64,000 nucleotides of DNA from contig JAGWYJ010000002.1 of NCBI GenBank assembly GCA_018969425.1, positions 1 to 64,000 of the forward strand, given 5' to 3'. Below, in pieces: positions 1-64,000 of the stretch. Under the pieces are notes generated by a model. That model searched no databases, was not told where the DNA came from, and was given only the letters and a program-made list of their open reading frames with translations. Source of the DNA: Alphaproteobacteria bacterium (GTDB lineage Bacteria; Pseudomonadota; Alphaproteobacteria; Caulobacterales; Hyphomonadaceae). The position numbers and the translations under genes are program-made. Position 1 is the first letter of the stretch, and every line of letters starts with the position of its first letter.

Positions 1-38
1 GCACGAAGGAATGTTTCACGTGAAACATTCCTTCGTGC
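1..38. promoter_or_regulatory. parS: parS centromere site inside a 38-bp perfect palindrome
   Basis: Bases 12-27 read TGTTTCACGTGAAACA, the exact ParB-binding consensus conserved across bacteria. The symmetry continues perfectly to a 19-bp arm on each side with no spacer, 11 bp beyond the core on both flanks. ParB loads here, spreads and lets ParA and SMC segregate the origin region. It lies about 6.6 kb from the proposed origin, and mnmE, the usual neighbour of mnmG-rsmG-parA-parB, is next to it. The parAB genes themselves would lie left of the window and are not visible. Confidence 0.95.
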
Positions 39-259
39 AGCTCCTCGCAGCAGGGGCAGCGAGTGGAGAGCTGAACGGAATTGAAAAGATTGGAACGAGG
101 GCCATGGCCCGCCGGGCCCAGAATTACCCGCCTTAGCGTCTCGCGGCTGAGCTGCCGGGGACTGTGAGCCCTAAGGCTCTGGACTGTCAGGACCCCGAGG
201 AGGGCTTCATCAATATCGAAGATGAATTTCGCCAGACTATCTGGTCTGTCGCCAAACTC
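39..259. other. Non-coding spacer with GC-rich inverted repeats between parS and mnmE
   Basis: No convincing gene is seen here. It holds GGGCCATGGCCC (99-110), overlapping GGCCC-GCC-GGGCC (106-118), and GAGCC-CTAA-GGCTC (166-179). The small hairpins could end mnmE transcription or lie in the leader of whatever gene follows to the left (mnmG in related genomes). None is followed by a T-run, so the terminator role is only a guess. Confidence 0.4.
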
Positions 260-1657
260 CTACTTGCCAATACAGAAATCAGCAAAGATCCGATCCAGAA
301 TCTGTTCGGAGCTCAGCACCCCGGTGATCGCTCCAATATGCCGCGCAGCCATTCGCAAATCCTCGAACACCAGCTCGGGCCCCAAACCATCGCGAAGACC
401 CGAAAGGGCGCGTTGGACATCAGACTGAGCCGCAGCGATCAGATCAAGATGGCGCCGCCGGGTCACGAGAAGCGGCTCATCAGAAGCATAGTGACTCCGA
501 ATAAACTCGGCCAGCAACTCCCTCAGCTGGTCCACACCCTCGCCCGTCTGAGCTGACAGCCTGACAATAGGGTTGCTCTTACGGACCCAGGATGGGTTGG
601 ACGGAACACAAGCGTCAACATCGCCATGAGGAAACACATCGATCTTGTTGAGGACGAACACATCGCCCGCTTGAACATCCGCCCCATCGACAACCCTCGC
701 CCCAGTCGAAACAGGGTCGGAAACGTCCTCTACCCAGATTCGTAGATCAGCTGCGGCAGCCGCCCGAACCGCACGCCTGACCCCCTCCCTCTCTATGAGG
801 TCGTCCGTTATCCGCAGACCGGCCGTGTCGGATAAGGCCAAATGAAATCCTTCAACGATCAGATCGATCTCAATAACGTCTCTCGTAGTTCCCGGCGTTG
901 AGGAAACGATAGCCGCCTCACGAGCGGCCAACCTATTGAGCAAGCTGGATTTGCCAGCGTTTGGCGCACCTAGAATAGCGACACGCACGCCATCTCGGAT
1001 CGCCCGCGCGGCCTCAGCGGACGCCAATGCCCGATTAAATTGACCACTGAGTTGCTCCACTCGAGAATACGTTTCGTCAAAAAGGGACTGTGGAATGTCC
1101 GCTTCATCTGGAAAATCTATCACCGCCTCCAGGGCTGACATAGCGGACAAAAGGCTTTCTCTCCAAGAATCAAAGACTTGTGAAGCCTCCCCATGATAGA
1201 CACGAGCGGCGAGCCGTCTCTGAAGATCCGTCTCGGCATCTATCAGGTCCGCAACGGCCTCCGCCTGGGCAAGATCGAGTTTCCCATTTTCAAAAGCTCG
1301 CCGAGTAAACTCGCCCGGACCCGCTGCGCGGCAAAGCCCAGTCTCAAATGCAGCGTTTAAAACCGATTCAATTACTGCGGAGCCGCCATGAACTTGGAAT
1401 TCGACCACGTCCTCGCCGGTAAATGATCGCGGACCAGGCATCACCAGCACCAACGCCCTATCGAGAAACTCTCCCTTTCGAGGGCTGACAATATCCCGGA
1501 CCGCGGCCCGGTGGGGCAGGGGAGCCCCCCCCTGGGTCAACTGATCACAAACAGCCAGAGCGTCCGGGCCGGAAAGCCGTATGACCGCGACGCCGCTACG
1601 CCCCTTACCTGATGCAAGGGCGATAACGGTCTTGGTCGGGACCTCAATGCTGTGCAT
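260..1657 (-). CDS. mnmE: tRNA uridine-5-carboxymethylaminomethyl(34) synthesis GTPase MnmE
   Basis: A 465-residue protein of normal length for MnmE. With MnmG it installs the carboxymethylaminomethyl group on U34 of tRNAs that read split codon boxes. The N-terminal tetrahydrofolate-binding domain is followed by a G domain near residue 230 with GAPNAGKSS (G1), TTRD (G2), DTAG (G3) and NKID (G4). The protein ends in the family's hallmark FCIGK, which carries the conserved C-terminal cysteine. It is the first gene of the leftward arm and lies next to parS, as in many alphaproteobacteria. The ATG start at 1657 gives a slightly long N-terminus before the conserved TVIALASGKG block. Confidence 0.97.
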   Translation of the reverse strand: MHSIEVPTKTVIALASGKGRSGVAVIRLSGPDALAVCDQLTQGGAPLPHRAAVRDIVSPRKGEFLDRALVLVMPGPRSFTGEDVVEFQVHGGSAVIESVLNAAFETGLCRAAGPGEFTRRAFENGKLDLAQAEAVADLIDAETDLQRRLAARVYHGEASQVFDSWRESLLSAMSALEAVIDFPDEADIPQSLFDETYSRVEQLSGQFNRALASAEAARAIRDGVRVAILGAPNAGKSSLLNRLAAREAAIVSSTPGTTRDVIEIDLIVEGFHLALSDTAGLRITDDLIEREGVRRAVRAAAAADLRIWVEDVSDPVSTGARVVDGADVQAGDVFVLNKIDVFPHGDVDACVPSNPSWVRKSNPIVRLSAQTGEGVDQLRELLAEFIRSHYASDEPLLVTRRRHLDLIAAAQSDVQRALSGLRDGLGPELVFEDLRMAARHIGAITGVLSSEQILDRIFADFCIGK

Positions 1658-1793
1658 GTGTGCGAGACCAGCTCTCGGATCTGAAGCCCCGGGTCGGAGC
1701 GATCTTCAGTTTCGCGTCATCACCCACGAATACCGGCATTGTTCAAGATCTGAAAAAGCAACCCTGATGTCGACAAAACAACCCGCGCCGAAT

Positions 1794-2414
1794 CTACGAC
1801 AAACGAAAATTGAAACTTACGCTTATGCGCTCAGCGCGCGCCTTGTGAACTGGCACCTCATGGCGCAGCCAGCTCTCCCATAGAAAGAGATCACCCACCC
1901 TCGGCTCGAGGCTGACAAACCTTTGTCGGTCCAGGCGACAATCTGGAATGGGAGATGGGGCCGCCATCATCAAACCCAGCCTGGGGTCCTCAAATCGAAT
2001 GGCTGCAGAACCCCGCGGGACCGAAACGTAGTATGTGCCCGATAGCACGCTGTGCGGATGAATATGAGCAGGGTGGCGACCTCCGGGGCGAAGCAAATTC
2101 ACCCACATTGAATCAAGGGTAATCCGTCGTCCGACCGTGTCCATTTCGAGATAAGACGCAAAATCACCCGCATGCTTGGTGACAAGCCTGCCAAGATCTC
2201 TAAAGCAGGTCGCCCTTCGGGTGAGGTCATCAAGAGACGAATACGACGTGTAACCGTCATATCCGTTCTCCTTGCACCACTGCACACCCGCTGCATCGTC
2301 GCTCGCGAGAGCAGCAACCATTTGCGCGAGATCGGCATTCAAATCCTCGAACCCGCGCGAGTCGACGAGACTCGCCGCATAAACATCCGTCGAGAACAGC
2401 CGACTCACACTCAT
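1794..2414 (-). CDS. TIGR02466-type 2OG-Fe(II) oxygenase family protein
   Basis: A 206-residue protein that fits the putative 2-oxoglutarate/Fe(II) dioxygenase family (TIGR02466, PF13759). A double-stranded beta-helix core carries HIHPHSVLSGTYYV near residue 118, then an FEDPR segment, and near the C-terminus LFLWESWLRHEVPVH followed by an arginine that would hold 2-oxoglutarate. The iron ligands would be the histidine in the HPHS region and the histidine in LRHEV. The substrate is unknown; relatives are often annotated only as conserved hypothetical proteins. It sits between rho and mnmE on the same strand with gaps of 88 and 136 bp, so it may be its own transcription unit. Confidence 0.8.
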   Translation of the reverse strand: MSVSRLFSTDVYAASLVDSRGFEDLNADLAQMVAALASDDAAGVQWCKENGYDGYTSYSSLDDLTRRATCFRDLGRLVTKHAGDFASYLEMDTVGRRITLDSMWVNLLRPGGRHPAHIHPHSVLSGTYYVSVPRGSAAIRFEDPRLGLMMAAPSPIPDCRLDRQRFVSLEPRVGDLFLWESWLRHEVPVHKARAERISVSFNFRLS

Positions 2415-2502
2415 GACCGCACCGGATGACAGAGGAGCCCAGACAGCACTCTCAAGACGGGATCCGGAAGTCGCAGCCTCATGAGCCTGAGATGCCTTAT
2501 CC

Positions 2503-3792
2503 TCAGTTGTTCATCGCCTGGAAAAACTCAGCGTTGTTCTTCGTCTGCTTAAGCTTATCCAGAAGGAACTCGATAGCATCCTGAGCCCCCATCGGATTGA
2601 GTATTCTTCGCAGAACATAGACCTTCTGAAGATCCTTTTGCTCAGTCAGAAGTTCCTCCTTTCGGGTTCCGGACTTCAGTATGTCGATCGCGGGGAATAC
2701 GCGCTTATCAGCAACCTTCCGATCGAGGATGATTTCTGAGTTTCCAGTTCCCTTGAACTCCTCAAAAATGACCTCATCCATTCGTGAACCGGTGTCGATC
2801 AGAGCTGTGGCGATGATCGTCAACGATCCGCCCTCTTCCAGATTTCGGGCCGCCCCAAAAAATCTCTTCGGCCTTTGGAGGGCGTTAGCGTCGACACCTC
2901 CGGTGAGGACCTTTCCGGACGACGGCACCACCGTATTATAGGCTCGGCCTAATCGCGTAATAGAATCGAGAAGGATAATCACGTCTCGACCGTGCTCTGC
3001 GAGGCGCTTGGCTTTTTCGATCACCATCTCGGCAACCTGGACGTGGCGAACCGCTGGCTCATCAAAAGTGGAGGAAATAACCTCTCCTTTCACAGATCTC
3101 TGCATGTCTGTGACTTCTTCCGGCCGTTCATCAATGAGGAGAACCAAAAGATAGCACTCGGGATGATTCTCGGCGATCGACTGAGCAATATTCTGAAGCA
3201 GAACGGTCTTACCGGTTCTCGGAGGAGCGACGATGAGACCTCTCTGACCCTTTCCGATCGGCGCCACGATATCGATAATCCGACCGGATCGATCCTTCCG
3301 GGTTGGATCATCCGTCTCCATCCGAAGTCGTTTGTCCGGATAAAGAGGCGTCAGATTGTCAAACGGAACTTTATGGCGAGCTCGCTCAGGATCTTCAAAA
3401 TTGATCTGCGATACCTTCACTAGGGCAAAGTAACGTTCTCCATCCCTCGGCCCCCGAATCTGACCTTCAACCGTGTCTCCTGTCCGCAATCCGAGTTTCC
3501 GAATCTGTTGAGGGCTCACATAAATATCATCCGGCCCTGGCAGATAGTTCGACTGCGGCGAACGCAAAAATCCGAATCCATCGGGAAGAACTTCAACCAC
3601 GCCGATGCCGAGAATTTCTACGTCTCGCTCCGCAAGCTCCTTGAGGATCGCAAAAAGGAGCTCCTGCTTGCTCAGCAAGGAGGCGCCTTCCACCTCGAGA
3701 TCCTCGGCTATGGCCAGCAATTCCGCAGGCGGCTTTTTCTTGAGCTCGTTAAGTGTGACGCGCTCGCGCGTCTCAATCACGTCATCGGACAT
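2503..3792 (-). CDS. rho: Transcription termination factor Rho
   Basis: Hexameric RNA-dependent ATPase that ends transcription at untranslated RNA. The N-terminal Rho domain is followed by an RNA-binding OB fold with GFGFLRS, then the RecA-like motor with Walker A APPRTGKT, Walker [11 protein letters not shown] and the conserved C-terminal DAIEFLL segment. I chose the ATG at 3792 (429 residues, [10 protein letters not shown]) over a TTG two codons upstream, because the following [12 protein letters not shown] is the normal family start. No frameshift or missing motif is seen. It lies between the oxygenase gene and the haem cluster, with a 183-bp gap upstream to hemJ that shows no gene. Confidence 0.97.
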
Positions 3793-3975
3793 GGTCAAGG
3801 ATCATTTCGGTTAGGGGCCGTTCCCGCAATCAGACACATCAAGCGTCTTGGAAGGCCGGAAACGACGGTGAAGGAAGGAAGACGGTTGAACTCCGTCCAG
3901 TTCTGAAAACGAACATATCGCGGATTAAACGTCAATCGGTTTTGAGAGCTCCGAGCCTTAAGAGGGTCCGCAGCG

Positions 3976-4416
3976 TCAGGTTGAAAACGGCTGAACGACG
4001 ACCAGAATGACAGCGAAAATGCTGATCACCATCGGAATCTCGTTCATCATTCGCAATCGACGGGGAGGCATCGACCGATCCCCGGAAGCAATCTTGCGCC
4101 CCACTGTCAGGACATACCCGTGAAACCCAGACAAGCCGAGGACTAACGCAAGTTTCCCCCAGAACCAGCCCTGGCCAGCGTAGTAACCAAAATTGGTTGA
4201 GATAAGTCCGATACCCAACAACCAGGTCAGGATCATCGCCGGATTGAGAATTATCCGCTTCAATCGGTCTGCGCCCTGATCCATGGCTTTTTCTAATTCG
4301 GGAACACCTTGTCCCTCCAGGCGATAAACAAGCAACCGGGGATACATCAAAAGACCAGCCATCCACGCGATAACGGCGATGATATGAAACGCTCTCAGCC
4401 AATCATAACCGTTCAT
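3976..4416 (-). CDS. hemJ: Protoporphyrinogen IX oxidase HemJ
   Basis: A 146-residue integral membrane protein of the UPF0093/HemJ family, which oxidises protoporphyrinogen IX to protoporphyrin IX in many alphaproteobacteria that lack HemG and HemY. It opens with WLRAFHIIAVIAWMAGLL, containing the conserved histidine thought to bind haem, and shows about four hydrophobic helices, including one near residue 60 and a C-terminal one. Its ATG overlaps the hemH stop by 4 bp (ATGA), so the two are translationally coupled. HemE, HemH and HemJ thus form a late-haem operon, with HemJ supplying the HemH substrate. Confidence 0.93.
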   Translation of the reverse strand: MNGYDWLRAFHIIAVIAWMAGLLMYPRLLVYRLEGQGVPELEKAMDQGADRLKRIILNPAMILTWLLGIGLISTNFGYYAGQGWFWGKLALVLGLSGFHGYVLTVGRKIASGDRSMPPRRLRMMNEIPMVISIFAVILVVVQPFST

Positions 4417-5489
4417 GTCGGCGCTCCAGCCGTGTCAGAATACGCCGCTTCTCGGCAAGCTCGTTGATTGGGACACCCAGAATATTTTCTCGAACAAATT
4501 CGTTCTCCGCATTCTGACCCGGGAGATGGCGACAACGGATCCCGAAGCGCCGCTTCCACAAGATCTCCAAGGAGGTCGATAAACAAGGGCTCTAATCCAA
4601 GCGCTGGAACGCGAATATACGACCGAACCCCGTTCGCTTCAGCGACGTGTCTGTATTCCTCGTCCAGCTCAACAAGAGTTTCGATATGCTCTGACACAAA
4701 CGCAATCGGTGAAACAATCAGAGCCTTATTGGCCCTCGACCCGTCAATGATCGCCTCATCTGTCGCTGGCCCAATCCACTTTAACGGACCGACTTTCGAC
4801 TGATAACAGACTTCTACCTCCCACTCGTCCGGCAAATGACCCCTGACCGCAGACGCCGTTCTTTCGACCTGATGCTGATAAGGGTCGCCCGATTTGATAA
4901 CGCTCTCCGGCAGCCCGTGGGCTGACAGGAGAACACGCACATTGGTAGGTGCGCCTGCCTGACGCCAGGCCTCAAGAATCTTCTCCGCATGCGCGGAAAC
5001 GAATTTATCCGCGGTGGGATAACAACAAACGACGCCATCAGCGCGGCCGCCAACATCTTTCCAGTCTGATAACGACGACGCTGTCGTGGTGGTTGAAAAC
5101 TGCGGGTAAAGAGGCAGCAATATGACTTTAGTCGGCTCCCATCGATTGACGTCGTCTGCAGTTTCTCGCGCAAACGGCTTCCAATAACGCATCGCAATGA
5201 ACGTTCGCGCAGTCCAGCCGCGTCGACACAACTCAACTTCTAGAGCTTTCGCCTGAGCTTGTGTTTCAGGCAGCAAAGGAGAACCGCCGCCCATTTTTGC
5301 ATAATTCTCCCGGGCTGACTTTGCTCGTGATGCCGAGATTATATTCGAAAGCATCCATCTTACGGGAGCCGGCGCGCGGATAATGGCCTTGTCACTGAAT
5401 AAATTTTTCAAAAACGGCTGAACAGCGTCTGGCCCATCAGGCCCGCCGAGATTGAAAAGAACTACAGCTACTTTTTCAGTCATCATCAT
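4413..5489 (-). CDS. hemH: Ferrochelatase with C-terminal cysteine cluster
   Basis: A 358-residue ferrochelatase that inserts Fe(II) into protoporphyrin IX. The N-terminus VVLFNLGGPD, the central SAHGLPESVI with the catalytic histidine, and FVSEHIETLVELD with the conserved glutamates are all present. The C-terminal tail has four cysteines at residues 327, 332, 339 and 345. This recalls the [2Fe-2S]-containing ferrochelatase reported from Caulobacter crescentus, although the exact ligand set here is inferred. The gene overlaps hemE upstream and hemJ downstream, each by 4 bp. Three consecutive ATG codons open the frame; the first was used. Confidence 0.96.
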   Translation of the reverse strand: MMMTEKVAVVLFNLGGPDGPDAVQPFLKNLFSDKAIIRAPAPVRWMLSNIISASRAKSARENYAKMGGGSPLLPETQAQAKALEVELCRRGWTARTFIAMRYWKPFARETADDVNRWEPTKVILLPLYPQFSTTTTASSLSDWKDVGGRADGVVCCYPTADKFVSAHAEKILEAWRQAGAPTNVRVLLSAHGLPESVIKSGDPYQHQVERTASAVRGHLPDEWEVEVCYQSKVGPLKWIGPATDEAIIDGSRANKALIVSPIAFVSEHIETLVELDEEYRHVAEANGVRSYIRVPALGLEPLFIDLLGDLVEAALRDPLSPSPGSECGERICSRKYSGCPNQRACREAAYSDTAGAPT

Positions 5490-6514
5490 TTCTCTCTGAC
5501 GACCTCAAGAAGCCTCTCGACATGAGAAATAGGCGTCTCAGGCAATACGCCGTGTCCAAGATTGAAGATCAGCGGCCTGTCATGAAACGCTTCAACTATC
5601 TCTCTGACGCGAACATCGAGCCCTTCGCCGCCCTCAATCAGTCTTAGCGGATCAAGATTGCCCTGGACCGGAAAGTTCAAAGGCAAAACGGAGTTCGCCC
5701 AGTTGACCGGTATTGCTGAATCTAAACCGATTGCGTCAACACCTGTGCGTTCCGCATACTCAGGCATCATTCCGCCTGATCCGCGCGGAAAACCAATGAT
5801 AGGCGCTTTCACACCAAGATCGCGCAACCGGCTAACCAACTGACGTGTCGGTTCAATCACCCACGCGTCAAAGACATCCTCAGGAAGGCCTTCCGCCCAG
5901 CTGTCAAACAACATGAGCGCATCAGCGCCCGCCTCAACCTGCATTTTCAGATAATAGGCAGACACATCGACGAGTCTGTCTAAAATTCTCGAAATCTCCG
6001 ATGGGTTTCTATACCCAAACTGACGAGCCGACGATTTGTCAGTCCCGCCTTTTCCCTCGATAGCGTAAACGGCCACGGTCCACGGCGCCCCCGCAAAACC
6101 TATCAAGGTCGTCTCATTAGGAAGTTCGCCTCGAACTCGAGAAACTGTATCGCCGATGGGTGCCAATCTGTTCATCGCGGTCGATAGACTGACGGTCTCC
6201 AGCTCACGACCGCTTTCCACAGGCTCGACTCGCGGCCCTTCGCCCTCCAGAAACCGAACCCCTCGTCCCAGGGCGTCAAGAACTAATAGGATGTCGGCAA
6301 AAAGTATCGCGCCATCCATTCCGTAACGTCGGACGGGTTGAAGAGTGGCTTCAGCCGCAAGGGCAGGGGAATAGCAAAAATCCAGGAAGTCACGGGCTCT
6401 TGCTCTGAGTTCCCTGTATTCCGGTAGATGACGACCAGCTTGCCTCATAAGCCAAACGGGAGGCGTTTCATCCTTGACACCGTGAAGCGCCTTTAAAAGC
6501 TTTTTCTCGCGCAT
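5486..6514 (-). CDS. hemE: Uroporphyrinogen decarboxylase
   Basis: A 342-residue enzyme that removes four carboxylates from uroporphyrinogen III to give coproporphyrinogen III. The family signature PVWLMRQAGRHLPEYRE stands at residues 19-35, and the second signature GFAGAPWTVAVY follows in the middle. It is the first gene of hemE-hemH-hemJ. Its promoter must lie in the 6515-6600 segment, inside the proposed origin. That arrangement is known from Caulobacter, where the hemE promoter overlaps Cori and is controlled by CtrA. The start is the ATG at 6514. Confidence 0.97.
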   Translation of the reverse strand: MREKKLLKALHGVKDETPPVWLMRQAGRHLPEYRELRARARDFLDFCYSPALAAEATLQPVRRYGMDGAILFADILLVLDALGRGVRFLEGEGPRVEPVESGRELETVSLSTAMNRLAPIGDTVSRVRGELPNETTLIGFAGAPWTVAVYAIEGKGGTDKSSARQFGYRNPSEISRILDRLVDVSAYYLKMQVEAGADALMLFDSWAEGLPEDVFDAWVIEPTRQLVSRLRDLGVKAPIIGFPRGSGGMMPEYAERTGVDAIGLDSAIPVNWANSVLPLNFPVQGNLDPLRLIEGGEGLDVRVREIVEAFHDRPLIFNLGHGVLPETPISHVERLLEVVREK

Positions 6515-6690
6515 ATCGGCTTCACTTGTCTGATTAAGGATTAAGACTCTTAAAGAGAGATTCTAATGTCTTCTAGTCGGTCTATAACTCGACGACCTAC
6601 GACAGGCTTATGGATACCCACAACGACATGCACATCAACCTGATGGGGGTCATCCTGGCGATCCAGCAGATCGGACACGAAAAAACATAG

Positions 6691-6705
6691 TTAACAGAGC
6701 GTTAA
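6691..6705. promoter_or_regulatory. CtrA binding box 1
   Basis: TTAACAGAGCGTTAA is an exact match to the CtrA consensus TTAA-N7-TTAA. In Caulobacter, phosphorylated CtrA bound at such boxes within Cori blocks replication initiation in swarmer cells. Its centre is 35 bp from that of box 2. Confidence 0.85.
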
Positions 6706-6725
6706 GAAGATCCTCTGCCAAACGA

Positions 6726-6740
6726 TTAAGAAGTGATTAA
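6726..6740. promoter_or_regulatory. CtrA binding box 2
   Basis: TTAAGAAGTGATTAA is an exact TTAA-N7-TTAA match. It lies 20 bp after box 1, in the most AT-rich part of the gap, so CtrA binding here could mask the unwinding region. Confidence 0.85.
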
Positions 6741-6883
6741 CAGGCTATAGGAGACGGGCCGGATCGCTCACATGTCGAAAACGCTGTGAACGAAAAGTGG
6801 TCATAAGGGCGAATGAAAAGTTGTTAACAGACGCTCCTCAGGCAGCTAACCAGAGCACTGAATAATCTATGCAGGATGGGCGT

Positions 6884-7702
6884 ATGTCGCTGGAAACGTA
6901 CTTCAACGTCCATCTCGTCTCAGATTCTACCGGAGAGACCCTGAACGCGGTGATGAGGGCCGCCTGCGCCCAGTTTGATCACGTCGCCCCTCTTGAACAT
7001 AACTACTACCTTATCCGCTCGAAGAAGCAGCTTGAGCGAGTCTTGAGGGAAATAGAAAGCGCTCCAGGGGTCGTGTTCTACACGATAACGAATGAAGAAC
7101 TCAGAAGTCACCTTGAAGACTACTGCAGAGCGATATCATGTCCGACCTTGCCGGTTATCGACTCGGCTGTTGATGTTCTGAGTCGATACCTGGGTCTCAA
7201 ATCCGCTCATAAAGTGGCTGGTCAGCATCATCTCGATGCCGAGTACTTCGCCCGGATGGAATCAATTAATTTCGCTCTTCAGCACGATGACGGTCAAAAC
7301 ACGTCATCTCTGAGAAACGCAGATGTTGTTCTGGTGGGGGTTAGTCGAACCTCAAAAACCCCGACCTGCGTCTACCTTGGTAATCGCGGAGTGAAAGCCG
7401 CAAACATTCCGATTGTGCCCGGTGTTGAGCTTCCGGAAGAAATTCTGTCGGATAACGCGCCTTTAGTAATCGGGCTGAAAATCACCCCTGATCGTCTTGT
7501 TCAGATTAGAAAGCATCGTCTTTTGTCTCTGCAGGAACAGCATGAAACCGTTTATGCAGATGAAGACGCCGTGAAGAACGAATTGGTACACGCCAACAGA
7601 CTGTTTGTGCGAATGAAATGGCCGACAATTGATGTCAGCAGACGATCTGTCGAGGAGACGGCGGCTGCGATACTGAACATCATTCAGGAAAACAAGCGAT
7701 GA
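6884..7702 (+). CDS. ppsR: Pyruvate phosphate dikinase / PEP synthase regulatory protein (PPSR, DUF299)
   Basis: A 272-residue bifunctional kinase/pyrophosphorylase of the DUF299 family that switches PPDK or PEP synthase off by ADP-dependent phosphorylation and on by Pi-dependent dephosphorylation. The N-terminus FNVHLVSDSTGETLNA and the nucleotide-binding GVSRTSKTP near residue 150 are diagnostic. I chose the ATG at 6884 because AGGA lies 7 nt upstream; an in-frame ATG at 6869 has no ribosome site. The homologous gene flanks Cori in Caulobacter. Its stop overlaps the maf start by 4 bp. Confidence 0.94.
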   Translation: MSLETYFNVHLVSDSTGETLNAVMRAACAQFDHVAPLEHNYYLIRSKKQLERVLREIESAPGVVFYTITNEELRSHLEDYCRAISCPTLPVIDSAVDVLSRYLGLKSAHKVAGQHHLDAEYFARMESINFALQHDDGQNTSSLRNADVVLVGVSRTSKTPTCVYLGNRGVKAANIPIVPGVELPEEILSDNAPLVIGLKITPDRLVQIRKHRLLSLQEQHETVYADEDAVKNELVHANRLFVRMKWPTIDVSRRSVEETAAAILNIIQENKR

Positions 7703-8313
7703 GTTCGGATCCTGCATCGTCAATGCGTGTGATCCTTGCATCACAAAGCAAAATCAGACGTGAGCTTCTTTCAAATGCAGGTCTCTCATTCGAGACAATA
7801 ACGTCGAACGTTGATGAAGCCGCAGCCAAGGAAGCAATGCAAAGTGAGCGAGTAAGTCTGGCGGATCAGGCTGTCGCCCTCGCTGAACTAAAAGCTCTTC
7901 GGGTCAGCCGGACAACCAGAGGAGTTGTCATCGGCGCTGATCAAATACTCGATTTGGACGGTAGAGGATTTGATAAACCATCGACCCTCCAGGAAGCCAG
8001 ACAGCGCCTTGCAGACTTATCAGGTCGAACCCACTGTCTTCAAACAGCCGTCGTTGGATGCGTCGACGGAAGAGTTGTTTGGAAGCATCTGACCCGGCCG
8101 CGATTGACGATGCGACGATTAACGCCTGAGTTCATTGAAAGATTCGTGGCGACCGAAAGCGACAATGTCTTAACCAGCGTTGGAGCCTACCAGTTCGAAA
8201 GAACAGGCATTCATTTGTTCGAGCGCGTAGAGGGAGACTATTTCTCTATATTAGGCCTGCCTCTATTGCCGCTGCTGGCCTGGCTTAGAGAGATCGGCGC
8301 AGTGCCCGTATGA
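7699..8313 (+). CDS. maf: Maf-like nucleoside triphosphate pyrophosphatase
   Basis: A 204-residue Maf/HAM1-superfamily hydrolase that removes non-canonical or modified nucleotides from the NTP pool. It shows the family start VILASQSKIRRELLSNAG, a GADQIL motif with the catalytic aspartate near residue 93, and GDYFSILGLPL near the end. The start overlaps ppsR (ATGA), and the stop overlaps aroE in the same way, so ppsR-maf-aroE-coaE is a coupled operon. The ATG at 7723, giving MRVILASQ, is an alternative shorter start. Confidence 0.93.
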   Translation: MSSDPASSMRVILASQSKIRRELLSNAGLSFETITSNVDEAAAKEAMQSERVSLADQAVALAELKALRVSRTTRGVVIGADQILDLDGRGFDKPSTLQEARQRLADLSGRTHCLQTAVVGCVDGRVVWKHLTRPRLTMRRLTPEFIERFVATESDNVLTSVGAYQFERTGIHLFERVEGDYFSILGLPLLPLLAWLREIGAVPV

Positions 8314-9146
8314 CGATTTCAGGACGCACACAGATCTATGGGGTGGTGGGAGATCCTGTGTCTCATTCACTCTCGCCCATGATACACAACTCATGGCTTC
8401 AAAAGCATCGTATTGATGCGGTCTATGTTCCCGTCAGACTGAGCTCATCCGCAGCCGCGGACGATCTCAGACGAATGGCGAAAATGGGGTTCAAGGGTCT
8501 GAATGTGACCCTCCCGCACAAGTTGGCCGCGGCCCAGGCGGCCTTCGAACGCTCATTCCTCGTTGAAAGACTAGGGGCGGCCAATACCCTTGTTCAAAAA
8601 GATGACGGATACTGGATAGCCCACAATACTGATGTCGAAGGCCTCGACCGTGCCCTCCTGTCGCTAAATGTAACGGATCTGGAAGGAAGAGCGATTGTTC
8701 TGATAGGCGCGGGCGGCGCAGCAAGAGCCGCCAGCGTTGCCCTTGAACGACTGGGGGCGACAATTCGATTGGTTAATCGCTCACCTGAACGAGCGAGAGA
8801 AATGGCTGAAGACCTGGGATTATCGCCGGACATTGGCGGATTATCTGACTTGTCAATGTTTTCACAGGATGCGGCGCTGATCGTGAACAGCGCCAGTTTT
8901 GGACATTCCAGCTCAGTCGTTCTTGATTTGCCGCCGGGCGAAGCCAGACCGTTCTTCGACATGTCATACGGCGCAGCTGCGCGGACGGTCCTGCGAACAG
9001 CCTCTCAGGCGGGCTGGCGAGCCCATGATGGCTTGTCAATGCTGGTGTATCAGGCGGCGGCATCTTTCAGGCTGTGGTTTGATATCGAGCCTGATGCTGA
9101 AGACGCGCTAGCCCGCTGTCGTTCATCGATTTCGATGGAAGCCTGA
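8310..9146 (+). CDS. aroE: Shikimate dehydrogenase
   Basis: A 278-residue NADP-dependent enzyme that reduces 3-dehydroshikimate to shikimate in aromatic amino acid synthesis. The substrate domain has GDPVSHSLSPMIHN and NVTLPHK with the catalytic lysine near residue 70, followed by NTDVEG. The Rossmann domain shows GAGGAARA near residue 134 and NRSPERA. Length and motif order are normal. It starts inside the maf stop codon and ends immediately before the coaE ATG (TGAATG). Confidence 0.96.
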   Translation: MTISGRTQIYGVVGDPVSHSLSPMIHNSWLQKHRIDAVYVPVRLSSSAAADDLRRMAKMGFKGLNVTLPHKLAAAQAAFERSFLVERLGAANTLVQKDDGYWIAHNTDVEGLDRALLSLNVTDLEGRAIVLIGAGGAARAASVALERLGATIRLVNRSPERAREMAEDLGLSPDIGGLSDLSMFSQDAALIVNSASFGHSSSVVLDLPPGEARPFFDMSYGAAARTVLRTASQAGWRAHDGLSMLVYQAAASFRLWFDIEPDAEDALARCRSSISMEA

Positions 9147-9779
9147 ATGATCAAGCTGGGACTCACAGGATCTATCGGAATGGGTAAGTCCACAACCGCG
9201 GCGATGTTCGCCGCTCGCGGGGTGCCAGTGTATGACGCAGATGCGGCGGTTCATCAGGTTTACGCTCCTGGAGGGGCCGCTGTTCAGGCGGTGGCTGAAG
9301 CGTTTCCCAACGTCTTAAGCGCTCAGGGCGGTATTGATCGCTCTAAACTCCGCGAACGAGCCGTTGGCGACGCTGAAGCAATGAAGCGTCTCGAGCGGAT
9401 CATTCATCCCATAGTCTCAGGCCTTCAGGCGTCGTTTCTTGAAAAGGCGGCGTCCCTGGGAGCTAAAATCGTGATCCTCGACGTTCCTTTGCTTTATGAA
9501 ACGGGCGGCGATAGGCGTGTCGATTACGTTGTTGTTGTCACTGCCCCACAGGAGGTTCAGCGCCAACGCGTTCTGGCCCGAGGTCAGCTGACCCCAGCAC
9601 AGCTGAACGAGATTTTGGCCCGCCAGATCCCGGACGAAGAGAAACGAAAAAGGGCTGACTTCGTGATCGACACGGGTCTCGGCCTTGAATACGCAGAAGC
9701 TCAAGTGGACGCGGTATTGCGGACGCTCTCGGGCGACTTAGCGACCGTCAGCAGTTCCGGGGATGAGGCCAACGGGTGA
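9147..9779 (+). CDS. coaE: Dephospho-CoA kinase
   Basis: A 210-residue kinase for the last step of coenzyme A synthesis. The P-loop GSIGMGKST stands at residues 8-16, followed by [17 protein letters not shown] and [11 protein letters not shown], all typical of CoaE. The ATG directly follows the aroE stop, so translation is probably coupled. A short acidic tail follows the last conserved helix. dnaQ begins 4 nt downstream. Confidence 0.95.
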
Positions 9780-9783
9780 CAGG

Positions 9784-10491
9784 ATGGTGAGAGAGGTCGC
9801 ATTCGATACCGAGACAACCGGTCTAGACCCCAGGTCGGGCGATAGAATTGTAGAGCTTGGCTGCGTGGAACTGATCAATCGCATGCCTACAGGGAAAGAA
9901 TTGCAGATCTACGTGAACCCTGGGCGCCTTGTCAGTGAGGCGACGATTAGGATCACCGGGATCACCAATGAAATTCTTCGAGACAGGCCGCCTTTCTCGC
10001 ATCCTGACGTCGTCGACCGGTTGATGGAGTTTCTGGGAGAGGATCCAATCGTCGCCCATAATGCCGAGTTTGACAGGATGTTTTTGAACGCCGAGCTTTC
10101 CCTGCTCGGGCGTTCGGAACTCGCGAAAGACCGCTTTATAGACACCCTCGTTCTTGCCCGTCAGCATAGGCCTGGGTCGCCGGCTTCGCTGGATGCTGTA
10201 TGCAAGCGTTTTGGCGTTTCGATCGAGGGGAGGGAGTTGCATGGCGCTTTGAAAGACGCCCGGCTTCTTTCCATGATCTATCTTGAACTTACAGGCGGCC
10301 GCGAGCGAGCTTTTGAGTTTTCGTATGAGGCCAAAACCAGTGAGACGCTCGCCCCATCTGAACGACGATCAGAGCGTCATAACGAGAGCCGACCACGAAT
10401 GACGCCCGGGGAAGCGGAGGCCCACCGAAGGTTTTTGGAAAGCATGGTGCCCAACGCTATTTGGACCTCCGACTATGCTTTGGGCACGTAA
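9784..10491 (+). CDS. dnaQ: DNA polymerase III epsilon subunit (3'-5' proofreading exonuclease)
   Basis: DEDDh exonuclease and proofreading subunit of the replicative polymerase. ExoI reads FDTETTGLD (first acidic pair), ExoII AHNAEFDRMFLN (third acidic residue), and ExoIII ELHGALKDARLL (active-site histidine and last aspartate). I chose the ATG at 9784 (235 residues, MVREVAFDTETTG), since the homologues start close to the ExoI strand. An in-frame ATG at 9763 inside coaE would add seven residues. It ends 6 bp before the convergent secB stop. Confidence 0.95.
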   Translation: MVREVAFDTETTGLDPRSGDRIVELGCVELINRMPTGKELQIYVNPGRLVSEATIRITGITNEILRDRPPFSHPDVVDRLMEFLGEDPIVAHNAEFDRMFLNAELSLLGRSELAKDRFIDTLVLARQHRPGSPASLDAVCKRFGVSIEGRELHGALKDARLLSMIYLELTGGRERAFEFSYEAKTSETLAPSERRSERHNESRPRMTPGEAEAHRRFLESMVPNAIWTSDYALGT

Positions 10492-10497
10492 TCGGAC

Positions 10498-11013
10498 TTA
10501 CGCCGATAAGGCGGGCTCTGCTCCCGGAGACGATCTTTGGGAGGACAACTGTTGCCGGTACAGTCCAACAAAGTCGATCGGATCTATGAGAAGCGGAGGA
10601 TGACCGCCCTCTCGGGTGATTTCAGCGATCACTCTGCGGGCGAAGGGAAAGAGAAGTCGTGGACACTCCACCAGAAGCATGGGTTCGATGTCTTGCTGAC
10701 GCGCGTCCTGGAGCTGAAATATTCCCGTGTAGATCAGCTCGATGATGAACACGACAGCGTCCTGACGCTTCGCCTTGGCCGAGAGTCTGAGGTCGACGCT
10801 GAAAATCCCTTCTTGGGGAGAACCAGGATCAACTCGAACATCGATCCCCAACTCGATCTCGGGTGACTGCGTCCCCTGCTGAGCCGACAAAATACTAGGG
10901 TTTTCAAAAGAAAGGTCTTTTGCAAACTGCGCCAACACCCGGATCATGGGAGTTTTGGGCTCAGCCCCCGGCTGAGAGGTCGGTTGATCGATGTCCGGAG
11001 TGGCGTCGGTCAT
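10498..11013 (-). CDS. secB: Protein-export chaperone SecB
   Basis: A 171-residue tetrameric chaperone that holds presecretory proteins unfolded and delivers them to SecA. Hallmarks are the FAKDLSFENPSIL segment near residue 30, the central beta strands ending in LVECPRLLFPFARRVIAEIT, and PPLLIDPIDFVGLY. The disordered N-terminal tail is about 20 residues. It faces a divergently transcribed Tim44-like gene across 157 bp, which must contain both promoters. The secB-timA neighbourhood is common in alphaproteobacteria. Confidence 0.96.
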   Translation of the reverse strand: MTDATPDIDQPTSQPGAEPKTPMIRVLAQFAKDLSFENPSILSAQQGTQSPEIELGIDVRVDPGSPQEGIFSVDLRLSAKAKRQDAVVFIIELIYTGIFQLQDARQQDIEPMLLVECPRLLFPFARRVIAEITREGGHPPLLIDPIDFVGLYRQQLSSQRSSPGAEPALSA

Positions 11014-11170
11014 GAAGATTCCAAGGAAAGATTGTCTCGAAGACGTTCGAGGCGGCTATCATGAGCAGGCGATATGAGCAACCAAAGGCTGACTCAAGGC
11101 CATTTGTGCATATATTGCGTATTGATCCCGAACCGGAAGCGGGACCGCTAGAGACACGAGAAGGCGCACC

Positions 11171-11779
11171 TTGAACATCGAGATCATTATTCTTACCGCT
11201 GTCGCGGTGTTTGTGATATCCCGCCTTTATTCTGTTCTTGGGCAGAAGACGGGAGCGGAGCCGCCGGCGCGAAGCCGCAGAGAGGCGATGCGCCGGGCCC
11301 CGGAAGCGTCAGACGATGCAGCGGAGCCCGCGGCGCCGGCTAAGCTCAGGCCTGCGTTCACGGGCGAGGCCGCTTCTGGGCTTGAAGCTATCGCATCGGT
11401 TGATCCGACATTCTCTCCGGATGAATTCGTCAGGGGGGCGCGTAGGGCTTATGAACTGATTGTGGCGGCTTTTGCAGATGGCGATCGTGAAGCGTTGAAG
11501 TCTCTGGTCGATCAGGATGTTTTCGAAGCTTACAGCGACGCCATATCCGCTCGGGAAGCGACCCCGTCCGAGCCGATGCGTCTCCTGAGGATAAGGAAAG
11601 CTTCAATCGCAGAGGCCGAACTTGTCGAGGGGCGCACAGGCCTGGTTTCGGTGTCTTTTGAGGCCGAACTCAGCGACGGCGAGACAACCAGAGAAGCTCG
11701 AGAAATCTGGACGTTCAAGCGTACGCTGTCCAGCAAGGATCCCAACTGGCTTCTGGATGAAGTTGCCGCCATGGCCTGA
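11171..11779 (+). CDS. timA: Tim44-like domain protein (TimA)
   Basis: A 202-residue protein with an N-terminal membrane anchor (IEIIILTAVAVFVISRLYSVL), a low-complexity basic/Ala-Pro linker, and a C-terminal Tim44-like domain from about residue 75 (FVRGARRAYELIVAAFADGD). Bacterial Tim44 homologues sit at the inner membrane and are related to the mitochondrial import motor subunit; their bacterial role is poorly known. The start is the TTG at 11171, with GAGAAGG about 8 nt upstream and no better ATG. In many related genomes mltA follows; here an Smr gene follows directly. Confidence 0.88.
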   Translation: MNIEIIILTAVAVFVISRLYSVLGQKTGAEPPARSRREAMRRAPEASDDAAEPAAPAKLRPAFTGEAASGLEAIASVDPTFSPDEFVRGARRAYELIVAAFADGDREALKSLVDQDVFEAYSDAISAREATPSEPMRLLRIRKASIAEAELVEGRTGLVSVSFEAELSDGETTREAREIWTFKRTLSSKDPNWLLDEVAAMA

Positions 11780-11835
11780 AACACGGCGTCGGCGACCGCC
11801 GAACGACGAATGTGAGGGTTTGGGTGAGGCATCCT

Positions 11836-12420
11836 ATGATCCGACGGTTGGCTGATCAGGAGCTCGGATTATGGCGAAGGGTCGCGAGGACAGTTCGTCC
11901 ACTGGCGACCGGCAACGCCGTCCTGGAATTGTCCAAAGGTGAATTAAAGCCGGAATTCGACGCCCTCCTGATATCAGATGGGGACTCTTCCCACGGCGAG
12001 GAGCCTCCTCTTGCCTCCAGGACAAAGGTCCCGAGCTTAAAAGAGCCCGATCGTGCACGACCCTACAACCCGAATTCCCCCGGCAGAAAACCGCAGGCGC
12101 CGCCAGCGAACATGTCCGCGTTAAAAAGGGTTCGCAGGGGTCGCATCGAGATCACAGCGCGATTAGACCTTCATGGATTGACTGAAGATGAAGCGGTTCG
12201 TGAGTTGACGAGTTTCGTCATCCGTCAACGGGCCGTCGGGTGCCGTTGCGGGCTTGTGATTACCGGGAAGGGACGCCAGGGCGCGGGTCTCCTCAGACGA
12301 CGCTTCGTGGACTGGCTATCCTCCCCGGATATTAGGCCCGCAGTGTCGGGATACTCTGTCGCCGGGCCTCGGCATGGGGGCGAAGGCGCCTTCTATCTTT
12401 TCTTCAGGTCGGCGACATAG
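11836..12420 (+). CDS. Smr-domain protein
   Basis: A 194-residue protein with a disordered basic, proline-rich N-terminal half and a C-terminal Smr domain of the MutS2/Smr nuclease fold. The domain shows LDLHGLTEDEA near residue 112, TGKG in the middle, and the terminal [14 protein letters not shown]. Alphaproteobacterial members typically begin RRLADQELGLWRRVARTVRPL, as here, so I chose the ATG at 11836 (GAGG 9 nt upstream) over a GTG at 11812. Smr domains cleave nucleic acids; the substrate here is not known. The last 17 bp overlap the convergent hisE. Confidence 0.9.
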   Translation: MIRRLADQELGLWRRVARTVRPLATGNAVLELSKGELKPEFDALLISDGDSSHGEEPPLASRTKVPSLKEPDRARPYNPNSPGRKPQAPPANMSALKRVRRGRIEITARLDLHGLTEDEAVRELTSFVIRQRAVGCRCGLVITGKGRQGAGLLRRRFVDWLSSPDIRPAVSGYSVAGPRHGGEGAFYLFFRSAT

Positions 12421-12775
12421 GCGGTGATCGGCTGGCTTTTTCCTCAAGCCCCGACCGCGACGATCGGCCGGTCAGGATGATCGCCACGTCGTCGAGACTG
12501 GTCCCACGCGACCTAAGGCCGACCAGAAGATGATAGATCAGGTCCGCAGCCTCTGCAGCGACGGTTCCGGTATCCTGACAAGCGATCGCAAGAGCAGCTT
12601 CAACGCCTTCCTCGCCCAGCTTTTTGGCGCATTCGGAGGGTCCTAGGCCAAGAAGCTGAGAGGTATAGGATCGGGCGTTTGGAGCGCTCGCTCGATCGTC
12701 AATCGTTTGGGCGAGCGCGCCAATGGCGGCCGCCAGTCGATCGCCGGCGCCAAGCGGCGCGGTGGGGATCGTCAT
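12404..12775 (-). CDS. hisE: Phosphoribosyl-ATP pyrophosphatase
   Basis: A 123-residue HisE of the MazG-like all-alpha fold that hydrolyses phosphoribosyl-ATP to phosphoribosyl-AMP, the second step of histidine synthesis. It shows [13 protein letters not shown] and [11 protein letters not shown], whose glutamates and aspartate bind magnesium. It is the last gene of the leftward hisB-H-A-F-E operon, and its start overlaps the hisF stop by 4 bp. HisI, the partner activity, is not in the window. Confidence 0.95.
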
Positions 12776-13557
12776 GCCTTGTCCTTTCGCGCCAGTCGAA
12801 CCGGTGCGCCGGCTCGAGCGATTGCCATTTTAGCCTCTGATACGCTCGCTTCGCCGAAATGAAAGATCGAGGCCGCCAAAACGGCGTCAGCCCCGCCAAC
12901 AGCGATGGCTTGAGCCATGTGGTCCACGTTTCCCGCTCCTCCCGACGCTATAATGGGAACCGAGGACACCTTTCGAGCCGCCTGCAGGAGCTGAAGATCA
13001 TACCCTTCCTTGGTGCCGTCGCGATCCATAGAGGTGAGGAGTATTTCTCCCGCGCCCAACGACACCACATGTCGGATGAACTCAATGGCGTCGATCCCGG
13101 CGGGCCGTCGGCCCCCATGAGTATAAACGCCCCACTTCGGTTCCCCGTCCTCGGTGCTTCGACGCACATCAACGGCTACCACCACAGCCTGCCGTCCCAC
13201 CTTTCTTGCGCATGCGGACACGATGTCAGGTTCCATCACGGCAGCTGTGTTGATAGCGACTTTGTCCGCACCCGCCCGGAGCATCGTCACCATATCGTCG
13301 GGTGTGCGCACTCCGCCGCCAACGGTAAGAGGCATGAAGCACTCATCGGCGGTTCTCTCTATGACTTCGATCATCGCCCCCCGTCCTTCTACGGAAGCAG
13401 TGATATCAAGAAAACAAAGTTCATCAGCTCCTTGCGAGTCATAGGCGCGGGCGAGTGATACAGGATCTCCCGCATCTTTGAGATCAACGAACTGCACACC
13501 TTTGACCGTGCGGCCGTCTTTTACGTCGAGGCACGGAATAACTCGAACTTTCAGCAT
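12772..13557 (-). CDS. hisF: Imidazole glycerol phosphate synthase subunit HisF
   Basis: A 261-residue (beta-alpha)8-barrel cyclase subunit. It uses ammonia from HisH to convert PRFAR into imidazole glycerol phosphate and AICAR. It starts [15 protein letters not shown] with the catalytic aspartate 11, and carries TVGGGVRT, the second aspartate in [14 protein letters not shown], and ASGGAG for phosphate binding. The ATG at 13557 follows AGAGAG; a longer in-frame start at 13608 would reach into hisA and is unlikely. Confidence 0.97.
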
Positions 13558-13601
13558 ATCGCTCTCTTGGGGCTCATGGTTCGACCTAGGTCGCCTATCT
13601 G

Positions 13602-14324
13602 TTAGCACACCGTTTTAAGAGCGAGCTCAGGTTGAATATCGCCGTCATATAGGGATCGTCCCAGAATGGCTCCTCCTATAGGTCGACCCGGGCGTTTCTT
13701 GAGATCAACAAGATCCTGGACATCTCTAACGCCCCCAGAGGCAATGACAGGGATTGTCACCGCATCAGCAATCTGGCCGGTCAGGTCGATATTGACCCCG
13801 GTCTTGGCGCCGTCTCGGCCGATATCGGTAACGATGATGGCGGACACCCCGCACCCCTCAAACGCCTTTGCGAGCTCTACGGCCGAAACGCTGGTATCTT
13901 CTCCCCAGCCCGCAACAGCCACCTGGCCGCCCCGACAGTCCACACCGACGGCGACGCGATCCGGAAACAGTCTGGCCGCAGATTTCACGAGGTCAGGGTC
14001 CCGGACGGCGACTGTTCCGAGGACAACCCTGTAGACACCAGAGATCAGCCATCGTTCGATCATGGCGAGATCCCTGATTCCGCCACCTAGCTGCACCCTG
14101 GCGACTGTCGAAGCGAGAATTCCCCGCACAGCAGCCTCATTGACAGGACGTCCGGCGAACGCGCCGTTGAGATCGACAACGTGGAGATGATCGAACCCCA
14201 TCCCGAAAAAGGCCTCGGCCTGCGCAGATGGATTATCATTAAAAGTTGTAGCCTGATCCATGCGGCCATGTAGCAGTCGAACGCATTGACCGTCTTTCAG
14301 ATCAATGGCGGGGAAAAGAATCAT
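13602..14324 (-). CDS. hisA: Phosphoribosylformimino-5-aminoimidazole carboxamide ribotide isomerase
   Basis: A 240-residue HisA that isomerises ProFAR to PRFAR, using the same barrel fold as HisF. It starts [20 protein letters not shown] with the catalytic aspartate 8, has QLGGGIRD and [13 protein letters not shown] with the second catalytic aspartate, and ASGGV for phosphate. It lies 40 bp after hisH and 44 bp before hisF. Its product is the HisF substrate. Confidence 0.97.
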
Positions 14325-14364
14325 GGCTTTCGACTTCCGTCAGAGGAGGGGGCGGGCTCAGATG

Positions 14365-15012
14365 TCATCCGGGCCGCCAGTTCAGAAAATTCAGGAGAAT
14401 TTTCTGACCAACTGTCTGGCTCTTCTCAGGATGAAACTGTGTTCCGAACAGGGGCCCGCGAGCGACCGCTGCAGCGATGGAGCCGCCATAATCGGTCTGG
14501 GCTGCAATGTCTTGCGTCTCTTTTGGGGTGATCGCGTACGAATGGGTGAAGTAAACGTGCGGCTCGTCCCCCAAACCGGCAAGAACAGGATGGTTGCTCA
14601 CCTCAAGCAATGTATTCCAGCCCATGTGGGGGATGGGAAGACGAGAGGACGATGGACGAAGTCGTCCGACGGATCCTGAGATCCAGTCAAGTCCAGGAGT
14701 GATTTGGTCCTCCTCACCGAAAGTCGCCAACAGCTGCATCCCCACGCAGATACCCATGAAAGGTCTGCCATGGCTGAAAACCGCCTCATGGATCGCCTCG
14801 ATAAGTCCTGAGCGACTGCGCAGAGCCGCAGCACAATCCGCAAAGTGACCAACTCCCGGAAGCACGATCCCGTCGACAGACATCAAATCGTCAGGGTCAT
14901 CTGTCACAATTGTGGACACGGTTCCACGAACCGACTGGCCGGCTCGTTCGAGAGCCTTTCTGACGGACCGAACATTTCCGGATCCGTAGTCCACTATTGC
15001 AATTCGCTTCAT
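14365..15012 (-). CDS. hisH: Imidazole glycerol phosphate synthase subunit HisH
   Basis: A 215-residue class I glutamine amidotransferase that feeds ammonia to HisF. It starts MKRIAIVDYGSGNVRSV. The triad is visible as GICVGMQLL (cysteine near residue 87), THSYAIT with the oxyanion region, and GTQFHPEKSQ (histidine and glutamate). The start is the ATG at 15012; an in-frame start at 15081 would overlap hisB without a conserved extension. Confidence 0.96.
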   Translation of the reverse strand: MKRIAIVDYGSGNVRSVRKALERAGQSVRGTVSTIVTDDPDDLMSVDGIVLPGVGHFADCAAALRSRSGLIEAIHEAVFSHGRPFMGICVGMQLLATFGEEDQITPGLDWISGSVGRLRPSSSRLPIPHMGWNTLLEVSNHPVLAGLGDEPHVYFTHSYAITPKETQDIAAQTDYGGSIAAAVARGPLFGTQFHPEKSQTVGQKILLNFLNWRPG

Positions 15013-15055
15013 GGAATATCTTGATCGCACAGATGCTGACGGCTTCGCGCACCCG

Positions 15056-15655
15056 CTAGAGCGAACCCTTGGTTGAAGCAACTGATCCGTTCAATCTGTC
15101 GTCTCTCACGAGGGCTGATCTTAAAGCGCGCGCGACAGACTTAAATGACGCCTCAGCTATATGGTGGGAGTTCTCGCCGTAGAGAAGCTCAAGGTGAAGG
15201 CAGGCGCCCGAGTTCATAGCCAAGGCCTGAAAAAATTCCTTGAACAATTCCGTATCGAGGTCCCCCACCTTGTCTCGGCAAAACGCCAATCTCCAGATTA
15301 GGTAGGGGCGATTGCACATATCGACTGACGCTCTCACCAGCGTCTCATCCATGGGAACATAGCTGTGTCCAAAGCGGGTGATGCCGGCGTAGGAGCCGGC
15401 AGCCTCGCGTATTGTCTGTCCCAGAACAATGCCGACATCCTCCACTGTGTGATGGGCGTCGACATGGAGGTCACCCTCCGCCTTCAGGGTTAGGTCGATG
15501 GCCGAGTGCTTTGAAAAGCTCTCCAGCATGTGGTCAAAGAAGCCGATACCTGTGCTGACATCGGCGACGCCGTGTCCATCGATATTGACGCTGAGGGAGA
15601 TGCGTGTTTCGCGCGTCGCCCGGGTTACCTCAGCTGATCTGACAAACTGGCTCAT
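15056..15655 (-). CDS. hisB: Imidazoleglycerol-phosphate dehydratase
   Basis: A 199-residue monofunctional IGPD that dehydrates imidazole glycerol phosphate to imidazole acetol phosphate, using a di-manganese site. Both metal motifs are present: DAHHTVEDVGI near residue 66 and ENSHHIAEASFK near residue 162, with GFFDHML between the start and the first. It heads the hisB-hisH-hisA-hisF-hisE operon and is divergent from hslV across 250 bp. Confidence 0.97.
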   Translation of the reverse strand: MSQFVRSAEVTRATRETRISLSVNIDGHGVADVSTGIGFFDHMLESFSKHSAIDLTLKAEGDLHVDAHHTVEDVGIVLGQTIREAAGSYAGITRFGHSYVPMDETLVRASVDMCNRPYLIWRLAFCRDKVGDLDTELFKEFFQALAMNSGACLHLELLYGENSHHIAEASFKSVARALRSALVRDDRLNGSVASTKGSL

Positions 15656-15905
15656 GTCGCCCTGAATATCCCTGTGGCCTGAAAATCTCCCAGACGCTCC
15701 GTAGCCAGGGTTCTGATGGCTCTGGAGACTCTGAAAGATGCAGACTCAAACCTAGCTCTTATTGCTTAATCCTTCGCAAGCTGGCGCGCCAGTCGGAAGA
15801 GAAGATTGGGAGATGGCGGACAGAGGCTCTGCGGCTCTCAATTACGTTGCGGACGTCCTGACGAAGGCTTAGCTGTCAGGGTGATGGAGAAGACGGAACC
15901 TTCCT
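15656..15905. promoter_or_regulatory. Divergent hisB/hslV promoter region
   Basis: A 250-bp gap that must carry the promoters of the leftward his operon and the rightward hslVU genes. I could not identify a confident -35/-10 pair or an RpoH-type heat-shock promoter. A 19-codon frame at 15813-15872 is the only open stretch, and it has no usable ribosome site. Confidence 0.35.
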
Positions 15906-16466
15906 ATGTCGAAAGCGGCTGAGTGGCACTCTACAACCATCCTGGCGGTTAGAAAGTCAGGGGCGCTGGTTATCGTAGGCGATGGTCAGGTCTCCATGGG
16001 AGATGCGGTCATGAAGGGGAACGCAAGAAAGGTTCGCCGGCTAGGCGAACGGGGAGAAATCATTGCAGGCTTCGCCGGGGCTACAGCAGACGCATTCGCT
16101 CTCTTTGAGCGACTGGAACAGAAGCTCGAGCGATTTCCCGCGAATCTTCTCAAGGCGAGCGTGGAGTTGGCGAAAGATTGGCGGACGGATCGGTACCTGA
16201 GGAATCTGGACGCTCTTATTATTGTGGGCGACACCTCCAACCTCCTCATTCTGACAGGACGAGGCGACGTTCTGGAGCCCGAGCATCAAGTGGCGGCCAT
16301 AGGGTCAGGCGGAAACTACGCCCTCGCTGCGGCGAGGGCTTTATATGAGTATGAACCCGACCCTGAGAAGATCGCTAGACGGGCAATGCAGATCGCCTCG
16401 GAGATCTGCGTCTACACGAACAATAATCTGGTGCTCGAAACAATTGGCGCCAAGTCGATCGATTGA
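15906..16466 (+). CDS. hslV: ATP-dependent protease subunit HslV
   Basis: A 186-residue N-terminal-nucleophile peptidase of the two-component HslVU (ClpQY) protease. The propeptide MSKAAEWHS precedes TTILAVRK, so the mature enzyme probably starts at threonine 10. The residue before the cut is serine, where relatives more often have glycine. GDGQVSMG, the [10 protein letters not shown] segment and the [16 protein letters not shown] segment follow in normal order. The HslU ATPase is encoded 149 bp downstream. Confidence 0.96.
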
Positions 16467-16615
16467 TGACCGGACGTCCCCTTCGAAGAGCCGTCTTGAC
16501 GCGCGTCATGATCATAGAGGTTATCCGGTTTGATCGGTCGTAAAAAGATCGCCATGAGATTCCCCCTGCAATTTCGAGCCTCCTGTTTGGAGACCTCCTT
16601 TCCGGAACAGTTTTC

Positions 16616-17923
16616 ATGTCAGATCTGACACCCAAAGAGATAGTCGCTGAACTCGATAAGCACATCGTCGGCCAGGCTGACGCAAAACGATCCGTCGCCC
16701 TGGCCCTTCGAGGCCGCTGGCGGCGAAAGCGTCTGTCCGAAAATCTGCGTTTAGAAGTGACGCCCAAGAACATTCTTCTCATCGGACCGACGGGCGTCGG
16801 GAAGACGGAAATAGCAAGGCGTCTCGCCAAGTTGGTCCGCGCTCCGTTTCTGAAGGTTGAGGCGACCAAGTTCACAGAAGTCGGATATGTCGGACGGGAT
16901 GTGGAGCAGATAATCCGCGATCTGATTGAAGCTGCGGTAACGATGGTGAGAGACGCTCACCGTCGTCAGCTGCAGACCCGCGCCCATGAAGCGGCGGAAG
17001 AACGAGTCTTGACAAGTCTGGTTGGCGCCGGAGCGCAGCCGTCGACCAGGGAGGCGTTTCGCCAGAAACTTAGGAGGGGCGAGCTGGATGACAGAGACAT
17101 CGATGTAGATCTTGCCGAGGCCGCTCCCTCTTTGGGAGGCTTTGAGCTTCCGGGCCAGCAGGGATCCAATGTCGGCATGGTGAATCTGGGGGAGCTTCTG
17201 ACTAAGGGGTTCGGAACGCGAACGCGACGTGTTCGTCTCAAGGTCAGAGATGCCTTCAAGCCTCTTCTTGTAGAAGAAGGCGACAAGCTGCTCGATCTGG
17301 ATGCAGTTGCAAAAGAGGCCATTCAGCTGACGGAAGAGGAGGGCATCGTTTTTCTGGATGAGATTGATAAGATAGCCGTCAGGGCGGAGCGAAGTGGAGC
17401 AGACGTCTCACGGGAGGGGGTCCAGAGAGATCTTCTTCCCCTCATAGAAGGCACAACTGTCTCAACCAAGTACGGACAAGTGAAAACGGACTTCATTCTG
17501 TTCATCGCGTCGGGCGCATTTCATGTGTCCAAACCGTCCGACCTCCTCCCGGAACTGCAGGGTCGTCTCCCAATTCGAGTCGAACTCCATCCTTTAGGTA
17601 AGAGTGATTTTCGGCGGATTCTGACAGAGCCGGAAGCCAATCTCACACTTCAGTACACCGAGCTTCTCGCGACCGAAAATGTCAGTCTGTCCTTCGAGCC
17701 CGACGCCATCGACGCGATCGCGGAGATTGCTGTCGCCGCCAATGACCGGCTTGAGAATATTGGAGGGCGCCGTCTTCAGACGGTGATGGAGCGTCTGCTT
17801 GAGGATGTCAGTTTTCACGCGCCGGAGACGGAGGGACAGAACATCCGGATCACGGCGTCCTACGTGTTCGAACGCTTGTCGTCGCTTGTTGATGATCCTG
17901 AGGCGTCGAAGTACATCCTTTAG
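16616..17923 (+). CDS. hslU: ATP-dependent protease ATPase subunit HslU
   Basis: A 435-residue AAA+ unfoldase that feeds substrates to HslV. The N-terminus has the IVGQ motif ([17 protein letters not shown]), with Walker [10 protein letters not shown] near residue 59 and [15 protein letters not shown] after it. The I-domain occupies the middle, then Walker [12 protein letters not shown], the sensor region and the C-terminal YIL that docks into HslV. No gene intervenes between it and hslV. Confidence 0.97.
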
Positions 17924-18020
17924 AAAATCGGGAGAACAGCCCTTTCCGACGTGACGGATAGTCGCCTCTGGCGGATGTACGGCGTGCCGGGGATCAGTTA
18001 GTTCGCCGCGAGAGAGGGAC

Positions 18021-18263
18021 TGACGAATAAACGATCGGATGGCTGTGCCGGTGATCGGGGCAGGAGACGCGACAGGCGGAGCCCTCGCCAAGAGCCTCGC
18101 AAAGGCTACCTTGCGGTCTCCACCCGTCGCACCCTCGCTAGTCTGAACGGCCTTCTGTCGGGCAGGCGAGGGGAGGCCGATGATCTCGGAACAGACCCCC
18201 GTAAGTCGGGATGTTTGGAGGCGAGATCTTGATATGAGGCGCTGGATCGAGACTAAGGATTAG
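18021..18263 (+). pseudogene. Relic of a short-chain dehydrogenase/reductase with internal deletion
   Basis: Three pieces of an SDR can be read. From the ATG at 18039 comes VPVIGAGDATGGALAKSLAK, the N-terminal cofactor loop. In another frame (18107-18217) comes YLAVSTRRTLASLNGLL, then GTDPRKSG. Back in the first frame comes VSRDVWRRDLDMRRWIE, which resembles the C-terminal tail of this SDR family, ending in TAG at 18261-18263. About 200 codons of the normal ~250-residue enzyme are missing and there are two frame changes. The stop lies just upstream of the HCCA isomerase ATG and contributes to its ribosome site (TAGGAG). That suggests the intact gene once formed an operon with it. Confidence 0.72.
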
Positions 18264-18273
18264 GAGCTTTAAC

Positions 18274-18861
18274 ATGACCAAGCGACTGGAGTTCTTCTTC
18301 GATTTCACCAGTCCAACCGCTTACTTGGCGTGGGCTCGACTTCCCGGAGTGGTGACCCGCACAGGATGTGAAGTTGTCTACCGACCCTTTTTCCTCGGCG
18401 GCGTCATGCAGGCCACAGGGAACCGCCCGCCAGGGGTCGTCGCGGCCAAGGGTCGTTGGATGGCTGTCGATATGGCGCGTTACGCCCATCGCTTTGGAAT
18501 TGACTTCGCCATGAACCCCCATTTTCCCATGAATACCCTGGCGGCTCAGCGGGTGGCGGCTGCCTGGGTTGGAGATCCCAGATTTGAGGCATACCTCGCC
18601 GCGGTATTCCGCCACGCGTGGCGAGATGGGAGAAACATTGGCGACAAGGCGGTCTTGAGTGAGCTGGTCGCTTCGTTGGGGCTGGATACAGAGGAGTTTT
18701 GGGCCGTCGCGGAAAGCCCTGAAACCAAGGCTCTTTTGAAATCGAACACAGATGAGGCTGTCGAACGGGGCGCGTTCGGTGCTCCAACGTTCTTCCTGGG
18801 TGAAGACATGTACTTTGGTCAGGATCGCCTTGACTGGATCGAAGATGCTTTAAAGACATGA
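18274..18861 (+). CDS. 2-hydroxychromene-2-carboxylate isomerase family protein (DsbA/kappa-GST fold)
   Basis: A 195-residue thioredoxin-fold protein of the HCCA isomerase family, glutathione-dependent enzymes related to kappa-class GSTs. It starts LEFFFDFTSPTAYLAW, where the serine-proline pair replaces the redox cysteines and binds glutathione. It has the internal helical insert and ends with GAFGAPTFFLGEDMYFGQDRLDWIE, the typical cis-proline and tail. AGGAG lies 9 nt before the ATG. The true substrate is unknown; naphthalene-type catabolism is not implied by the neighbours. An SDR relic precedes it. Confidence 0.9.
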   Translation: MTKRLEFFFDFTSPTAYLAWARLPGVVTRTGCEVVYRPFFLGGVMQATGNRPPGVVAAKGRWMAVDMARYAHRFGIDFAMNPHFPMNTLAAQRVAAAWVGDPRFEAYLAAVFRHAWRDGRNIGDKAVLSELVASLGLDTEEFWAVAESPETKALLKSNTDEAVERGAFGAPTFFLGEDMYFGQDRLDWIEDALKT

Positions 18862-18887
18862 GCCCGTGCTTGAACGAGACCGCCGTT

Positions 18888-19886
18888 CTAGACGATGACG
18901 CCCGAGGCCTTTCCCAGCGCCCGAAGGGATGTCGCCGGACGCGGCCCAATATGAGTGATCACCTCGTGAGCCGCGAGATTTCCCAATCGTGCTGAGTCCG
19001 GAAGAGACAGTCCGTGGGTCAGTCCGTACAAAAATCCAGCTGCGTACTGATCCCCCGCCCCGGTGGCGTCGACAACCCTTTCGACTCTATTTGCCGGCGC
19101 CGTCCAGGTCTCCGACTCTGAAATAATGACGGAACCTAGCTCCGAACGTGTGACTGCGGCGAGGCGGCTATCTCTGCGGACGGCCTTGACTGCCTCGTCA
19201 AAACTCTCGGTCTCGTAAAGCGCCAACAGTTCGCTTTCGTTGGCGAAGACCAGATCGACATGTGATTTCACAAGGTGAATGAAGCTGCTGCGGTGACGCG
19301 TCACGCAGAAGACATCCGAAAGCGTGAGCGCAACTTTTCGACCAGACGCCTTTGCAATCTCGCAGGCATGAATGAACGCGCGTTGCGCCGACGGTTTGTC
19401 GAAAAGATATCCCTCAAGGTAGAGCCATTCTCCTCCCGATATGACGTCTGCGCGGACATCGGTTGCAGCAAATTCAGTCGATGCGCCAAGAAAGGTATTC
19501 ATCGACCTTTCCCCGTCGGGCGTCACTGCGATCATCGATCTGGCCGTCGCTGGGCCGCCGACCAACGGATCGCCAAAGAAGTCGGCGCCGACATTTTTCA
19601 TGTCTGAGATGTAGATGGCTCCAGTTGGGTCGTCTGCGACTTTTCCAAGAAACGCAGCGCTAGCTCCGAGGCTGCAGAGACCCGCGATCGTGTTGCCAGC
19701 CGAACCGCCCGAAGTTTCTGTTCTGTTATCGGGAAGGACCCCGTAGAGATAAGCGCAGCGCGCCTCATCGATCATGTTCATTCGAGCCTTGGGAATATCA
19801 TGTCTCACCAGGAACGAATCGTCGACCGGGGCGATAACGTCCAGAATGGCGTTTCCAAGAGCCACGACATCGTATGCTGCGCCCAT
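18888..19886 (-). CDS. PfkB-family sugar/adenosine kinase
   Basis: A 332-residue ribokinase-like kinase, usually annotated as adenosine kinase in alphaproteobacteria. It shows the first PfkB signature GGSAGNTIAGLCSLG near residue 58 and the second, DATGAGDQYAAGF, with the catalytic aspartate and anion hole near residue 270. The ATG at 19886 follows a strong AAGGAGAAAA site, which rules out the longer frame starting at 19961. It would phosphorylate adenosine or a related sugar or nucleoside; the sequence does not settle the substrate. It is convergent with the HCCA isomerase gene. Confidence 0.88.
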   Translation of the reverse strand: MGAAYDVVALGNAILDVIAPVDDSFLVRHDIPKARMNMIDEARCAYLYGVLPDNRTETSGGSAGNTIAGLCSLGASAAFLGKVADDPTGAIYISDMKNVGADFFGDPLVGGPATARSMIAVTPDGERSMNTFLGASTEFAATDVRADVISGGEWLYLEGYLFDKPSAQRAFIHACEIAKASGRKVALTLSDVFCVTRHRSSFIHLVKSHVDLVFANESELLALYETESFDEAVKAVRRDSRLAAVTRSELGSVIISESETWTAPANRVERVVDATGAGDQYAAGFLYGLTHGLSLPDSARLGNLAAHEVITHIGPRPATSLRALGKASGVIV

Positions 19887-19986
19887 CGGTTTTCTCCTTG
19901 AATCAGGACGATCAACCTGAAACATCGTCACGGAGGTCTTTAGGACTGATCGATTTCCCAATGCAACAGGTTCGGGTTTCTCTTAG

Positions 19987-20877
19987 ATGAAGACGGTTTT
20001 GATCCTAACGGCTGAAAATCTGAGTCCAGGAGCGCCTGTCAGGCGCTCGGACGCAGATCTCTTTGACAGGCAGGTAGACATTCTCGACACAGCGGGTCGC
20101 CCGTATGGTTTTCGGGTTCAACCAGCAGTTTGGTCTGACTTGGAGCCGTCCTCGTTTGAGGCTGAGGCGGTGCTCCCCCTGGCGGTTTGGGATTACCAGG
20201 ACCAGCCGGAAGCCGTGATGGAATTATTGCAAACTATCACCGATTTGGGTGTTCCGGTTTTCAATCCACTGTCTCTCATTCGATGGAACAGTCGAAAGAC
20301 ATACTTGCAGGAACTCGAGTCCGCAGGTGTCCCTGTTGTGCCGACCATATGGTCTGATGATCCCTCGGCGGGCGATTTGACTGAGGCCTTTGCGGCGTTT
20401 GGCGTTGAGGCGGTGGTCGTTAAGCGGCAGGTTGGGGCTGGTGCTCGGGGGCAGGTTCGTTTCTCCCGTTCATCAGCCCCGTCCGAAGGCCGGGTTCTGG
20501 ATCGTCCTGGAATGATCCAGCCATTTATGTCATCCGTTCGCGACGAGGGTGAGTATTCGTTTGTCTTTGTCGAAGACCGGTTCAGTCATGCTGTGCTCAA
20601 GAAGCCGGCGCCAGGCGATTATCGCATTCAGACAAGATTTGGCGGAACGTCAGCTTATTGGGCTCCGAAACAAAAAGACCTCGATCAGGCGCGTCTGGCT
20701 CTAGGCGCGGCGCCAGAACGTCCGCTCTATGCCAGGGTTGACATGGTTCGGGACGGCAAGGGCGGATTGCGCCTTATGGAGCTGGAGGTGTTTGAGCCGT
20801 TTCTCTTCGCGCACTTCGGAGATGAGTTTGGAGAGATGTTCGCAAGGGCTTTGAACGATCGTATGTCCGCATCCTGA
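19987..20877 (+). CDS. ATP-grasp domain protein (RimK/glutathione-synthetase-like)
   Basis: A 296-residue protein with an ATP-grasp fold. The N-terminal Rossmann-like region is followed by VWDYQDQPEAVMELL and FNPLSLIRWNSRKTYLQEL, where the lysine begins the ATP subdomain, then VVVKRQVGAGARG for phosphate binding. The C-terminal ARVDMV-RLMELEVFEPFLF holds the magnesium-binding acidic residues. Such enzymes join a carboxylate to an amine or thiol through an acyl phosphate; the substrates here are not known. It is divergent from the kinase gene across 100 bp and convergent with nth. Confidence 0.82.
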   Translation: MKTVLILTAENLSPGAPVRRSDADLFDRQVDILDTAGRPYGFRVQPAVWSDLEPSSFEAEAVLPLAVWDYQDQPEAVMELLQTITDLGVPVFNPLSLIRWNSRKTYLQELESAGVPVVPTIWSDDPSAGDLTEAFAAFGVEAVVVKRQVGAGARGQVRFSRSSAPSEGRVLDRPGMIQPFMSSVRDEGEYSFVFVEDRFSHAVLKKPAPGDYRIQTRFGGTSAYWAPKQKDLDQARLALGAAPERPLYARVDMVRDGKGGLRLMELEVFEPFLFAHFGDEFGEMFARALNDRMSAS

Positions 20878-20929
20878 CTTTCCGACCGCTGCGTGCACCC
20901 GCCGTGGTGAAACAATCGAAGGTGCAGGG

Positions 20930-21637
20930 TCACTCAGGTTGGGTCTTCTCGGGATACAGGCAAAGATCGGAAACGACGCAGTCCTGGCACCTGGGGCGCC
21001 GTGCAAGACAAGTGTATCTCCCATGAAGAATGAGCCAGTGATGCGCTCCTCGTCGATACGGTTCAGGCGTGATCGTCATGAGGCGCGCCTCGACCTTGTC
21101 TGGAGACGTTTCTTTAGCGAGACCCATCCGGTTTGCGACCCGGAATACATGGGTGTCTACAGCGATAGTCGTTTCTCCAAAGGCCTCCGAGAGGACGACG
21201 CTTGCTGTTTTTCGGCCCACGCCAGGCAGGCTTTCCAGAAGGGCGCGGTCTCTCGGCACGATTCCCCCATGCTCCTCAATCAAAATTCGTGACAGGGCGA
21301 CAACGTTGCGAGCTTTCATTCGCCACAGGCCAATGGTTCGAATGTGATCGGCAACGCCATTCTCGCCCAGCTCCACCATCTTCTGGGGGGTGTCGGCGGC
21401 CCGGAAAAGATGGGCCGTTGCTCGATTGACGGACACATCCGTCGCCTGAGCTGAGAGCACCACGGCGACGAGAAGCGTGAAGGGATTGGAGAAGATAAGC
21501 TCTGTCCGAGGGTCGGGACGATCAGTCGCCAGACGCCGAAACGCCTCGACGGCCTCCGCGCGGGTCAAAAGCTTTCGACGACGCAGCCTGGTACGGGCGC
21601 GCTCGGGGGCGGTTGCTCCGGGAGATTTTTTGCGCAA
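20930..21637 (-). CDS. nth: Endonuclease III
   Basis: A 235-residue base-excision glycosylase/AP lyase for oxidised pyrimidines. LLVAVVLSAQATD opens the core, the helix-hairpin-helix reads LPGVGRKTASVVL with the catalytic lysine, and VDTHVFRVANR carries the catalytic aspartate. The 4Fe-4S cluster is C-X6-C-X2-C-X5-C in the C-terminal segment from about residue 211. A basic N-terminal extension of some 25 residues precedes the core. Confidence 0.96.
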   Translation of the reverse strand: MRKKSPGATAPERARTRLRRRKLLTRAEAVEAFRRLATDRPDPRTELIFSNPFTLLVAVVLSAQATDVSVNRATAHLFRAADTPQKMVELGENGVADHIRTIGLWRMKARNVVALSRILIEEHGGIVPRDRALLESLPGVGRKTASVVLSEAFGETTIAVDTHVFRVANRMGLAKETSPDKVEARLMTITPEPYRRGAHHWLILHGRYTCLARRPRCQDCVVSDLCLYPEKTQPE

Positions 21638-21720
21638 TGGGGTTGGGTCCAGATTAAAGTCATGATGTCATCGCACAGTCTATTGGCGATTGTTGATCGG
21701 TTCAAAGGCCGTCAGACGCT

Positions 21721-22197
21721 ATGTCATCGAGCTTTGTCTACATGAACGCTGTTCTATGGCCTTCAAGGTCGCTGAGCCCGACCGGATTTCGGTGGCTGAT
21801 GGGTCTGATCGGGGCCTGGAGTCTGGCCTTTGGAATCATGTTTTGCATCGTCGGCGCTTACCCGGTCGCGGGCTTTTTCGGCGGAGAGATCCTTATCCTC
21901 TATCTTTGCTTCAGGCGTGTCTTTCTGAGTAGAAAGGGGCGGACGCACGTGCGCGTGACTTCGCGAGCGGTCGAAATCGACTTCGTCGATCATGCCGAGC
22001 GCATCCGTACCAAGAGAATCCCGGGACCTTTAAGGGATGTCGAGATCATCGACGCAGGTCGCGCTGGGGTGCTGCGTATACGTGGGCCGGCTGCTGAAGC
22101 TGCAATTGGCGAGTGTCTGACTGACAGCGAGCGAAGGGATCTTGCACGGCGTTTGCGGATCGCGCTGACGGAAGCGACACGTCAGGTATCTTACTGA
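21721..22197 (+). CDS. DUF2244 membrane protein
   Basis: A 158-residue protein of the DUF2244 family. The N-terminus has the usual NAVLWPSRSLSPTGFRWLM segment, then two adjacent membrane helices (about residues 28-50 and 52-70), followed by a soluble domain ending in LARRLRIALTEA. The function is unknown; in alphaproteobacteria it often lies near nth, as here. It starts 83 bp from the divergent nth gene, and the glyoxalase gene follows after 13 bp, so the two probably share a transcript. Confidence 0.82.
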   Translation: MSSSFVYMNAVLWPSRSLSPTGFRWLMGLIGAWSLAFGIMFCIVGAYPVAGFFGGEILILYLCFRRVFLSRKGRTHVRVTSRAVEIDFVDHAERIRTKRIPGPLRDVEIIDAGRAGVLRIRGPAAEAAIGECLTDSERRDLARRLRIALTEATRQVSY

Positions 22198-22210
22198 AGG
22201 AACGTTTCAG

Positions 22211-22684
22211 GTGACGATTGAGTATCTGCACTCCATGTTGAGAGTTGGCGACCTGGAATCAGCCTTGAAGTTCTTTTGTGAAGGTCTTGGCCTGAAGGAA
22301 GTGCGTCGTTCGGATTATCCCGCAGGACGCTTCACACTAGTTTTTCTCGCATCTCCGACCGATCTGGAACGATACGGCTCGGAGGGTCCTCTAACATCCT
22401 CTCTCGTCCCCGGTCTGCCGATGATCGAGCTCACTCATAATTGGGACGAGAGGGATTACCTGGGCGGTCGAAACTTCGGTCATCTGGCCTACCAGGTATC
22501 AGATATCTACGCGGCTGTTGAGAAACTGTCGTCCATGGGGGTTGTCATCAACCGACCGCCGCGCGATGGGCGAATGGCGTTTGTCCGGTCGCCGGATGGG
22601 ATTTCAGTTGAGCTTCTGCAGAAGGGTCAGCCCAGACCCCCGGTCGAGCCGTGGAAGAGCGCCCCCAACGTCGGCGAGTGGTGA
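22211..22684 (+). CDS. gloA: VOC-family glyoxalase-like protein (lactoylglutathione lyase type)
   Basis: A 157-residue single vicinal-oxygen-chelate protein with glyoxalase I features. H7 (YLHSMLRVGDLESALKFF) and E78 (PMIELTHNW) fit the first metal pair. NFGHLAYQVSDIYAA gives the third ligand near residue 95, and PDGISVELLQ the last glutamate. It would turn the methylglyoxal-glutathione hemithioacetal into lactoylglutathione. The start is a GTG, with AAGGA upstream. Some family members act on other substrates. Confidence 0.85.
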   Translation: MTIEYLHSMLRVGDLESALKFFCEGLGLKEVRRSDYPAGRFTLVFLASPTDLERYGSEGPLTSSLVPGLPMIELTHNWDERDYLGGRNFGHLAYQVSDIYAAVEKLSSMGVVINRPPRDGRMAFVRSPDGISVELLQKGQPRPPVEPWKSAPNVGEW

Positions 22685-22736
22685 CTGCGTTCGGCGCGGC
22701 CCTGCAGGCTACCATTCAGGCCGAGCAAAGTGGTGT

Positions 22737-23032
22737 TCATGCCGCCTTCCCATAACGCCGATCCGTCCAAGGCGGAGGCGAGGAGGGGCGCCCGCAATAT
22801 GCCTCCAGCCGTTTGGCGATTCGAAGGACGGTCAGATCTCCCCTTTCGAGGCCGATTATCTGTACTCCGCGAGGCGGGCGACATCGGTTCGAACCACAGC
22901 ATTTAGGCGGCCGTTTCGGCTCTCGAAGCATTTCAGGTGCATCTCAAGCGCATCAAGGCTTGTGAGGGCGCCAGTACGAAGCTCCTCTGCGAGGTGCTGC
23001 GCAGTTGGGGGAGGAAAGGGCAGGTCAGCCAT
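22737..23032 (-). pseudogene. Relic of an amidase (GatA-like) with internal deletion
   Basis: Just downstream of dapB a frame starts MADLPFPPPTAQHLAEELR and continues through LTSLDALEMHL to GRLNAVVRTDVARLAEY, the N-terminal 60 residues of an amidase-signature enzyme. It stops at TAA near 22856. In the next frame, overlapping the junction, GVQIIGLERGDLTVLRIAKRLE reads as an amidase C-terminus and runs on to the TGA at 22737. The central ~350 codons are gone, including the whole Ser-Ser-Lys catalytic region. The junction lies near 22868 and is out of frame, so no enzyme can be made. Confidence 0.75.
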
Positions 23033-23069
23033 AGGCGGGACAAACAGGATCAGAAAAGTCGCATGCCGC

Positions 23070-23867
23070 TCAGGTTTCTGAGAGGACATCCTGCATGGAA
23101 TACAGGCCAGGCTTTGCATCAAGAGCCCATCGGGCGGCTCGGAGCGCTCCTCTGGCGAATATAGATCTGTCGAAAGCCCGGTGGCTGATAGTTAGCATTT
23201 CCGCATCCGACGCGAAGGACGTTTCGTGGTCGCCGACGATTCCGCCCGCTCGCCGAGACGACATGCCGATCGCGCCGGCTTGGCGGGCCTCATGACGGCC
23301 CGCATAATTGGTGATCGCTAGGTCCGAAAGCTGTCTCCCCCGTCCGTTTGCCGCGGCTTCGCCGATCATGAGCGCCGTTCCAGACGGGGCGTCTAACTTG
23401 TAACGGTGATGCGCTTCAGAGATTTCGATGTCCCAGTCGATGCTAAGGGCTTTGGCCGCTTCCTCAACCAGCCGGAGCATAAGATTGACCCCAATAGAGA
23501 AGTTTCCTGATCTGACGATGGCGAAGTGAGACCGGAACCCCGCCAGCTTCTCTTCCTGTTCTGGTGAGAAGCCTGTCGTTCCGATAACCGCGGAGCGAAC
23601 TGGCGTATCCAGTAAACGATGAAGAGCGTGCAGGGTCGCATCAGGCGTCGTGAAATCGATCCAGGCCTGCGCAGACTGAGCCGCTGCCGCGGGATCACTC
23701 AAAACACGAATCTTGACGAGCCCTGCGCCGGTCTCGAGGTTCATCTCGGAACCCGCCAGGGGCGAACCCGCTCGTTCGGTCGCTCCAACCACTGTGAACT
23801 CTGGTCCTGAGACTTGCGCGATGGCGCGTCCCATTCTTCCGCCAATTCCGGCAATCACAATCTTCAT
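23070..23867 (-). CDS. dapB: 4-hydroxy-tetrahydrodipicolinate reductase
   Basis: A 265-residue NAD(P)H-dependent reductase of the lysine/diaminopimelate pathway. It starts MKIVIAGIGGRMGRAI with the dinucleotide loop, then has DFTTPDAT, GTTGFSPEQ, SGNFSIGVNLM, and the substrate motif EAHHRYKLDAPSGTA with the catalytic histidine and lysine. The ATG at 23867 was chosen because the loop follows at once; the longer frame to 23939 has no conserved extension. An amidase relic lies 37 bp downstream. Confidence 0.97.
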   Translation of the reverse strand: MKIVIAGIGGRMGRAIAQVSGPEFTVVGATERAGSPLAGSEMNLETGAGLVKIRVLSDPAAAAQSAQAWIDFTTPDATLHALHRLLDTPVRSAVIGTTGFSPEQEEKLAGFRSHFAIVRSGNFSIGVNLMLRLVEEAAKALSIDWDIEISEAHHRYKLDAPSGTALMIGEAAANGRGRQLSDLAITNYAGRHEARQAGAIGMSSRRAGGIVGDHETSFASDAEMLTISHRAFDRSIFARGALRAARWALDAKPGLYSMQDVLSET

Positions 23868-24062
23868 AGGCACCGTCCGTACCGATCTCGCATGTCTCGA
23901 TCCTGCTTCGGTTGGAATATAGACGTCATTCAGATGCATGCGGCAACGACGATTGGGGGAGAATCCTGTCGGCTTGTCCCTGTTCCTTGTGATAGTCAGG
24001 CTGGGGTGAGCTAGGCTGTCCTAATTGGACTGTCAGGCCGGGTTTTAAGTTCAGTTGAGAAT

Positions 24063-25532
24063 ATGTCGGATCAGGCATCTCCGAACAGTGACGGCCAAGC
24101 GGTTGTCGGAACGGCGGTTCGTTCGGCGATGGTCTGGAATCTTGTCAGCATGGCGGTGAGTCAGCTGGCGCAGGGCGGAATCTTTATCCTGCTCACTCAG
24201 CGCTTGGACCCCGAAACCTTCGGGCTGTTCGCCATGGCTGCGGCGGTTACCGACCTGTTCTATGTGTTGGCCACGACCGCCGCGATTGACGCCGTCGTTC
24301 AGCGCCAGGAGTTTGACAGGCGGACCTTGTCTACAGCCTTTTGGACCATGGCTGCTGTGACTGCTCCTGTTTGCCTGGTGGTGGCTGCCGCGGGGAGCGT
24401 CTTCGCCGGAGCCGTAAACGAGCCCCGTGTCGCACCCATTTTCGCAGCGTTATCGCTCAGCCTGGTTCCGCTGCCATTCTCAATCGCACCGTATGCCCGA
24501 ATGCGCCAAAACCTTGATTTTAAGGGAATAGCTCTTCGGGGAATGCTCGCGTCTTTCCTGGGCGGGATCGTTGCTTTGACGATTGCGTTCACAGCATGGG
24601 CGGAATGGGCGCTGGTCGTGCAACGGTGCCTGACTTTGGCGCTCGCAGCGACTCTCATGAGCCTGCATGTGAGGGTCGTCCCGACTTGGGAGTTTGACGG
24701 TGCGCGAGCGCGCACACTCTTGTCGGCGGCCGGTCGGATTTTTCTAAGTCACGGAGTAGGGGCGTCGGGTCCGCGGTTGACCGATCTCGTCTTCGGTATC
24801 TCATTCGGCCCTGCCGTGCTCGGATGTCTTCGCGTCGCCTTTAGATTGTCCGAGATGGCCGTCTCGGTTCTCGTCAATCCGATCAATCAGATGTGGGTCG
24901 TTGTGATTTCAAAGGCCGGAAGCTCCAGTGAGGCGAGGAAAGCCGTATTCATTCAGCTCTCGCAATTGGTCGCCCTCTTGTGTTTGCCCGGCTATGTCGG
25001 ACTGGCGTTGGTCGCCGGCGAGATCACACACCTTGCGCTTCGGCCAGAGTATTCATTGGTGGCGTCATTTCTTGCGATACTTTGCGGTATTGGCGTCCTG
25101 ACCCCTGTTGTTAATTCCCGTAACGCCATTTTGACGGCCCTGAATAGGACTGGCCTGCTGTTGACCTTTTCCGTCATTGATCTCGTCGTTCTGGCGCTGG
25201 CGATGCTTGCGGCGGTTCGGCTTGGCCCTGAAGCTGCGCTCTGGGCGACTGGAGCGCCCGCTGTGATGTCCGCCCTGATCGCAGCTCCGATTGTGCTACG
25301 GCACATGAATGTCAGGCTGATGGACGTGATTAAGGCGGTAGGTCCGGCCTACGTCGCCGTTGGCGTAATGGCTGTGGGCCTGATGACGGTTCAGCCCGTT
25401 TTCGACGGGCTCGCCATATGGATGTCCTTTCTCTTGAAGGCTATCTTGGGGGCCGCATTGTATGCGGGTACTCTGCTCGTCGCATTCAGGAGCTGGACTT
25501 TCGACGCCGTGCGCTCCGTCGCGGTCCGATGA
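24063..25532 (+). CDS. Polysaccharide biosynthesis flippase (Wzx/MOP superfamily)
   Basis: A 489-residue, very hydrophobic protein with about 12-14 predicted membrane helices. The N-terminus TAVRSAMVWNLVSMAVSQ and the AQGGIFILLTQRLDPETFGLFAMAAA region are typical of lipopolysaccharide or exopolysaccharide flippases (WzxC-like). It would move lipid-linked saccharide units across the inner membrane. It stands alone, without glycosyltransferases nearby, so which polymer it serves cannot be told. MurJ, a member of the same superfamily, is encoded separately at 53.1 kb. Confidence 0.82.
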   Translation: MSDQASPNSDGQAVVGTAVRSAMVWNLVSMAVSQLAQGGIFILLTQRLDPETFGLFAMAAAVTDLFYVLATTAAIDAVVQRQEFDRRTLSTAFWTMAAVTAPVCLVVAAAGSVFAGAVNEPRVAPIFAALSLSLVPLPFSIAPYARMRQNLDFKGIALRGMLASFLGGIVALTIAFTAWAEWALVVQRCLTLALAATLMSLHVRVVPTWEFDGARARTLLSAAGRIFLSHGVGASGPRLTDLVFGISFGPAVLGCLRVAFRLSEMAVSVLVNPINQMWVVVISKAGSSSEARKAVFIQLSQLVALLCLPGYVGLALVAGEITHLALRPEYSLVASFLAILCGIGVLTPVVNSRNAILTALNRTGLLLTFSVIDLVVLALAMLAAVRLGPEAALWATGAPAVMSALIAAPIVLRHMNVRLMDVIKAVGPAYVAVGVMAVGLMTVQPVFDGLAIWMSFLLKAILGAALYAGTLLVAFRSWTFDAVRSVAVR

Positions 25533-25713
25533 AAAGCGCACGGGACGAAGCGAACGGCCGGGGCCGCTGGCCCTGCGGATCCAAACGGATCAGCCGTTCA
25601 TGGTTTCAGGGATAAGCCTTCCAAGGGCGGTCCCGCGAAACATGTCCTCAGGGTCAATAACGATAATCGTCCGCCTATAACGACGCATAGCACTGTTGCT
25701 GGATGACTTACAA

Positions 25714-25738
25714 CCTGACGGGTCTCCTGACCGTCAGG
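25714..25738 (-). terminator. Possible dnaJ terminator hairpin
   Basis: CCTGACGG and CCGTCAGG form an 8-bp perfect stem around a 9-nt loop, overlapping the dnaJ stop codon. There is no T-run after it on the minus strand, so it may act only as a 3' end stabiliser or weak terminator. The rest of the 201-bp gap to the flippase gene shows no convincing gene. Confidence 0.4.
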
Positions 25739-26870
25739 CTCGGGTGTCTTCCTGATCGAAGAAGCGCTTCACTCGATTAAAGAAGCCGTGACTTTCAGGA
25801 TGAGAGCTGTCTTTGCACTCAGCTGAAAACTGTCGGAGCAGCTCTTTCTGACGGGAGCTCAGATCTCGAGGGGTCTCTACAAAAAGTTCGACGAATAAAT
25901 CTCCGGCAGGTCCCCCTCTAAGCGAGGGCATGCCCTTGCCCTTGAGCCTCATTTTCTTGCCTGTCTGGGCCCCCTCGGGAATGGAGATCCGGGTACGTCC
26001 CCCGTCAATAGTTGGAAGTTCGATTTCGCCCCCAAGGGCGGCGGTGCACATAGGCACCGGCGCTCGAGCGTAAAGGGTCTGCCCGTCTCTCTCAAAGATG
26101 TCGTGCTCTCGAACAGATACGAAGATGTACAAATCCCCCTTGGGGCCGCCTTTGGATCCTAGTTCTCCTTCTCCGGCGAGGCGGATGCGCTGACCATCCT
26201 CAATTCCAGCGGGTATGTTGACCGAAAGTGTTCGGTCCTTTCTTACCGCACCGCGGCCTGCACAGACCTTGCAAGGCGACTTGATGATTTGGCCCGACCC
26301 CTGACACCGCCCGCAGGTTCTTTCCATAGTGAAGAACCCCTGCTGGACCCGTACCCGTCCATGCCCGCCGCAAGTCGAGCATGTCTCCGGTGCGGTGCCG
26401 GCTTCCGCACCGACGCCGGCGCAGACTTCGCACTTTTCCGTGGAGGGAACGACAATCTCGGCGTGCTTTCCTGAAAACGCCTCTTCGAGACTGATATCGT
26501 AGTCGTAGCGAAGGTCCGCACCGCGACTTGTGCCGCCTCTCTGCTGCCTCTGGCCGCCGAAGAACTCCGAAAACACATCTCCGAACACATCCCGGAAGAC
26601 ATCTTCGGGACGACCGGCGCCGGCCCCCGATCCCCCGGCGCCGCCATTTAGTCCCGCCTTCCCGAAACGATCGTACACCGCTCTTTTCTGAGCGTCTGAG
26701 AGAACCTCGTGGGCTTCGCTGATTTCCTTGAATTTCGCCTCAGCATCCGCGTTCCCGGGATTCCGGTCAGGATGATGCTCCATCGCCTTTTTGCGAAAGG
26801 CGGACTTGATGGCCTTCTCATCCGCGTCCTTCGAGACGCCGAGGATGTCGTAATAGGACCGTTCAGTCAT
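25734..26870 (-). CDS. dnaJ: Chaperone DnaJ
   Basis: A 378-residue class I Hsp40. The J domain occupies residues 1-70 with HPD at 33-35, followed by a Gly-rich and FG-rich linker. The zinc domain with four repeats (CEVCAGVG, CSTCGGHG, CGRCQGSG, CKVCAGRG) precedes the substrate-binding C-terminal domains. It stimulates the DnaK ATPase. dnaK lies 165 bp upstream on the same strand, so the pair is probably co-transcribed. The C-terminus has a short unconserved tail containing RVKRFFDQED. Confidence 0.97.
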   Translation of the reverse strand: MTERSYYDILGVSKDADEKAIKSAFRKKAMEHHPDRNPGNADAEAKFKEISEAHEVLSDAQKRAVYDRFGKAGLNGGAGGSGAGAGRPEDVFRDVFGDVFSEFFGGQRQQRGGTSRGADLRYDYDISLEEAFSGKHAEIVVPSTEKCEVCAGVGAEAGTAPETCSTCGGHGRVRVQQGFFTMERTCGRCQGSGQIIKSPCKVCAGRGAVRKDRTLSVNIPAGIEDGQRIRLAGEGELGSKGGPKGDLYIFVSVREHDIFERDGQTLYARAPVPMCTAALGGEIELPTIDGGRTRISIPEGAQTGKKMRLKGKGMPSLRGGPAGDLFVELFVETPRDLSSRQKELLRQFSAECKDSSHPESHGFFNRVKRFFDQEDTRA

Positions 26871-27035
26871 GTTTCTGGTCGAACCCCGATCATATCGAAG
26901 ATACGCCTAAACCTTCTCTTAGATCCGCTCGATGCAAGCCGCCTGGCCAGTGATCGACGAACAAGAGACCCGACCGGGGGAGTGGGGCAGGGATGGCGAC
27001 GATGGCCCCCCCGCCCCGACTGGCCCGAAGTCCGC

Positions 27036-28952
27036 CTAGGCGCTCTTCTTTCCCTCGTCGACTTCTTCGAAGTCCGCGTCAACCACCTCGTCATCGCCGC
27101 CTGTTGAGCGACCTTTCTGGGTCCCGCCATCGCCCGCGTCGCTTTCCTTGGCGTAGATGGCCTCACCCATTTTCATTGCAGCGAGAGCGAGGGCCTGCGA
27201 TTTGGCCTTTATATCCGCGGTGTCCTGTCCTTCGAGGGAGGACTTTAGGGCTGAAACCGCGGCTTCGATTTCGGCTTTCACAGGAGCGCCGATTGCCGCG
27301 CCATGCTCAGCCAGCTGCTTTTCGGTCGTGTGAATAAGTGATTCCGCCTGGTTCTTGGTTTCAACGGCTTCCCGTCTCTCCTTGTCCGCAGCAGCGTTGG
27401 CTTCCGCATCCTTCACCATCTGCCGAATTTCTTCTTCCGTAAGTCCGCCGGAAGCTTGAATGGTGATCTTCTGCTCCTTTGATGTCGCCTTGTCCTTGGC
27501 TGAGACATTGACGATGCCGTTCGCGTCGATGTCGAAGGTGACTTCGATTTGCGGAATACCTCGAGGAGCAGGGGGGATCCCCTCAAGATTAAAGTTTCCA
27601 AGCAGTTTGTTATCCGCCGCCATCTCGCGCTCGCCCTGCAGGACGCGAATGGTAACCGCGCCCTGATTGTCGTCCGCCGTTGAGAAGACCTGACTTTTCT
27701 TGGTGGGAATGGTCGTATTTCGATCAATCAGTCGCGTGAAGACCCCTCCGAGGGTCTCGATTCCAAGAGAAAGAGGCGTCACGTCAAGAAGAACGACATC
27801 CTTGACATCGCCCTGAAGCACGCCCGCCTGAATAGCTGCCCCGATTGCCACAACTTCGTCGGGGTTCACACCCTTGTGCGGCTCCTTTCCAAAGAACGAC
27901 TTCACCGCCTCCTGCACCTTTGGCATTCGGGTCATGCCGCCGACCAGAACAACTTCATCAATCTGGGCCAGAGATTTTCCGGCGTCTGAAAGCGCCTTCT
28001 TGCAAGGCTCGATGGTTCTTTTAACCAGGTCCTCCACAAGGCTTTCGAACTTCGCCCTGGTCAGGCGGAGGTTGAGGTGAACCGGCGCCCTCGTATCCAT
28101 GTTCATGGCGATAAAGGGCTCGTTCAGCTCGACCTGCTGGGATTCCGACAGCTCTTTCTTCGCCTCTTCGGCTTTCTGCCTGACCCGCTGAAGGGCGATC
28201 GGATCTTTCCTCAGATCGATGCCATTCTCTTTCTTGAACTCATCGCAGATGTAATCGACGAGACGATTGTCGAAGTCCTCACCGCCCAGGAACGTGTCCC
28301 CGTTCGTCGACAGAACTTCAAAAACGCCTTCCCCGATCTCCAGAATGGAGACGTCAAATGTCCCGCCGCCAAGGTCATAGACAGCGATCACCTTCCCATC
28401 TTTTTTCTCAAGACCGTAGGCGAGAGCGGCCGCTGTAGGTTCGTTGATGATTCTGAGAACCTCCAGACCGGCGATTCGACCAGCGTCCTTCGTCGCCTGT
28501 CTCTGGGCGTCGTTGAAGTATGCCGGAACGGTGATGACCGCCTGCGACACCTTCTCTCCAAGAAAATTCTCAGCCGTCTCCTTCATTTTTTGAAGGATGA
28601 AAGCGGATACCTCTTGCGGTGAGTAGTCCTTGTCCCGTCCTTTTACCCAAGCGTCTCCATTGGGGCCCTTGACGATCTCATAGGCCACCAGATCTCTGTC
28701 TTTGGCCACGGTCGGATCAGCGAAGGTCCGCCCAATGAGACGCTTGATAGCGGAAAATGTGAACTTGGGATTTGTGACAGCCTGCCTTCGAGCCAGAACC
28801 CCGACAAGCTTTTCTCCTCCATCTCTGAACGCCACGACTGAGGGGGTGGTTCTCGCCCCTTCGGAGTTTTCGAGAACCTTTGCGTTCGCGCCATCCATAA
28901 CGGCGACGCAGGAGTTTGTTGTGCCGAGGTCGATACCGATAATCTTGGCCAT
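27036..28952 (-). CDS. dnaK: Chaperone DnaK (Hsp70)
   Basis: A 638-residue Hsp70. It starts [21 protein letters not shown], includes the [15 protein letters not shown] signature and the [12 protein letters not shown] phosphate loop, and continues into the [14 protein letters not shown] substrate domain with the EEVDEG acidic tail. I chose the ATG at 28952; the frame is open upstream to 29063, but that part is the leader. A heat-shock promoter is expected in 29000-29180; on the minus strand CTTCACA followed by CCTATTG near 29126-29150 is a weak RpoH-like candidate. No CIRCE element was found here. Confidence 0.97.
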
Positions 28953-29001
28953 GATCTGTCCAAAGTCCTCTTTTGCGGCGACCGTCCTCGCCTGTTTGCT
29001 G

Positions 29002-29032
29002 GCCCGCTGGGCGGCGCCCGGCCGAGACGGCC
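29002..29032 (-). promoter_or_regulatory. Tandem GC-rich hairpins in the dnaK leader
   Basis: Three small inverted repeats follow one another: GCCC-GCT-GGGC (29002-29012), GGGC-GGC-GCCC (29009-29019, alternative to the first) and GGCCG-AGA-CGGCC (29020-29032). They lie 50-80 nt upstream of the dnaK ATG and would be transcribed. They could form a structured leader, perhaps temperature-sensitive, but no known thermometer class is recognised. Confidence 0.35.
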
Positions 29033-29274
29033 CTCTTACGTTAACAGTCTTGTTTAGGTCCACGGCTCCTGGAGAGGCCGCCAGTGGCTTCCGGGCTGAT
29101 ATGGGATGCTAATGCACAGGCTCAATAGGCGAATCTGCTCATCTGTGAAGATGCAACCTTCAAATTCGACAAAAGGGCGGCGCGCAGTCCTATCTAGTCG
29201 CGAACAGGAAGGACGCAAACAACGGCGGCTCCGACAGTCATTGCGACAAACCGGCTCGTCCTTGCCGATGAATC

Positions 29275-29289
29275 TTAAGACAAAATTAG
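29275..29289. promoter_or_regulatory. CtrA-like box upstream of DUF1217 flagellar gene
   Basis: TTAAGACAAAATTAG matches TTAA-N7-TTAA at 7 of 8 fixed positions and ends 22 bp before the proposed start codon. CtrA activates many early flagellar genes in Caulobacter-type bacteria, which fits the gene that follows. The rest of the 359-bp gap between dnaK and this gene holds the dnaK leader and no other recognisable gene. Confidence 0.6.
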
Positions 29290-29311
29290 GGGGCGATTGC
29301 GACCGTCCGCT

Positions 29312-30124
29312 ATGGTTTCAGCCCTTTCTTCGATGAACATCGCCTCGGGCCTGCTTCGGTCGTCTTCCCAAGGCTTTGACTATTCGGCCGTTTTTTCGGC
29401 AGCCTCGGGATCCGGAGGCTCCTTTGGGCCCGCGTCCGTTGGCGTCGCCTTGAAGCAGGCTGAACGTGACGAGGCTCGCCAGTTGGAGATGACGAGAAAA
29501 TCGCCTGATGTCGCTCGAGACGTCGCTCGTTACCGTAAGGTCATAAGCAACGCAAAAACACTGGATGATGTTCTCAAAGACCCGATCTCCAGAAAAGTGC
29601 TCCTCGGGGCCAACGGGCTGGGAGATCAGTCGGAATATCTGGGCCTGGTCAAGAAGGCCTTGCTGTCCGATCCGACCAAGGCCGATTCTGTTGCAAACAA
29701 GATTAAAGGCGTAAATGGGCGCTGGTTAGACATGGTGACCAAATACAATTTCGCCCAATTTGGTATATCGAAGCTTGTAACGACCGAAGGAACAGAAGAA
29801 ATCATTTCTAACTATATCGAAGAAAAACGTCTCGATATGTTAGACAACCAGCTACCGGGATTGGGGTCGGCGGTATTGTTCAAGCGAGTGGCTGCGACGC
29901 TGGACTCCCCAATCAAAATACTTGGAAACGCTTTGGGGCGTGAGGTTGTGACGACGGCGCTTGGCCTGCCCAAGCAGTTGGCTGTGCAATCCCTTGAGGC
30001 TCAGCAGCAGGCCATTCGGCAGAGGATGGATGCTTCTAAGCTCAAGGAGCCGGCTTTTGCCGACAAGATCGCCCAGAGATACCTTATTCAGCTCAATGGC
30101 GGAACGAGCGGCGTGACCGCTTAA
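29312..30124 (+). CDS. DUF1217 family (flagellar-associated) protein
   Basis: A 270-residue protein that fits DUF1217, a family found in flagellar gene clusters of alphaproteobacteria. Visible family features are ARDVARYRKVISNAKTLDDVL, DPISRKVLLGANGL, SVANKIKGVNGRWLDMVTKYNF and a helical C-terminal repeat ending in YLIQL. There is no signal peptide. No other flagellar gene lies in the window, so it is an isolated member. A CtrA-like box lies just upstream. The ATG at 29312 was chosen; 29348 is an alternative, and the TTG at 29297 would overlap the promoter. Confidence 0.75.
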   Translation: MVSALSSMNIASGLLRSSSQGFDYSAVFSAASGSGGSFGPASVGVALKQAERDEARQLEMTRKSPDVARDVARYRKVISNAKTLDDVLKDPISRKVLLGANGLGDQSEYLGLVKKALLSDPTKADSVANKIKGVNGRWLDMVTKYNFAQFGISKLVTTEGTEEIISNYIEEKRLDMLDNQLPGLGSAVLFKRVAATLDSPIKILGNALGREVVTTALGLPKQLAVQSLEAQQQAIRQRMDASKLKEPAFADKIAQRYLIQLNGGTSGVTA

Positions 30125-30167
30125 GGGGCGTCGCGCCGTCATAGGTTCCTATCAGAGACATCGACAT

Positions 30168-30764
30168 TCAGCCGGGACCCGAGCTGACAGCCACCATTGC
30201 AGGGCGAAGGGTTCTCTCGCCGATCCGCCATCCGCTTTGGAATGTCTCCACGACTAGGCCCGAGGCCTGGTCGGACGGGATCTGAGTTACCGCCTGGTGA
30301 AGCGCTGGATCGAATTCAGTCCCGGGCGCCGCTTCGATGACCGTAACTCCGTGGCGGGCGAGAACTGAATGGAGCTCTTTCTGAGTGAGTTCTACGCCAT
30401 CGATTAGGTTTCGTGCCGTTTCCGGCAGCAATCCGCGGACATCCGCTGGCACGGCGGAGAGAGCTCGGGCCAGATTGTCTGACACAGCAAGAATATCTCG
30501 CGCGAACTTTTCAACGGCGTATACTCGCTCATCGGCTATTTGCCGATTGGCGCGCTTCCGAACGTTTTCAGTCTCGGCGAGAACACGGAGGAGTTGTTCC
30601 TTCAGGGCATCCCGTTCCGTCTCAAGCGACTGAACCTTATCGAGGAGGGTGGCGTCGGTCCTGGTCTCGTCGGCAGACTCGTCATGGCCCGTAGCGACCT
30701 CGAGGGTCGCCTTTCCCTCTTGGCTTGTGTCGGGCGTATCCGGGGCATCGATTGTGTCGGTCAT
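30168..30764 (-). CDS. grpE: Nucleotide exchange factor GrpE
   Basis: A 198-residue GrpE that releases ADP from DnaK. A disordered acidic N-terminus is followed by a long coiled coil (about residues 42-105), including LLRVLAETENVRKRANRQ. The beta domain holds the family signature GVTVIEAAPGTEFDPALHQAVTQ and GWRIGERTLRPAMVAVS. It lies 5 bp after hrcA, so both are on one transcript, and it is convergent with the DUF1217 gene. Confidence 0.96.
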   Translation of the reverse strand: MTDTIDAPDTPDTSQEGKATLEVATGHDESADETRTDATLLDKVQSLETERDALKEQLLRVLAETENVRKRANRQIADERVYAVEKFARDILAVSDNLARALSAVPADVRGLLPETARNLIDGVELTQKELHSVLARHGVTVIEAAPGTEFDPALHQAVTQIPSDQASGLVVETFQSGWRIGERTLRPAMVAVSSGPG

Positions 30765-30769
30765 CTTGT

Positions 30770-31906
30770 CTACTCTCTGATACTCGAGCCGGTACCTTTT
30801 CGGGAGGGATCGCCGACCAGTCGGCCGACCACCTGTGCTGTGTAGTCCACCATCGGAATAACCCTAGCGTAATTCAATCGGGTTGGGCCGATCACGCCCA
30901 AAGCGCCTACGATCTTTCGTTCCGCATTGATATAGGGAGCGACGATCATTGCTGATCCAGACAAAGAAAACAGTGGGTTTTCAGACCCTATGAAAAGCCT
31001 GACGCCCTCGGCGAGCCGGGCAGTATCGAGAATATTCAGCAGGTTCTCCGACCGCTCTAGCTCCGCAAACAGGTCGCGAACCCGGTCAAGAGACTGCGGC
31101 TCACCTGTTTCGTCGAGGAGATTGGCGCGCCCGCGCACGATAAGTGAGCGGCCCCGGCCAGGATCCTCTCCCGACCATTGGGCCAGACCCTCTTCTACAA
31201 GTTGAGATGTCGCTTCATCAAGCGCGGCGCGTCGCGACCGGATCTCAAGAGTGACCGCTTCTCGGGCCTCTGAGAGAGTGCGCCCCTTCATGCGGGCGTT
31301 GAGGTAGTTTCCGGCCTCGACGAGGGCTGAAGCCGGAAGGCCGGGGGGCAGAGACAACAGGCGGTTTTCGACATCACCTGTTTCCGCAACGATGACCGCG
31401 AGGGCCTGTTCGGAGGAAATACGGACAAATTCGACGTGTCGTACCGGGCCGTCATGAGTGGGTGTGGTCACCAGGCCGGCGCCCCCCACGAGGCCAGAGA
31501 GAAGTTCCGACGCATCTGCCAGAACTGCTTCCAGTCGCTTTCCGCTGCTGCCTGCGAGCCGTCCCTCGATGGCCCGCTTGTCGGCATCAGCCGGCTCGCC
31601 GATCTGAAGAAGCGAGTCCACGAACATGCGAAGACCCGCATGGGTTGGGATCCGACCCGATGAAACGTGAGGCGCATCCAGCAAGCCGAGTTCTGCAAGG
31701 TCCGACATCACATTTCTTATCGAGGCAGGCGACAATGACACCCCGCGCCGTGAAATGGTCCGCGAGCCGACAGGCTCGCCGGTATCGAGATAGGACTGCA
31801 CCACCTCCCGGAATATATCCCTGGATCGCTGGTCCATGGCCGCAAAGGTTGACGGCTGAGTAGGGGAGGCTATGCCGGAGGCGGGTCGGGTCGGGGCGGA
31901 TGTCAT
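30770..31906 (-). CDS. hrcA: Heat-inducible transcription repressor HrcA
   Basis: A 378-residue repressor of CIRCE-controlled chaperone genes (typically groESL). The N-terminal winged helix reads DIFREVVQSYLDTGEPVGSRTISR and continues with SPASIRNVMSDLAELGLL. A GAF-like domain follows, and the C-terminal part has ANLLDETGEP and the family-typical IGPTRLNYARVIPMVDY. No CIRCE sequence (TTAGCACTC-N9-GAGTGCTAA) was seen near hrcA, grpE or dnaK, so its targets lie elsewhere. It is divergent from rph. Confidence 0.95.
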   Translation of the reverse strand: MTSAPTRPASGIASPTQPSTFAAMDQRSRDIFREVVQSYLDTGEPVGSRTISRRGVSLSPASIRNVMSDLAELGLLDAPHVSSGRIPTHAGLRMFVDSLLQIGEPADADKRAIEGRLAGSSGKRLEAVLADASELLSGLVGGAGLVTTPTHDGPVRHVEFVRISSEQALAVIVAETGDVENRLLSLPPGLPASALVEAGNYLNARMKGRTLSEAREAVTLEIRSRRAALDEATSQLVEEGLAQWSGEDPGRGRSLIVRGRANLLDETGEPQSLDRVRDLFAELERSENLLNILDTARLAEGVRLFIGSENPLFSLSGSAMIVAPYINAERKIVGALGVIGPTRLNYARVIPMVDYTAQVVGRLVGDPSRKGTGSSIRE

Positions 31907-31985
31907 GACGTGGGAAAGCTAAGGGCGATCCCGCCGATTTTCAATCTGTCTTGAAAACCCGATATATGCCTTGAGGTCAGTCATC

Positions 31986-32702
31986 ATGCGTCCATCCGGT
32001 CGACGGTCCCACCAGCTCAGGACCGTGAGCTTTGAACCCGGAGCAGCTCGCTACGCCGAAGGGTCGTGCCTGGCTCGCTTCGGGGATACGCACGTCCTCT
32101 GCACAGCCAGTTGGGCTCCTGAGACGCCTAGGTGGAAGAGGGGAAGCGGCGAGGGCTGGGTCACGGCTGAGTATGGAATGCTGCCACGCGCCACCCATAC
32201 GCGCGGTCGTCGTGAGGCGGCGGAGGGACGTCAATCAGGTCGGACGCAGGAGATTCAGCGTCTTATCGGCCGCTCTCTGCGCGCAGTGACCGATCTCAAG
32301 GCCCTTGGGGACAACACCCTGACTATAGACTGCGATGTCCTGCAGGCGGACGGCGGGACACGAACCGCGGCCATTACCGGGGGCTATGTGGCGCTGGCAT
32401 TGGCGACACGATACTTGCGAGAGGAGGGTGTAATCAAGTCTGACCCGATGGTGGCTCAGGTCGCGGCCGTCTCGTGCGGTCTCTTCTCCGGGACCGCCAT
32501 TCTAGATCTTGATTACTCCGAAGATAGTCGTGCCGAAGTGGATGCGAATTTCGTGATGTCCTCTGACGGTCGCCTCGTCGAGGTTCAGGGTTCCGGAGAG
32601 CAGAGGGCGTTCTCCAGGGACGAGTTGACCCAGTTACTGGATCTGGCTGAGCAGGGATGCGCTCAGTTGTTCGATATGCAGAGGACGGCTCTTGGACGAT
32701 GA
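31986..32702 (+). CDS. rph: Ribonuclease PH
   Basis: A 238-residue phosphorolytic 3'-5' exonuclease that trims tRNA 3' ends. It shows [15 protein letters not shown], the [17 protein letters not shown] loop, [15 protein letters not shown] and [20 protein letters not shown]. The ATG at 31986 follows GAGG; an upstream TTG at 31971 overlaps the Shine-Dalgarno and was rejected. Its stop overlaps the bla start (ATGA), an unusual coupling. rdgB follows after bla. Confidence 0.96.
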
Positions 32703-33625
32703 ACCCGACGAGACGGATGTTGCTCACGCTGGGCGCAGGTGCGGCTCTCTCGTCGTGTTCCACGGCCCCGACACTGGAAGAAAGGGGCCGTTTCGAGGTA
32801 ATGGAGGGTCGTCTCGGCGGAGGGCGGCTTGGAGCCTTCATCATCGACACCCAGTCCGGGTTGACGCTGTCCTATCGACCTCACGAGCGATTTGCGATGT
32901 CGTCCACCTTCAAGTGGATCCTTGCAGCCGCTGTTCTGGAGCTCTGCGACCGGGGAGTGGTCTCCCTCGATGACACTCTGAGTTTCGCCGAGGCGGATTT
33001 GCTCTCCTATTCCCCCGTTCTCAGGGATCGGCTTTCGCGGTTAGGCGGCCGGGTGTCGGCGTCCATGTCCCTTGAAGAACTCTGTTCGTCTATCGTGATC
33101 ACAAGCGATAACGCGGCGGCCAATCTCCTTATGAACCACGTTCTGCCGCCAGCCGGGGTGACGCGTTTTCTTAGGCGAATAGGGGACGACTTCACACGGC
33201 TGGACCGATTGGAGCCGTTTCTGAATGAAAATGCGTCGGAAGACCTTCGTGATACGACCACCCCTCAAGCGATGGGCCGTTCGCTCTCACGCGTCATGAC
33301 GGGAAGAGTTCTCAGCCCGCGATCGGAAAGCTTGCTGTCCGCCTGGCTTCAGTCCAGCACCACCGGACACTCCCGGCTTCGAGCAGGACTGCCTGCATCG
33401 TGGAGAGCTGGCGACAAGACCGGCACAGGATCAAACGGCGCGCATAATGATGTTGGGGTGGTTTGGCCCCCTGGCCGAAGACCGATATTCATAGCTTGCT
33501 TTATCTCAGAGGGCTCCGCCCCATCGTCAGAGAGAGATAGGGTGCATGCAGAGGTGGCGAACTTAGCATGTCGCGAAGTGCTGGATTTCGATCCGAACGG
33601 CGCCGCTTCATTGGCTTGCGTGTGA
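32699..33625 (+). CDS. bla: Class A beta-lactamase, predicted Tat lipoprotein
   Basis: A 308-residue serine beta-lactamase with every catalytic motif: S69-T-F-K, S136-D-N, the omega-loop glutamate in RLEPFLNE (about residue 172) and K240-T-G. The N-terminus has twin arginines ([17 protein letters not shown]) and a lipobox ending at cysteine 20, so a Tat-exported, lipid-anchored enzyme is predicted. It hydrolyses penicillins or related drugs in the periplasm; the spectrum cannot be read from sequence. It overlaps rph by 4 bp and lies within rph-rdgB-hemW, genes that are often adjacent without it. Confidence 0.93.
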
Positions 33626-33671
33626 TATGGGAACACGAGAACACGAGCTCGCGGTTGCGCAAGGGCTGAAC

Positions 33672-34328
33672 ATGAACACGAAACGGTTGCCTCCTGGCGG
33701 GCGAATTCTGATTGCAAGTCATAATCTTGGAAAGGTCCGCGAGATCGGGGCTCTTCTTGTCGGGCTGGGATTGACCTGTGATTCTGTCGGTGATCTCGGT
33801 CTCGAAGAGCCCGAAGAAACCGCAGCTACCTTTGCAGGAAACGCGGAATTGAAAGCCCTTGCGGCCGCCCTCGCGGCTGGACGGGTTTCTCTCGCGGATG
33901 ATTCAGGTCTCGCAGTTGATGCGTTAGGTGGGGCCCCGGGCATTTATTCAGCGCGCTGGGCAGGTCCGGAAAAGGATTTTCAGTCTGCAATGAAAACGGT
34001 TGAGGATGCTCTGCAGGCTGAGGCGAAGGAGGGTGTCGTCGACCGACGGGCTCGTTTCGTCTGTGCGCTGTCTCTCGCCTGGCCCGACGGCCATGTAGAG
34101 ACCTTCCAGGGGGAGATCGCAGGCCATCTCGTCTGGCCCCCAAGAGGTGAACGGGGCTTCGGTTATGACCCTGTCTTTGTTCCGGAAGGCGAGGACATGA
34201 CCTTTGGTGAAATGGACCCCGATCATAAGCATCGCATAAGTCATCGTGCGCGCGCCTTCGAGAAGTTGCTGGTCAGGCTGTCTGAGTCAGAGGTGGTCGG
34301 CGCCTCTCAGGACGCAATTGGCCGGTGA
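33672..34328 (+). CDS. rdgB: dITP/XTP pyrophosphatase RdgB (HAM1 family)
   Basis: A 218-residue house-cleaning enzyme that hydrolyses dITP and XTP to monophosphates. It shows [14 protein letters not shown] at the start, [23 protein letters not shown] in the middle, and [15 protein letters not shown] and HRARAFEKL near the end. The ATG at 33672 has AAGGG 9 nt upstream; an in-frame start at 33627 lacks one. It is functionally akin to Maf at 7.7 kb. Confidence 0.96.
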
Positions 34329-34388
34329 TTCCGCCGCAAGCTCTTAGAAGTCTGTTATTGTCTTTGGAAGTCAGTCGAGGGTGTGATC

Positions 34389-35537
34389 ATGCGCGACTTT
34401 GAAACCGCGCGCGGCTTCGGCGTCTACATCCATTGGCCCTACTGCGCCCGCGTCTGCCCTTACTGCGATTTCAATGTTTATGCTGCAAAGCTTCGCCGTC
34501 CTGATCCTCTTTTGGAAGCCATTTGTGAGGATCTTCGCGCATGGAGAAATCTGACGGGCCCAAGGCTCGTAGATACAATATTCTTCGGTGGAGGGACGCC
34601 ATCGCTATTGGCAGGCGAACATATTGCACGAGTTATCGAGTGTGTTCGTGATCTTTGGGGCGTTAAGGCTGAACCGGAGATCACACTCGAAGCGAACCCT
34701 GATGACTTCGGCCGTTTTCAGTCCTTCCGTGATGCCGGGGTCACCAGACTCTCTCTGGGAGTGCAGTCGCTCAATGACGAAAGTCTTGCCTTTCTGGGCC
34801 GAACTCATTCGGCGAGGGATGCTGTGAACGCTCTGGATGTCGCCAGTAGCCACTTTTCATGTGTCTCTCTTGATCTGATCTATGCCCTGCCTGGTCAGAC
34901 CGTGAAGGCTTGGGAAGCCGAACTCTCCCTCGCCCTGTCGCTTCCGGTCGGGCACCTCTCGCTTTATGAGCTCACGATTGAAGCGGGGGCGGCCTTCGCC
35001 CGGGCGGTAAAGCGGGGCGATTGGACTCCTCCCGACGAGGATCTTGCTGCTGACCTCTATGAAGTCACTCAGCTTATGTGCGAGGACGCGGGCTATCCGG
35101 CTTATGAGATATCCAATCACGCTCGAAGCCCATCGGACGCTTCGCGCCATAATCGGATTTACTGGGAAAGCGGCGACTGGGTGGGTGTGGGGCCTGGCGC
35201 TCATGGGCGCCTGACGGCGCGGGGCGAGCGACTCGCGATTGAAACGGTTGAGAATCCTGTCGCTTACCAGAAGCAGGTCGGTTCATGTGGACATGGTCGA
35301 TCGGTTCTTCAGTCTCTGAGTCGCTTGGATCAGATTCGGGAGCGGATTTCGATGGGATTGCGGATGACAGAGGGTCTGAAGATAGAGGACCTCGACACCC
35401 TCGGTTTTCAGCCGTCAGAGCCAGAGATGGCTGATCTTCAGGAGTTGGGCTTTCTCGATCGTCGAACGGATCGTATCAAATTGACGCTATCCGGTCGGTT
35501 AGCGGCTGATCGCATTTCTCTGCTTCTCTCCCCATGA
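34389..35537 (+). CDS. hemW: Radical SAM haem chaperone HemW (HemN-like)
   Basis: A 382-residue radical SAM protein with the cluster motif C-X3-C-X2-C in YCARVCPYCDF near residue 20, then IFFGGGTPSLL and SLGVQSLNDESLAFLGRTH. It lacks the N-terminal extension and extra cysteine that mark coproporphyrinogen dehydrogenase HemN, so it is best called HemW, a haem carrier. The ATG at 34389 was used; a GTG two codons upstream is also possible. It follows rdgB by 60 bp. Confidence 0.93.
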   Translation: MRDFETARGFGVYIHWPYCARVCPYCDFNVYAAKLRRPDPLLEAICEDLRAWRNLTGPRLVDTIFFGGGTPSLLAGEHIARVIECVRDLWGVKAEPEITLEANPDDFGRFQSFRDAGVTRLSLGVQSLNDESLAFLGRTHSARDAVNALDVASSHFSCVSLDLIYALPGQTVKAWEAELSLALSLPVGHLSLYELTIEAGAAFARAVKRGDWTPPDEDLAADLYEVTQLMCEDAGYPAYEISNHARSPSDASRHNRIYWESGDWVGVGPGAHGRLTARGERLAIETVENPVAYQKQVGSCGHGRSVLQSLSRLDQIRERISMGLRMTEGLKIEDLDTLGFQPSEPEMADLQELGFLDRRTDRIKLTLSGRLAADRISLLLSP

Positions 35538-35573
35538 TCCGGACCGATTTGATCGTTGGGGGATCAGCGAAGG

Positions 35574-36866
35574 TCACGAGACAGGGCCGAAACTCGCTAT
35601 CGCAGGAGAAATTGTCCGAACGCCGCCCTGCGTCTGGACCTGCATCACGGTGAGGCCTCGCTCAGCGCCGCCGTCGCTCCGGAAACGGAACAGGCCCGTA
35701 ATGCCCTGCCAACCCTCGTCCCGCTCGATCATGGCGCTGCTGATCTGGTCGAGGCCAGCGAGGGTCGCGGCGAGAGCTCCTGCATCATAGCCGTAGGACG
35801 ACAAAGATGGCGGCGGTTCGCCGAAAACATCCTGATATCGCTTGTCAAAGTCAGCCACCGACGCGGGGTCAGGCGCAGGAAACAGTCCACCAAAAAGCGA
35901 CGGTTCCCGCCAGACTTCAGGATCGTTCCAGGCCCCAGTCCCGAGGAATTTAACCTGGCGGACGTTGACGTCAAAATAGGGGAGGAGGGAGGCGACCGTT
36001 CTGAGCTGTACGCCTCTTTCCGGAATAAGCACCGCTACTTTCCCCGGCGACGTACGATCTTCCGCCTTTACGACTCCGGCGAGGCGTTTGGCGGCCTGCT
36101 GCGGCGAGCTTTCGCCCGGAGTGTAGTACTCGACAGCTACAACAAGGGCGCCTTTCTTGGCTGTCTCCTCCCGAAGGGCGGCCTCCACTGTGCGGCCGTA
36201 GGCGGAGTTGGGGCCGAACATCGCAAAACGGGTAATGCCTGTTTCGACCGCGTAATTGACTATTCGTTCAACCTCGGTTCGCGGGGTAAGCGAAACAAGA
36301 TAGGCGCCCTTTCCAAGGGATCCGATATCTGTCGAGAATGATAGGACCGGAGCGTTGATCGTCTGGGCTTCGGCGGCTACCGCAGCGATCTGCTGGGAGA
36401 ACAGCGGACCAATTATCGCCACCGCACCGTCCTGTATCGCCTCTCGAGCGGCCTTGCCCGCCAGTTGAGCGTCTCCTCCGGTGTCTTTCGGCATCAGGAC
36501 TACCCTGTCGGAGCCGACCTCGAACATTGCAAGCTGAACCGCGTTGAAAAGGCCGCGGGCGAGCCGACGGACATTCGGATCGTTGGAGGAAAAGGGTAGG
36601 AGCACCGCGACGCGGTGGATTCCCACGACTTCGGCGCGCGTCAAGTGGCGGGGTATGTAGGCCGACCGACTTTCGGAGTACCGATCCGAAACAGCGCCTG
36701 TCTCCGACGGCGCTGCGGGACGAACAGGCCGGCTTGGTTCAGGACGCTCATTACCTGTATAGGTGGGCGTGGTCGGCCTTACCGTTCCGCTTGCGCATCC
36801 TGACGCCATTGTCAGAGTAAGCAGGCAGGTCAGGATCAGAGGCTTCCAGCTGAGGCTGAGAATCAT
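35574..36866 (-). CDS. LpoA/LppC-type penicillin-binding protein activator, lipoprotein
   Basis: A 430-residue lipoprotein with signal segment and lipobox TMASGC at about residue 24, a proline-rich linker, then a periplasmic-binding-protein-like fold: VAVLLPFSSNDPNVRRLARGLFNAVQLA, then AIIGPLFSQQIAAVAAEAQ. In gammaproteobacteria LpoA uses this fold to stimulate the transpeptidase of PBP1A. This alphaproteobacterial form lacks LpoA's N-terminal TPR half, so the same role is only inferred. It is divergent from rsmI, with just 32 bp between the starts. Confidence 0.82.
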   Translation of the reverse strand: MILSLSWKPLILTCLLTLTMASGCASGTVRPTTPTYTGNERPEPSRPVRPAAPSETGAVSDRYSESRSAYIPRHLTRAEVVGIHRVAVLLPFSSNDPNVRRLARGLFNAVQLAMFEVGSDRVVLMPKDTGGDAQLAGKAAREAIQDGAVAIIGPLFSQQIAAVAAEAQTINAPVLSFSTDIGSLGKGAYLVSLTPRTEVERIVNYAVETGITRFAMFGPNSAYGRTVEAALREETAKKGALVVAVEYYTPGESSPQQAAKRLAGVVKAEDRTSPGKVAVLIPERGVQLRTVASLLPYFDVNVRQVKFLGTGAWNDPEVWREPSLFGGLFPAPDPASVADFDKRYQDVFGEPPPSLSSYGYDAGALAATLAGLDQISSAMIERDEGWQGITGLFRFRSDGGAERGLTVMQVQTQGGVRTISPAIASFGPVS

Positions 36867-36898
36867 GTCGGCTTCCCGTTCGAGATAGTGAGGATCCT

Positions 36899-37918
36899 AT
36901 GGCGCGCCCGATGATTCCTCGTGGTTCCCAACAGATACCGGCGAGGACCAGATCAGAGATTAGGGCTCGCCCCGAGTCGACACAAGGCGCAGAGCCAGTT
37001 CCAGGTGCCGAACCTCGATCCGAACAGCTTTTTTCCCGTAGTTTCATTCGTCAGGATCCTGACCTGGAGGCAGGCCTGTACATCGTTTCCACTCCGATCG
37101 GAAACCTGCGCGATATCACGCTTCGGGCGCTTGATGTCCTTTCGTCTGTCAGGTTCATCTGTGCGGAGGATACGCGAGTGGCCGCCCGATTGTTGGGCGC
37201 CTACGGAATCTCAACCCCGGTCAGATCCTATCATGACCATAATGGCGCGCAGATTAGACCCCAAATCGTGGCGGAGCTTAGGGCAGGCGCCTCTGTGGCG
37301 TTGATAAGCGACGCCGGAACTCCCTTAGTGTCTGATCCGGGTTTCAAACTGGTCCGGGAGGCGGCCAGAGACGGAATTCGGGTTACCTCGATACCAGGAG
37401 CTTCGGCGGTTCTTGCGGGCCTCGCGGTCTCGGGCCTGCCGAGTGACAGGTTCACGTTCGTCGGATTTCCGCCTGCACGTTCCGCTGCGCGCCGGCGCTT
37501 TTTCCTCGATCTCGCCGCGATACCATCTACCCTCATCTTTTTTGAGGGGCCCTCTCGCCTCGTCGAATCCCTGGAGGATATGGCGCAAGTGCTCGGAAAT
37601 CGCGAGGCGGCGGTGGCGAGGGAGATAAGCAAGGTGTTCGAGGAAACTCGGAGAGGAACGCTCTGTGATCTTGCGGCTCACTATTCTCACATCGGTCCGC
37701 CCCGGGGGGAGTTGGTGATTGTCGTGGCTCCGCCGCATTCCGATCAGGCGGCTGAACCTTCACAGGATGAACTCGACGCCGCCATCCTATCGTCTGGTTT
37801 TGACCGAAAACTGGGTGAAATTGCCTCGGAGATCGCCACGCGACTAGGTTTACCCCGCCGGACCGTCTACGACAGGATTTTGCTTCTTAGGAAACAAACC
37901 ACGAGTGAAAACCGATAG
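36899..37918 (+). CDS. rsmI: 16S rRNA (cytidine(1402)-2'-O)-methyltransferase RsmI
   Basis: A 339-residue tetrapyrrole-methylase-fold enzyme that methylates the ribose of C1402 in the decoding site. The core begins at about residue 60 with LYIVSTPIGNLRDITLRALDVL, followed by CAEDTRVAARLL, ISDAGTPLVSDPG and PGASAVLAGLAVSGLPSDRFTFVGF. The N-terminal 55 residues are unconserved and proline/arginine-rich, but the ATG at 36899 has a good GAGGAT site. In many relatives a yraN gene follows; none is present here. Confidence 0.95.
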   Translation: MARPMIPRGSQQIPARTRSEIRARPESTQGAEPVPGAEPRSEQLFSRSFIRQDPDLEAGLYIVSTPIGNLRDITLRALDVLSSVRFICAEDTRVAARLLGAYGISTPVRSYHDHNGAQIRPQIVAELRAGASVALISDAGTPLVSDPGFKLVREAARDGIRVTSIPGASAVLAGLAVSGLPSDRFTFVGFPPARSAARRRFFLDLAAIPSTLIFFEGPSRLVESLEDMAQVLGNREAAVAREISKVFEETRRGTLCDLAAHYSHIGPPRGELVIVVAPPHSDQAAEPSQDELDAAILSSGFDRKLGEIASEIATRLGLPRRTVYDRILLLRKQTTSENR

Positions 37919-38023
37919 GTCGTCGCACATGCGAATATTCGGTAGAATTCCTTGGTATTGTTCGGGACGGCGTCGTTTGGATGGTGCGGTTGCAGTATAG
38001 GTTAGGAGGCGGAAGGACCGACG

Positions 38024-38689
38024 ATGGCTTTTCGGATCGCGATAGTGGCGCTGGCGACTGTTTTCGGAGCAGGGTGTTCGCTCGTCCAGGAGAAAACATT
38101 CGGCGAGAGTATTGATGAGGCCTCAACCGGCACTCAGATCAAGGCTAAGCTCTTCAGTGTCGGAGGGGTCAGTCGCTTTGGTGAGGTCGACGTCGAAGTT
38201 TCCGACCGACTGGTGCTTCTGTCAGGCAGAGTCCCCAGCGAGACGGACCGCGGTGAGGCGGAGCGCATCGCCTGGTCGGTGAGTGCTGTTGACGAGGTCG
38301 CTAACGAGCTTGTCATCACCAAACTCGATATCGCTCGGGACTTCAACGATCGGTGGATAACCGAGCAGATCCGCGCACGGATCATCGGCGATAAGGATGT
38401 AAAGGGAGTCAATTACAACATCCAGGTCTTTGAGGGGGTCGTCTATCTTCTGGGCTTCGCGCAGGACGAAGATGAACTCCGCCGCGCAGCTGAGCACGCT
38501 GCTTCTGTGAAGGGCGTCATGAAGGTCGTGTCCTACGTCAAAGTGCGCGGTCGACGGGCTCAGGCGCCGCCCGATGGAACGGCTTCAACTGGCGCGATGG
38601 CTCCGATCACGGCTCCGGATCGTCAGCCGACGCGCCGCGAGGGATATTCTGACCCTTACTCGACGAATAGGAACGGCCCGCCGCAGTAG
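38024..38689 (+). CDS. BON-domain outer-membrane lipoprotein (DolP/OsmY-like)
   Basis: A 221-residue protein with a short signal segment and lipobox FGAGC, so cysteine 18 is the predicted lipidated residue. Two BON domains follow, one with VSDRLVLLSGRVPSETDRGEAERIAW and one with NIQVFEGVVYLLGFAQDEDELRRAAEHA. A basic, proline-rich tail of some 50 residues ends it. BON lipoproteins bind membranes and help outer-membrane integrity. GGAAGGA precedes the ATG. gshB follows on the same strand. Confidence 0.87.
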   Translation: MAFRIAIVALATVFGAGCSLVQEKTFGESIDEASTGTQIKAKLFSVGGVSRFGEVDVEVSDRLVLLSGRVPSETDRGEAERIAWSVSAVDEVANELVITKLDIARDFNDRWITEQIRARIIGDKDVKGVNYNIQVFEGVVYLLGFAQDEDELRRAAEHAASVKGVMKVVSYVKVRGRRAQAPPDGTASTGAMAPITAPDRQPTRREGYSDPYSTNRNGPPQ

Positions 38690-38770
38690 AGGGTCGCTAT
38701 CGGGGAGGCTGTCGTGCCTCTGTCGGGTGAGAAATCTGAAAATCAGATTGTGAACGACGAGGAAATCTAG

Positions 38771-39715
38771 ATGACGCTTCGGGTCGCCGTTCAGATGGAT
38801 CCGCTTGAGAGTATCAAGCCGGATAGCGATACGACTTTCATGATGATTGAGGAGGCTCAGGTCCGTGGGCACTCGGTCGCAGTTTATGAAGTCTCGTCGA
38901 TGGCCTGTTCAGACGGTCGCGTCCAGGCCTCCGTGCGTGATGTCAAAGTCTTCCCCGGTCGCACCCCCCATGCAGATTTTAGTGATCGGCGCCAGGTTGA
39001 CCTGGGAGAGGACATCGATGTTGTTCTCATGCGGCAGGACCCGCCATTCGACATGGGTTATGTGACCGCTGCTCACCTTCTGGAGTTGATCGAGTCAGAG
39101 ACATTGGTGATCAATGATCCGGCTGGAGTTCGCTCGAGTCCTGAAAAAATCCTGCCTTTGGCTTTTCCACAACTACAGCCTCCGACGCTTGTTTCGAGGG
39201 ATCCGATCGCGCTTCAGGCTTTTCGAGACACTCACCGTGAAATTGTTCTGAAGCCCCTTTATGGACACGGTGGAGCCGGTGTCGTGCGTCTTGGACGATC
39301 CGACCCTAACCTCGAGGCGATCGCGGATCTGTTTCGCAAAATGGGCCCTGAGCCTTTCATAGCCCAGGCTTTTCTTCCTGAGGTCACGGCTGGCGACAAG
39401 CGCATACTGCTTGTCGATGGGGAGGCCGTCGGAGCCATAAATCGTCGCCCCCCTGAAGGGGCGATAAGGTCGAACCTGGTCGTTGGCGGGACAGCCGAGG
39501 CGACCACTCTGTCCGTCAGAGATCGGGAAATCTGCGAGACGATTGGTCCTGAGCTGAAGCGGCGCGGTCTCTATTTCGTGGGGATTGACGTGATCGGGGA
39601 TTATATGACCGAAATCAACGTGACCTCGCCGACCGGGGCCCGCGCACTGAAGCGGTTATCGGGCGTGGACGCAGTCGCCAGGCTGTGGGACGTGATCGAG
39701 ACAAAGCTGTCTTGA
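38771..39715 (+). CDS. gshB: Glutathione synthetase
   Basis: A 314-residue ATP-grasp ligase that joins gamma-glutamylcysteine and glycine. It has RVAVQMDPLESIKPDSDTTF at the start, VVLMRQDPPFDMGYVTAAHLLE, LKPLYGHGGAGVV for ATP, AGDKRILLVDGEAVGA and EINVTSPTGARAL with the metal-binding glutamate and asparagine. Length and motif order are normal. GAGGAAA precedes the ATG. Glutathione made here would serve the glyoxalase and the HCCA isomerase encoded in this window. Confidence 0.96.
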   Translation: MTLRVAVQMDPLESIKPDSDTTFMMIEEAQVRGHSVAVYEVSSMACSDGRVQASVRDVKVFPGRTPHADFSDRRQVDLGEDIDVVLMRQDPPFDMGYVTAAHLLELIESETLVINDPAGVRSSPEKILPLAFPQLQPPTLVSRDPIALQAFRDTHREIVLKPLYGHGGAGVVRLGRSDPNLEAIADLFRKMGPEPFIAQAFLPEVTAGDKRILLVDGEAVGAINRRPPEGAIRSNLVVGGTAEATTLSVRDREICETIGPELKRRGLYFVGIDVIGDYMTEINVTSPTGARALKRLSGVDAVARLWDVIETKLS

Positions 39716-39783
39716 CCGGCCTTTTCTTCTAAGAGCTGGAGAGGGGCCGTTGTTAATCAACTGGTCAGAGGGCCTCCTGCAAA

Positions 39784-41562
39784 ATGGACGTCATGAAAAT
39801 GCGTCCCAAGGACTCGCAATCCCCCTCTGATCAGGGCCGCGCGCCGGCCCAGCATGCCTTGTGTGCGGCGACCCGAGGCTGGCCGGGGGCGGCCCTCGCA
39901 GTGGGACCCGACGGCGTAATACTTTCGGCTAGTTCTATGTCCGGATTGTGTGAGGGCATGAGAGCTCCCTTCGAGATACCTCAGACGCCTCTGGCCGCTC
40001 AGATGACCGATACTGCAGGGAGGAGGTGGCGAATATCCGCCGATGTCGAAGGAATGCGTTTCGCGACTGCAGACCTTCGCGAATCGCCGGATGCGGCGAG
40101 GCGATTCACTGCGGCTGTCAGCCACGAGATCCGGACGCCGCTCAATGGCATCCTTGGAATGATCGAGTTGATTGAGGAGGGCGAGCTTTCCGCTGCTCAG
40201 CGCGAATATGCGGCGGCCATCCGTAAGAGCGGGGCCAGACTGCTGGATCTCCTGAACAATGTTCTCGACTACTCCAGACTGGAGGCTGGAGACATTCCCC
40301 TCGATGAGGGACCCTTTGATCCGTCGGATCTTGTGCAGGATGTTGCCGAACTTCTTTCTCATCGTGCGCATGCCGCGGGTCTCGACATCGCCGCTATCGT
40401 GGCCCCGAACTTGCCGCGGATGATGATCGGTGACTCAGGACGCTTGAGGCAGATACTGTTCAACCTGACCGGAAACGCCGTAAAATTCACTCCGTCGGGC
40501 GCGGTTCTCATTGAAGCCGCCGCCGGGCCGGACGGCCGGGGGCTGTCACTGATCGTGAGGGATACCGGCGTAGGTGTTCCCGCGAATGCCCGAGCCCGGC
40601 TGTTTGAGGCCTTCGGACAGGTCTCCGCTGCAGACGCAGGCCGTGACGGCGGCGTCGGCTTAGGACTTGCGATCGTCGCACGTCTCGTAACGGCGATGAA
40701 GGGAGAGATTTCTGTTGTCTCCCAGGTCGGGGCTGGTGCGATGTTTCGTGTCGATTTGCCGCTGAGGGCTGCTTCAGGACAAGGTGATCGGAAGGCCTCA
40801 TCGCCTCAGGTCGTCCGACCTCCTTCTGTCGCTGTCAGTCTGCCGCCATCCTCTGCGATGGCCTGTTTGACAGCGCTTGCCGAGGACTGCGCTCGTTGGG
40901 TCAGCGTGGAGGAAAATGGAGCGACAGATGCGGATTTGATTATTGTCGACGCCGCCAATCCTCCTGCGAGAATCGAGGCGCTTGCCCGGCGTCGGCCGAC
41001 GCTGGTGGTCATGCGCCCGCAGGATCGAGCCTTGATCGGTCATTTCCGGGATATGGGCTGTGCGGGGTATCTTATACGTCCCTTAAGGGCGTCATCCGTT
41101 CTCGAGCGGGCTCGTCTCGCGATCAAGGGAGACGTCCAAGCTGTCGCATCGGGGGATTCGGCGATACGCGCCGGGGTGGGTCAGATCCTGATTGCAGATG
41201 ACAACGCAGTGAATGCTCTTCTTGCAAAGAGCGCCCTGAGCGCTGCAGGGTATCGGGTGGATGTGGCGGGGACCGGGGCGGAGGCGTTAGAACGTGCAAG
41301 TGCGCTCGCTTACTCGGTCATATTCATGGACATAAGGATGCCCGTGATGAATGGAATTGAGGCGACGCGACGCATTCGACGTCTGTCAGGAGCTGCCGGG
41401 GATACTCCCATTATCGCTCTGACCGCCGATCTTTCTCCGGACGTGGAGGATAGCGCCAGGGATGCGGGCGTGTCCGCAATCGCTGCCAAGCCTATTGACC
41501 CTCCACGACTACGGCAGTTGGCGGAGCGTTGGGCGAGGCGATCTTCGGAGGTGGCGGGATGA
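39784..41562 (+). CDS. Hybrid sensor histidine kinase, ShkA-like (HK-pseudoREC-REC)
   Basis: A 592-residue soluble kinase. The N-terminal sensory part (about 1-100) is PAS-like or shorter. The dimerisation helix has SHEIRTPLNG with H114, the ATPase domain N231, DTG (260-262) and a GVGLGLAI lid. Residues 348-448 form a degenerate receiver without the acidic pair. Residues 466-585 form a true receiver with D472-D473, D516 as phosphoacceptor, T547 and K569. The pseudo-receiver has R415, Y429 and R435, spaced like the c-di-GMP ligands of Caulobacter ShkA. No membrane segment is seen. The stop overlaps ampG by 4 bp. Confidence 0.85.
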   Translation: MDVMKMRPKDSQSPSDQGRAPAQHALCAATRGWPGAALAVGPDGVILSASSMSGLCEGMRAPFEIPQTPLAAQMTDTAGRRWRISADVEGMRFATADLRESPDAARRFTAAVSHEIRTPLNGILGMIELIEEGELSAAQREYAAAIRKSGARLLDLLNNVLDYSRLEAGDIPLDEGPFDPSDLVQDVAELLSHRAHAAGLDIAAIVAPNLPRMMIGDSGRLRQILFNLTGNAVKFTPSGAVLIEAAAGPDGRGLSLIVRDTGVGVPANARARLFEAFGQVSAADAGRDGGVGLGLAIVARLVTAMKGEISVVSQVGAGAMFRVDLPLRAASGQGDRKASSPQVVRPPSVAVSLPPSSAMACLTALAEDCARWVSVEENGATDADLIIVDAANPPARIEALARRRPTLVVMRPQDRALIGHFRDMGCAGYLIRPLRASSVLERARLAIKGDVQAVASGDSAIRAGVGQILIADDNAVNALLAKSALSAAGYRVDVAGTGAEALERASALAYSVIFMDIRMPVMNGIEATRRIRRLSGAAGDTPIIALTADLSPDVEDSARDAGVSAIAAKPIDPPRLRQLAERWARRSSEVAG

Positions 41563-43262
41563 CTGCGGTCAAGGCGTCCAGAGAGGCGTCGCCTCCAAAA
41601 TCTTCTAGGCTGCTATCTGGTCTCAAGGATCGTCGTTTCCTTGCGATGCTGCTTCTGGGGATCGCTTCCGGTCTGCCCTTTGCGGTGATTACGGGAACTT
41701 TGAGCGCCTGGCTGACGTCCGAACAGATCTCGGTTGCAACCATCGGGGTCCTGTCGTGGTCTGGTCTGGCCTACTCATTCAAGTTTCTCTGGGCGCCCGT
41801 GCTGCATCGGGCCGCTTTTCCTGTTTTCAAGAGACTGGGTATGCGCCGCAGCATGCTGGTGCCTCTTCAGCTTCTGATTGGGGCCTGTTTGTCCGGATTT
41901 GCGCTTCTGGATCCCCAAACCGGATTGTCCTTGATTGCCGGACTGGCGGTCTTGGGGGCCGCGCTGTCTGCGACCTTCGATATCGTGGTGGATACCTGGC
42001 GTATCGAGACAGCCGACAATCAGGGCGAGCTCGACTCCCTGACCGCCAATTATCAGTTCGGCTACCGTGCGGCCGCGTTTATTGGCGGGGCCGGAGCATT
42101 GATCCTCTCCGATCTGCTGGGCGGGTGGAGTCTGACTCTCGGAATTTTGGGCCTTGTCATGCTTTGCACAGTCGGGGGCGCGTTGATCGCTCCTGAACCC
42201 AACCGTCGAGAAAGCAGGGAAGAGGCTGAGGCCCAGGAGACTTCTGAGACAGAACGCTATCCGCGAGGAGCCAGAAATCTGGTTGTGGCCTTGGTGTTGA
42301 TCGGCTGGGGTTGGTCGTTCTGGACCCTCGGTTCCTTTATGATCGAGGCCCTTGGAAGCCCAGAAACAGCCAAGCCAGGCCCCTTCACACTGTCCAAGGG
42401 CCCGCTGATTGTCGCTGCAACTGTTCTTACCCCCGCATTGGGAGCGCTGTGGCTCATGAGAATGGTCCGAGGCAGCGCGCTTAAGAATGGCGGTCCGGTC
42501 CATCCCTCCCGACTGCAGCGAGCCTCCGACACGATGTTCGGAGCCGTGGTTCTTCCGATGATGGAGCTCATTGGACGAATGGGATGGGCGACGATTTCGG
42601 CCCTGCTTCTGATTTTGACCTATCGTTTCGCCGACTCGATTTGGGGGTCGTTCGCTTATCCGTTCTATATGGGGTCCACTGGAGGAGCTCTCGGCCACAC
42701 CGCGACGGAAGTGGCCCTCGCGTCAAAGATGATCGGCGTGGCGGCAGTCATTGCCGGCATTGTTGGGGGAGGGGTCTTGGTGCGGCTCATGGGGCGAATG
42801 CCGGCTCTGGTATTGGCCGCTGTTCTCGCCGCAGCGACAAACCTTCTTTTTGCTGATCTCGCCAGGGGAGCGCCGTCGATGGACGCATTTCTGAGCCTGA
42901 CACGCCTTGACGTTCTTTACGCGCTCACGGGTCTTGATCTTCGGATGGCGCGTCTGACGACGGCCATCCTTGGTGAAAACCTCGCGGTGGGCTTCGCGAG
43001 TGTAGTCTATGTCGCTTATCTGTCCTCGATCGTGAACCCTCGGTTCGCAGCGGTTCAGTACGCTCTCCTCGGCTCCTTGACGATGCTTATAGGTCAGCTC
43101 GGACGCCCCGCCGTCGGGGCGATGATTGAGGCTGAGGGCTTCGCGCCAGTTTTCGTCCTAACCGCCGGATTGGGTCTGGTCCCTGTCGGGCTGTCGATGT
43201 TCGAATGGTTTCGTCAGTCGCGGGCAGCTGTATCGTCGACGCCCGGCGTGGAACCGAGTTGA
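41559..43262 (+). CDS. ampG: AmpG-type muropeptide permease (MFS)
   Basis: A 567-residue transporter with about 12-14 hydrophobic helices. The family start DRRFLAMLLLGIASGLPFAVITGTLSAWL is followed by ISVATIGVLSWSGLAYSFKFLWAPVLH and ATFDIVVDTWRIE. AmpG imports GlcNAc-anhydroMurNAc peptides for wall recycling, and in some bacteria the imported peptides signal beta-lactamase induction. A long central insert (about 225-245) and an extended C-terminal half are typical of the alphaproteobacterial form. The ATG overlaps the kinase stop, so the two are coupled. Confidence 0.9.
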   Translation: MTAVKASREASPPKSSRLLSGLKDRRFLAMLLLGIASGLPFAVITGTLSAWLTSEQISVATIGVLSWSGLAYSFKFLWAPVLHRAAFPVFKRLGMRRSMLVPLQLLIGACLSGFALLDPQTGLSLIAGLAVLGAALSATFDIVVDTWRIETADNQGELDSLTANYQFGYRAAAFIGGAGALILSDLLGGWSLTLGILGLVMLCTVGGALIAPEPNRRESREEAEAQETSETERYPRGARNLVVALVLIGWGWSFWTLGSFMIEALGSPETAKPGPFTLSKGPLIVAATVLTPALGALWLMRMVRGSALKNGGPVHPSRLQRASDTMFGAVVLPMMELIGRMGWATISALLLILTYRFADSIWGSFAYPFYMGSTGGALGHTATEVALASKMIGVAAVIAGIVGGGVLVRLMGRMPALVLAAVLAAATNLLFADLARGAPSMDAFLSLTRLDVLYALTGLDLRMARLTTAILGENLAVGFASVVYVAYLSSIVNPRFAAVQYALLGSLTMLIGQLGRPAVGAMIEAEGFAPVFVLTAGLGLVPVGLSMFEWFRQSRAAVSSTPGVEPS

Positions 43263-43329
43263 ACCGTTCGGAACCCTATCCATTTGCCGTCCAGCCTTAC
43301 GGATTGATCGAACTTCAAAACGTCAGACA

Positions 43330-45600
43330 TCAGCCATTGGGGTTGAAAGCAGCGAATGCGGCGAGGTTGACGATATCTTGAACCTTGGCGTCCAGCTGGG
43401 CGATCTGGACCGACGAGCTTAACCCAACCAAAAGCGGACCAATGACGGTGGCTCCTCCAAGCGCTGCGGCGATCTTGGTCGAAATCGCAGCCGAATGAAC
43501 TGCGGGCATGACGAGGACATTCGCCGGACCCGATAGCCTGGAGAAGGGGTAGAGGCGCCGCGCATCGCTGTTCAAAGCCACATCAACAGCCATTTCTCCC
43601 TCATACTCGAACCCGATGTCTGACCGGGCGTCGAGCAGAGCGACGGCATCTCTCACTTTCGCCATTCTCTCTCCTGGAGGATTGCCGAAAGTCGAATAGG
43701 AGACGAATGCGACTCGTGGAGAAAAGCCCAGTCGTTCAGCGGCTCGTGCGGCGGAAATCGCGATTTCCGCCAAGTCCGACGCGTTGGGCATTTCGGTCAC
43801 GCTTGTATCGGCGATCAGCATAGGGCCTGACCGGCCGATGACGACAGACACGCCTATAGACCGGGCCTTCGAGTCCGGGTCGACTGCAAGAAGGACGTCA
43901 GACAGGGAGGTCGCATAGTTCCGGGTGACCCCGGTGATCATACCCTCAGCATGACCGAGGGCCACCATGCACGCGGCGAAGACGTTTCGGTCCTGATTGA
44001 TAAGCCTTTGGACGTCTCGCTGAAGGAAACCCTGTCTCTGCAGGCGTCGGTAGAGATAGTCCGCGTAGGCCTGATTGTGTTCCGATAGTCTCGCATTGAT
44101 CACTGTCATATCCGAGATGGGAACCCCGAGAAGTTGCATGTTCCGGTGAACCTGGTCCTCGCGACCAACAAGGATTGGGTCTCCGAGCTCCTGGGTCTTG
44201 AAGGCGTAGGCGGCTCTTATGACTGAAGGCTCCTCGCCTTCGGCGAAGACGATGCGTTTGCGCTGCGGCTCGCGGCGCACAGCGCCGTGAATGCGCTGAA
44301 CGAATGATGCGGCCGGGTCAAGTCTTTGAGCGAGACTGTCCCGATAGGCGTTCATATCGGGAATCGGACGGCGGGCGACCCCACTGTCCATGGCGGCCTG
44401 GGCGACGAACGGCGGGACATACCAGATCAATCTGGGATCGAACGGCGCCGGAATGATATAGTCGGGTCCGAAACTGAGGCGGGCGCCATGATAGGCGGCG
44501 GCCACCTCATCTGGAACGTCTTCTCGGGCTAGTTGCGCCAGAGCCTGCGCTGCGGCCACCTTCATTTCCTCGTTGATCGTTCTTGCCCGAACATCGAGAG
44601 CTCCCCGGAATATGTATGGAAAGCCGAGAACGTTATTGACCTGGTTGGCGTAATCGGAACGGCCCGTCGCGATAATAGCGTCGGAGCGAACGGCCTTGAC
44701 CTCCTCAGGCGTGATCTCTGGGTCAGGGTTGGCCATGGCGAATATGATTGGGTTTTTCGCCATCGACAGAACCATCTCTTGGGTGACGGCGCCCTGCACC
44801 GACAGTCCGAGAAAACAATCCGCACCCTCCATCGCGTCCGCGAGGGACCTTTTGTCGGTTTTGACGGCAAAGGCGCTCTTGAACTGATCCATCCCCGATG
44901 TGCGCCCCTCGTAGATAACGCCCTGCCGATCGCACATCAGGATGTTCTCGCGCCGAACGCCGAGATGACGGATCAACGCCGCCACTGATAATCCGGCTGC
45001 GCCTGCGCCCGAGACAGCCACGGTCACGTCCGACAGTTTGCGGCCGGTTATTTCGCATGCATTGATCAGACCTGCCGCCGCGATGATCGCAGTCCCATGC
45101 TGATCGTCATGAAAAACCGGAATATCGAGTTTCTCGCGAAGCTCGCTTTCAATGATGAAGCACTCTGGGGACTTTATGTCCTCCAGGTTTATTCCGCCGA
45201 AGGTCGCCCCGATCGCCCTTACGCAGTCAATGAACTTCTGGGGATCTTTTTCATCAACTTCCACATCGATGGAATCGACGTCGGCGAACCGTTTGAAGAG
45301 AACCGACTTGCCCTCCATAACCGGTTTTGATGCAAGTGAGCCAAGATCCCCCAGGCCGAGAATGGCGGTCCCATTAGATATTACGGCTACGAGATTGCCC
45401 TTGGAGGTGTAATCGTAGGCGCTGTCCGGATCCTTTGCGATGGCCTTGACCGGCACAGCAACGCCTGGCGAGTAGGCCAGAGAGAGGTCTCGTTGGGTCG
45501 CCATGGGCTTAGTTGGAGTGACGGAAAGCTTTCCCGGTTGCGGATAGCGGTGAAAAGCCAGAGCTTCATCGTCAGTCAGGGTGGGGCGTTTGCTGGTCAT
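43330..45600 (-). CDS. maeB: NADP-dependent malic enzyme with phosphotransacetylase-like domain
   Basis: A 756-residue MaeB. The malic-enzyme half (about 1-430) starts with LAFHRYPQPGKLSV, has DLSLAYSPGVAVPV, HDDQHGTAIIAAAGL and AVSGAGAAGLSVA. The C-terminal half (about 450-756) is the phosphate acetyltransferase-like domain with IVFAEGEEPSVIRAA, which usually regulates rather than catalyses. It decarboxylates malate to pyruvate, linking to PEP/pyruvate control by ppsR. It is convergent with ampG and divergent from mutS. Confidence 0.96.
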   Translation of the reverse strand: MTSKRPTLTDDEALAFHRYPQPGKLSVTPTKPMATQRDLSLAYSPGVAVPVKAIAKDPDSAYDYTSKGNLVAVISNGTAILGLGDLGSLASKPVMEGKSVLFKRFADVDSIDVEVDEKDPQKFIDCVRAIGATFGGINLEDIKSPECFIIESELREKLDIPVFHDDQHGTAIIAAAGLINACEITGRKLSDVTVAVSGAGAAGLSVAALIRHLGVRRENILMCDRQGVIYEGRTSGMDQFKSAFAVKTDKRSLADAMEGADCFLGLSVQGAVTQEMVLSMAKNPIIFAMANPDPEITPEEVKAVRSDAIIATGRSDYANQVNNVLGFPYIFRGALDVRARTINEEMKVAAAQALAQLAREDVPDEVAAAYHGARLSFGPDYIIPAPFDPRLIWYVPPFVAQAAMDSGVARRPIPDMNAYRDSLAQRLDPAASFVQRIHGAVRREPQRKRIVFAEGEEPSVIRAAYAFKTQELGDPILVGREDQVHRNMQLLGVPISDMTVINARLSEHNQAYADYLYRRLQRQGFLQRDVQRLINQDRNVFAACMVALGHAEGMITGVTRNYATSLSDVLLAVDPDSKARSIGVSVVIGRSGPMLIADTSVTEMPNASDLAEIAISAARAAERLGFSPRVAFVSYSTFGNPPGERMAKVRDAVALLDARSDIGFEYEGEMAVDVALNSDARRLYPFSRLSGPANVLVMPAVHSAAISTKIAAALGGATVIGPLLVGLSSSVQIAQLDAKVQDIVNLAAFAAFNPNG

Positions 45601-45769
45601 AATCTTATGGCTTGAGGTTTCTGGTGCGGTTCGATTAGGCAGTCAGGCGAAGCGAATCGGCGACCCGGCCGGGGCGGGGGAAGGACGAAGCTGCATTCAG
45701 CCGTAATCGACGACCGAATCAAGCTTGATCCCATGCGAAACCATTAAACCGAGGAAAGACGGGTCAGTC

Positions 45770-48502
45770 ATGTCTTCGATTGAGAGCGATCCCCGCGAGA
45801 CGAAGTCTCCGTCAGCCCGGCCCTCTGCTGCCGAGCCCACTCCTTTCATGGCTCAGTACCTGGAGATGAAATCGACGTTTCAAGACGGGTTGCTGTTCTT
45901 CCGAATGGGCGATTTTTATGAGTTGTTCTTCGAAGACGCGAAAAAAGCTGCAGCGGCGCTGGACATTACGCTGACACAGAGAGGGGCCCATGATGGGGCT
46001 CCCATTCCTATGGCGGGAGTTCCCGTTCATGCAGCTGAGGGCTATCTGGCAAAGCTTATTCGGGCTGGCCACAGGGTTGCGGTGTGCGAACAGGTGGAGG
46101 ATCCGGCCGAGGCCAGAAAGCGCGGTTCGAAGTCTGTCGTTCGCCGAGAGATAGTCAGGATAGTTACTCCGGGGACCCTGACCGAAGACACCCTCCTCGA
46201 AGCCCGGAGCACGAATTGTCTCGTGGCCGTCGGTATTGCGAGGGGAGGGACCGAGGTAGGTCTGGCTCTTGCCGATGTTTCAACCGGGCGCTTTGAAGTA
46301 TTCTCCCTTGCCCCTTCGCAGGTGGCCGAAGCTTTATCGGCTCTCAGTCCCCGAGAAGTGCTCGCTCCGGAAGCGGCTCTTGCGGTCGGTCAGCCTCTGA
46401 GTGCGATTCTTTCCGGCCAACCGCTGACCCCTCGGCCAGACGGCGGCAATGATCCTAAGCGAGGCGAGCGGTTGTTAAAGGACGTATACGGGGTCGTGAC
46501 CCTGGACGGCTTCGGGACGTTCTCCCGATCTGAGCTTGCGGCTTGCGGGCTGCTTCTTGACTACCTGAACGTCACTGCGGCCGGTCGTCCGACACGTCTA
46601 AGGATCCCCTCTCGATCGTCCCCGGACATGTTTCTCTCCATCGACCCTGCGACCCGCCAGAGCCTTGAGATTGACAGAACATCACGAGGGTCGCGTCAGG
46701 GGTCTGTAATTGATGTCCTCGACAGGACAGTCACGGCGGTCGGAGCCAGACTTCTAGCAGACCGGATTTCTCGTCCGCTGACGGATCGGACGGAGATTGA
46801 GCGACGTCTGTCGGCGGTGACATTCTTCCTGGAGTTTTCAGAGGAGCGGTCTGTTATCCGCCGGGTTCTGGCCGCATGTGGCGACCTCGAGCGAGCGAAA
46901 TCGAGACTGTCCCTGGGTCGGGGCGGTCCCAGAGACCTTCTGACGCTAGGCGGATGCCTGTCGGCGGGCTCGGTGATCGCAGCGAGTTTACCTGAAGCGT
47001 GTCTTCGGATTTCTGAGATTGCTAAGGCCCGTTCTGCGCTTGAGCTGGCGACCCAACCTGAGTTGACCGACTTTTTGACGCGAATTCAGGCCGCCCTTTC
47101 TCCCGATGCTCCTGTTTCGTCAAAAGACGGGGGGTTCATTGCATCCGGCTATGATCGTCATCTGGACGAGTGTCGGGCATTACGGGATGACGCCCGGTCA
47201 GTGATCGCTCAGCTGCAAGCGACCTATGCGGACCGCGCTGGCATTTCAAATCTCAAGATCCGGTACAATAACGTTCTCGGCTATTTCGTGGAGGCTCCTG
47301 CGCGATACGCCGATGCGCTCATGAGCCCGCCCTTATCGACGACCTTCATACATCGCCAAACAGTCTCGAATGCTGTCCGTTTTTCAACTCAGGAACTTTC
47401 AGAGCTTGAGAGCCGGATCGTAAGGGCTCAGGATGAGGCGCTTGCCCGCGAAATTGAGATCTTTACGCAGCTGGTGAGAATGACCGAGACGGTTTCAGGA
47501 AATCTAGACCAGGTCGCCGATGGTTTGGCTTCGCTCGATGTGGCGATTTCCGGCGCAGTCTGGGCGGAAGAAGTTGGGGCCGTGCGCCCCGAACTCGTTC
47601 AAAAACCTGTTTTCGAGTGCGAGGGAGGACGCCATCTGGTGGTTGAGGCCGCCCTCAGACGAAGCGGAGCAGGTTTTACTCCCAATGACTGTCGGCTGGA
47701 CGCGGAAGGATTAAGCGGCCCCCGCATTATGCTCATAACGGGGCCGAATATGGCGGGTAAATCGACCTTCCTTCGGCAGACCCTTTTATTGACTATTCTT
47801 GCGCAGGCAGGCTGTTACGTGCCGGCCAGACGTATGCGCCTTGGAATCGCAGATCGCATCTTTTCCCGTGTAGGCGCCTCCGACGACCTGTCTCGAGGCC
47901 GCTCCACCTTTATGGTTGAGATGATTGAGACCGCGGCGATTCTCAATCTCTCGACAGATCGATCTATCGTAATTCTGGACGAGGTGGGTCGGGGCACGTC
48001 CACTTGGGACGGGCTGGCGATCGCGTGGTCGGTCGTTGAACACCTTCACCAGGTGAACCGCTGTCGCGCCCTTTTTGCGACGCATTATCATGAGCTGACG
48101 ACCCTCGCCGATTCCCTCGAAGCGTGCGCAAACGCCAACATGCGTGCGCAGGAGTGGGGCGGCGAGCTGGTGTTTCTCCATGAGGTCGCCCCCGGGGCGG
48201 CTGACCGCTCTTACGGCGTGCAGGTTGCAAAGATGGCCGGCCTTCCGGCTCGTGCCGTTCGGCGCGCTCAAGCGGTGCTGAAACGGCTCGAGAAACGTGA
48301 TTCGGCGTCGGCGACGCTGGACGGACTGCCATTGTTTGAGACCGGCCTCATGACGCCAGATCAGACCCCTGCGCCTCAGAGCGAGGTTGAGCAGATCCTC
48401 AAATCTATCGAAGTCGACGATCTCACACCGCGTGAAGCTCTTGAGGCGCTGTACAGACTCAAGGCGGTAAGCGGTCCATCCTCAGGCTCAGGAACGCCCT
48501 GA
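45770..48502 (+). CDS. mutS: DNA mismatch repair protein MutS
   Basis: A 910-residue mismatch sensor. The N-terminal mismatch-binding domain has [15 protein letters not shown] with the Phe-X-Glu wedge (start MAQYLEMK), followed by connector, lever and clamp domains. The ATPase domain shows [13 protein letters not shown], the STFMVEM loop, [19 protein letters not shown] and FATHYHELT. The ATG at 45770 follows GAGGAAAG; a TTG at 45725 has no support. Its last 15 bp overlap the convergent nadR gene. mutS and glnD neighbour each other in many relatives, here separated by pnuC-nadR. Confidence 0.97.
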
Positions 48503-49489
48503 GACAAGAAGGGGGCTCACCGCCTCTATCGCTGAACGCAGCCGCTCGTCTCGGCCGCCTGAAATCCGCACGAAGCGAACTTTCCTCTCCAGGAGCTCCC
48601 GCTCGCATGCCTGATGGAATTGTCGCCGGTCCGCTGGATCTGAAAAGTACCGGGTGCCGTCGTCCACCCAGGGGATATCGATATCGCAGAAAAGATACAG
48701 GTCAGGATAATCGCGAAAGTCCGCAAACCAAGGGTCTCTTTCGCCCGTCAGCGTATCCGACCAGATGGCGGTCAGCACGGGATCGGTATCCTCTATCAAA
48801 AGGCGATTCGCTCTAGGTTTGGCGGCTGATACGCTCGCCAGATGGCCGGCGACAATTTTTCGGATATCTTCCTTGGAGGTTGCGGCAGAGCCGAACGTCT
48901 CCGTGTGAATCCGACCGAATTCCGGAACAGCGATCGTCTGGAAATGACGGGCCAGGTCATGAGCCAAGGTAGACTTTCCGCTTGATTCCGCCCCAAAGAG
49001 AGTCACTCGCCTGAGGAAGTACGGCCTCACTGGAGCAGGTATGTGCTCCCAGAATCCCATCGGATCATTACGAATGTCGCTCCCTGAAACCTGGAAGGCG
49101 GATCGTCCGGGGTCGACGGGTGTGAAGTCCGCTCCGACCTCCTGAGCGAGTCTGAGGCCGTAGGCTTCGGACGCAAAAACGACGTCCACCGGCTCGGGGT
49201 GATATCTTTTCACGACGTCCCGCCAAATCCGCCAGAAATTCTTGGGATCGTCTTCGGGCGACTGGGGTAGAGTTTCTTCGCAATGGAGCACTCGGGCGTG
49301 GGGAAACAGATCTCTCATCCACCGGGCCCTCAAGGCGCCCGGGATAGGGTCAGTGGGGAGTGAGCAGACAAGTAAGGTCAACTGTTCCGCATATTGAGAT
49401 GCGAAATCACAGAGATAAACATGCCCGGCATGAGGGGGCATGAATTTTCCAAGAATAAAGCCGCGACTGGGCCTGTTCAAATAGTTCAA
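48488..49489 (-). CDS. nadR: NadR-like NMN adenylyltransferase / nicotinamide riboside kinase
   Basis: A 333-residue bifunctional enzyme. The N-terminal nucleotidyltransferase reads [22 protein letters not shown], with the T/HXGH-type motif, and SGSDIRNDP; it makes NAD from NMN. The C-terminal kinase has Walker [12 protein letters not shown] near residue 165 and [13 protein letters not shown]; it phosphorylates nicotinamide riboside. The helix-turn-helix of enterobacterial NadR is absent. I chose the TTG at 49489 because AAGGA lies 8 nt upstream and it follows the pnuC stop by 19 bp; the longer frame to 49594 runs inside pnuC. It overlaps mutS tail-to-tail by 15 bp. Confidence 0.88.
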
Positions 49490-49508
49490 CTCTGCCGTCC
49501 TTATTGAG

Positions 49509-50084
49509 TCACGCGTCAGCTGTGCGTTCCGATCGTTTGTATTCACGCAGCCATTCGCGCCATCCCCAAAAGGCGTTGAAGAAGAGGAATACATAGAGGC
49601 CGACGGTCAGCCACAGTCCTTGCGAGGAGTAAACGATAATCGATAACAGGTTGACCACAATCCAGAGAGGCCAGTTTTCCAGCCGCTTCCGGTCCAGAAG
49701 TAACTGAGCTACGACGCTTAGAGCGAAAATCACAGCGTCAGGAAGCGCGACTTCCGCCTCGGTGAATGCGTCGAGAAGAGCGCTTAGGACAACGGCCGCA
49801 ACGATGGCGATCATACATCCGGCCGCCAACAGACGCCCTGATGTTCGTCGTATTGGAGGACGGCTTCCCTTCTCGCCCTTGAGCCAGTACCACCACCCAT
49901 AGGACTGAACCATAAAGAAAAAAACCTGAAGCAGGGCGCTGGAGTAAAGGTTCGCCTCCAGAAACACAAAAAAATAGAGGGCCGTTCCGATCGCCCCAAG
50001 GGGAAACTGCCACAGGCTCCTGTGGACGGCCAAAACGACGCACGCTGCGGTCGCCAGAGACGCCAGACCCTCAAGACCATTCAT
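49509..50084 (-). CDS. pnuC: Nicotinamide riboside transporter PnuC
   Basis: A 191-residue membrane protein with about seven hydrophobic segments and the PnuC motifs FPLGAIGTALYFFVFLEANLYSSALLQ, FFFMVQSYGWWYW, and WPLWIVVNLLSIIVYSSQGLW. It facilitates uptake of nicotinamide riboside, which the NadR-like kinase encoded next traps as NMN and converts to NAD. The pair is a compact salvage operon on the strand opposite its neighbours mutS and glnD. A structured 163-bp gap separates its start from glnD. Confidence 0.93.
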   Translation of the reverse strand: MNGLEGLASLATAACVVLAVHRSLWQFPLGAIGTALYFFVFLEANLYSSALLQVFFFMVQSYGWWYWLKGEKGSRPPIRRTSGRLLAAGCMIAIVAAVVLSALLDAFTEAEVALPDAVIFALSVVAQLLLDRKRLENWPLWIVVNLLSIIVYSSQGLWLTVGLYVFLFFNAFWGWREWLREYKRSERTADA

Positions 50085-50157
50085 CCGTCAGACGCCCCAG
50101 CGATCGGGCCGCCTGCAATACAAGGGGCCATCGTTTCGGCGAGCACACTGCCAATCT

Positions 50158-50230
50158 GCGGTTCCGACCGCAATGCCCGCCCGGATCGGCGGTTCAGGGG
50201 CGTTACGCCACTGTTGTGGCGCGGCGAACC
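50158..50230. promoter_or_regulatory. Hairpin-rich divergent leader between pnuC and glnD
   Basis: GCGGT-TCCG-ACCGC (50158-50171) and CGCCAC-TGTT-GTGGCG (50206-50221) are perfect hairpins. The second is enclosed by GGTTC (50191-50195) and GAACC (50226-50230), giving a two-tier stem 17 nt before the glnD ATG. It would be in the glnD leader and, in reverse, in the pnuC leader. No known riboswitch class is recognised, so regulation is only a possibility. Confidence 0.4.
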
Positions 50231-50247
50231 GTTCTAGATAGCCGAGT

Positions 50248-53085
50248 ATGACACCTCAGACCGCCACATCACTGGTCCCCGTCTCCTCCCGTCCAGGTCC
50301 CTGGCGCATAGGAGATGTCGTCGATGGCAGAAAACTGCGTATCCAGCTGACGGCCGCGGCTCTGGATAACGGCTCAGATCCGGTGGCTCAGCGCGCTCGG
50401 GCACTCGATCTCATTCACGCAGCCCTATTCCGAGGACGGATGATTGCCCAGGATCGGCTGGAGGAGGGCGCCGATGGGCTGGACACCGCGCGTCTCTTAT
50501 CCGCCGTTATGGATGAGGCGTTGGGGGCCCTCTACGATTTTACGGTCGTGCATATCTTTCGAGCGCACAATCCGACCGAGGCCGAGCGCATGGCTGTTAT
50601 GGCGGTAGGCGGCTACGGTCGAGGCGTTCTCGCCCCGTCGTCTGATGTCGATCTGCTCTTTCTGAGAACTTACAAGCAGACGGCATGGGCTGAAAGCGTG
50701 ATCGAGTACATGCTCTACGCCCTCTGGGACATGGGGCTCAAAGTAGGTCATTCGTTTCGCACAGTCGATGAATGTGTCCGACTTTCAAGGGAGGACGTGA
50801 CGATACGCACGTCTCTCCTCGACCAGCGTTATCTGTTCGGCGATCGAGGCGTATCCGGAAAGCTTGCGGACCGCTTTCACAAGGATGTGGTCGTGGGGCG
50901 CGGCGCTGAGTTTGTCGCCGCCAAGCTTGCTGAAAGAGACCAGAGACATGAGAGAGAGGGCGGATCCCGTTATCGGGTTGAGCCCAATGTGAAGGACGGA
51001 AAAGGCGGGCTGCGAGACTTACAGACATTATTCTGGCTGGCGAAACACATTCATGGCGGCTCGACGCTGTCCGAGGTTCTCGATAACGCCGCCTTCACCC
51101 CCGAGGACAAGGCTGTCTTTCTGCGCGCTGGGCGGTTCCTGTGGACGGTCCGATGTCATCTTCACTATCTCACGGGCCGTCCTGAGGAGAGATTATCCTT
51201 CGATCTTCAGCCGGAGATGGCCTCGCGTATGGGCTACGCCGCGCGGCAGAACGTGACCGCCGTGGAGCGGTTCATGAAGCGATACTTCCTCGCGGCCAAG
51301 CAGGTTGGCGCGCTGACCCGGGTTCTGTGCGCGAAGCTGGAGGTCGAGGAAAAGAAAAGGCCGGGAGGCCGTGCGAGGCTCCTGTCGTACCCGCAATCAC
51401 GCCCCCTGAGGCAGGCAGGCTTCGTTCTTGACGGCGGTCGACTCTCGATCGAATCGCCGACCGTTTTTAGGGATGACCCTCGAAATCTTCTGCGGCTTTT
51501 TGCGATCGCTTGTGAGATGTCTCTCGATATTCATCCTGATGCGATGACGGCCGCCCGCCGATGTCTGGGATCTCTGACGCGCGACTTCCGATATGACAAC
51601 GAGGCGCGGTCCTTGTTTTTGGAGGTGGTCTCCGGGCGCCATCATCCAGGCGGAGTGCTGCCATTGATGAACGAGGCTGGCGTACTGGGGCGTTTCTTGC
51701 CCGAGTTCGGCCGGATCGTGGCCCAGACACAGTTCAATATGTACCATCACTTTACAGTTGACGAGCATACCCTGAAAGCGGTCGAGACAATCCACGAAAT
51801 CGAGCAGGGTCTGTTTCGGGAAGCCCATCCGCTGTCTACTGAGTTGTTTCCAAAAATTCAGAATCGCAGAGCTCTCTTCCTCGCGATGCTCCTTCACGAC
51901 ACAGGCAAAGGTATTGGAGACCAGCAAGTCGAGGGAGCGAAGGCGGCGCGTTCGGCGGCCTCGCGCCTGGGGCTGCCGGATGAAGAGGCCGAATTGGTGG
52001 CGTGGCTTGTCGGGAACCATTTGGAGATGAGCGACACGGCTCAGAGACGGGATATCTCTGATCCGCAGACAATTTCGCATTTCGCCCAGACAGTCGGCAC
52101 CCTCGAACGCCTGCGTCTCCTTCTGATCCTGACCGTAGCGGACATCCGTGCTGTGGGGCCAGGCGTCTGGAATGGATGGAAGGGACAGCTGCTCCGCGAT
52201 CTTTACTACGCCACAGAGGCCGCCCTGAGGGGGGGGCGTACAGATGAGGCGTCGGTACGCGCTCAGCTGGCGGAACGAGCAGAGTCGGCCCGTAAGGCCC
52301 TCATTGCAAGCGGGCGGCCAGCGGCCCATGGGCTTCTAAGTGTTGAGGATGCCTATTGGATTCAGTTTGGCCACGAGGCCCATATTCGTCACGCCGCAGC
52401 CCTCGATACCCCTCAAACGTCGGTTGTCGTGTCTTCGAATGTAGACGCCAATCGATCAGCGACCGAAATTCTGGTTTCGGCTCCAGACCGGCTTGGTCTC
52501 TTTGCAGACTTGTGCGGCGTGATGACGGCGATGGGAGCGAATGTTGCGGCCGCGCATCTTTATGAAGCAGGGTCAGGTCGTGTACTCGACATCTTTGATA
52601 TTCAGGACTCTCGAGGCGCGCCTCTGGGCGCTGAAAACCCCACAGCACTGAAACGTGTTCTCTCTGAGCTCGCTCAGGTTGCGGGCGGATCGGGAGAAGC
52701 GCGCCGAGCTTCCAAGTCTCCGTCAATCAGTCGTCGACATGCGGCGTTTATCATCGCACCCAGGGTACGGATTGATCGCTCGGCTTCAGTCGGCAGAACC
52801 GTCATTGAGGTTTCGGGTCGGGATCGGCCGGGGTTGCTTTATGACATCGCCCGCGAACTTGTGAAGGCTGGACTGTCTATTCGCTCCGCTCACGTCGGGG
52901 CTTATGGAGAAAGAGTTCACGACGTATTCTATGTCGAGACATTGGATGGTCAGGGTTTGCCGCCTGAACGCGATAAGGATCTCATCGTTGGGCTTGAGGC
53001 GGTGCTTAGGCTGAACGCGCCAACCGAGGGACCAAGGATTCCTGCCCATACCCTCGCCAGAGCGCCCGCATCCAATAATCGTTAG
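50248..53085 (+). CDS. glnD: Bifunctional [PII] uridylyltransferase/uridylyl-removing enzyme
   Basis: A 945-residue nitrogen sensor that uridylylates and deuridylylates PII proteins in response to glutamine. The nucleotidyltransferase motif GGYGRGVLAPSSDVDLLFL lies near residue 124. The HD domain has YHHFTVDEHTLKAVE and LLHDTGKG near residue 550. Two ACT domains follow, with SAPDRLGLFADLCGVM near 740 and VSGRDRPGLLYDIAREL near 850. The long first segment before the catalytic motif is normal for alphaproteobacteria. murJ follows after 10 bp. Confidence 0.97.
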   Translation: MTPQTATSLVPVSSRPGPWRIGDVVDGRKLRIQLTAAALDNGSDPVAQRARALDLIHAALFRGRMIAQDRLEEGADGLDTARLLSAVMDEALGALYDFTVVHIFRAHNPTEAERMAVMAVGGYGRGVLAPSSDVDLLFLRTYKQTAWAESVIEYMLYALWDMGLKVGHSFRTVDECVRLSREDVTIRTSLLDQRYLFGDRGVSGKLADRFHKDVVVGRGAEFVAAKLAERDQRHEREGGSRYRVEPNVKDGKGGLRDLQTLFWLAKHIHGGSTLSEVLDNAAFTPEDKAVFLRAGRFLWTVRCHLHYLTGRPEERLSFDLQPEMASRMGYAARQNVTAVERFMKRYFLAAKQVGALTRVLCAKLEVEEKKRPGGRARLLSYPQSRPLRQAGFVLDGGRLSIESPTVFRDDPRNLLRLFAIACEMSLDIHPDAMTAARRCLGSLTRDFRYDNEARSLFLEVVSGRHHPGGVLPLMNEAGVLGRFLPEFGRIVAQTQFNMYHHFTVDEHTLKAVETIHEIEQGLFREAHPLSTELFPKIQNRRALFLAMLLHDTGKGIGDQQVEGAKAARSAASRLGLPDEEAELVAWLVGNHLEMSDTAQRRDISDPQTISHFAQTVGTLERLRLLLILTVADIRAVGPGVWNGWKGQLLRDLYYATEAALRGGRTDEASVRAQLAERAESARKALIASGRPAAHGLLSVEDAYWIQFGHEAHIRHAAALDTPQTSVVVSSNVDANRSATEILVSAPDRLGLFADLCGVMTAMGANVAAAHLYEAGSGRVLDIFDIQDSRGAPLGAENPTALKRVLSELAQVAGGSGEARRASKSPSISRRHAAFIIAPRVRIDRSASVGRTVIEVSGRDRPGLLYDIARELVKAGLSIRSAHVGAYGERVHDVFYVETLDGQGLPPERDKDLIVGLEAVLRLNAPTEGPRIPAHTLARAPASNNR

Positions 53086-53095
53086 GGGTTTGGAC

Positions 53096-54694
53096 ATGTC
53101 GCTGGCCCGGAACGTCTTTGTACAGTCTGCGTTGACACTGGCCAGCCGTGTCCTCGGCTTTGCGCGCGATCTCGCGCTGAACGCCCGCTTCGGAGGGCAG
53201 GGGCCGCTGATGGACGCCTGGGCTACGGCTCAGATGCTGCCGAACCTGTTCCGTCGGTTGTTCGCAGAGGGCGCGTTCGCGCAGGCGTTCGTGCCTCTTT
53301 TCGCGCACGAACGCGCGACGGCAGGATCTGAAAGCGCCGAGAGAATGGCTTCGCAGGTTCTGGCGTTTATGATGGCCGTAGTGGTTATGTTCACAATACT
53401 CGCTGAAATTGCTCTGCCATTTCTGATGCCGATGTTGTTGTCAGCATATGCTGACGATGCCGGAAGTCTTGCGATGGCGACGCTGATGGCTCAGCTCGCT
53501 ATGCCTTATCTCGCTTGTATGACCCTTGCCTCTCTCCTCTCCGGGGTCCTCAATACGCTGGGTCGCTTCGCCTTGTCGGCGGGGGCTCCCGTGCTTTTGA
53601 ATCTGTGCACCATCGTTCCTCTCGTGATAATAAATGAACCGCAGGCTGCAGCTCTCTTCGCATCCGCGGCGGTGACCTTAGCCGGGATCTTGCAGGCGGG
53701 CCTTCTTTGGTGGGGTGTTCGCAGGCTCGGCGTTAGGCTGGCGATCGTCTTACCAGCCTTGAGCACGGTGGTTCGAAGAGTCGTGGTGCTCGCCGTTCCT
53801 GGAGCGATCGCCGGCGGCGCGATGCAGGTTAACTCGCTTGTAAGTCAGGTTCTCAGCGGATCTGATGAGGGGGCTCGTGGCGTTCTGTACAATGCTGATC
53901 GCCTTTATCAGTTACCGCTTGGGCTGATTGGCGTTGCGGTTGGTGCGGCGCTGGTTCCTAGGCTTTCATCCCTCTTCGCGCGCAGCGACACGGTCGGAGC
54001 GCAAAGGACCATGGATGACGGCATCGCCCTGGCGATGGCGTTTACGATACCCGCTGCACTTGCACTTTTTGTGATGCCATACCTGATTATAGACGGAGCT
54101 GTGACCCGTGGCGCCTTCACATCTGAGGACGCGCGGCGGACCGCAGAGGTGCTTCGTCATTTTGCGTGGGGCATTCCCGCTTTCGTCCTCGCGAAGGTTT
54201 TGACGCCGCCGTTTTTCGCCCGTCAGAAGACAGGCCGGCCGATGCAATTCGCGATAGTCACCGTGGTCGCCAACACGATTATCGGATCCGCGCTCTGGTT
54301 CTGGTTACCGACTGTCGGAGTAGATGGCGCTATCGGTCTAGCGGTTGGAACGAGTCTCGCGGGATGGCTTAACGTCGCCCTTCTTTCAGGTACGCTGGCG
54401 GTAAGCGGAGTCTATAGACCTGGGGCCCGTCTGATTGGTCGTCTGATCCGGCTCTCCATCGCCAGTGTTGTGATGGCGGCTGTTCTCGCAGTTTGCGCCG
54501 CCCGATACCCGGACATTTCAGAGGCGTTAGGAAGCAAGGAGGCGACCTTGGCGATTGTATCGCTTGGCGGCCTTGTCGTCTTTGTCTGTCTGGCCCTGGC
54601 GCTGAGGGCGGTTTCAATGGCCGAAATCAGCGGAGCGCTCCGCAGAGAGCCCAAGTCGTCCCAGTCGGCCTTGCCTCTCGGCGGCGAGGACTGA
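53096..54694 (+). CDS. murJ: Lipid II flippase MurJ
   Basis: A 532-residue MOP-superfamily membrane protein with about 14 helices that moves lipid II to the periplasm for wall synthesis. The family start LARNVFVQSALTLASRVLGFARDLALNARFG is followed by AWATAQMLPNLFRRLFAEGAFAQAFVPLF, with the conserved arginines lining the cavity. The ATG at 53096 was chosen; a TTG two codons earlier also exists. It is part of the glnD-murJ-trpS run and relates to wall genes ampG, bla and the LpoA-like lipoprotein here. Confidence 0.96.
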   Translation: MSLARNVFVQSALTLASRVLGFARDLALNARFGGQGPLMDAWATAQMLPNLFRRLFAEGAFAQAFVPLFAHERATAGSESAERMASQVLAFMMAVVVMFTILAEIALPFLMPMLLSAYADDAGSLAMATLMAQLAMPYLACMTLASLLSGVLNTLGRFALSAGAPVLLNLCTIVPLVIINEPQAAALFASAAVTLAGILQAGLLWWGVRRLGVRLAIVLPALSTVVRRVVVLAVPGAIAGGAMQVNSLVSQVLSGSDEGARGVLYNADRLYQLPLGLIGVAVGAALVPRLSSLFARSDTVGAQRTMDDGIALAMAFTIPAALALFVMPYLIIDGAVTRGAFTSEDARRTAEVLRHFAWGIPAFVLAKVLTPPFFARQKTGRPMQFAIVTVVANTIIGSALWFWLPTVGVDGAIGLAVGTSLAGWLNVALLSGTLAVSGVYRPGARLIGRLIRLSIASVVMAAVLAVCAARYPDISEALGSKEATLAIVSLGGLVVFVCLALALRAVSMAEISGALRREPKSSQSALPLGGED

Positions 54695-54736
54695 TAGACG
54701 CGCAGGTCATTGGCGATTGCAGTGCGGAAATGCGTC

Positions 54737-55762
54737 ATGACGGAACGCGCCTATTTGGGTCCTGTTAGGGTGTTTTCGGGTGTTCAGCCCTCAGGCAGCC
54801 TTCACCTGGGAAACTACCTTGGAGCTCTCGCCAAGTGGGTTGAGATGCAGAAATTCCATGATTGCATTTTCTGCGTTGTGGACCTGCACGCTATAACGGT
54901 TTCTCAGGATCCCAAGCGATTGGCGGATCAGACCAGGGAGATTGCCGCTGCCTACATCGCGTCGGGAGTGGATCCCGGGAGGTCGATCATCTATCCCCAG
55001 TCCGCGGTTCTGGCCCATGTTGAGTTAGGCTGGATTCTCAACTGTGTCGCCCGGATGGGTTGGTTAGAGCGGATGACCCAGTTCAAGGATAAAGCGGGAA
55101 AGGATCGTGAGCGCGCCTCAGTAGGACTGTTTGACTATCCTGTTCTTCAGGCAGCCGACATTCTTGCCTATAGGGCGACCCATGTTCCCACCGGAGAGGA
55201 TCAGAAGCAGCACCTGGAATTGGCGCGCGACATTGCCGATCGCTTCAATCGGGAGTTTGACGCGCCCAACTTCTTCCCGCTTCCGGAACCTATGACTACG
55301 GGCCCAGGGGCCCGGGTCATGAGTCTGAAGGATGGGTCGAAGAAGATGTCCAAATCGGATCCTTCCGACGCCTCCCGAATAAATCTGCTCGACTCCAAAG
55401 ACGACATTGTGCGGAAGATCCGTCGCGCGACGACAGACTCTGAAGTGCTCCCTCTGGTTTCCGAAGGCCTGACAGGGCGCCCTGAGGCGTCCAATTTGAT
55501 AGGGATCTATTCGGCGCTTGCGGGCGTCTCAGAGGCTGAGGTTCTGAGCACTTTCGGTGGAAGGGGGTTTGGAGAGTTCAAGCCAGCGCTGGCGGAGCTT
55601 GCTGTTCAGAAGCTAGGGCCCGTTTCGGACGAGATGAGACGACTAATGGCGGATCGCGCTGAGTTAGACCGGGTCCTCCGCAGAGGCGCGGACAGGGCGC
55701 GTGAGATTGCCGATCCGATAATGGACGAGGTGCGTCAGGTCGTTGGTTTCTGGAGACCCTGA
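54737..55762 (+). CDS. trpS: Tryptophanyl-tRNA synthetase
   Basis: A 341-residue class I synthetase. The HIGH-type motif is [14 protein letters not shown] near residue 18, and the KMSKS loop is complete ([11 protein letters not shown] near residue 204). [19 protein letters not shown] and the DLHAIT segment are also typical. I chose the ATG at 54737, MTERAYLGP; a TTG at 54710 would overlap the region after murJ without conserved residues. It follows murJ by 42 bp. Confidence 0.96.
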
Positions 55763-55819
55763 GACGGCAGCAAGGGGGGTCGGCCCGAGGGTTCAGAGGG
55801 AAGCGTGGGAGCGTCCGAT

Positions 55820-56281
55820 ATGCTAAAAAGGGGCGAGGTGAGCGGCCCGCGGCCTAACCGGGCGGTCGCCGCAGCAGCCCTTATGGCTGGAATCCTGAGC
55901 GTGTCAGGACTGACGGCTTGCGGCCTTTCGTCTTCGGCTGTGGAGGCTTCGGGCCTCGAGTGCCGCCTCCCCCTGGGGGCCGGGGATGTGGCGGTCGGCT
56001 ATTTGACCCTTCGCGCAGCTCGCAGCGACCGAATTACGTCGGTGGCCTCTCCGTTGACCCCGGCGGTTGAGATGCATGAGACCTCGCTCGAGGACGGGGT
56101 CAGCCGCATGAGAAGGCTGGAAATGTTGGATCTGCCCGCCGGTGAGCGCGTGGTGTTTGAACCTGGGGGCCGTCACCTCATGATCTTTGGGGCCGGTGAA
56201 ATTGGGCGGAACGCCACAATTCCGATCACAATAACGCTCCAATCCGGGAGAATCCTGAACCTGAGCTTTCCCTGCCGCTAA
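55820..56281 (+). CDS. PCuAC-type copper chaperone lipoprotein (DUF461)
   Basis: A 153-residue periplasmic lipoprotein with signal segment and lipobox GLTACG near residue 34. The copper site motif is present: VEMHETSLEDGVSRMRRLEML, with H and M ligands, then FEPGGRHLMIFG with the second histidine and methionine. Such proteins pass Cu(I) to the CuA or CuB centre of cytochrome oxidase. GGGAG precedes the ATG; a GTG at 55805 is an alternative. A six-base inverted repeat follows its stop. Confidence 0.85.
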   Translation: MLKRGEVSGPRPNRAVAAAALMAGILSVSGLTACGLSSSAVEASGLECRLPLGAGDVAVGYLTLRAARSDRITSVASPLTPAVEMHETSLEDGVSRMRRLEMLDLPAGERVVFEPGGRHLMIFGAGEIGRNATIPITITLQSGRILNLSFPCR

Positions 56282-56288
56282 GGAATTG

Positions 56289-56308
56289 GTTAAGGCGGAC
56301 GTTAACCA
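56289..56308. repeat. GGTTAA-N8-TTAACC inverted repeat
   Basis: A perfect six-base inverted repeat lies 8 bp after the PCuAC stop and 80 bp before the DUF2333-like gene. The TTAA spacing is 8, one base more than a CtrA box, so CtrA binding is doubtful. It could be an operator of another regulator or a weak hairpin; TTAACCAA resembles cell-cycle half-sites. Confidence 0.4.
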
Positions 56309-56387
56309 ATAGGCGGTCATGGTCTGGGGCTTCCGTATCGCCTGCTTCTCACTCTGAAGCGCGGGATGCGGTTTTCGGAGCTTCGAG

Positions 56388-57407
56388 ATGACCTTAGCGC
56401 TTAAGAGATCGGGCGAGCCTTCGGGGATTGAGGCGCCTTACGCCTCCGACCGGGATCTGTCGCACCGGCCCAGGGATCGGAAATCAGCGTTCAGACTTTT
56501 TGAGAACGCCGGACGGCGGCGTTTATGGCTCGGCTTGGCGGCTCTTCTGGGCGCTCTGCTATATCCGGCGATGATGGTGGTTTCCAGTCAGGTTGGAGAT
56601 CGGAATCTGTCCGGCATCGTGGATAAGACCCGGTGGACCTCGCAATGGGCCGGCGCCGCCGCGGGCCTGATCGAGCGCCAGTACTCGGATCTTGGGTGGA
56701 CGCCGGATGCGCACTGGTTGTCGCCAGCCGCCCACCTGACCGCCAAACCGGCCTTCCAGCAGGCGCTCTCCTCAGCGGTCGGCGACTATATCGGTCTGAT
56801 GGCCGATATGTCCGGAGAGGGTTCGGCTGAAGGCCCTGATCGGGATCTTGTCGCCGCCTCAAGACTGATCTCTGCCTCCAGCAGCGTGGCCCAGCTTCAT
56901 GCGGGGCGGCAGGCCCTTGTCAGCTATGATCGAAGGCAGCGTCGGGTGGGCGGGGCGCAGCGGCTCGGGGATGAGCAGGCCCGTCAGGTAGAAATGATCA
57001 GAACGTGGGCGCTCGAGGGGAAACGCGACATTGCCCGTCTCACGGAAAGCTCGGGTTCGGCGGTTGTGTCGCGGGACGCGACAATCGCCGTTTATACCGC
57101 GAAGGCCCGCGCCCAGGCCGCCTATGTATTCCTCGAGGCGATGGAGATCGCTCAGGATCCCAAGTTGATACGTGACCGTCGCATTGCGCTTGACGCCTGG
57201 CGCGACGCAGCCCGTTTCCGACCCTTGTTCGTTTTGAACGGTTCAAGGGAGGGCTCAGTCTGGGGGAATCATGTTGTCTCGATGGGATTTCTCTTGGTCG
57301 AGGCGGAAGCAGCCACAGCTGATCTTCTGGCGTCCCTGAGATCGCGTGAGGGTGAGGCGATGGTTGTATCATCAGCCGAGACCTCGTTCGACACTGCCGT
57401 CAATTAG
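56388..57407 (+). CDS. DUF2333-like membrane-anchored protein
   Basis: A 339-residue protein with a charged cytoplasmic N-terminus (about 1-45), one membrane helix (LWLGLAALLGALLYPAMMVVSS, about 46-67) and a periplasmic domain. The segment DLGWTPDAHWLSPAAHLTAKPAFQQAL and the following GPDRDLVAASRLIS resemble DUF2333 proteins, whose function is unknown. The C-terminal half is helical and ends in EAEAATADLLASL. It is the only gene between the PCuAC lipoprotein and the universal stress gene. GGAG lies 7 nt before the ATG. Confidence 0.65.
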   Translation: MTLALKRSGEPSGIEAPYASDRDLSHRPRDRKSAFRLFENAGRRRLWLGLAALLGALLYPAMMVVSSQVGDRNLSGIVDKTRWTSQWAGAAAGLIERQYSDLGWTPDAHWLSPAAHLTAKPAFQQALSSAVGDYIGLMADMSGEGSAEGPDRDLVAASRLISASSSVAQLHAGRQALVSYDRRQRRVGGAQRLGDEQARQVEMIRTWALEGKRDIARLTESSGSAVVSRDATIAVYTAKARAQAAYVFLEAMEIAQDPKLIRDRRIALDAWRDAARFRPLFVLNGSREGSVWGNHVVSMGFLLVEAEAATADLLASLRSREGEAMVVSSAETSFDTAVN

Positions 57408-57454
57408 GTCGATCGGGGCTTGACCAGGCTGGATGGGATGAGCCTGATGCTGGG

Positions 57455-57940
57455 ATGACGATCGCATCGCGGAAATTTCTAGTTGTCTCTGATGAAACTG
57501 AGGAATGCCTGACGGCTGCATTGTTCGCCGCTATGCGGGCGAAGGCGGTTCGTGCGGGTCTTGTTATGCTGCGATGCGCCCGAACGCCGGCGTTGGGCGG
57601 CTGGGTCGGCCTCGATCGTGAAATCAGTCAGGATGCGCTGGATTCTGCCAGATTGAAGGCGCTGCAGCACGCTGATCGTGTAGAGAACAGGGTGGGACTA
57701 AGACCGGAGGTCATCGTTTATGAAGACGAGCCGCTGGATGCCATACGAAAGCTTGTTGCGTCTGATTCTTCGATCAAGACGATCGTTCTGGCAGCCGGAT
57801 CGGGTCGTTGGGGCCCGGGGCCCTTGGTGTCTCGACTGGGGCAGGGAAAGACCCTGACCACTCGTCCAGTCGCCGTAACGATTATTCCCGGAGTTCTTAC
57901 ATCGGGGCAGCTCGATGAGCTGGCGGGCCAGTCAGAGTAA
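57455..57940 (+). CDS. Universal stress protein family (UspA fold)
   Basis: A 161-residue single-domain Usp protein. It starts SRKFLVVSDETEECLTAALFAAMRAKAVRAGLVMLRC, and near residue 113 carries VLAAGSGRWGPGPLVSRLG, a variant of the G-X2-G-X9-G-S/T nucleotide loop. The first beta strand and the stress-loop residues are recognisable but divergent, so ATP binding is uncertain. It precedes nfu by 97 bp. Confidence 0.85.
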   Translation: MTIASRKFLVVSDETEECLTAALFAAMRAKAVRAGLVMLRCARTPALGGWVGLDREISQDALDSARLKALQHADRVENRVGLRPEVIVYEDEPLDAIRKLVASDSSIKTIVLAAGSGRWGPGPLVSRLGQGKTLTTRPVAVTIIPGVLTSGQLDELAGQSE

Positions 57941-58037
57941 TCCGTGCGGGTGAGATGCGATGAGGTCATTGCGTCAGCTCTCGGGCTTCGGCTATGGACC
58001 GCCATTCGCTTGAATTGAGCCGAACAGGATCTCCGCC

Positions 58038-58622
58038 ATGTTCATCCAGACACAGTCCACGCCCAATCCGGAGACGCTGAAGTTTCTGCCAGGGCGGACG
58101 GTGACCGATGGTTCGTCTCACGACTTCACATCCCCTGATCTTGCATCCAGATCGCCTCTCGCTTCAGCAGTTTTTGCAATCTCTGGGGTGCGATCCGTAT
58201 TTCTGGGTTCAGATTTCATAGCGGTGACCAAGGATATCGATGCTGACTGGTCCAGACTGAAGGCGCACATCCTTGCGACCGTCATGGACCACTTCATGTC
58301 CGGATCTCCAGTCCTCTTGGATGGCGAGGGTGACCTCGACGCGGCGGATCGACATGTCGATGAAGAGACCTACGATGGGGAAGTTGCTGAGATAGTGGCG
58401 GAGATTAAAGAGCTGATCGCCACCCGGGTCAGACCCTCTGTGGCTCAGGATGGCGGCGATATCGTTTTCAAGAGCTTTGACGCGAACACAGGGGTTGTGC
58501 AGCTGAGCCTGAGGGGCGCTTGCTCCGGGTGTCCGTCGTCAATCATGACCCTCAAGCAGGGCGTTGAGAATCTGCTGAGACATTATGTGCCGGAGATCAC
58601 AGCCGTAGAGGCGGCTCCGTGA
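58038..58622 (+). CDS. nfu: Nfu-type iron-sulfur cluster carrier (NifU-like)
   Basis: A 194-residue two-domain Fe-S carrier. The N-terminal Nfu-N domain reads MFIQTQSTPNPETLKFLPGR and runs to SGSPVLLDGE. The C-terminal NifU-like domain has IRPSVAQDGGD-type VRPSVAQDGGDIVFKSF and GACSGCPSSIMTLKQGVENLL, with the C-X2-C cluster ligands. It delivers 4Fe-4S clusters to apoproteins; MiaB, HemW and Nth in this window are Fe-S enzymes. tsaB follows on the same strand. Confidence 0.95.
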   Translation: MFIQTQSTPNPETLKFLPGRTVTDGSSHDFTSPDLASRSPLASAVFAISGVRSVFLGSDFIAVTKDIDADWSRLKAHILATVMDHFMSGSPVLLDGEGDLDAADRHVDEETYDGEVAEIVAEIKELIATRVRPSVAQDGGDIVFKSFDANTGVVQLSLRGACSGCPSSIMTLKQGVENLLRHYVPEITAVEAAP

Positions 58623-58698
58623 AGGCAGCGGCCCGTCTCAATCGAGGTCCGCCTCTCGGGAGGGCGCTTGGGATTTTGGCGCCAGCTGGGGAGCGCCA

Positions 58699-59340
58699 AT
58701 GATTGTGTTGGGACTGAATACTGCGACGGATGGGTGTGACGCGGCTCTTCTTGTCGATGGGCAAGTCGCCGCGGAAGTCTCCAGCTCAATGACCAAGGGA
58801 CACGATAGCGCCCTGCCGCTTCTGGTATCCGACATAATGACGCGAGCCAGTCGTCGTTTGGCTGATGTCGATCGCCTAGCCGTAGTGGTGGGGCCGGGAT
58901 CCTTTACCGGCATTCGGGTCGGGGTGGCGTTTGCCCGCGGCCTGGCCCTCGCCCTGTCTCGTCCCGTCGTGGGGGTGTCATCCTTGGCCGCCATGCCGCG
59001 GGGGCCCGGTCCGGTGCTCGCCGTCATCCCGGCAAAGATCCGACCGCCGGATTTGACCTGGTGGGCGCAGGAGTTCATTGACGACGAGCCCGCGGGCGAC
59101 CCATTCGAGGAGGATCTCAACCTGCTGATGGATCGGATGGAGCATATCAGCGGTGTTGTCGGCGGATTGGGAGAGCTGCTGCGGTCGCGGCTTCCCGACA
59201 GGGTTTGGAGGCGCGATGAGCGGGCAACCGCCATTGAGGCTGCACGGCTTGTTTCATTCATGGGATCGACGGACGGATTGCCGCCGGCCACCCCCGTTTA
59301 TGTGCGTCCGCCGGATGCGGCGGTGATGTTGAAGGCATGA
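58699..59340 (+). CDS. tsaB: tRNA threonylcarbamoyladenosine biosynthesis protein TsaB
   Basis: A 213-residue ASKHA-fold protein that partners TsaD in making t6A at position 37 of ANN-decoding tRNAs. It shows VLGLNTATDGCDAALL, the HDSALPLLVSDIM segment in place of TsaD's metal site, and the diagnostic VVGPGSFTGIRVGVAFARGLAL. GGGGAG precedes the ATG. Its stop overlaps the rimI start by 4 bp, a widespread pairing. Confidence 0.94.
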   Translation: MIVLGLNTATDGCDAALLVDGQVAAEVSSSMTKGHDSALPLLVSDIMTRASRRLADVDRLAVVVGPGSFTGIRVGVAFARGLALALSRPVVGVSSLAAMPRGPGPVLAVIPAKIRPPDLTWWAQEFIDDEPAGDPFEEDLNLLMDRMEHISGVVGGLGELLRSRLPDRVWRRDERATAIEAARLVSFMGSTDGLPPATPVYVRPPDAAVMLKA

Positions 59341-59780
59341 TTGGCCTGGTTCGTTCTTCGCAGGCGGCTGACGCCGCGGATTTCGCCCGCCTGCATGCCT
59401 TGTCTTTCGACCCCCCGTGGTCCGCCGGAGAGTTTCAGTCGTGGCTTGAGAGGGAGACCACAATTTCCTCTCAGGTCAGAGATGGAAGTGCCTTGATCGC
59501 TTTCGGACTCGCTTCAGCAGCGGGCGATGATGTCGATCTATTGACAATCATGAGCCATCCGGCTGCTCGCCGGTCCGGCGCCGCGCGGATGGTCTTAAGG
59601 ACGATGACGCATCAGGCGGCGTCTCGCGGTCTGGTTCGTTGGGTGCTTGAGGTGGCGCGGGACAATGACCCGGCCCGCGCCCTCTATGTGGCGGAAGGAT
59701 TTAGGGAGATAGGTGTTCGACGCGGGTATTATAGGAGGGGAGAGGGCAGGGTTGACGCCATAGTCATGTCGAGACCTTAA
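59337..59780 (+). CDS. rimI: Ribosomal protein S18 alanine N-acetyltransferase family (GNAT)
   Basis: A 147-residue GNAT acetyltransferase. LHALSFDPPWSAGEFQSWL is typical of RimI, and the acetyl-CoA loop falls in RRSGAARMVLRTM. LEVARDNDPARALYVAEGFREIGVRRGYYRR is the conserved C-terminal half. It would acetylate the N-terminal alanine of S18 or another N-terminus; the tsaB overlap supports the RimI name. Confidence 0.9.
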   Translation: MIGLVRSSQAADAADFARLHALSFDPPWSAGEFQSWLERETTISSQVRDGSALIAFGLASAAGDDVDLLTIMSHPAARRSGAARMVLRTMTHQAASRGLVRWVLEVARDNDPARALYVAEGFREIGVRRGYYRRGEGRVDAIVMSRP

Positions 59781-59888
59781 CGCGATATTTGTGGACATGA
59801 GCGTTTCCGGCCATCATATCTCCCGGCAGTCGGCTGGACACTCGAAGGCGAGACGCCTCCGTTGAGGGGAGGCCACCGAGGACGGTAA

Positions 59889-60296
59889 ATGATCGAGCAG
59901 AAGTGTATCGAAAAAGGCCTACGAATGACCGAACAGCGTCGCGTGATCGCGAGGGTGCTGTCGGGAGCTTCGGATCACCCCGACGCCGAGGAGCTTCATC
60001 GTCGGGCCTCCTCTGTAGACCCGAACATATCTTTGGCGACTGTTTACAGGACGGTGAAGCTATTTGAGGACAGCGGCATCATCGAGCGGCATGACTTTAG
60101 AGACGGGCGGTCTCGTTACGAAGAGGCGCCTCAGGAACATCATGATCACCTGATCGACGTGAAGTCCGGTCGGGTGATCGAGTTTCATTCTGAAGAAATC
60201 GAGAAATTGCAATCAGAGATCGCGCGCCGGCTGGGATATAGGCTGGTTGATCACCGGCTGGAGCTGTATGGAGTTCCTCTCGATGAAGATCGGTAG
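59889..60296 (+). CDS. fur: Ferric uptake regulator Fur (alphaproteobacterial type)
   Basis: A 135-residue metal-dependent repressor. The winged helix has GLRMTEQRRVIARVLSG, DAEELHRRAS and SLATVYRTVKLFEDSGII. The metal-binding domain reads EEAPQEHHDHLIDVKSGRVIEF and ends LVDHRLELYGVP. Only cysteine 6 is present, so the structural C-X2-C zinc site of enterobacterial Fur is missing, as in Caulobacter Fur and rhizobial Mur. GAGGA precedes the ATG. miaB follows. Confidence 0.94.
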   Translation: MIEQKCIEKGLRMTEQRRVIARVLSGASDHPDAEELHRRASSVDPNISLATVYRTVKLFEDSGIIERHDFRDGRSRYEEAPQEHHDHLIDVKSGRVIEFHSEEIEKLQSEIARRLGYRLVDHRLELYGVPLDEDR

Positions 60297-60360
60297 CGGG
60301 CTGGCGTGACCGGCGGCTTCGGCCGCGCTCTGGCGGCGGATTGCATGTGCTGAGGCGGCG

Positions 60361-61770
60361 TTGAAAACCATGACCACGACCCCGAAGGGTCTATTCATCA
60401 AGACATACGGCTGTCAGATGAACGTCTATGATTCCGAGAGGATGTCAGACGTCCTGAAGCCCTTGGGCTATTTTGAAGTCGACAGCCCAGACAAGGCGCA
60501 GCTTATTGTTCTGAACACATGTCATATTCGCGAAAAGGCGACAGAGAAGGTATTTTCTGAGCTTGGGCAAATACGTCGTCTTAAGGACGAGGCTGGCGGG
60601 GACGTCACGATAGCCGTAGCAGGGTGCGTCGCTCAGGCGGAAGGTGAGGAGATTATTCGACGTCAACCGGCGGTGGACCTCGTCGTAGGCCCTCAGTCTT
60701 ACCATAGGCTCCCGGAGATGCTGGCCAAGGGGTCACGGTCGATAGAGGATCGACTGGAGACAGACTTCGCCGTGACGGAGAAATTCGGAGCGTTCTCGAA
60801 CCTACGGAATGTAAAAGGCCCATCAGCTTTTCTGTCAGTTCAGGAGGGCTGTGACAAGTTTTGCACATTTTGCGTCGTGCCCTACACTCGAGGCGCGGAG
60901 TATTCGCGCTCGGCGTCGGATATCCTGAACGAGGCTGAGGGCCTCGTCGGACAGGGCGTTTGTGAACTCGTTCTGGTTGGTCAGAATGTGAACGCATGGC
61001 ACGGGGCTTCGCCGGCTCTGGTCGAGGGCGGCGGGCGCGAGCAGGCAGAGTGGGATCTGGGCCGTCTTATCCGACGGTTGGGCCAGTTTGAGGGTCTTAA
61101 ACGTCTGCGCTACACCACATCCCACCCGCGGGACATGAACGACAGTCTGATCATGGCCCATCGCGAGGTCGACAGTCTCGCCCCATTTCTCCATTTGCCC
61201 GTTCAGTCCGGATCAGACCTCATCTTGAAAGCGATGAACCGCGGTCACTCCGTGAGCGACTACCTGCACATAGTCGATAAGGTCCGTCGGGCGCGGCCTG
61301 ACATGTCCTTTGCTTCTGACTTCATTGTTGGTTTCCCTGGAGAAACGGACGCCGACTTTGAGGGCACGCTGTCGCTTGTTCGTGAGGTCGGTTTTTCCCA
61401 GTCCTATGCGTTCAAGTACTCTCCGCGTCCCGGTACGCCCGCGTCGGACATGAACGGCGAGGTTGAGGAGTCGGTCAAGGAAGAGCGTTTATCTCGGTTG
61501 CTATCTGAGATTTCTAACCAATCGAGGGTCTTCAATCTGAACACGGTTGGTTCCAAGCTCCAGGTTCTCTTCACTCGAAAAGGTAAGGGAGAAGGCCAGG
61601 CGCTCGGATATTCCCCACATATGCAGCCGGTCCATGTCGACGGCGCCGAGGCGCTGATAGGTGGGCTGTGTGAAGTCAAGATTGTCGCCGCCACGGGGAC
61701 CAGTCTCACGGGGCAGCTCGTCGATAAGACGAACCCCGGCAGGGCGGATTTCATTGAGGCGAGGACGTGA
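60361..61770 (+). CDS. miaB: tRNA-2-methylthio-N6-dimethylallyladenosine synthase MiaB
   Basis: A 469-residue radical SAM methylthiotransferase. The N-terminal MTTase domain begins IKTYGCQMNVYDSERM and contributes three cysteines (GCQMN, NTCHIRE, AGCVAQ). The radical SAM motif is C-X3-C-X2-C in GCDKFCTFCVVPYTRG near residue 160, and a TRAM domain closes the protein. The TTG at 60361 is 5 nt after GAGG, so it is preferred; an ATG three codons later (60370) would be spaced poorly. Its stop overlaps the phoH GTG by 4 bp. Confidence 0.96.
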   Translation: MKTMTTTPKGLFIKTYGCQMNVYDSERMSDVLKPLGYFEVDSPDKAQLIVLNTCHIREKATEKVFSELGQIRRLKDEAGGDVTIAVAGCVAQAEGEEIIRRQPAVDLVVGPQSYHRLPEMLAKGSRSIEDRLETDFAVTEKFGAFSNLRNVKGPSAFLSVQEGCDKFCTFCVVPYTRGAEYSRSASDILNEAEGLVGQGVCELVLVGQNVNAWHGASPALVEGGGREQAEWDLGRLIRRLGQFEGLKRLRYTTSHPRDMNDSLIMAHREVDSLAPFLHLPVQSGSDLILKAMNRGHSVSDYLHIVDKVRRARPDMSFASDFIVGFPGETDADFEGTLSLVREVGFSQSYAFKYSPRPGTPASDMNGEVEESVKEERLSRLLSEISNQSRVFNLNTVGSKLQVLFTRKGKGEGQALGYSPHMQPVHVDGAEALIGGLCEVKIVAATGTSLTGQLVDKTNPGRADFIEART

Positions 61771-62771
61771 GCGAAAGATCGAAAAGCGCTAAGTCTGCGC
61801 ATAGGCAGGTCTTTAAAATCAACAACCCTCAGCTTCTGCGGGACGTATGCGGCCCTGCTCACAGTCATCTTCAAGCGCTCGAACGAGCATTTGCCGACTA
61901 TGAGCTTCAGGCCGATAGTCAAGGCGGTGCGGTCGTCCTCTCCGGCCTTGACGATGCCCCGAGGAGGGCGGCGGACGTTTTAGAAACATTCGTCGAGAGG
62001 ATTGCGGCTGGCGCCGAGGCGAGTGCCTCTGAGCTGAATGCGGCCTTACGTCTGGTTCAGGCCTCCGGCGGCTCGTCCGCCGCTCTTGACGTGCTGTCAG
62101 GGTTACGTAGGCCAGTTATGGCGCAGACAGCTGGACAGCGTGCTTATCTGGAGACTTTGAGACGCGACGATCTGGGTCTGGTGTTCGGGGTCGGTCCGGC
62201 GGGAACTGGAAAAACGTTTCTCGCGGTGGCGGCGGGAGCCGCAGAACTCAAGGCGGGGAAGCGAGAGCGACTTATCGTGGCGAGGCCGGCGGTCGAGGCG
62301 GGAGAGAAGCTGGGCTTTCTGCCAGGGGCGCTGGAGGAGAAGGTGGATCCTTACATGCTTCCGATTTGGGACTCGCTCAATGAATGCCTTGGAGCTCAGG
62401 AGGTCGAACGACGCAAGGAGCGCAAGGAAATCGAGGTGGCTCCGCTTGCATTCATGCGAGGACGAACCCTGAAGAATGCATTCGTCATCATCGACGAGGC
62501 CCAGAACGCCACAGTTCCCCAAATGAAGATGGTCCTCACTCGACTGGGTAGAGGATCCCGTATGATCGTAACCGGCGATCCTTCGCAGACAGATCTTCCG
62601 GAAAAAACGCCGTCCGGGTTGGCGCATGCAATTCGCATCCTGCGGAACATTCCGGGCGTCGCCATGGAGGAGCTGAGCTCTGCCGATGTAGTGCGCCATG
62701 AACTCGTAGGCCAGATAGTTCAGGCCTACGATCGTGATGCGGCTTTGAGCGGCGCCGGGCGGCGAGTTTGA
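61767..62771 (+). CDS. ybeZ: PhoH-family ATPase (YbeZ)
   Basis: A 334-residue P-loop NTPase of the PhoH/YbeZ family. Walker A GPAGTGKTFLAVA lies near residue 145, followed by IVARPAVEAGEKLGFLPG, VIIDEAQNATVPQMKMVLTRLG (Walker B) and VTGDPSQTDLP. The first 110 residues are a KH-like/dimerisation region. It partners YbeY in rRNA maturation in many bacteria. It starts at GTG overlapping miaB, and its stop overlaps ybeY. Confidence 0.93.
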   Translation: MSERSKSAKSAHRQVFKINNPQLLRDVCGPAHSHLQALERAFADYELQADSQGGAVVLSGLDDAPRRAADVLETFVERIAAGAEASASELNAALRLVQASGGSSAALDVLSGLRRPVMAQTAGQRAYLETLRRDDLGLVFGVGPAGTGKTFLAVAAGAAELKAGKRERLIVARPAVEAGEKLGFLPGALEEKVDPYMLPIWDSLNECLGAQEVERRKERKEIEVAPLAFMRGRTLKNAFVIIDEAQNATVPQMKMVLTRLGRGSRMIVTGDPSQTDLPEKTPSGLAHAIRILRNIPGVAMEELSSADVVRHELVGQIVQAYDRDAALSGAGRRV

Positions 62772-63253
62772 CTGTGCGACTTCAGATTGAGGCGCGTCAG
62801 GAATCCGACCTGTGGGGCCGGTTCGCGGGGGATTTGGCGGAGTTCTGCGAGATGACGCTCTGCCCGGCGGCAGAGCGCCTCGGCGTATCAGGCGAGGTGA
62901 GCGTTCTGTTCACAAACGATGCGGCGATGAGGGAGTTGAATGCGCAATGGAGGGGGATCGACAAGCCGACGGACGTTCTGTCGTTTCCCTCAGGCGATCG
63001 CGGGCGATTTCTAAGCGGCGGGCCTCCTCCTCATCTGGGAGATATCGCCATCGGATATGAGATTTCCTCCGGGGATGCGGAGAAGCTGGGCCGCTCGCTG
63101 CAGTTTCATACGGCGCACCTTCTCGTGCATGGTTTCCTCCATCTTCTCGACTACGATCATGTCGATCCGGCAGACGCGCTGATCATGGAAGCGCTGGAAG
63201 TCGAGCTTCTGGCTGATCTGGGCTGGCCTGACCCGTATCCGACGGAAGACTAG
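62768..63253 (+). CDS. ybeY: Endoribonuclease YbeY
   Basis: A 161-residue zinc-dependent endoribonuclease for 16S rRNA 3' maturation and ribosome quality control. The metal motif H-X3-H-X5-H is seen in AHLLVHGFLHLLDYDH near residue 118, with RGIDKPTDVLSFPSG and LGDIAIG before it. The start is the TTG at 62768 overlapping the phoH stop. In many alphaproteobacteria corC follows; here the next gene is lnt, 189 bp on. Confidence 0.95.
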   Translation: MTVRLQIEARQESDLWGRFAGDLAEFCEMTLCPAAERLGVSGEVSVLFTNDAAMRELNAQWRGIDKPTDVLSFPSGDRGRFLSGGPPPHLGDIAIGYEISSGDAEKLGRSLQFHTAHLLVHGFLHLLDYDHVDPADALIMEALEVELLADLGWPDPYPTED

Positions 63254-63308
63254 GTGGACGACGCCGTCCGTTGAGGGCCCTGATAGGTGTAAGGGGCGAT
63301 AATGTGAC

Positions 63309-63336
63309 AGACCCCCGGAGTGGTGCTCAGGGGTCT
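63309..63336 (+). terminator. Hairpin after ybeY, possible terminator
   Basis: AGACCCC (63309-63315) pairs with GGGGTCT (63330-63336), a 7-bp stem around a 14-nt loop that contains a further GAG/CTC pair. No T-run follows. It lies in the 189-bp gap between ybeY and lnt, which shows no gene and no recognisable corC remnant. Confidence 0.4.
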
Positions 63337-63442
63337 TGCGTGCCGGCCATGGCGAACCATCGTGCGACCTGAAGTCTTGCCGATCCTTGGTCGGCCGGGA
63401 TAGACCCGATCCAGCACCAATTCGGTCGCTGGGGAAGCCGTC

Positions 63443-64000
63443 ATGACGCAGGACCATTCGCGTTCGGATGGACGGATCGCCACTCGGGGCAATCTTCTGA
63501 CACCGGCCTATCTTTGGTTCGTCGGTCAGAAGAAGGGGAGCGCGTTAGCGCTTGCCGCTGTTCTTGGGGCTATCTCCAATCTGGCCTTCCCCCCGTTCGG
63601 GATCTGGCCGGCGATGGCCATTGGCCTGTCGGGTCTGATTTGGCTTCTCGACGGCGCATTATTTGAGAAACGTGTTCGATCAGCCGTGTTCGCCCGGGTG
63701 TTTTCGTTCGGTTTCGTCTACTTTTTGATTGGCCTGCACTGGGTGGCGTCCGCGTTCCTGGTTGATCCGGAGGCGCATCTCGCGCTGGTATGGCTTCCCC
63801 TGATCGTTTTGCCGGCGGGTCTTAGCCTGATCCTCGCCGTCGTGATGTCGATAGGCTTTCGTTTCTGGAGCGATGGCCCTGGGCGCCTGGTGACATTCAC
63901 GCTCGCCCTTGTCTTAGCGGAGTGGATCCGCGGATCATTGTTCGGCGTGGGAGGGTTGCCCTGGAACCTGCCAGGAATGGTCTGGGAGGCAGGGGGAGCG
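63443..64000 (+). CDS. lnt: Apolipoprotein N-acyltransferase, 5' part (cut by window end)
   Basis: The frame opens at the ATG at 63443 (GGGGAAG upstream) and stays open to the window edge, 186 codons. It encodes NLAFPPFGIWPAMAIGLSGL and FARVFSFGFVYFLIGLHWV, then LAEWIRGSLFGVGGLPWNLPG, the membrane part of Lnt with about five helices. Lnt adds the third acyl chain to lipoproteins; the BON, PCuAC, LpoA-like and Bla lipoproteins here would be clients. The nitrilase-like catalytic domain lies beyond the window. Confidence 0.93.
   Translation, partial: MTQDHSRSDGRIATRGNLLTPAYLWFVGQKKGSALALAAVLGAISNLAFPPFGIWPAMAIGLSGLIWLLDGALFEKRVRSAVFARVFSFGFVYFLIGLHWVASAFLVDPEAHLALVWLPLIVLPAGLSLILAVVMSIGFRFWSDGPGRLVTFTLALVLAEWIRGSLFGVGGLPWNLPGMVWEAGGA

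Follow-up and report, generated by a model that had tools for sequence, protein, structure and literature searches.

A Cori-like candidate replication origin between hemE and the PPSR gene in an uncultured lineage of Hyphomonadaceae

Introduction

The closest described counterpart of the locus reported here is Cori, the chromosomal replication origin of Caulobacter crescentus. Going by passages of PMC1914354, PMC4468827, and PMC5815017, and by two Caulobacter-type origin sequences (L099 and L100), Cori is bordered by hemE and a COG1806/PPSR gene and contains exact CtrA boxes, weak DnaA sites, and an AT-rich stretch beside hemE. The same passages place parS some kilobases off, which in Caulobacter is about 8 kb away on the left arm. 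These traits are found again in the present locus, the weak DnaA sites as candidates. L099 and L100 also share with it a module made of a CtrA half-site and a G-box, 41-46 bp before the right-hand gene. These two sequences were found through a CtrA/IHF 15-mer, as 2 of the 119 searched, and are presumably akin to Caulobacter. They differ from the present locus in length (526-528 bp against 354 bp) and in their number of full CtrA boxes (five against two).

Two other systems can be likened to it. In Hyphomonas neptunium, as described in parts of PMC7200025, CtrA binds beside the chromosomal origin in ChIP-seq, with the motif TTAA-N7-TTAAC. The predicted origins of the Rickettsiales, as outlined in sections of PMC1914354, also have hemE as a border, and most of them contain sites for DnaA, CtrA, and IHF. 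They differ in that Wolbachia has a hemE/COG1253 pair and in that the genomes are mostly AT-rich. Among the literature matches listed, no title or opening of an abstract describes the origin of the present lineage.

The hemE-PPSR intergenic region

The window is the whole stretch of 64,000 nucleotides that was analysed, positions 1-64,000 of contig C60, in a genome of 3,245,086 bases and 91 contigs. The features under discussion are these:

12-27, no strand assigned: parS, exact TGTTTCACGTGAAACA, taken as the last of a 12-copy array that continues on contig C11
5486-6514, minus strand: hemE (uroporphyrinogen decarboxylase), left border; TIGR01464, 371 bits, cut-off 303
6515-6868, no strand assigned: hemE-PPSR intergenic region (354 bp), proposed chromosome origin from the skew minimum at 6640 and the CtrA boxes
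6526-6575, no strand assigned: proposed unwinding region with both GANTC sites inside; least stable duplex in the window (rank 1 of 63,951 50-mers)
6614-6622, plus strand: candidate weak DnaA box A, ATACCCACA (sister species TTACCCACA), from sequence similarity
6691-6705, plus strand: CtrA box 1, TTAACAGAGCGTTAA, exact TTAA-N7-TTAA
6692-6704, plus strand: possible IHF site, 11/13 to the consensus WATCAANNNNTTR
6726-6740, plus strand: CtrA box 2, TTAAGAAGTGATTAA, exact TTAA-N7-TTAA
6767-6802, no strand assigned: block B, 34/36 identical in the sister species
6785-6793, minus strand: candidate weak DnaA box TCGTTCACA, inside block B, from sequence similarity
6823-6842, plus strand: module C, CtrA half-site TTAAC (6824-6828) and decayed G-box CGCTCCTCA (6832-6840), 16/20 against L099 and L100
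6869-7702, plus strand: PPSR gene (pyruvate, phosphate dikinase/PEP synthase regulator), right border; NF003742, 325 bits, cut-off 225

The initial annotation proposed a Cori-like origin in the gap between hemE and the PPSR gene, and both border genes were borne out by matches above cut-off. Against a narrower model, NF049928, the PPSR protein scored 161 bits, under the cut-off of 350. Gene calls agree with the orientation described earlier, leftward on the left of the gap and mostly rightward on its right. No open reading frame of at least 80 codons lies wholly inside the gap. A 26-codon open frame was spotted by eye at about 6610-6690, where the sister species is weakly conserved (24/52 bases over 6623-6674).

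The 11 named near relatives are all metagenome assemblies, assigned to the Hyphomonadaceae or the Alphaproteobacteria. The nearest species, here called the sister (L041, which is also G002), has a PPSR protein 96% identical and a gap 73% identical to those of the window. From left to right, the gap contains the unwinding region, box A, an A-rich stretch, CtrA boxes 1 and 2, block B, and module C. The left end (6515-6586) has 68 of 72 bases in common with the sister, and the A-rich stretch (6676-6690) all 15. The stretches between the conserved elements keep 24/52, 10/20, 9/24, and 4/14 bases. Since these are poorly kept, the pair of species can be read as a natural footprint. The GANTC sites noted at 6545 and 6559 are indeed present. 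Their number is not an enrichment, with 2 found against 2.2 expected and 329 of 500 shuffles reaching 2.

CtrA boxes

The two exact CtrA boxes annotated at 6691-6705 and 6726-6740 hold up. They are the sole exact TTAA-N7-TTAA sites in the window, where 0.11 would be expected, and shuffles of the gap give 0.0045 on expectation, with 0 of 2,000 attaining two. Over all 3,245,086 bases of the genome, exact sites occur at 10 distinct places and the reversed control pattern at 8. Because this is no excess over the control, the motif has no genome-wide enrichment and is enriched just in the gap. TTAACAG was also found where it had been reported, at 6691, 6737, and 6824, in each case on the plus strand. 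With both strands counted, 0.036 would be expected, and none of 500 shuffles has three.

It had been suggested that the 35-bp spacing of the boxes and the third TTAACAG were specific to this sequence. This was wrong: the sister gap carries both CtrA boxes and the three TTAACAG at the same coordinates, with the same spacing. When one mismatch is allowed, neighbouring boxes are 35 bp apart in the window and the sister. Of the eight other congener gaps, six have a spacing of 23 bp and two have spacings of 12 + 11 bp. In the remaining family gaps, paired boxes are 28 to 37 bp apart, except in L025 (23) and L034 (99), and L038 has an extra spacing of 11. Single boxes at this level were found in L036, L039, and L040, and no box within one mismatch in L018, L024, L026, and L027. 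In the more distant gaps L037 and L054, exact boxes are 36 bp apart. Given this survey, paired CtrA boxes are common in the family, with 35 bp as one variant of the spacing.

An exact box is present in 21 of the 31 family gaps including the window (20 of the 30 others), as compared with 0.30 of 31 in shuffles. At least two exact boxes occur in 6 of the 31, and the total is 27 boxes against 0.31 expected. In other families, 11 of 16 gaps that were not picked by motif have an exact box, or 13 of 18 with L099 and L100, which were chosen for the CtrA/IHF 15-mer and were therefore excluded from the unselected 16. The gap counts omit L017, L023, and L055, where no hemE was in reach; G003 and G015, which gave no PPSR match; G007 and G013, where the match was partial; and G044, G048, G050, G051, G055, G056, and G059, which do have a PPSR match.

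The 15-mer of box 1 is the exact reverse complement of the CtrA/IHF site of the Caulobacter-type origins L099 and L100, so that the window carries this 15-mer in the opposite orientation. Eight such near-matches to the IHF consensus were found in the gap. In the sister, both TTAA halves of box 1 are kept, with 3 of the 7 spacer bases changed and 4 kept. Because the sister has another spacer, chance probably accounts for some of the agreement between box 1 and the 15-mer.

DnaA sites and the third TTAACAG

The DnaA boxes had been described as weak, and rightly so. No 9-mer in the gap lies within one mismatch of any of three consensus forms, TTATCCACA, TTGTCCACA, or TGATCCACA. Gaps with zero boxes at this level are rare without being unique to the window: they make up 2 of the 31 in the family and 4 of the other 18, and most sampled relatives keep one. 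TTGTCCACA precedes the PPSR gene by 58 to 72 bp in seven of the eight other congener gaps, and the eighth carries TTTTCCACA. In two nearby genera, the distance of TTGTCCACA from the gene is 52 and 53 bp.

Positions 6823-6842 read GTTAACAGACGCTCCTCAGG in the window and GTTAACGGATGATCCACAGG in L099 and L100. In the latter two, the G-box TGATCCACA of the module comes after the right half of a CtrA box; in the window, the left CtrA half is missing and the G-box has decayed to 6/9. The distance from module to PPSR gene is 46 bp in the window and 41 bp in L100. The alignment with L099 and L100 was made post hoc, and it was equalled in 12 and 22 of 2,000 shuffles for the window and in 16 and 11 for the sister. 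A multiple alignment had hinted that the third TTAACAG is homologous to the congeners' TTGTCCACA. This homology gained little or no support from pairwise alignments with ten relatives, in which 35 to 290 of 300 shuffles did equally well; the Caulobacter-type module outperforms it in all four post hoc comparisons (11 to 22 of 2,000). The third TTAACAG is more plausibly the half that is left of a CtrA site, next to a G-box that has decayed.

An altered DnaA specificity (CC to TA), with TTAACAG as the box recognised, was also considered and found unsupported. It is unlikely because the DNA-binding domain of DnaA is nearly identical to that of the congener G009, whose gap carries TTGTCCACA. The 28 TTRTCCACA sites in the genome, against 13 for the reversed control, argue against it as well.

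parS array

Twelve exact parS copies appear to lie within 1.6 kb in the mnmG-mnmE interval, the one at 12-27 of the window and the others at 47002-48577 of contig C11 in the same genome (G000; L173, L174), if C11 adjoins C60. The two contigs are taken as neighbours because they share a 38-nt palindrome with parS, at the end of C11 and the start of C60, and because mnmG (on C11) and mnmE (on C60) would then be adjacent on the same strand. Gene order and palindrome thus suggest the join. The copies are 94-208 bp apart, and the array would be 6.5-8.1 kb to the left of the gap. No tandem-repeat array was reported over the first nine copies. Exact parS sites in 14 congeners number 0-4 each, and the sister has four within 284 bp near a contig end. 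In Caulobacter, according to part of PMC5815017, the five strongest sites are within 5 kb; the genome of the window differs in its denser array of 12 exact copies.

GC skew

The initial annotation tied its reading to the position of the GC-skew minimum. The cumulative minimum of C60 is at 6640, inside the gap (184,000 of 185,995 bases), and it stays there when the 48.6 kb of C11 are joined on the left. Gene orientation also switches at the gap, so four-fold degenerate third positions were split by gene strand. On the left, their skew is -0.026 for plus-strand genes and -0.023 for minus-strand genes; on the right, over 6.6-60 kb, it is +0.024 and +0.121. This measure reaches its minimum behind the gene that ends at 11013, some 4 kb right of the gap. 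The raw minimum is helped by the switch in gene orientation. The four-fold switch survives but is weak, and with its minimum after 11013 it locates the origin to several kilobases at best.

The skew of relatives was taken from stretches of 40 to 80 kb (200 kb for G008). Relative to the PPSR gene, the minimum coincides with the parS cluster in G014 (-8.9 kb), G001 (-6.6 kb), G011 (-15.6 kb), and G008 (-34 kb). It lies at +22 kb in G020 and at +18 kb, the edge of the stretch, in G012. In G008, G014, G005, and G020, four-fold skew does not switch at the gap. An apparent inversion of about 33 kb was noticed by the origin of G008 (C23, about 447200-480000), with mnmE and its neighbour turned and moved from rho. 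In G014, the skew switches at parS without such an inversion.

The chromosome of G023, which is a single contig, was sampled in 20 stretches of 20 kb and in 80 kb around the gap. A local skew minimum is found 126 bp into the PPSR match. One side has a skew that is negative for the most part, the other a weakly positive one, with a second switch at about 0.5-0.85 Mb, roughly half a chromosome away. Three stretches, at 2.21, 2.72, and 0.51 Mb, run against the sign of their side, the last two just slightly.

Replication proteins

A CtrA homologue, which the initial annotation had also made a point of its reading, is encoded in the genome (NF045991, 409 bits, curated cut-off 350). ChpT is encoded as well, and a single methylase of the N6_N4_Mtase family is a candidate for CcrM. 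There is one DnaA with all three Pfam domains, which scores 316 bits against TIGR00362, under the cut-off of 344. Two candidate causes on the side of the proteins were rejected. A missing Hda does not apply, as an Hda-like protein is present on C22 (a frame of 244 aa, 49.9 bits, below the cut-off of 194.8). The residue at the place that we take to be E. coli R399 differs among members of the family, and the DnaA of B. subtilis has F there, so that a change at this place is no explanation.

It was also observed that DnaA in the family is divergent (L072:937-2436 and relatives L073-L096). What is presumably the arginine-finger position of box VII is E or D in the aligned members of the family, H in two DnaA proteins of family f2, and R in B. 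subtilis DnaA (8btg). The alignment was made without L086, L097, and L098, and L091 is partial.

Discussion

The gap at 6515-6868 is very probably the chromosomal replication origin and an orthologue of Cori. This reading draws on what is directly observed, namely the position between the two border genes, the CtrA boxes, the switch of skew with its minimum in the gap, the nearby parS, the stability minimum, and conservation in the family, along with the CtrA homologue. No DnaA box lies within one mismatch of the three consensus forms, the module at the right end is half decayed, and the parS array is dense, and in these respects the locus is unusual.

The gap could instead be just a CtrA-controlled divergent promoter, serving a small RNA comparable to CcnA or one of the border genes, hemE or the PPSR gene, with the origin at the mnmG-mnmE parS array. 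The four congeners in which skew minimum and parS cluster coincide would fit this, as would the lack of a canonical DnaA box in the gap. There is also a precedent in Caulobacter, where CcnA, as introduced in part of PMC8959179, indicates that an origin may also bear an RNA that is probably driven by CtrA. In the genome of the window itself, the skew minimum falls in the gap and not at the array, which is 55% GC, and contig C11 has no exact CtrA box. In G008, the gap, unlike the parS cluster, ranks with the most AT-rich 300-bp stretches in 200 kb, and it keeps a CtrA box and TTGTCCACA; the inversion of about 33 kb may explain its displaced skew minimum, at least in part. No Rfam RNA family was found in the window at gathering thresholds, a search that would pass over an RNA absent from Rfam. 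A promoter with the origin elsewhere is on this evidence improbable. Taking the gap as the start site leaves the parS-centred skew of some congeners unexplained.

It could also be supposed that the gap is a former origin whose DnaA boxes have decayed, replication now starting elsewhere. The count of zero boxes within one mismatch speaks for this, since most sampled relatives keep one. Two gaps of f2 score zero too (L056 and L060), f2 being the family to which the Caulobacter-type genus g19 belongs, and weak boxes are described for Cori itself in passages of PMC4468827 and PMC4285127. The CtrA half-sites, block B, and the unwinding region are all conserved against the sister. As for another start site, the sole TTRTCCACA pair within 1 kb, among the 28 sites of the genome, is inside an open reading frame; an alternative origin at the TTATCCACA pair on C6 was rejected on this ground. 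Loss of function thus seems highly improbable.

With the gap taken as a Cori-type origin, its working can be outlined by analogy. In a non-replicating cell, phosphorylated CtrA would occupy boxes 1 and 2 and exclude DnaA and IHF. Once CtrA is removed, DnaA would assemble at the candidate weak sites in box A, block B, and module C. IHF may compete at box 1, where bending might aid DnaA. DnaA would then open the unwinding region beside hemE, forks would depart both ways, and segregation would begin with the parS array, which lies 6.5-8.1 kb left of the gap.

A further and rather doubtful possibility is that in this two-species lineage the balance at the origin has shifted from initiator to repressor, so that initiation would rest on very weak DnaA sites alone, with the removal of CtrA as the main switch. 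The features that suggest it are the intact CtrA boxes, the DnaA box before the PPSR gene that is without its core, the TTAAC found there, the nearly unchanged DnaA domain, and the dense parS.

The locus is a well-supported origin of the Cori type, a new example of a kind already known. It gives a mapped origin with CtrA boxes beyond Caulobacter proper, in an uncultured lineage with metagenome assemblies as its named near relatives, and with it a sister species that is near enough to serve as a footprint of the origin.
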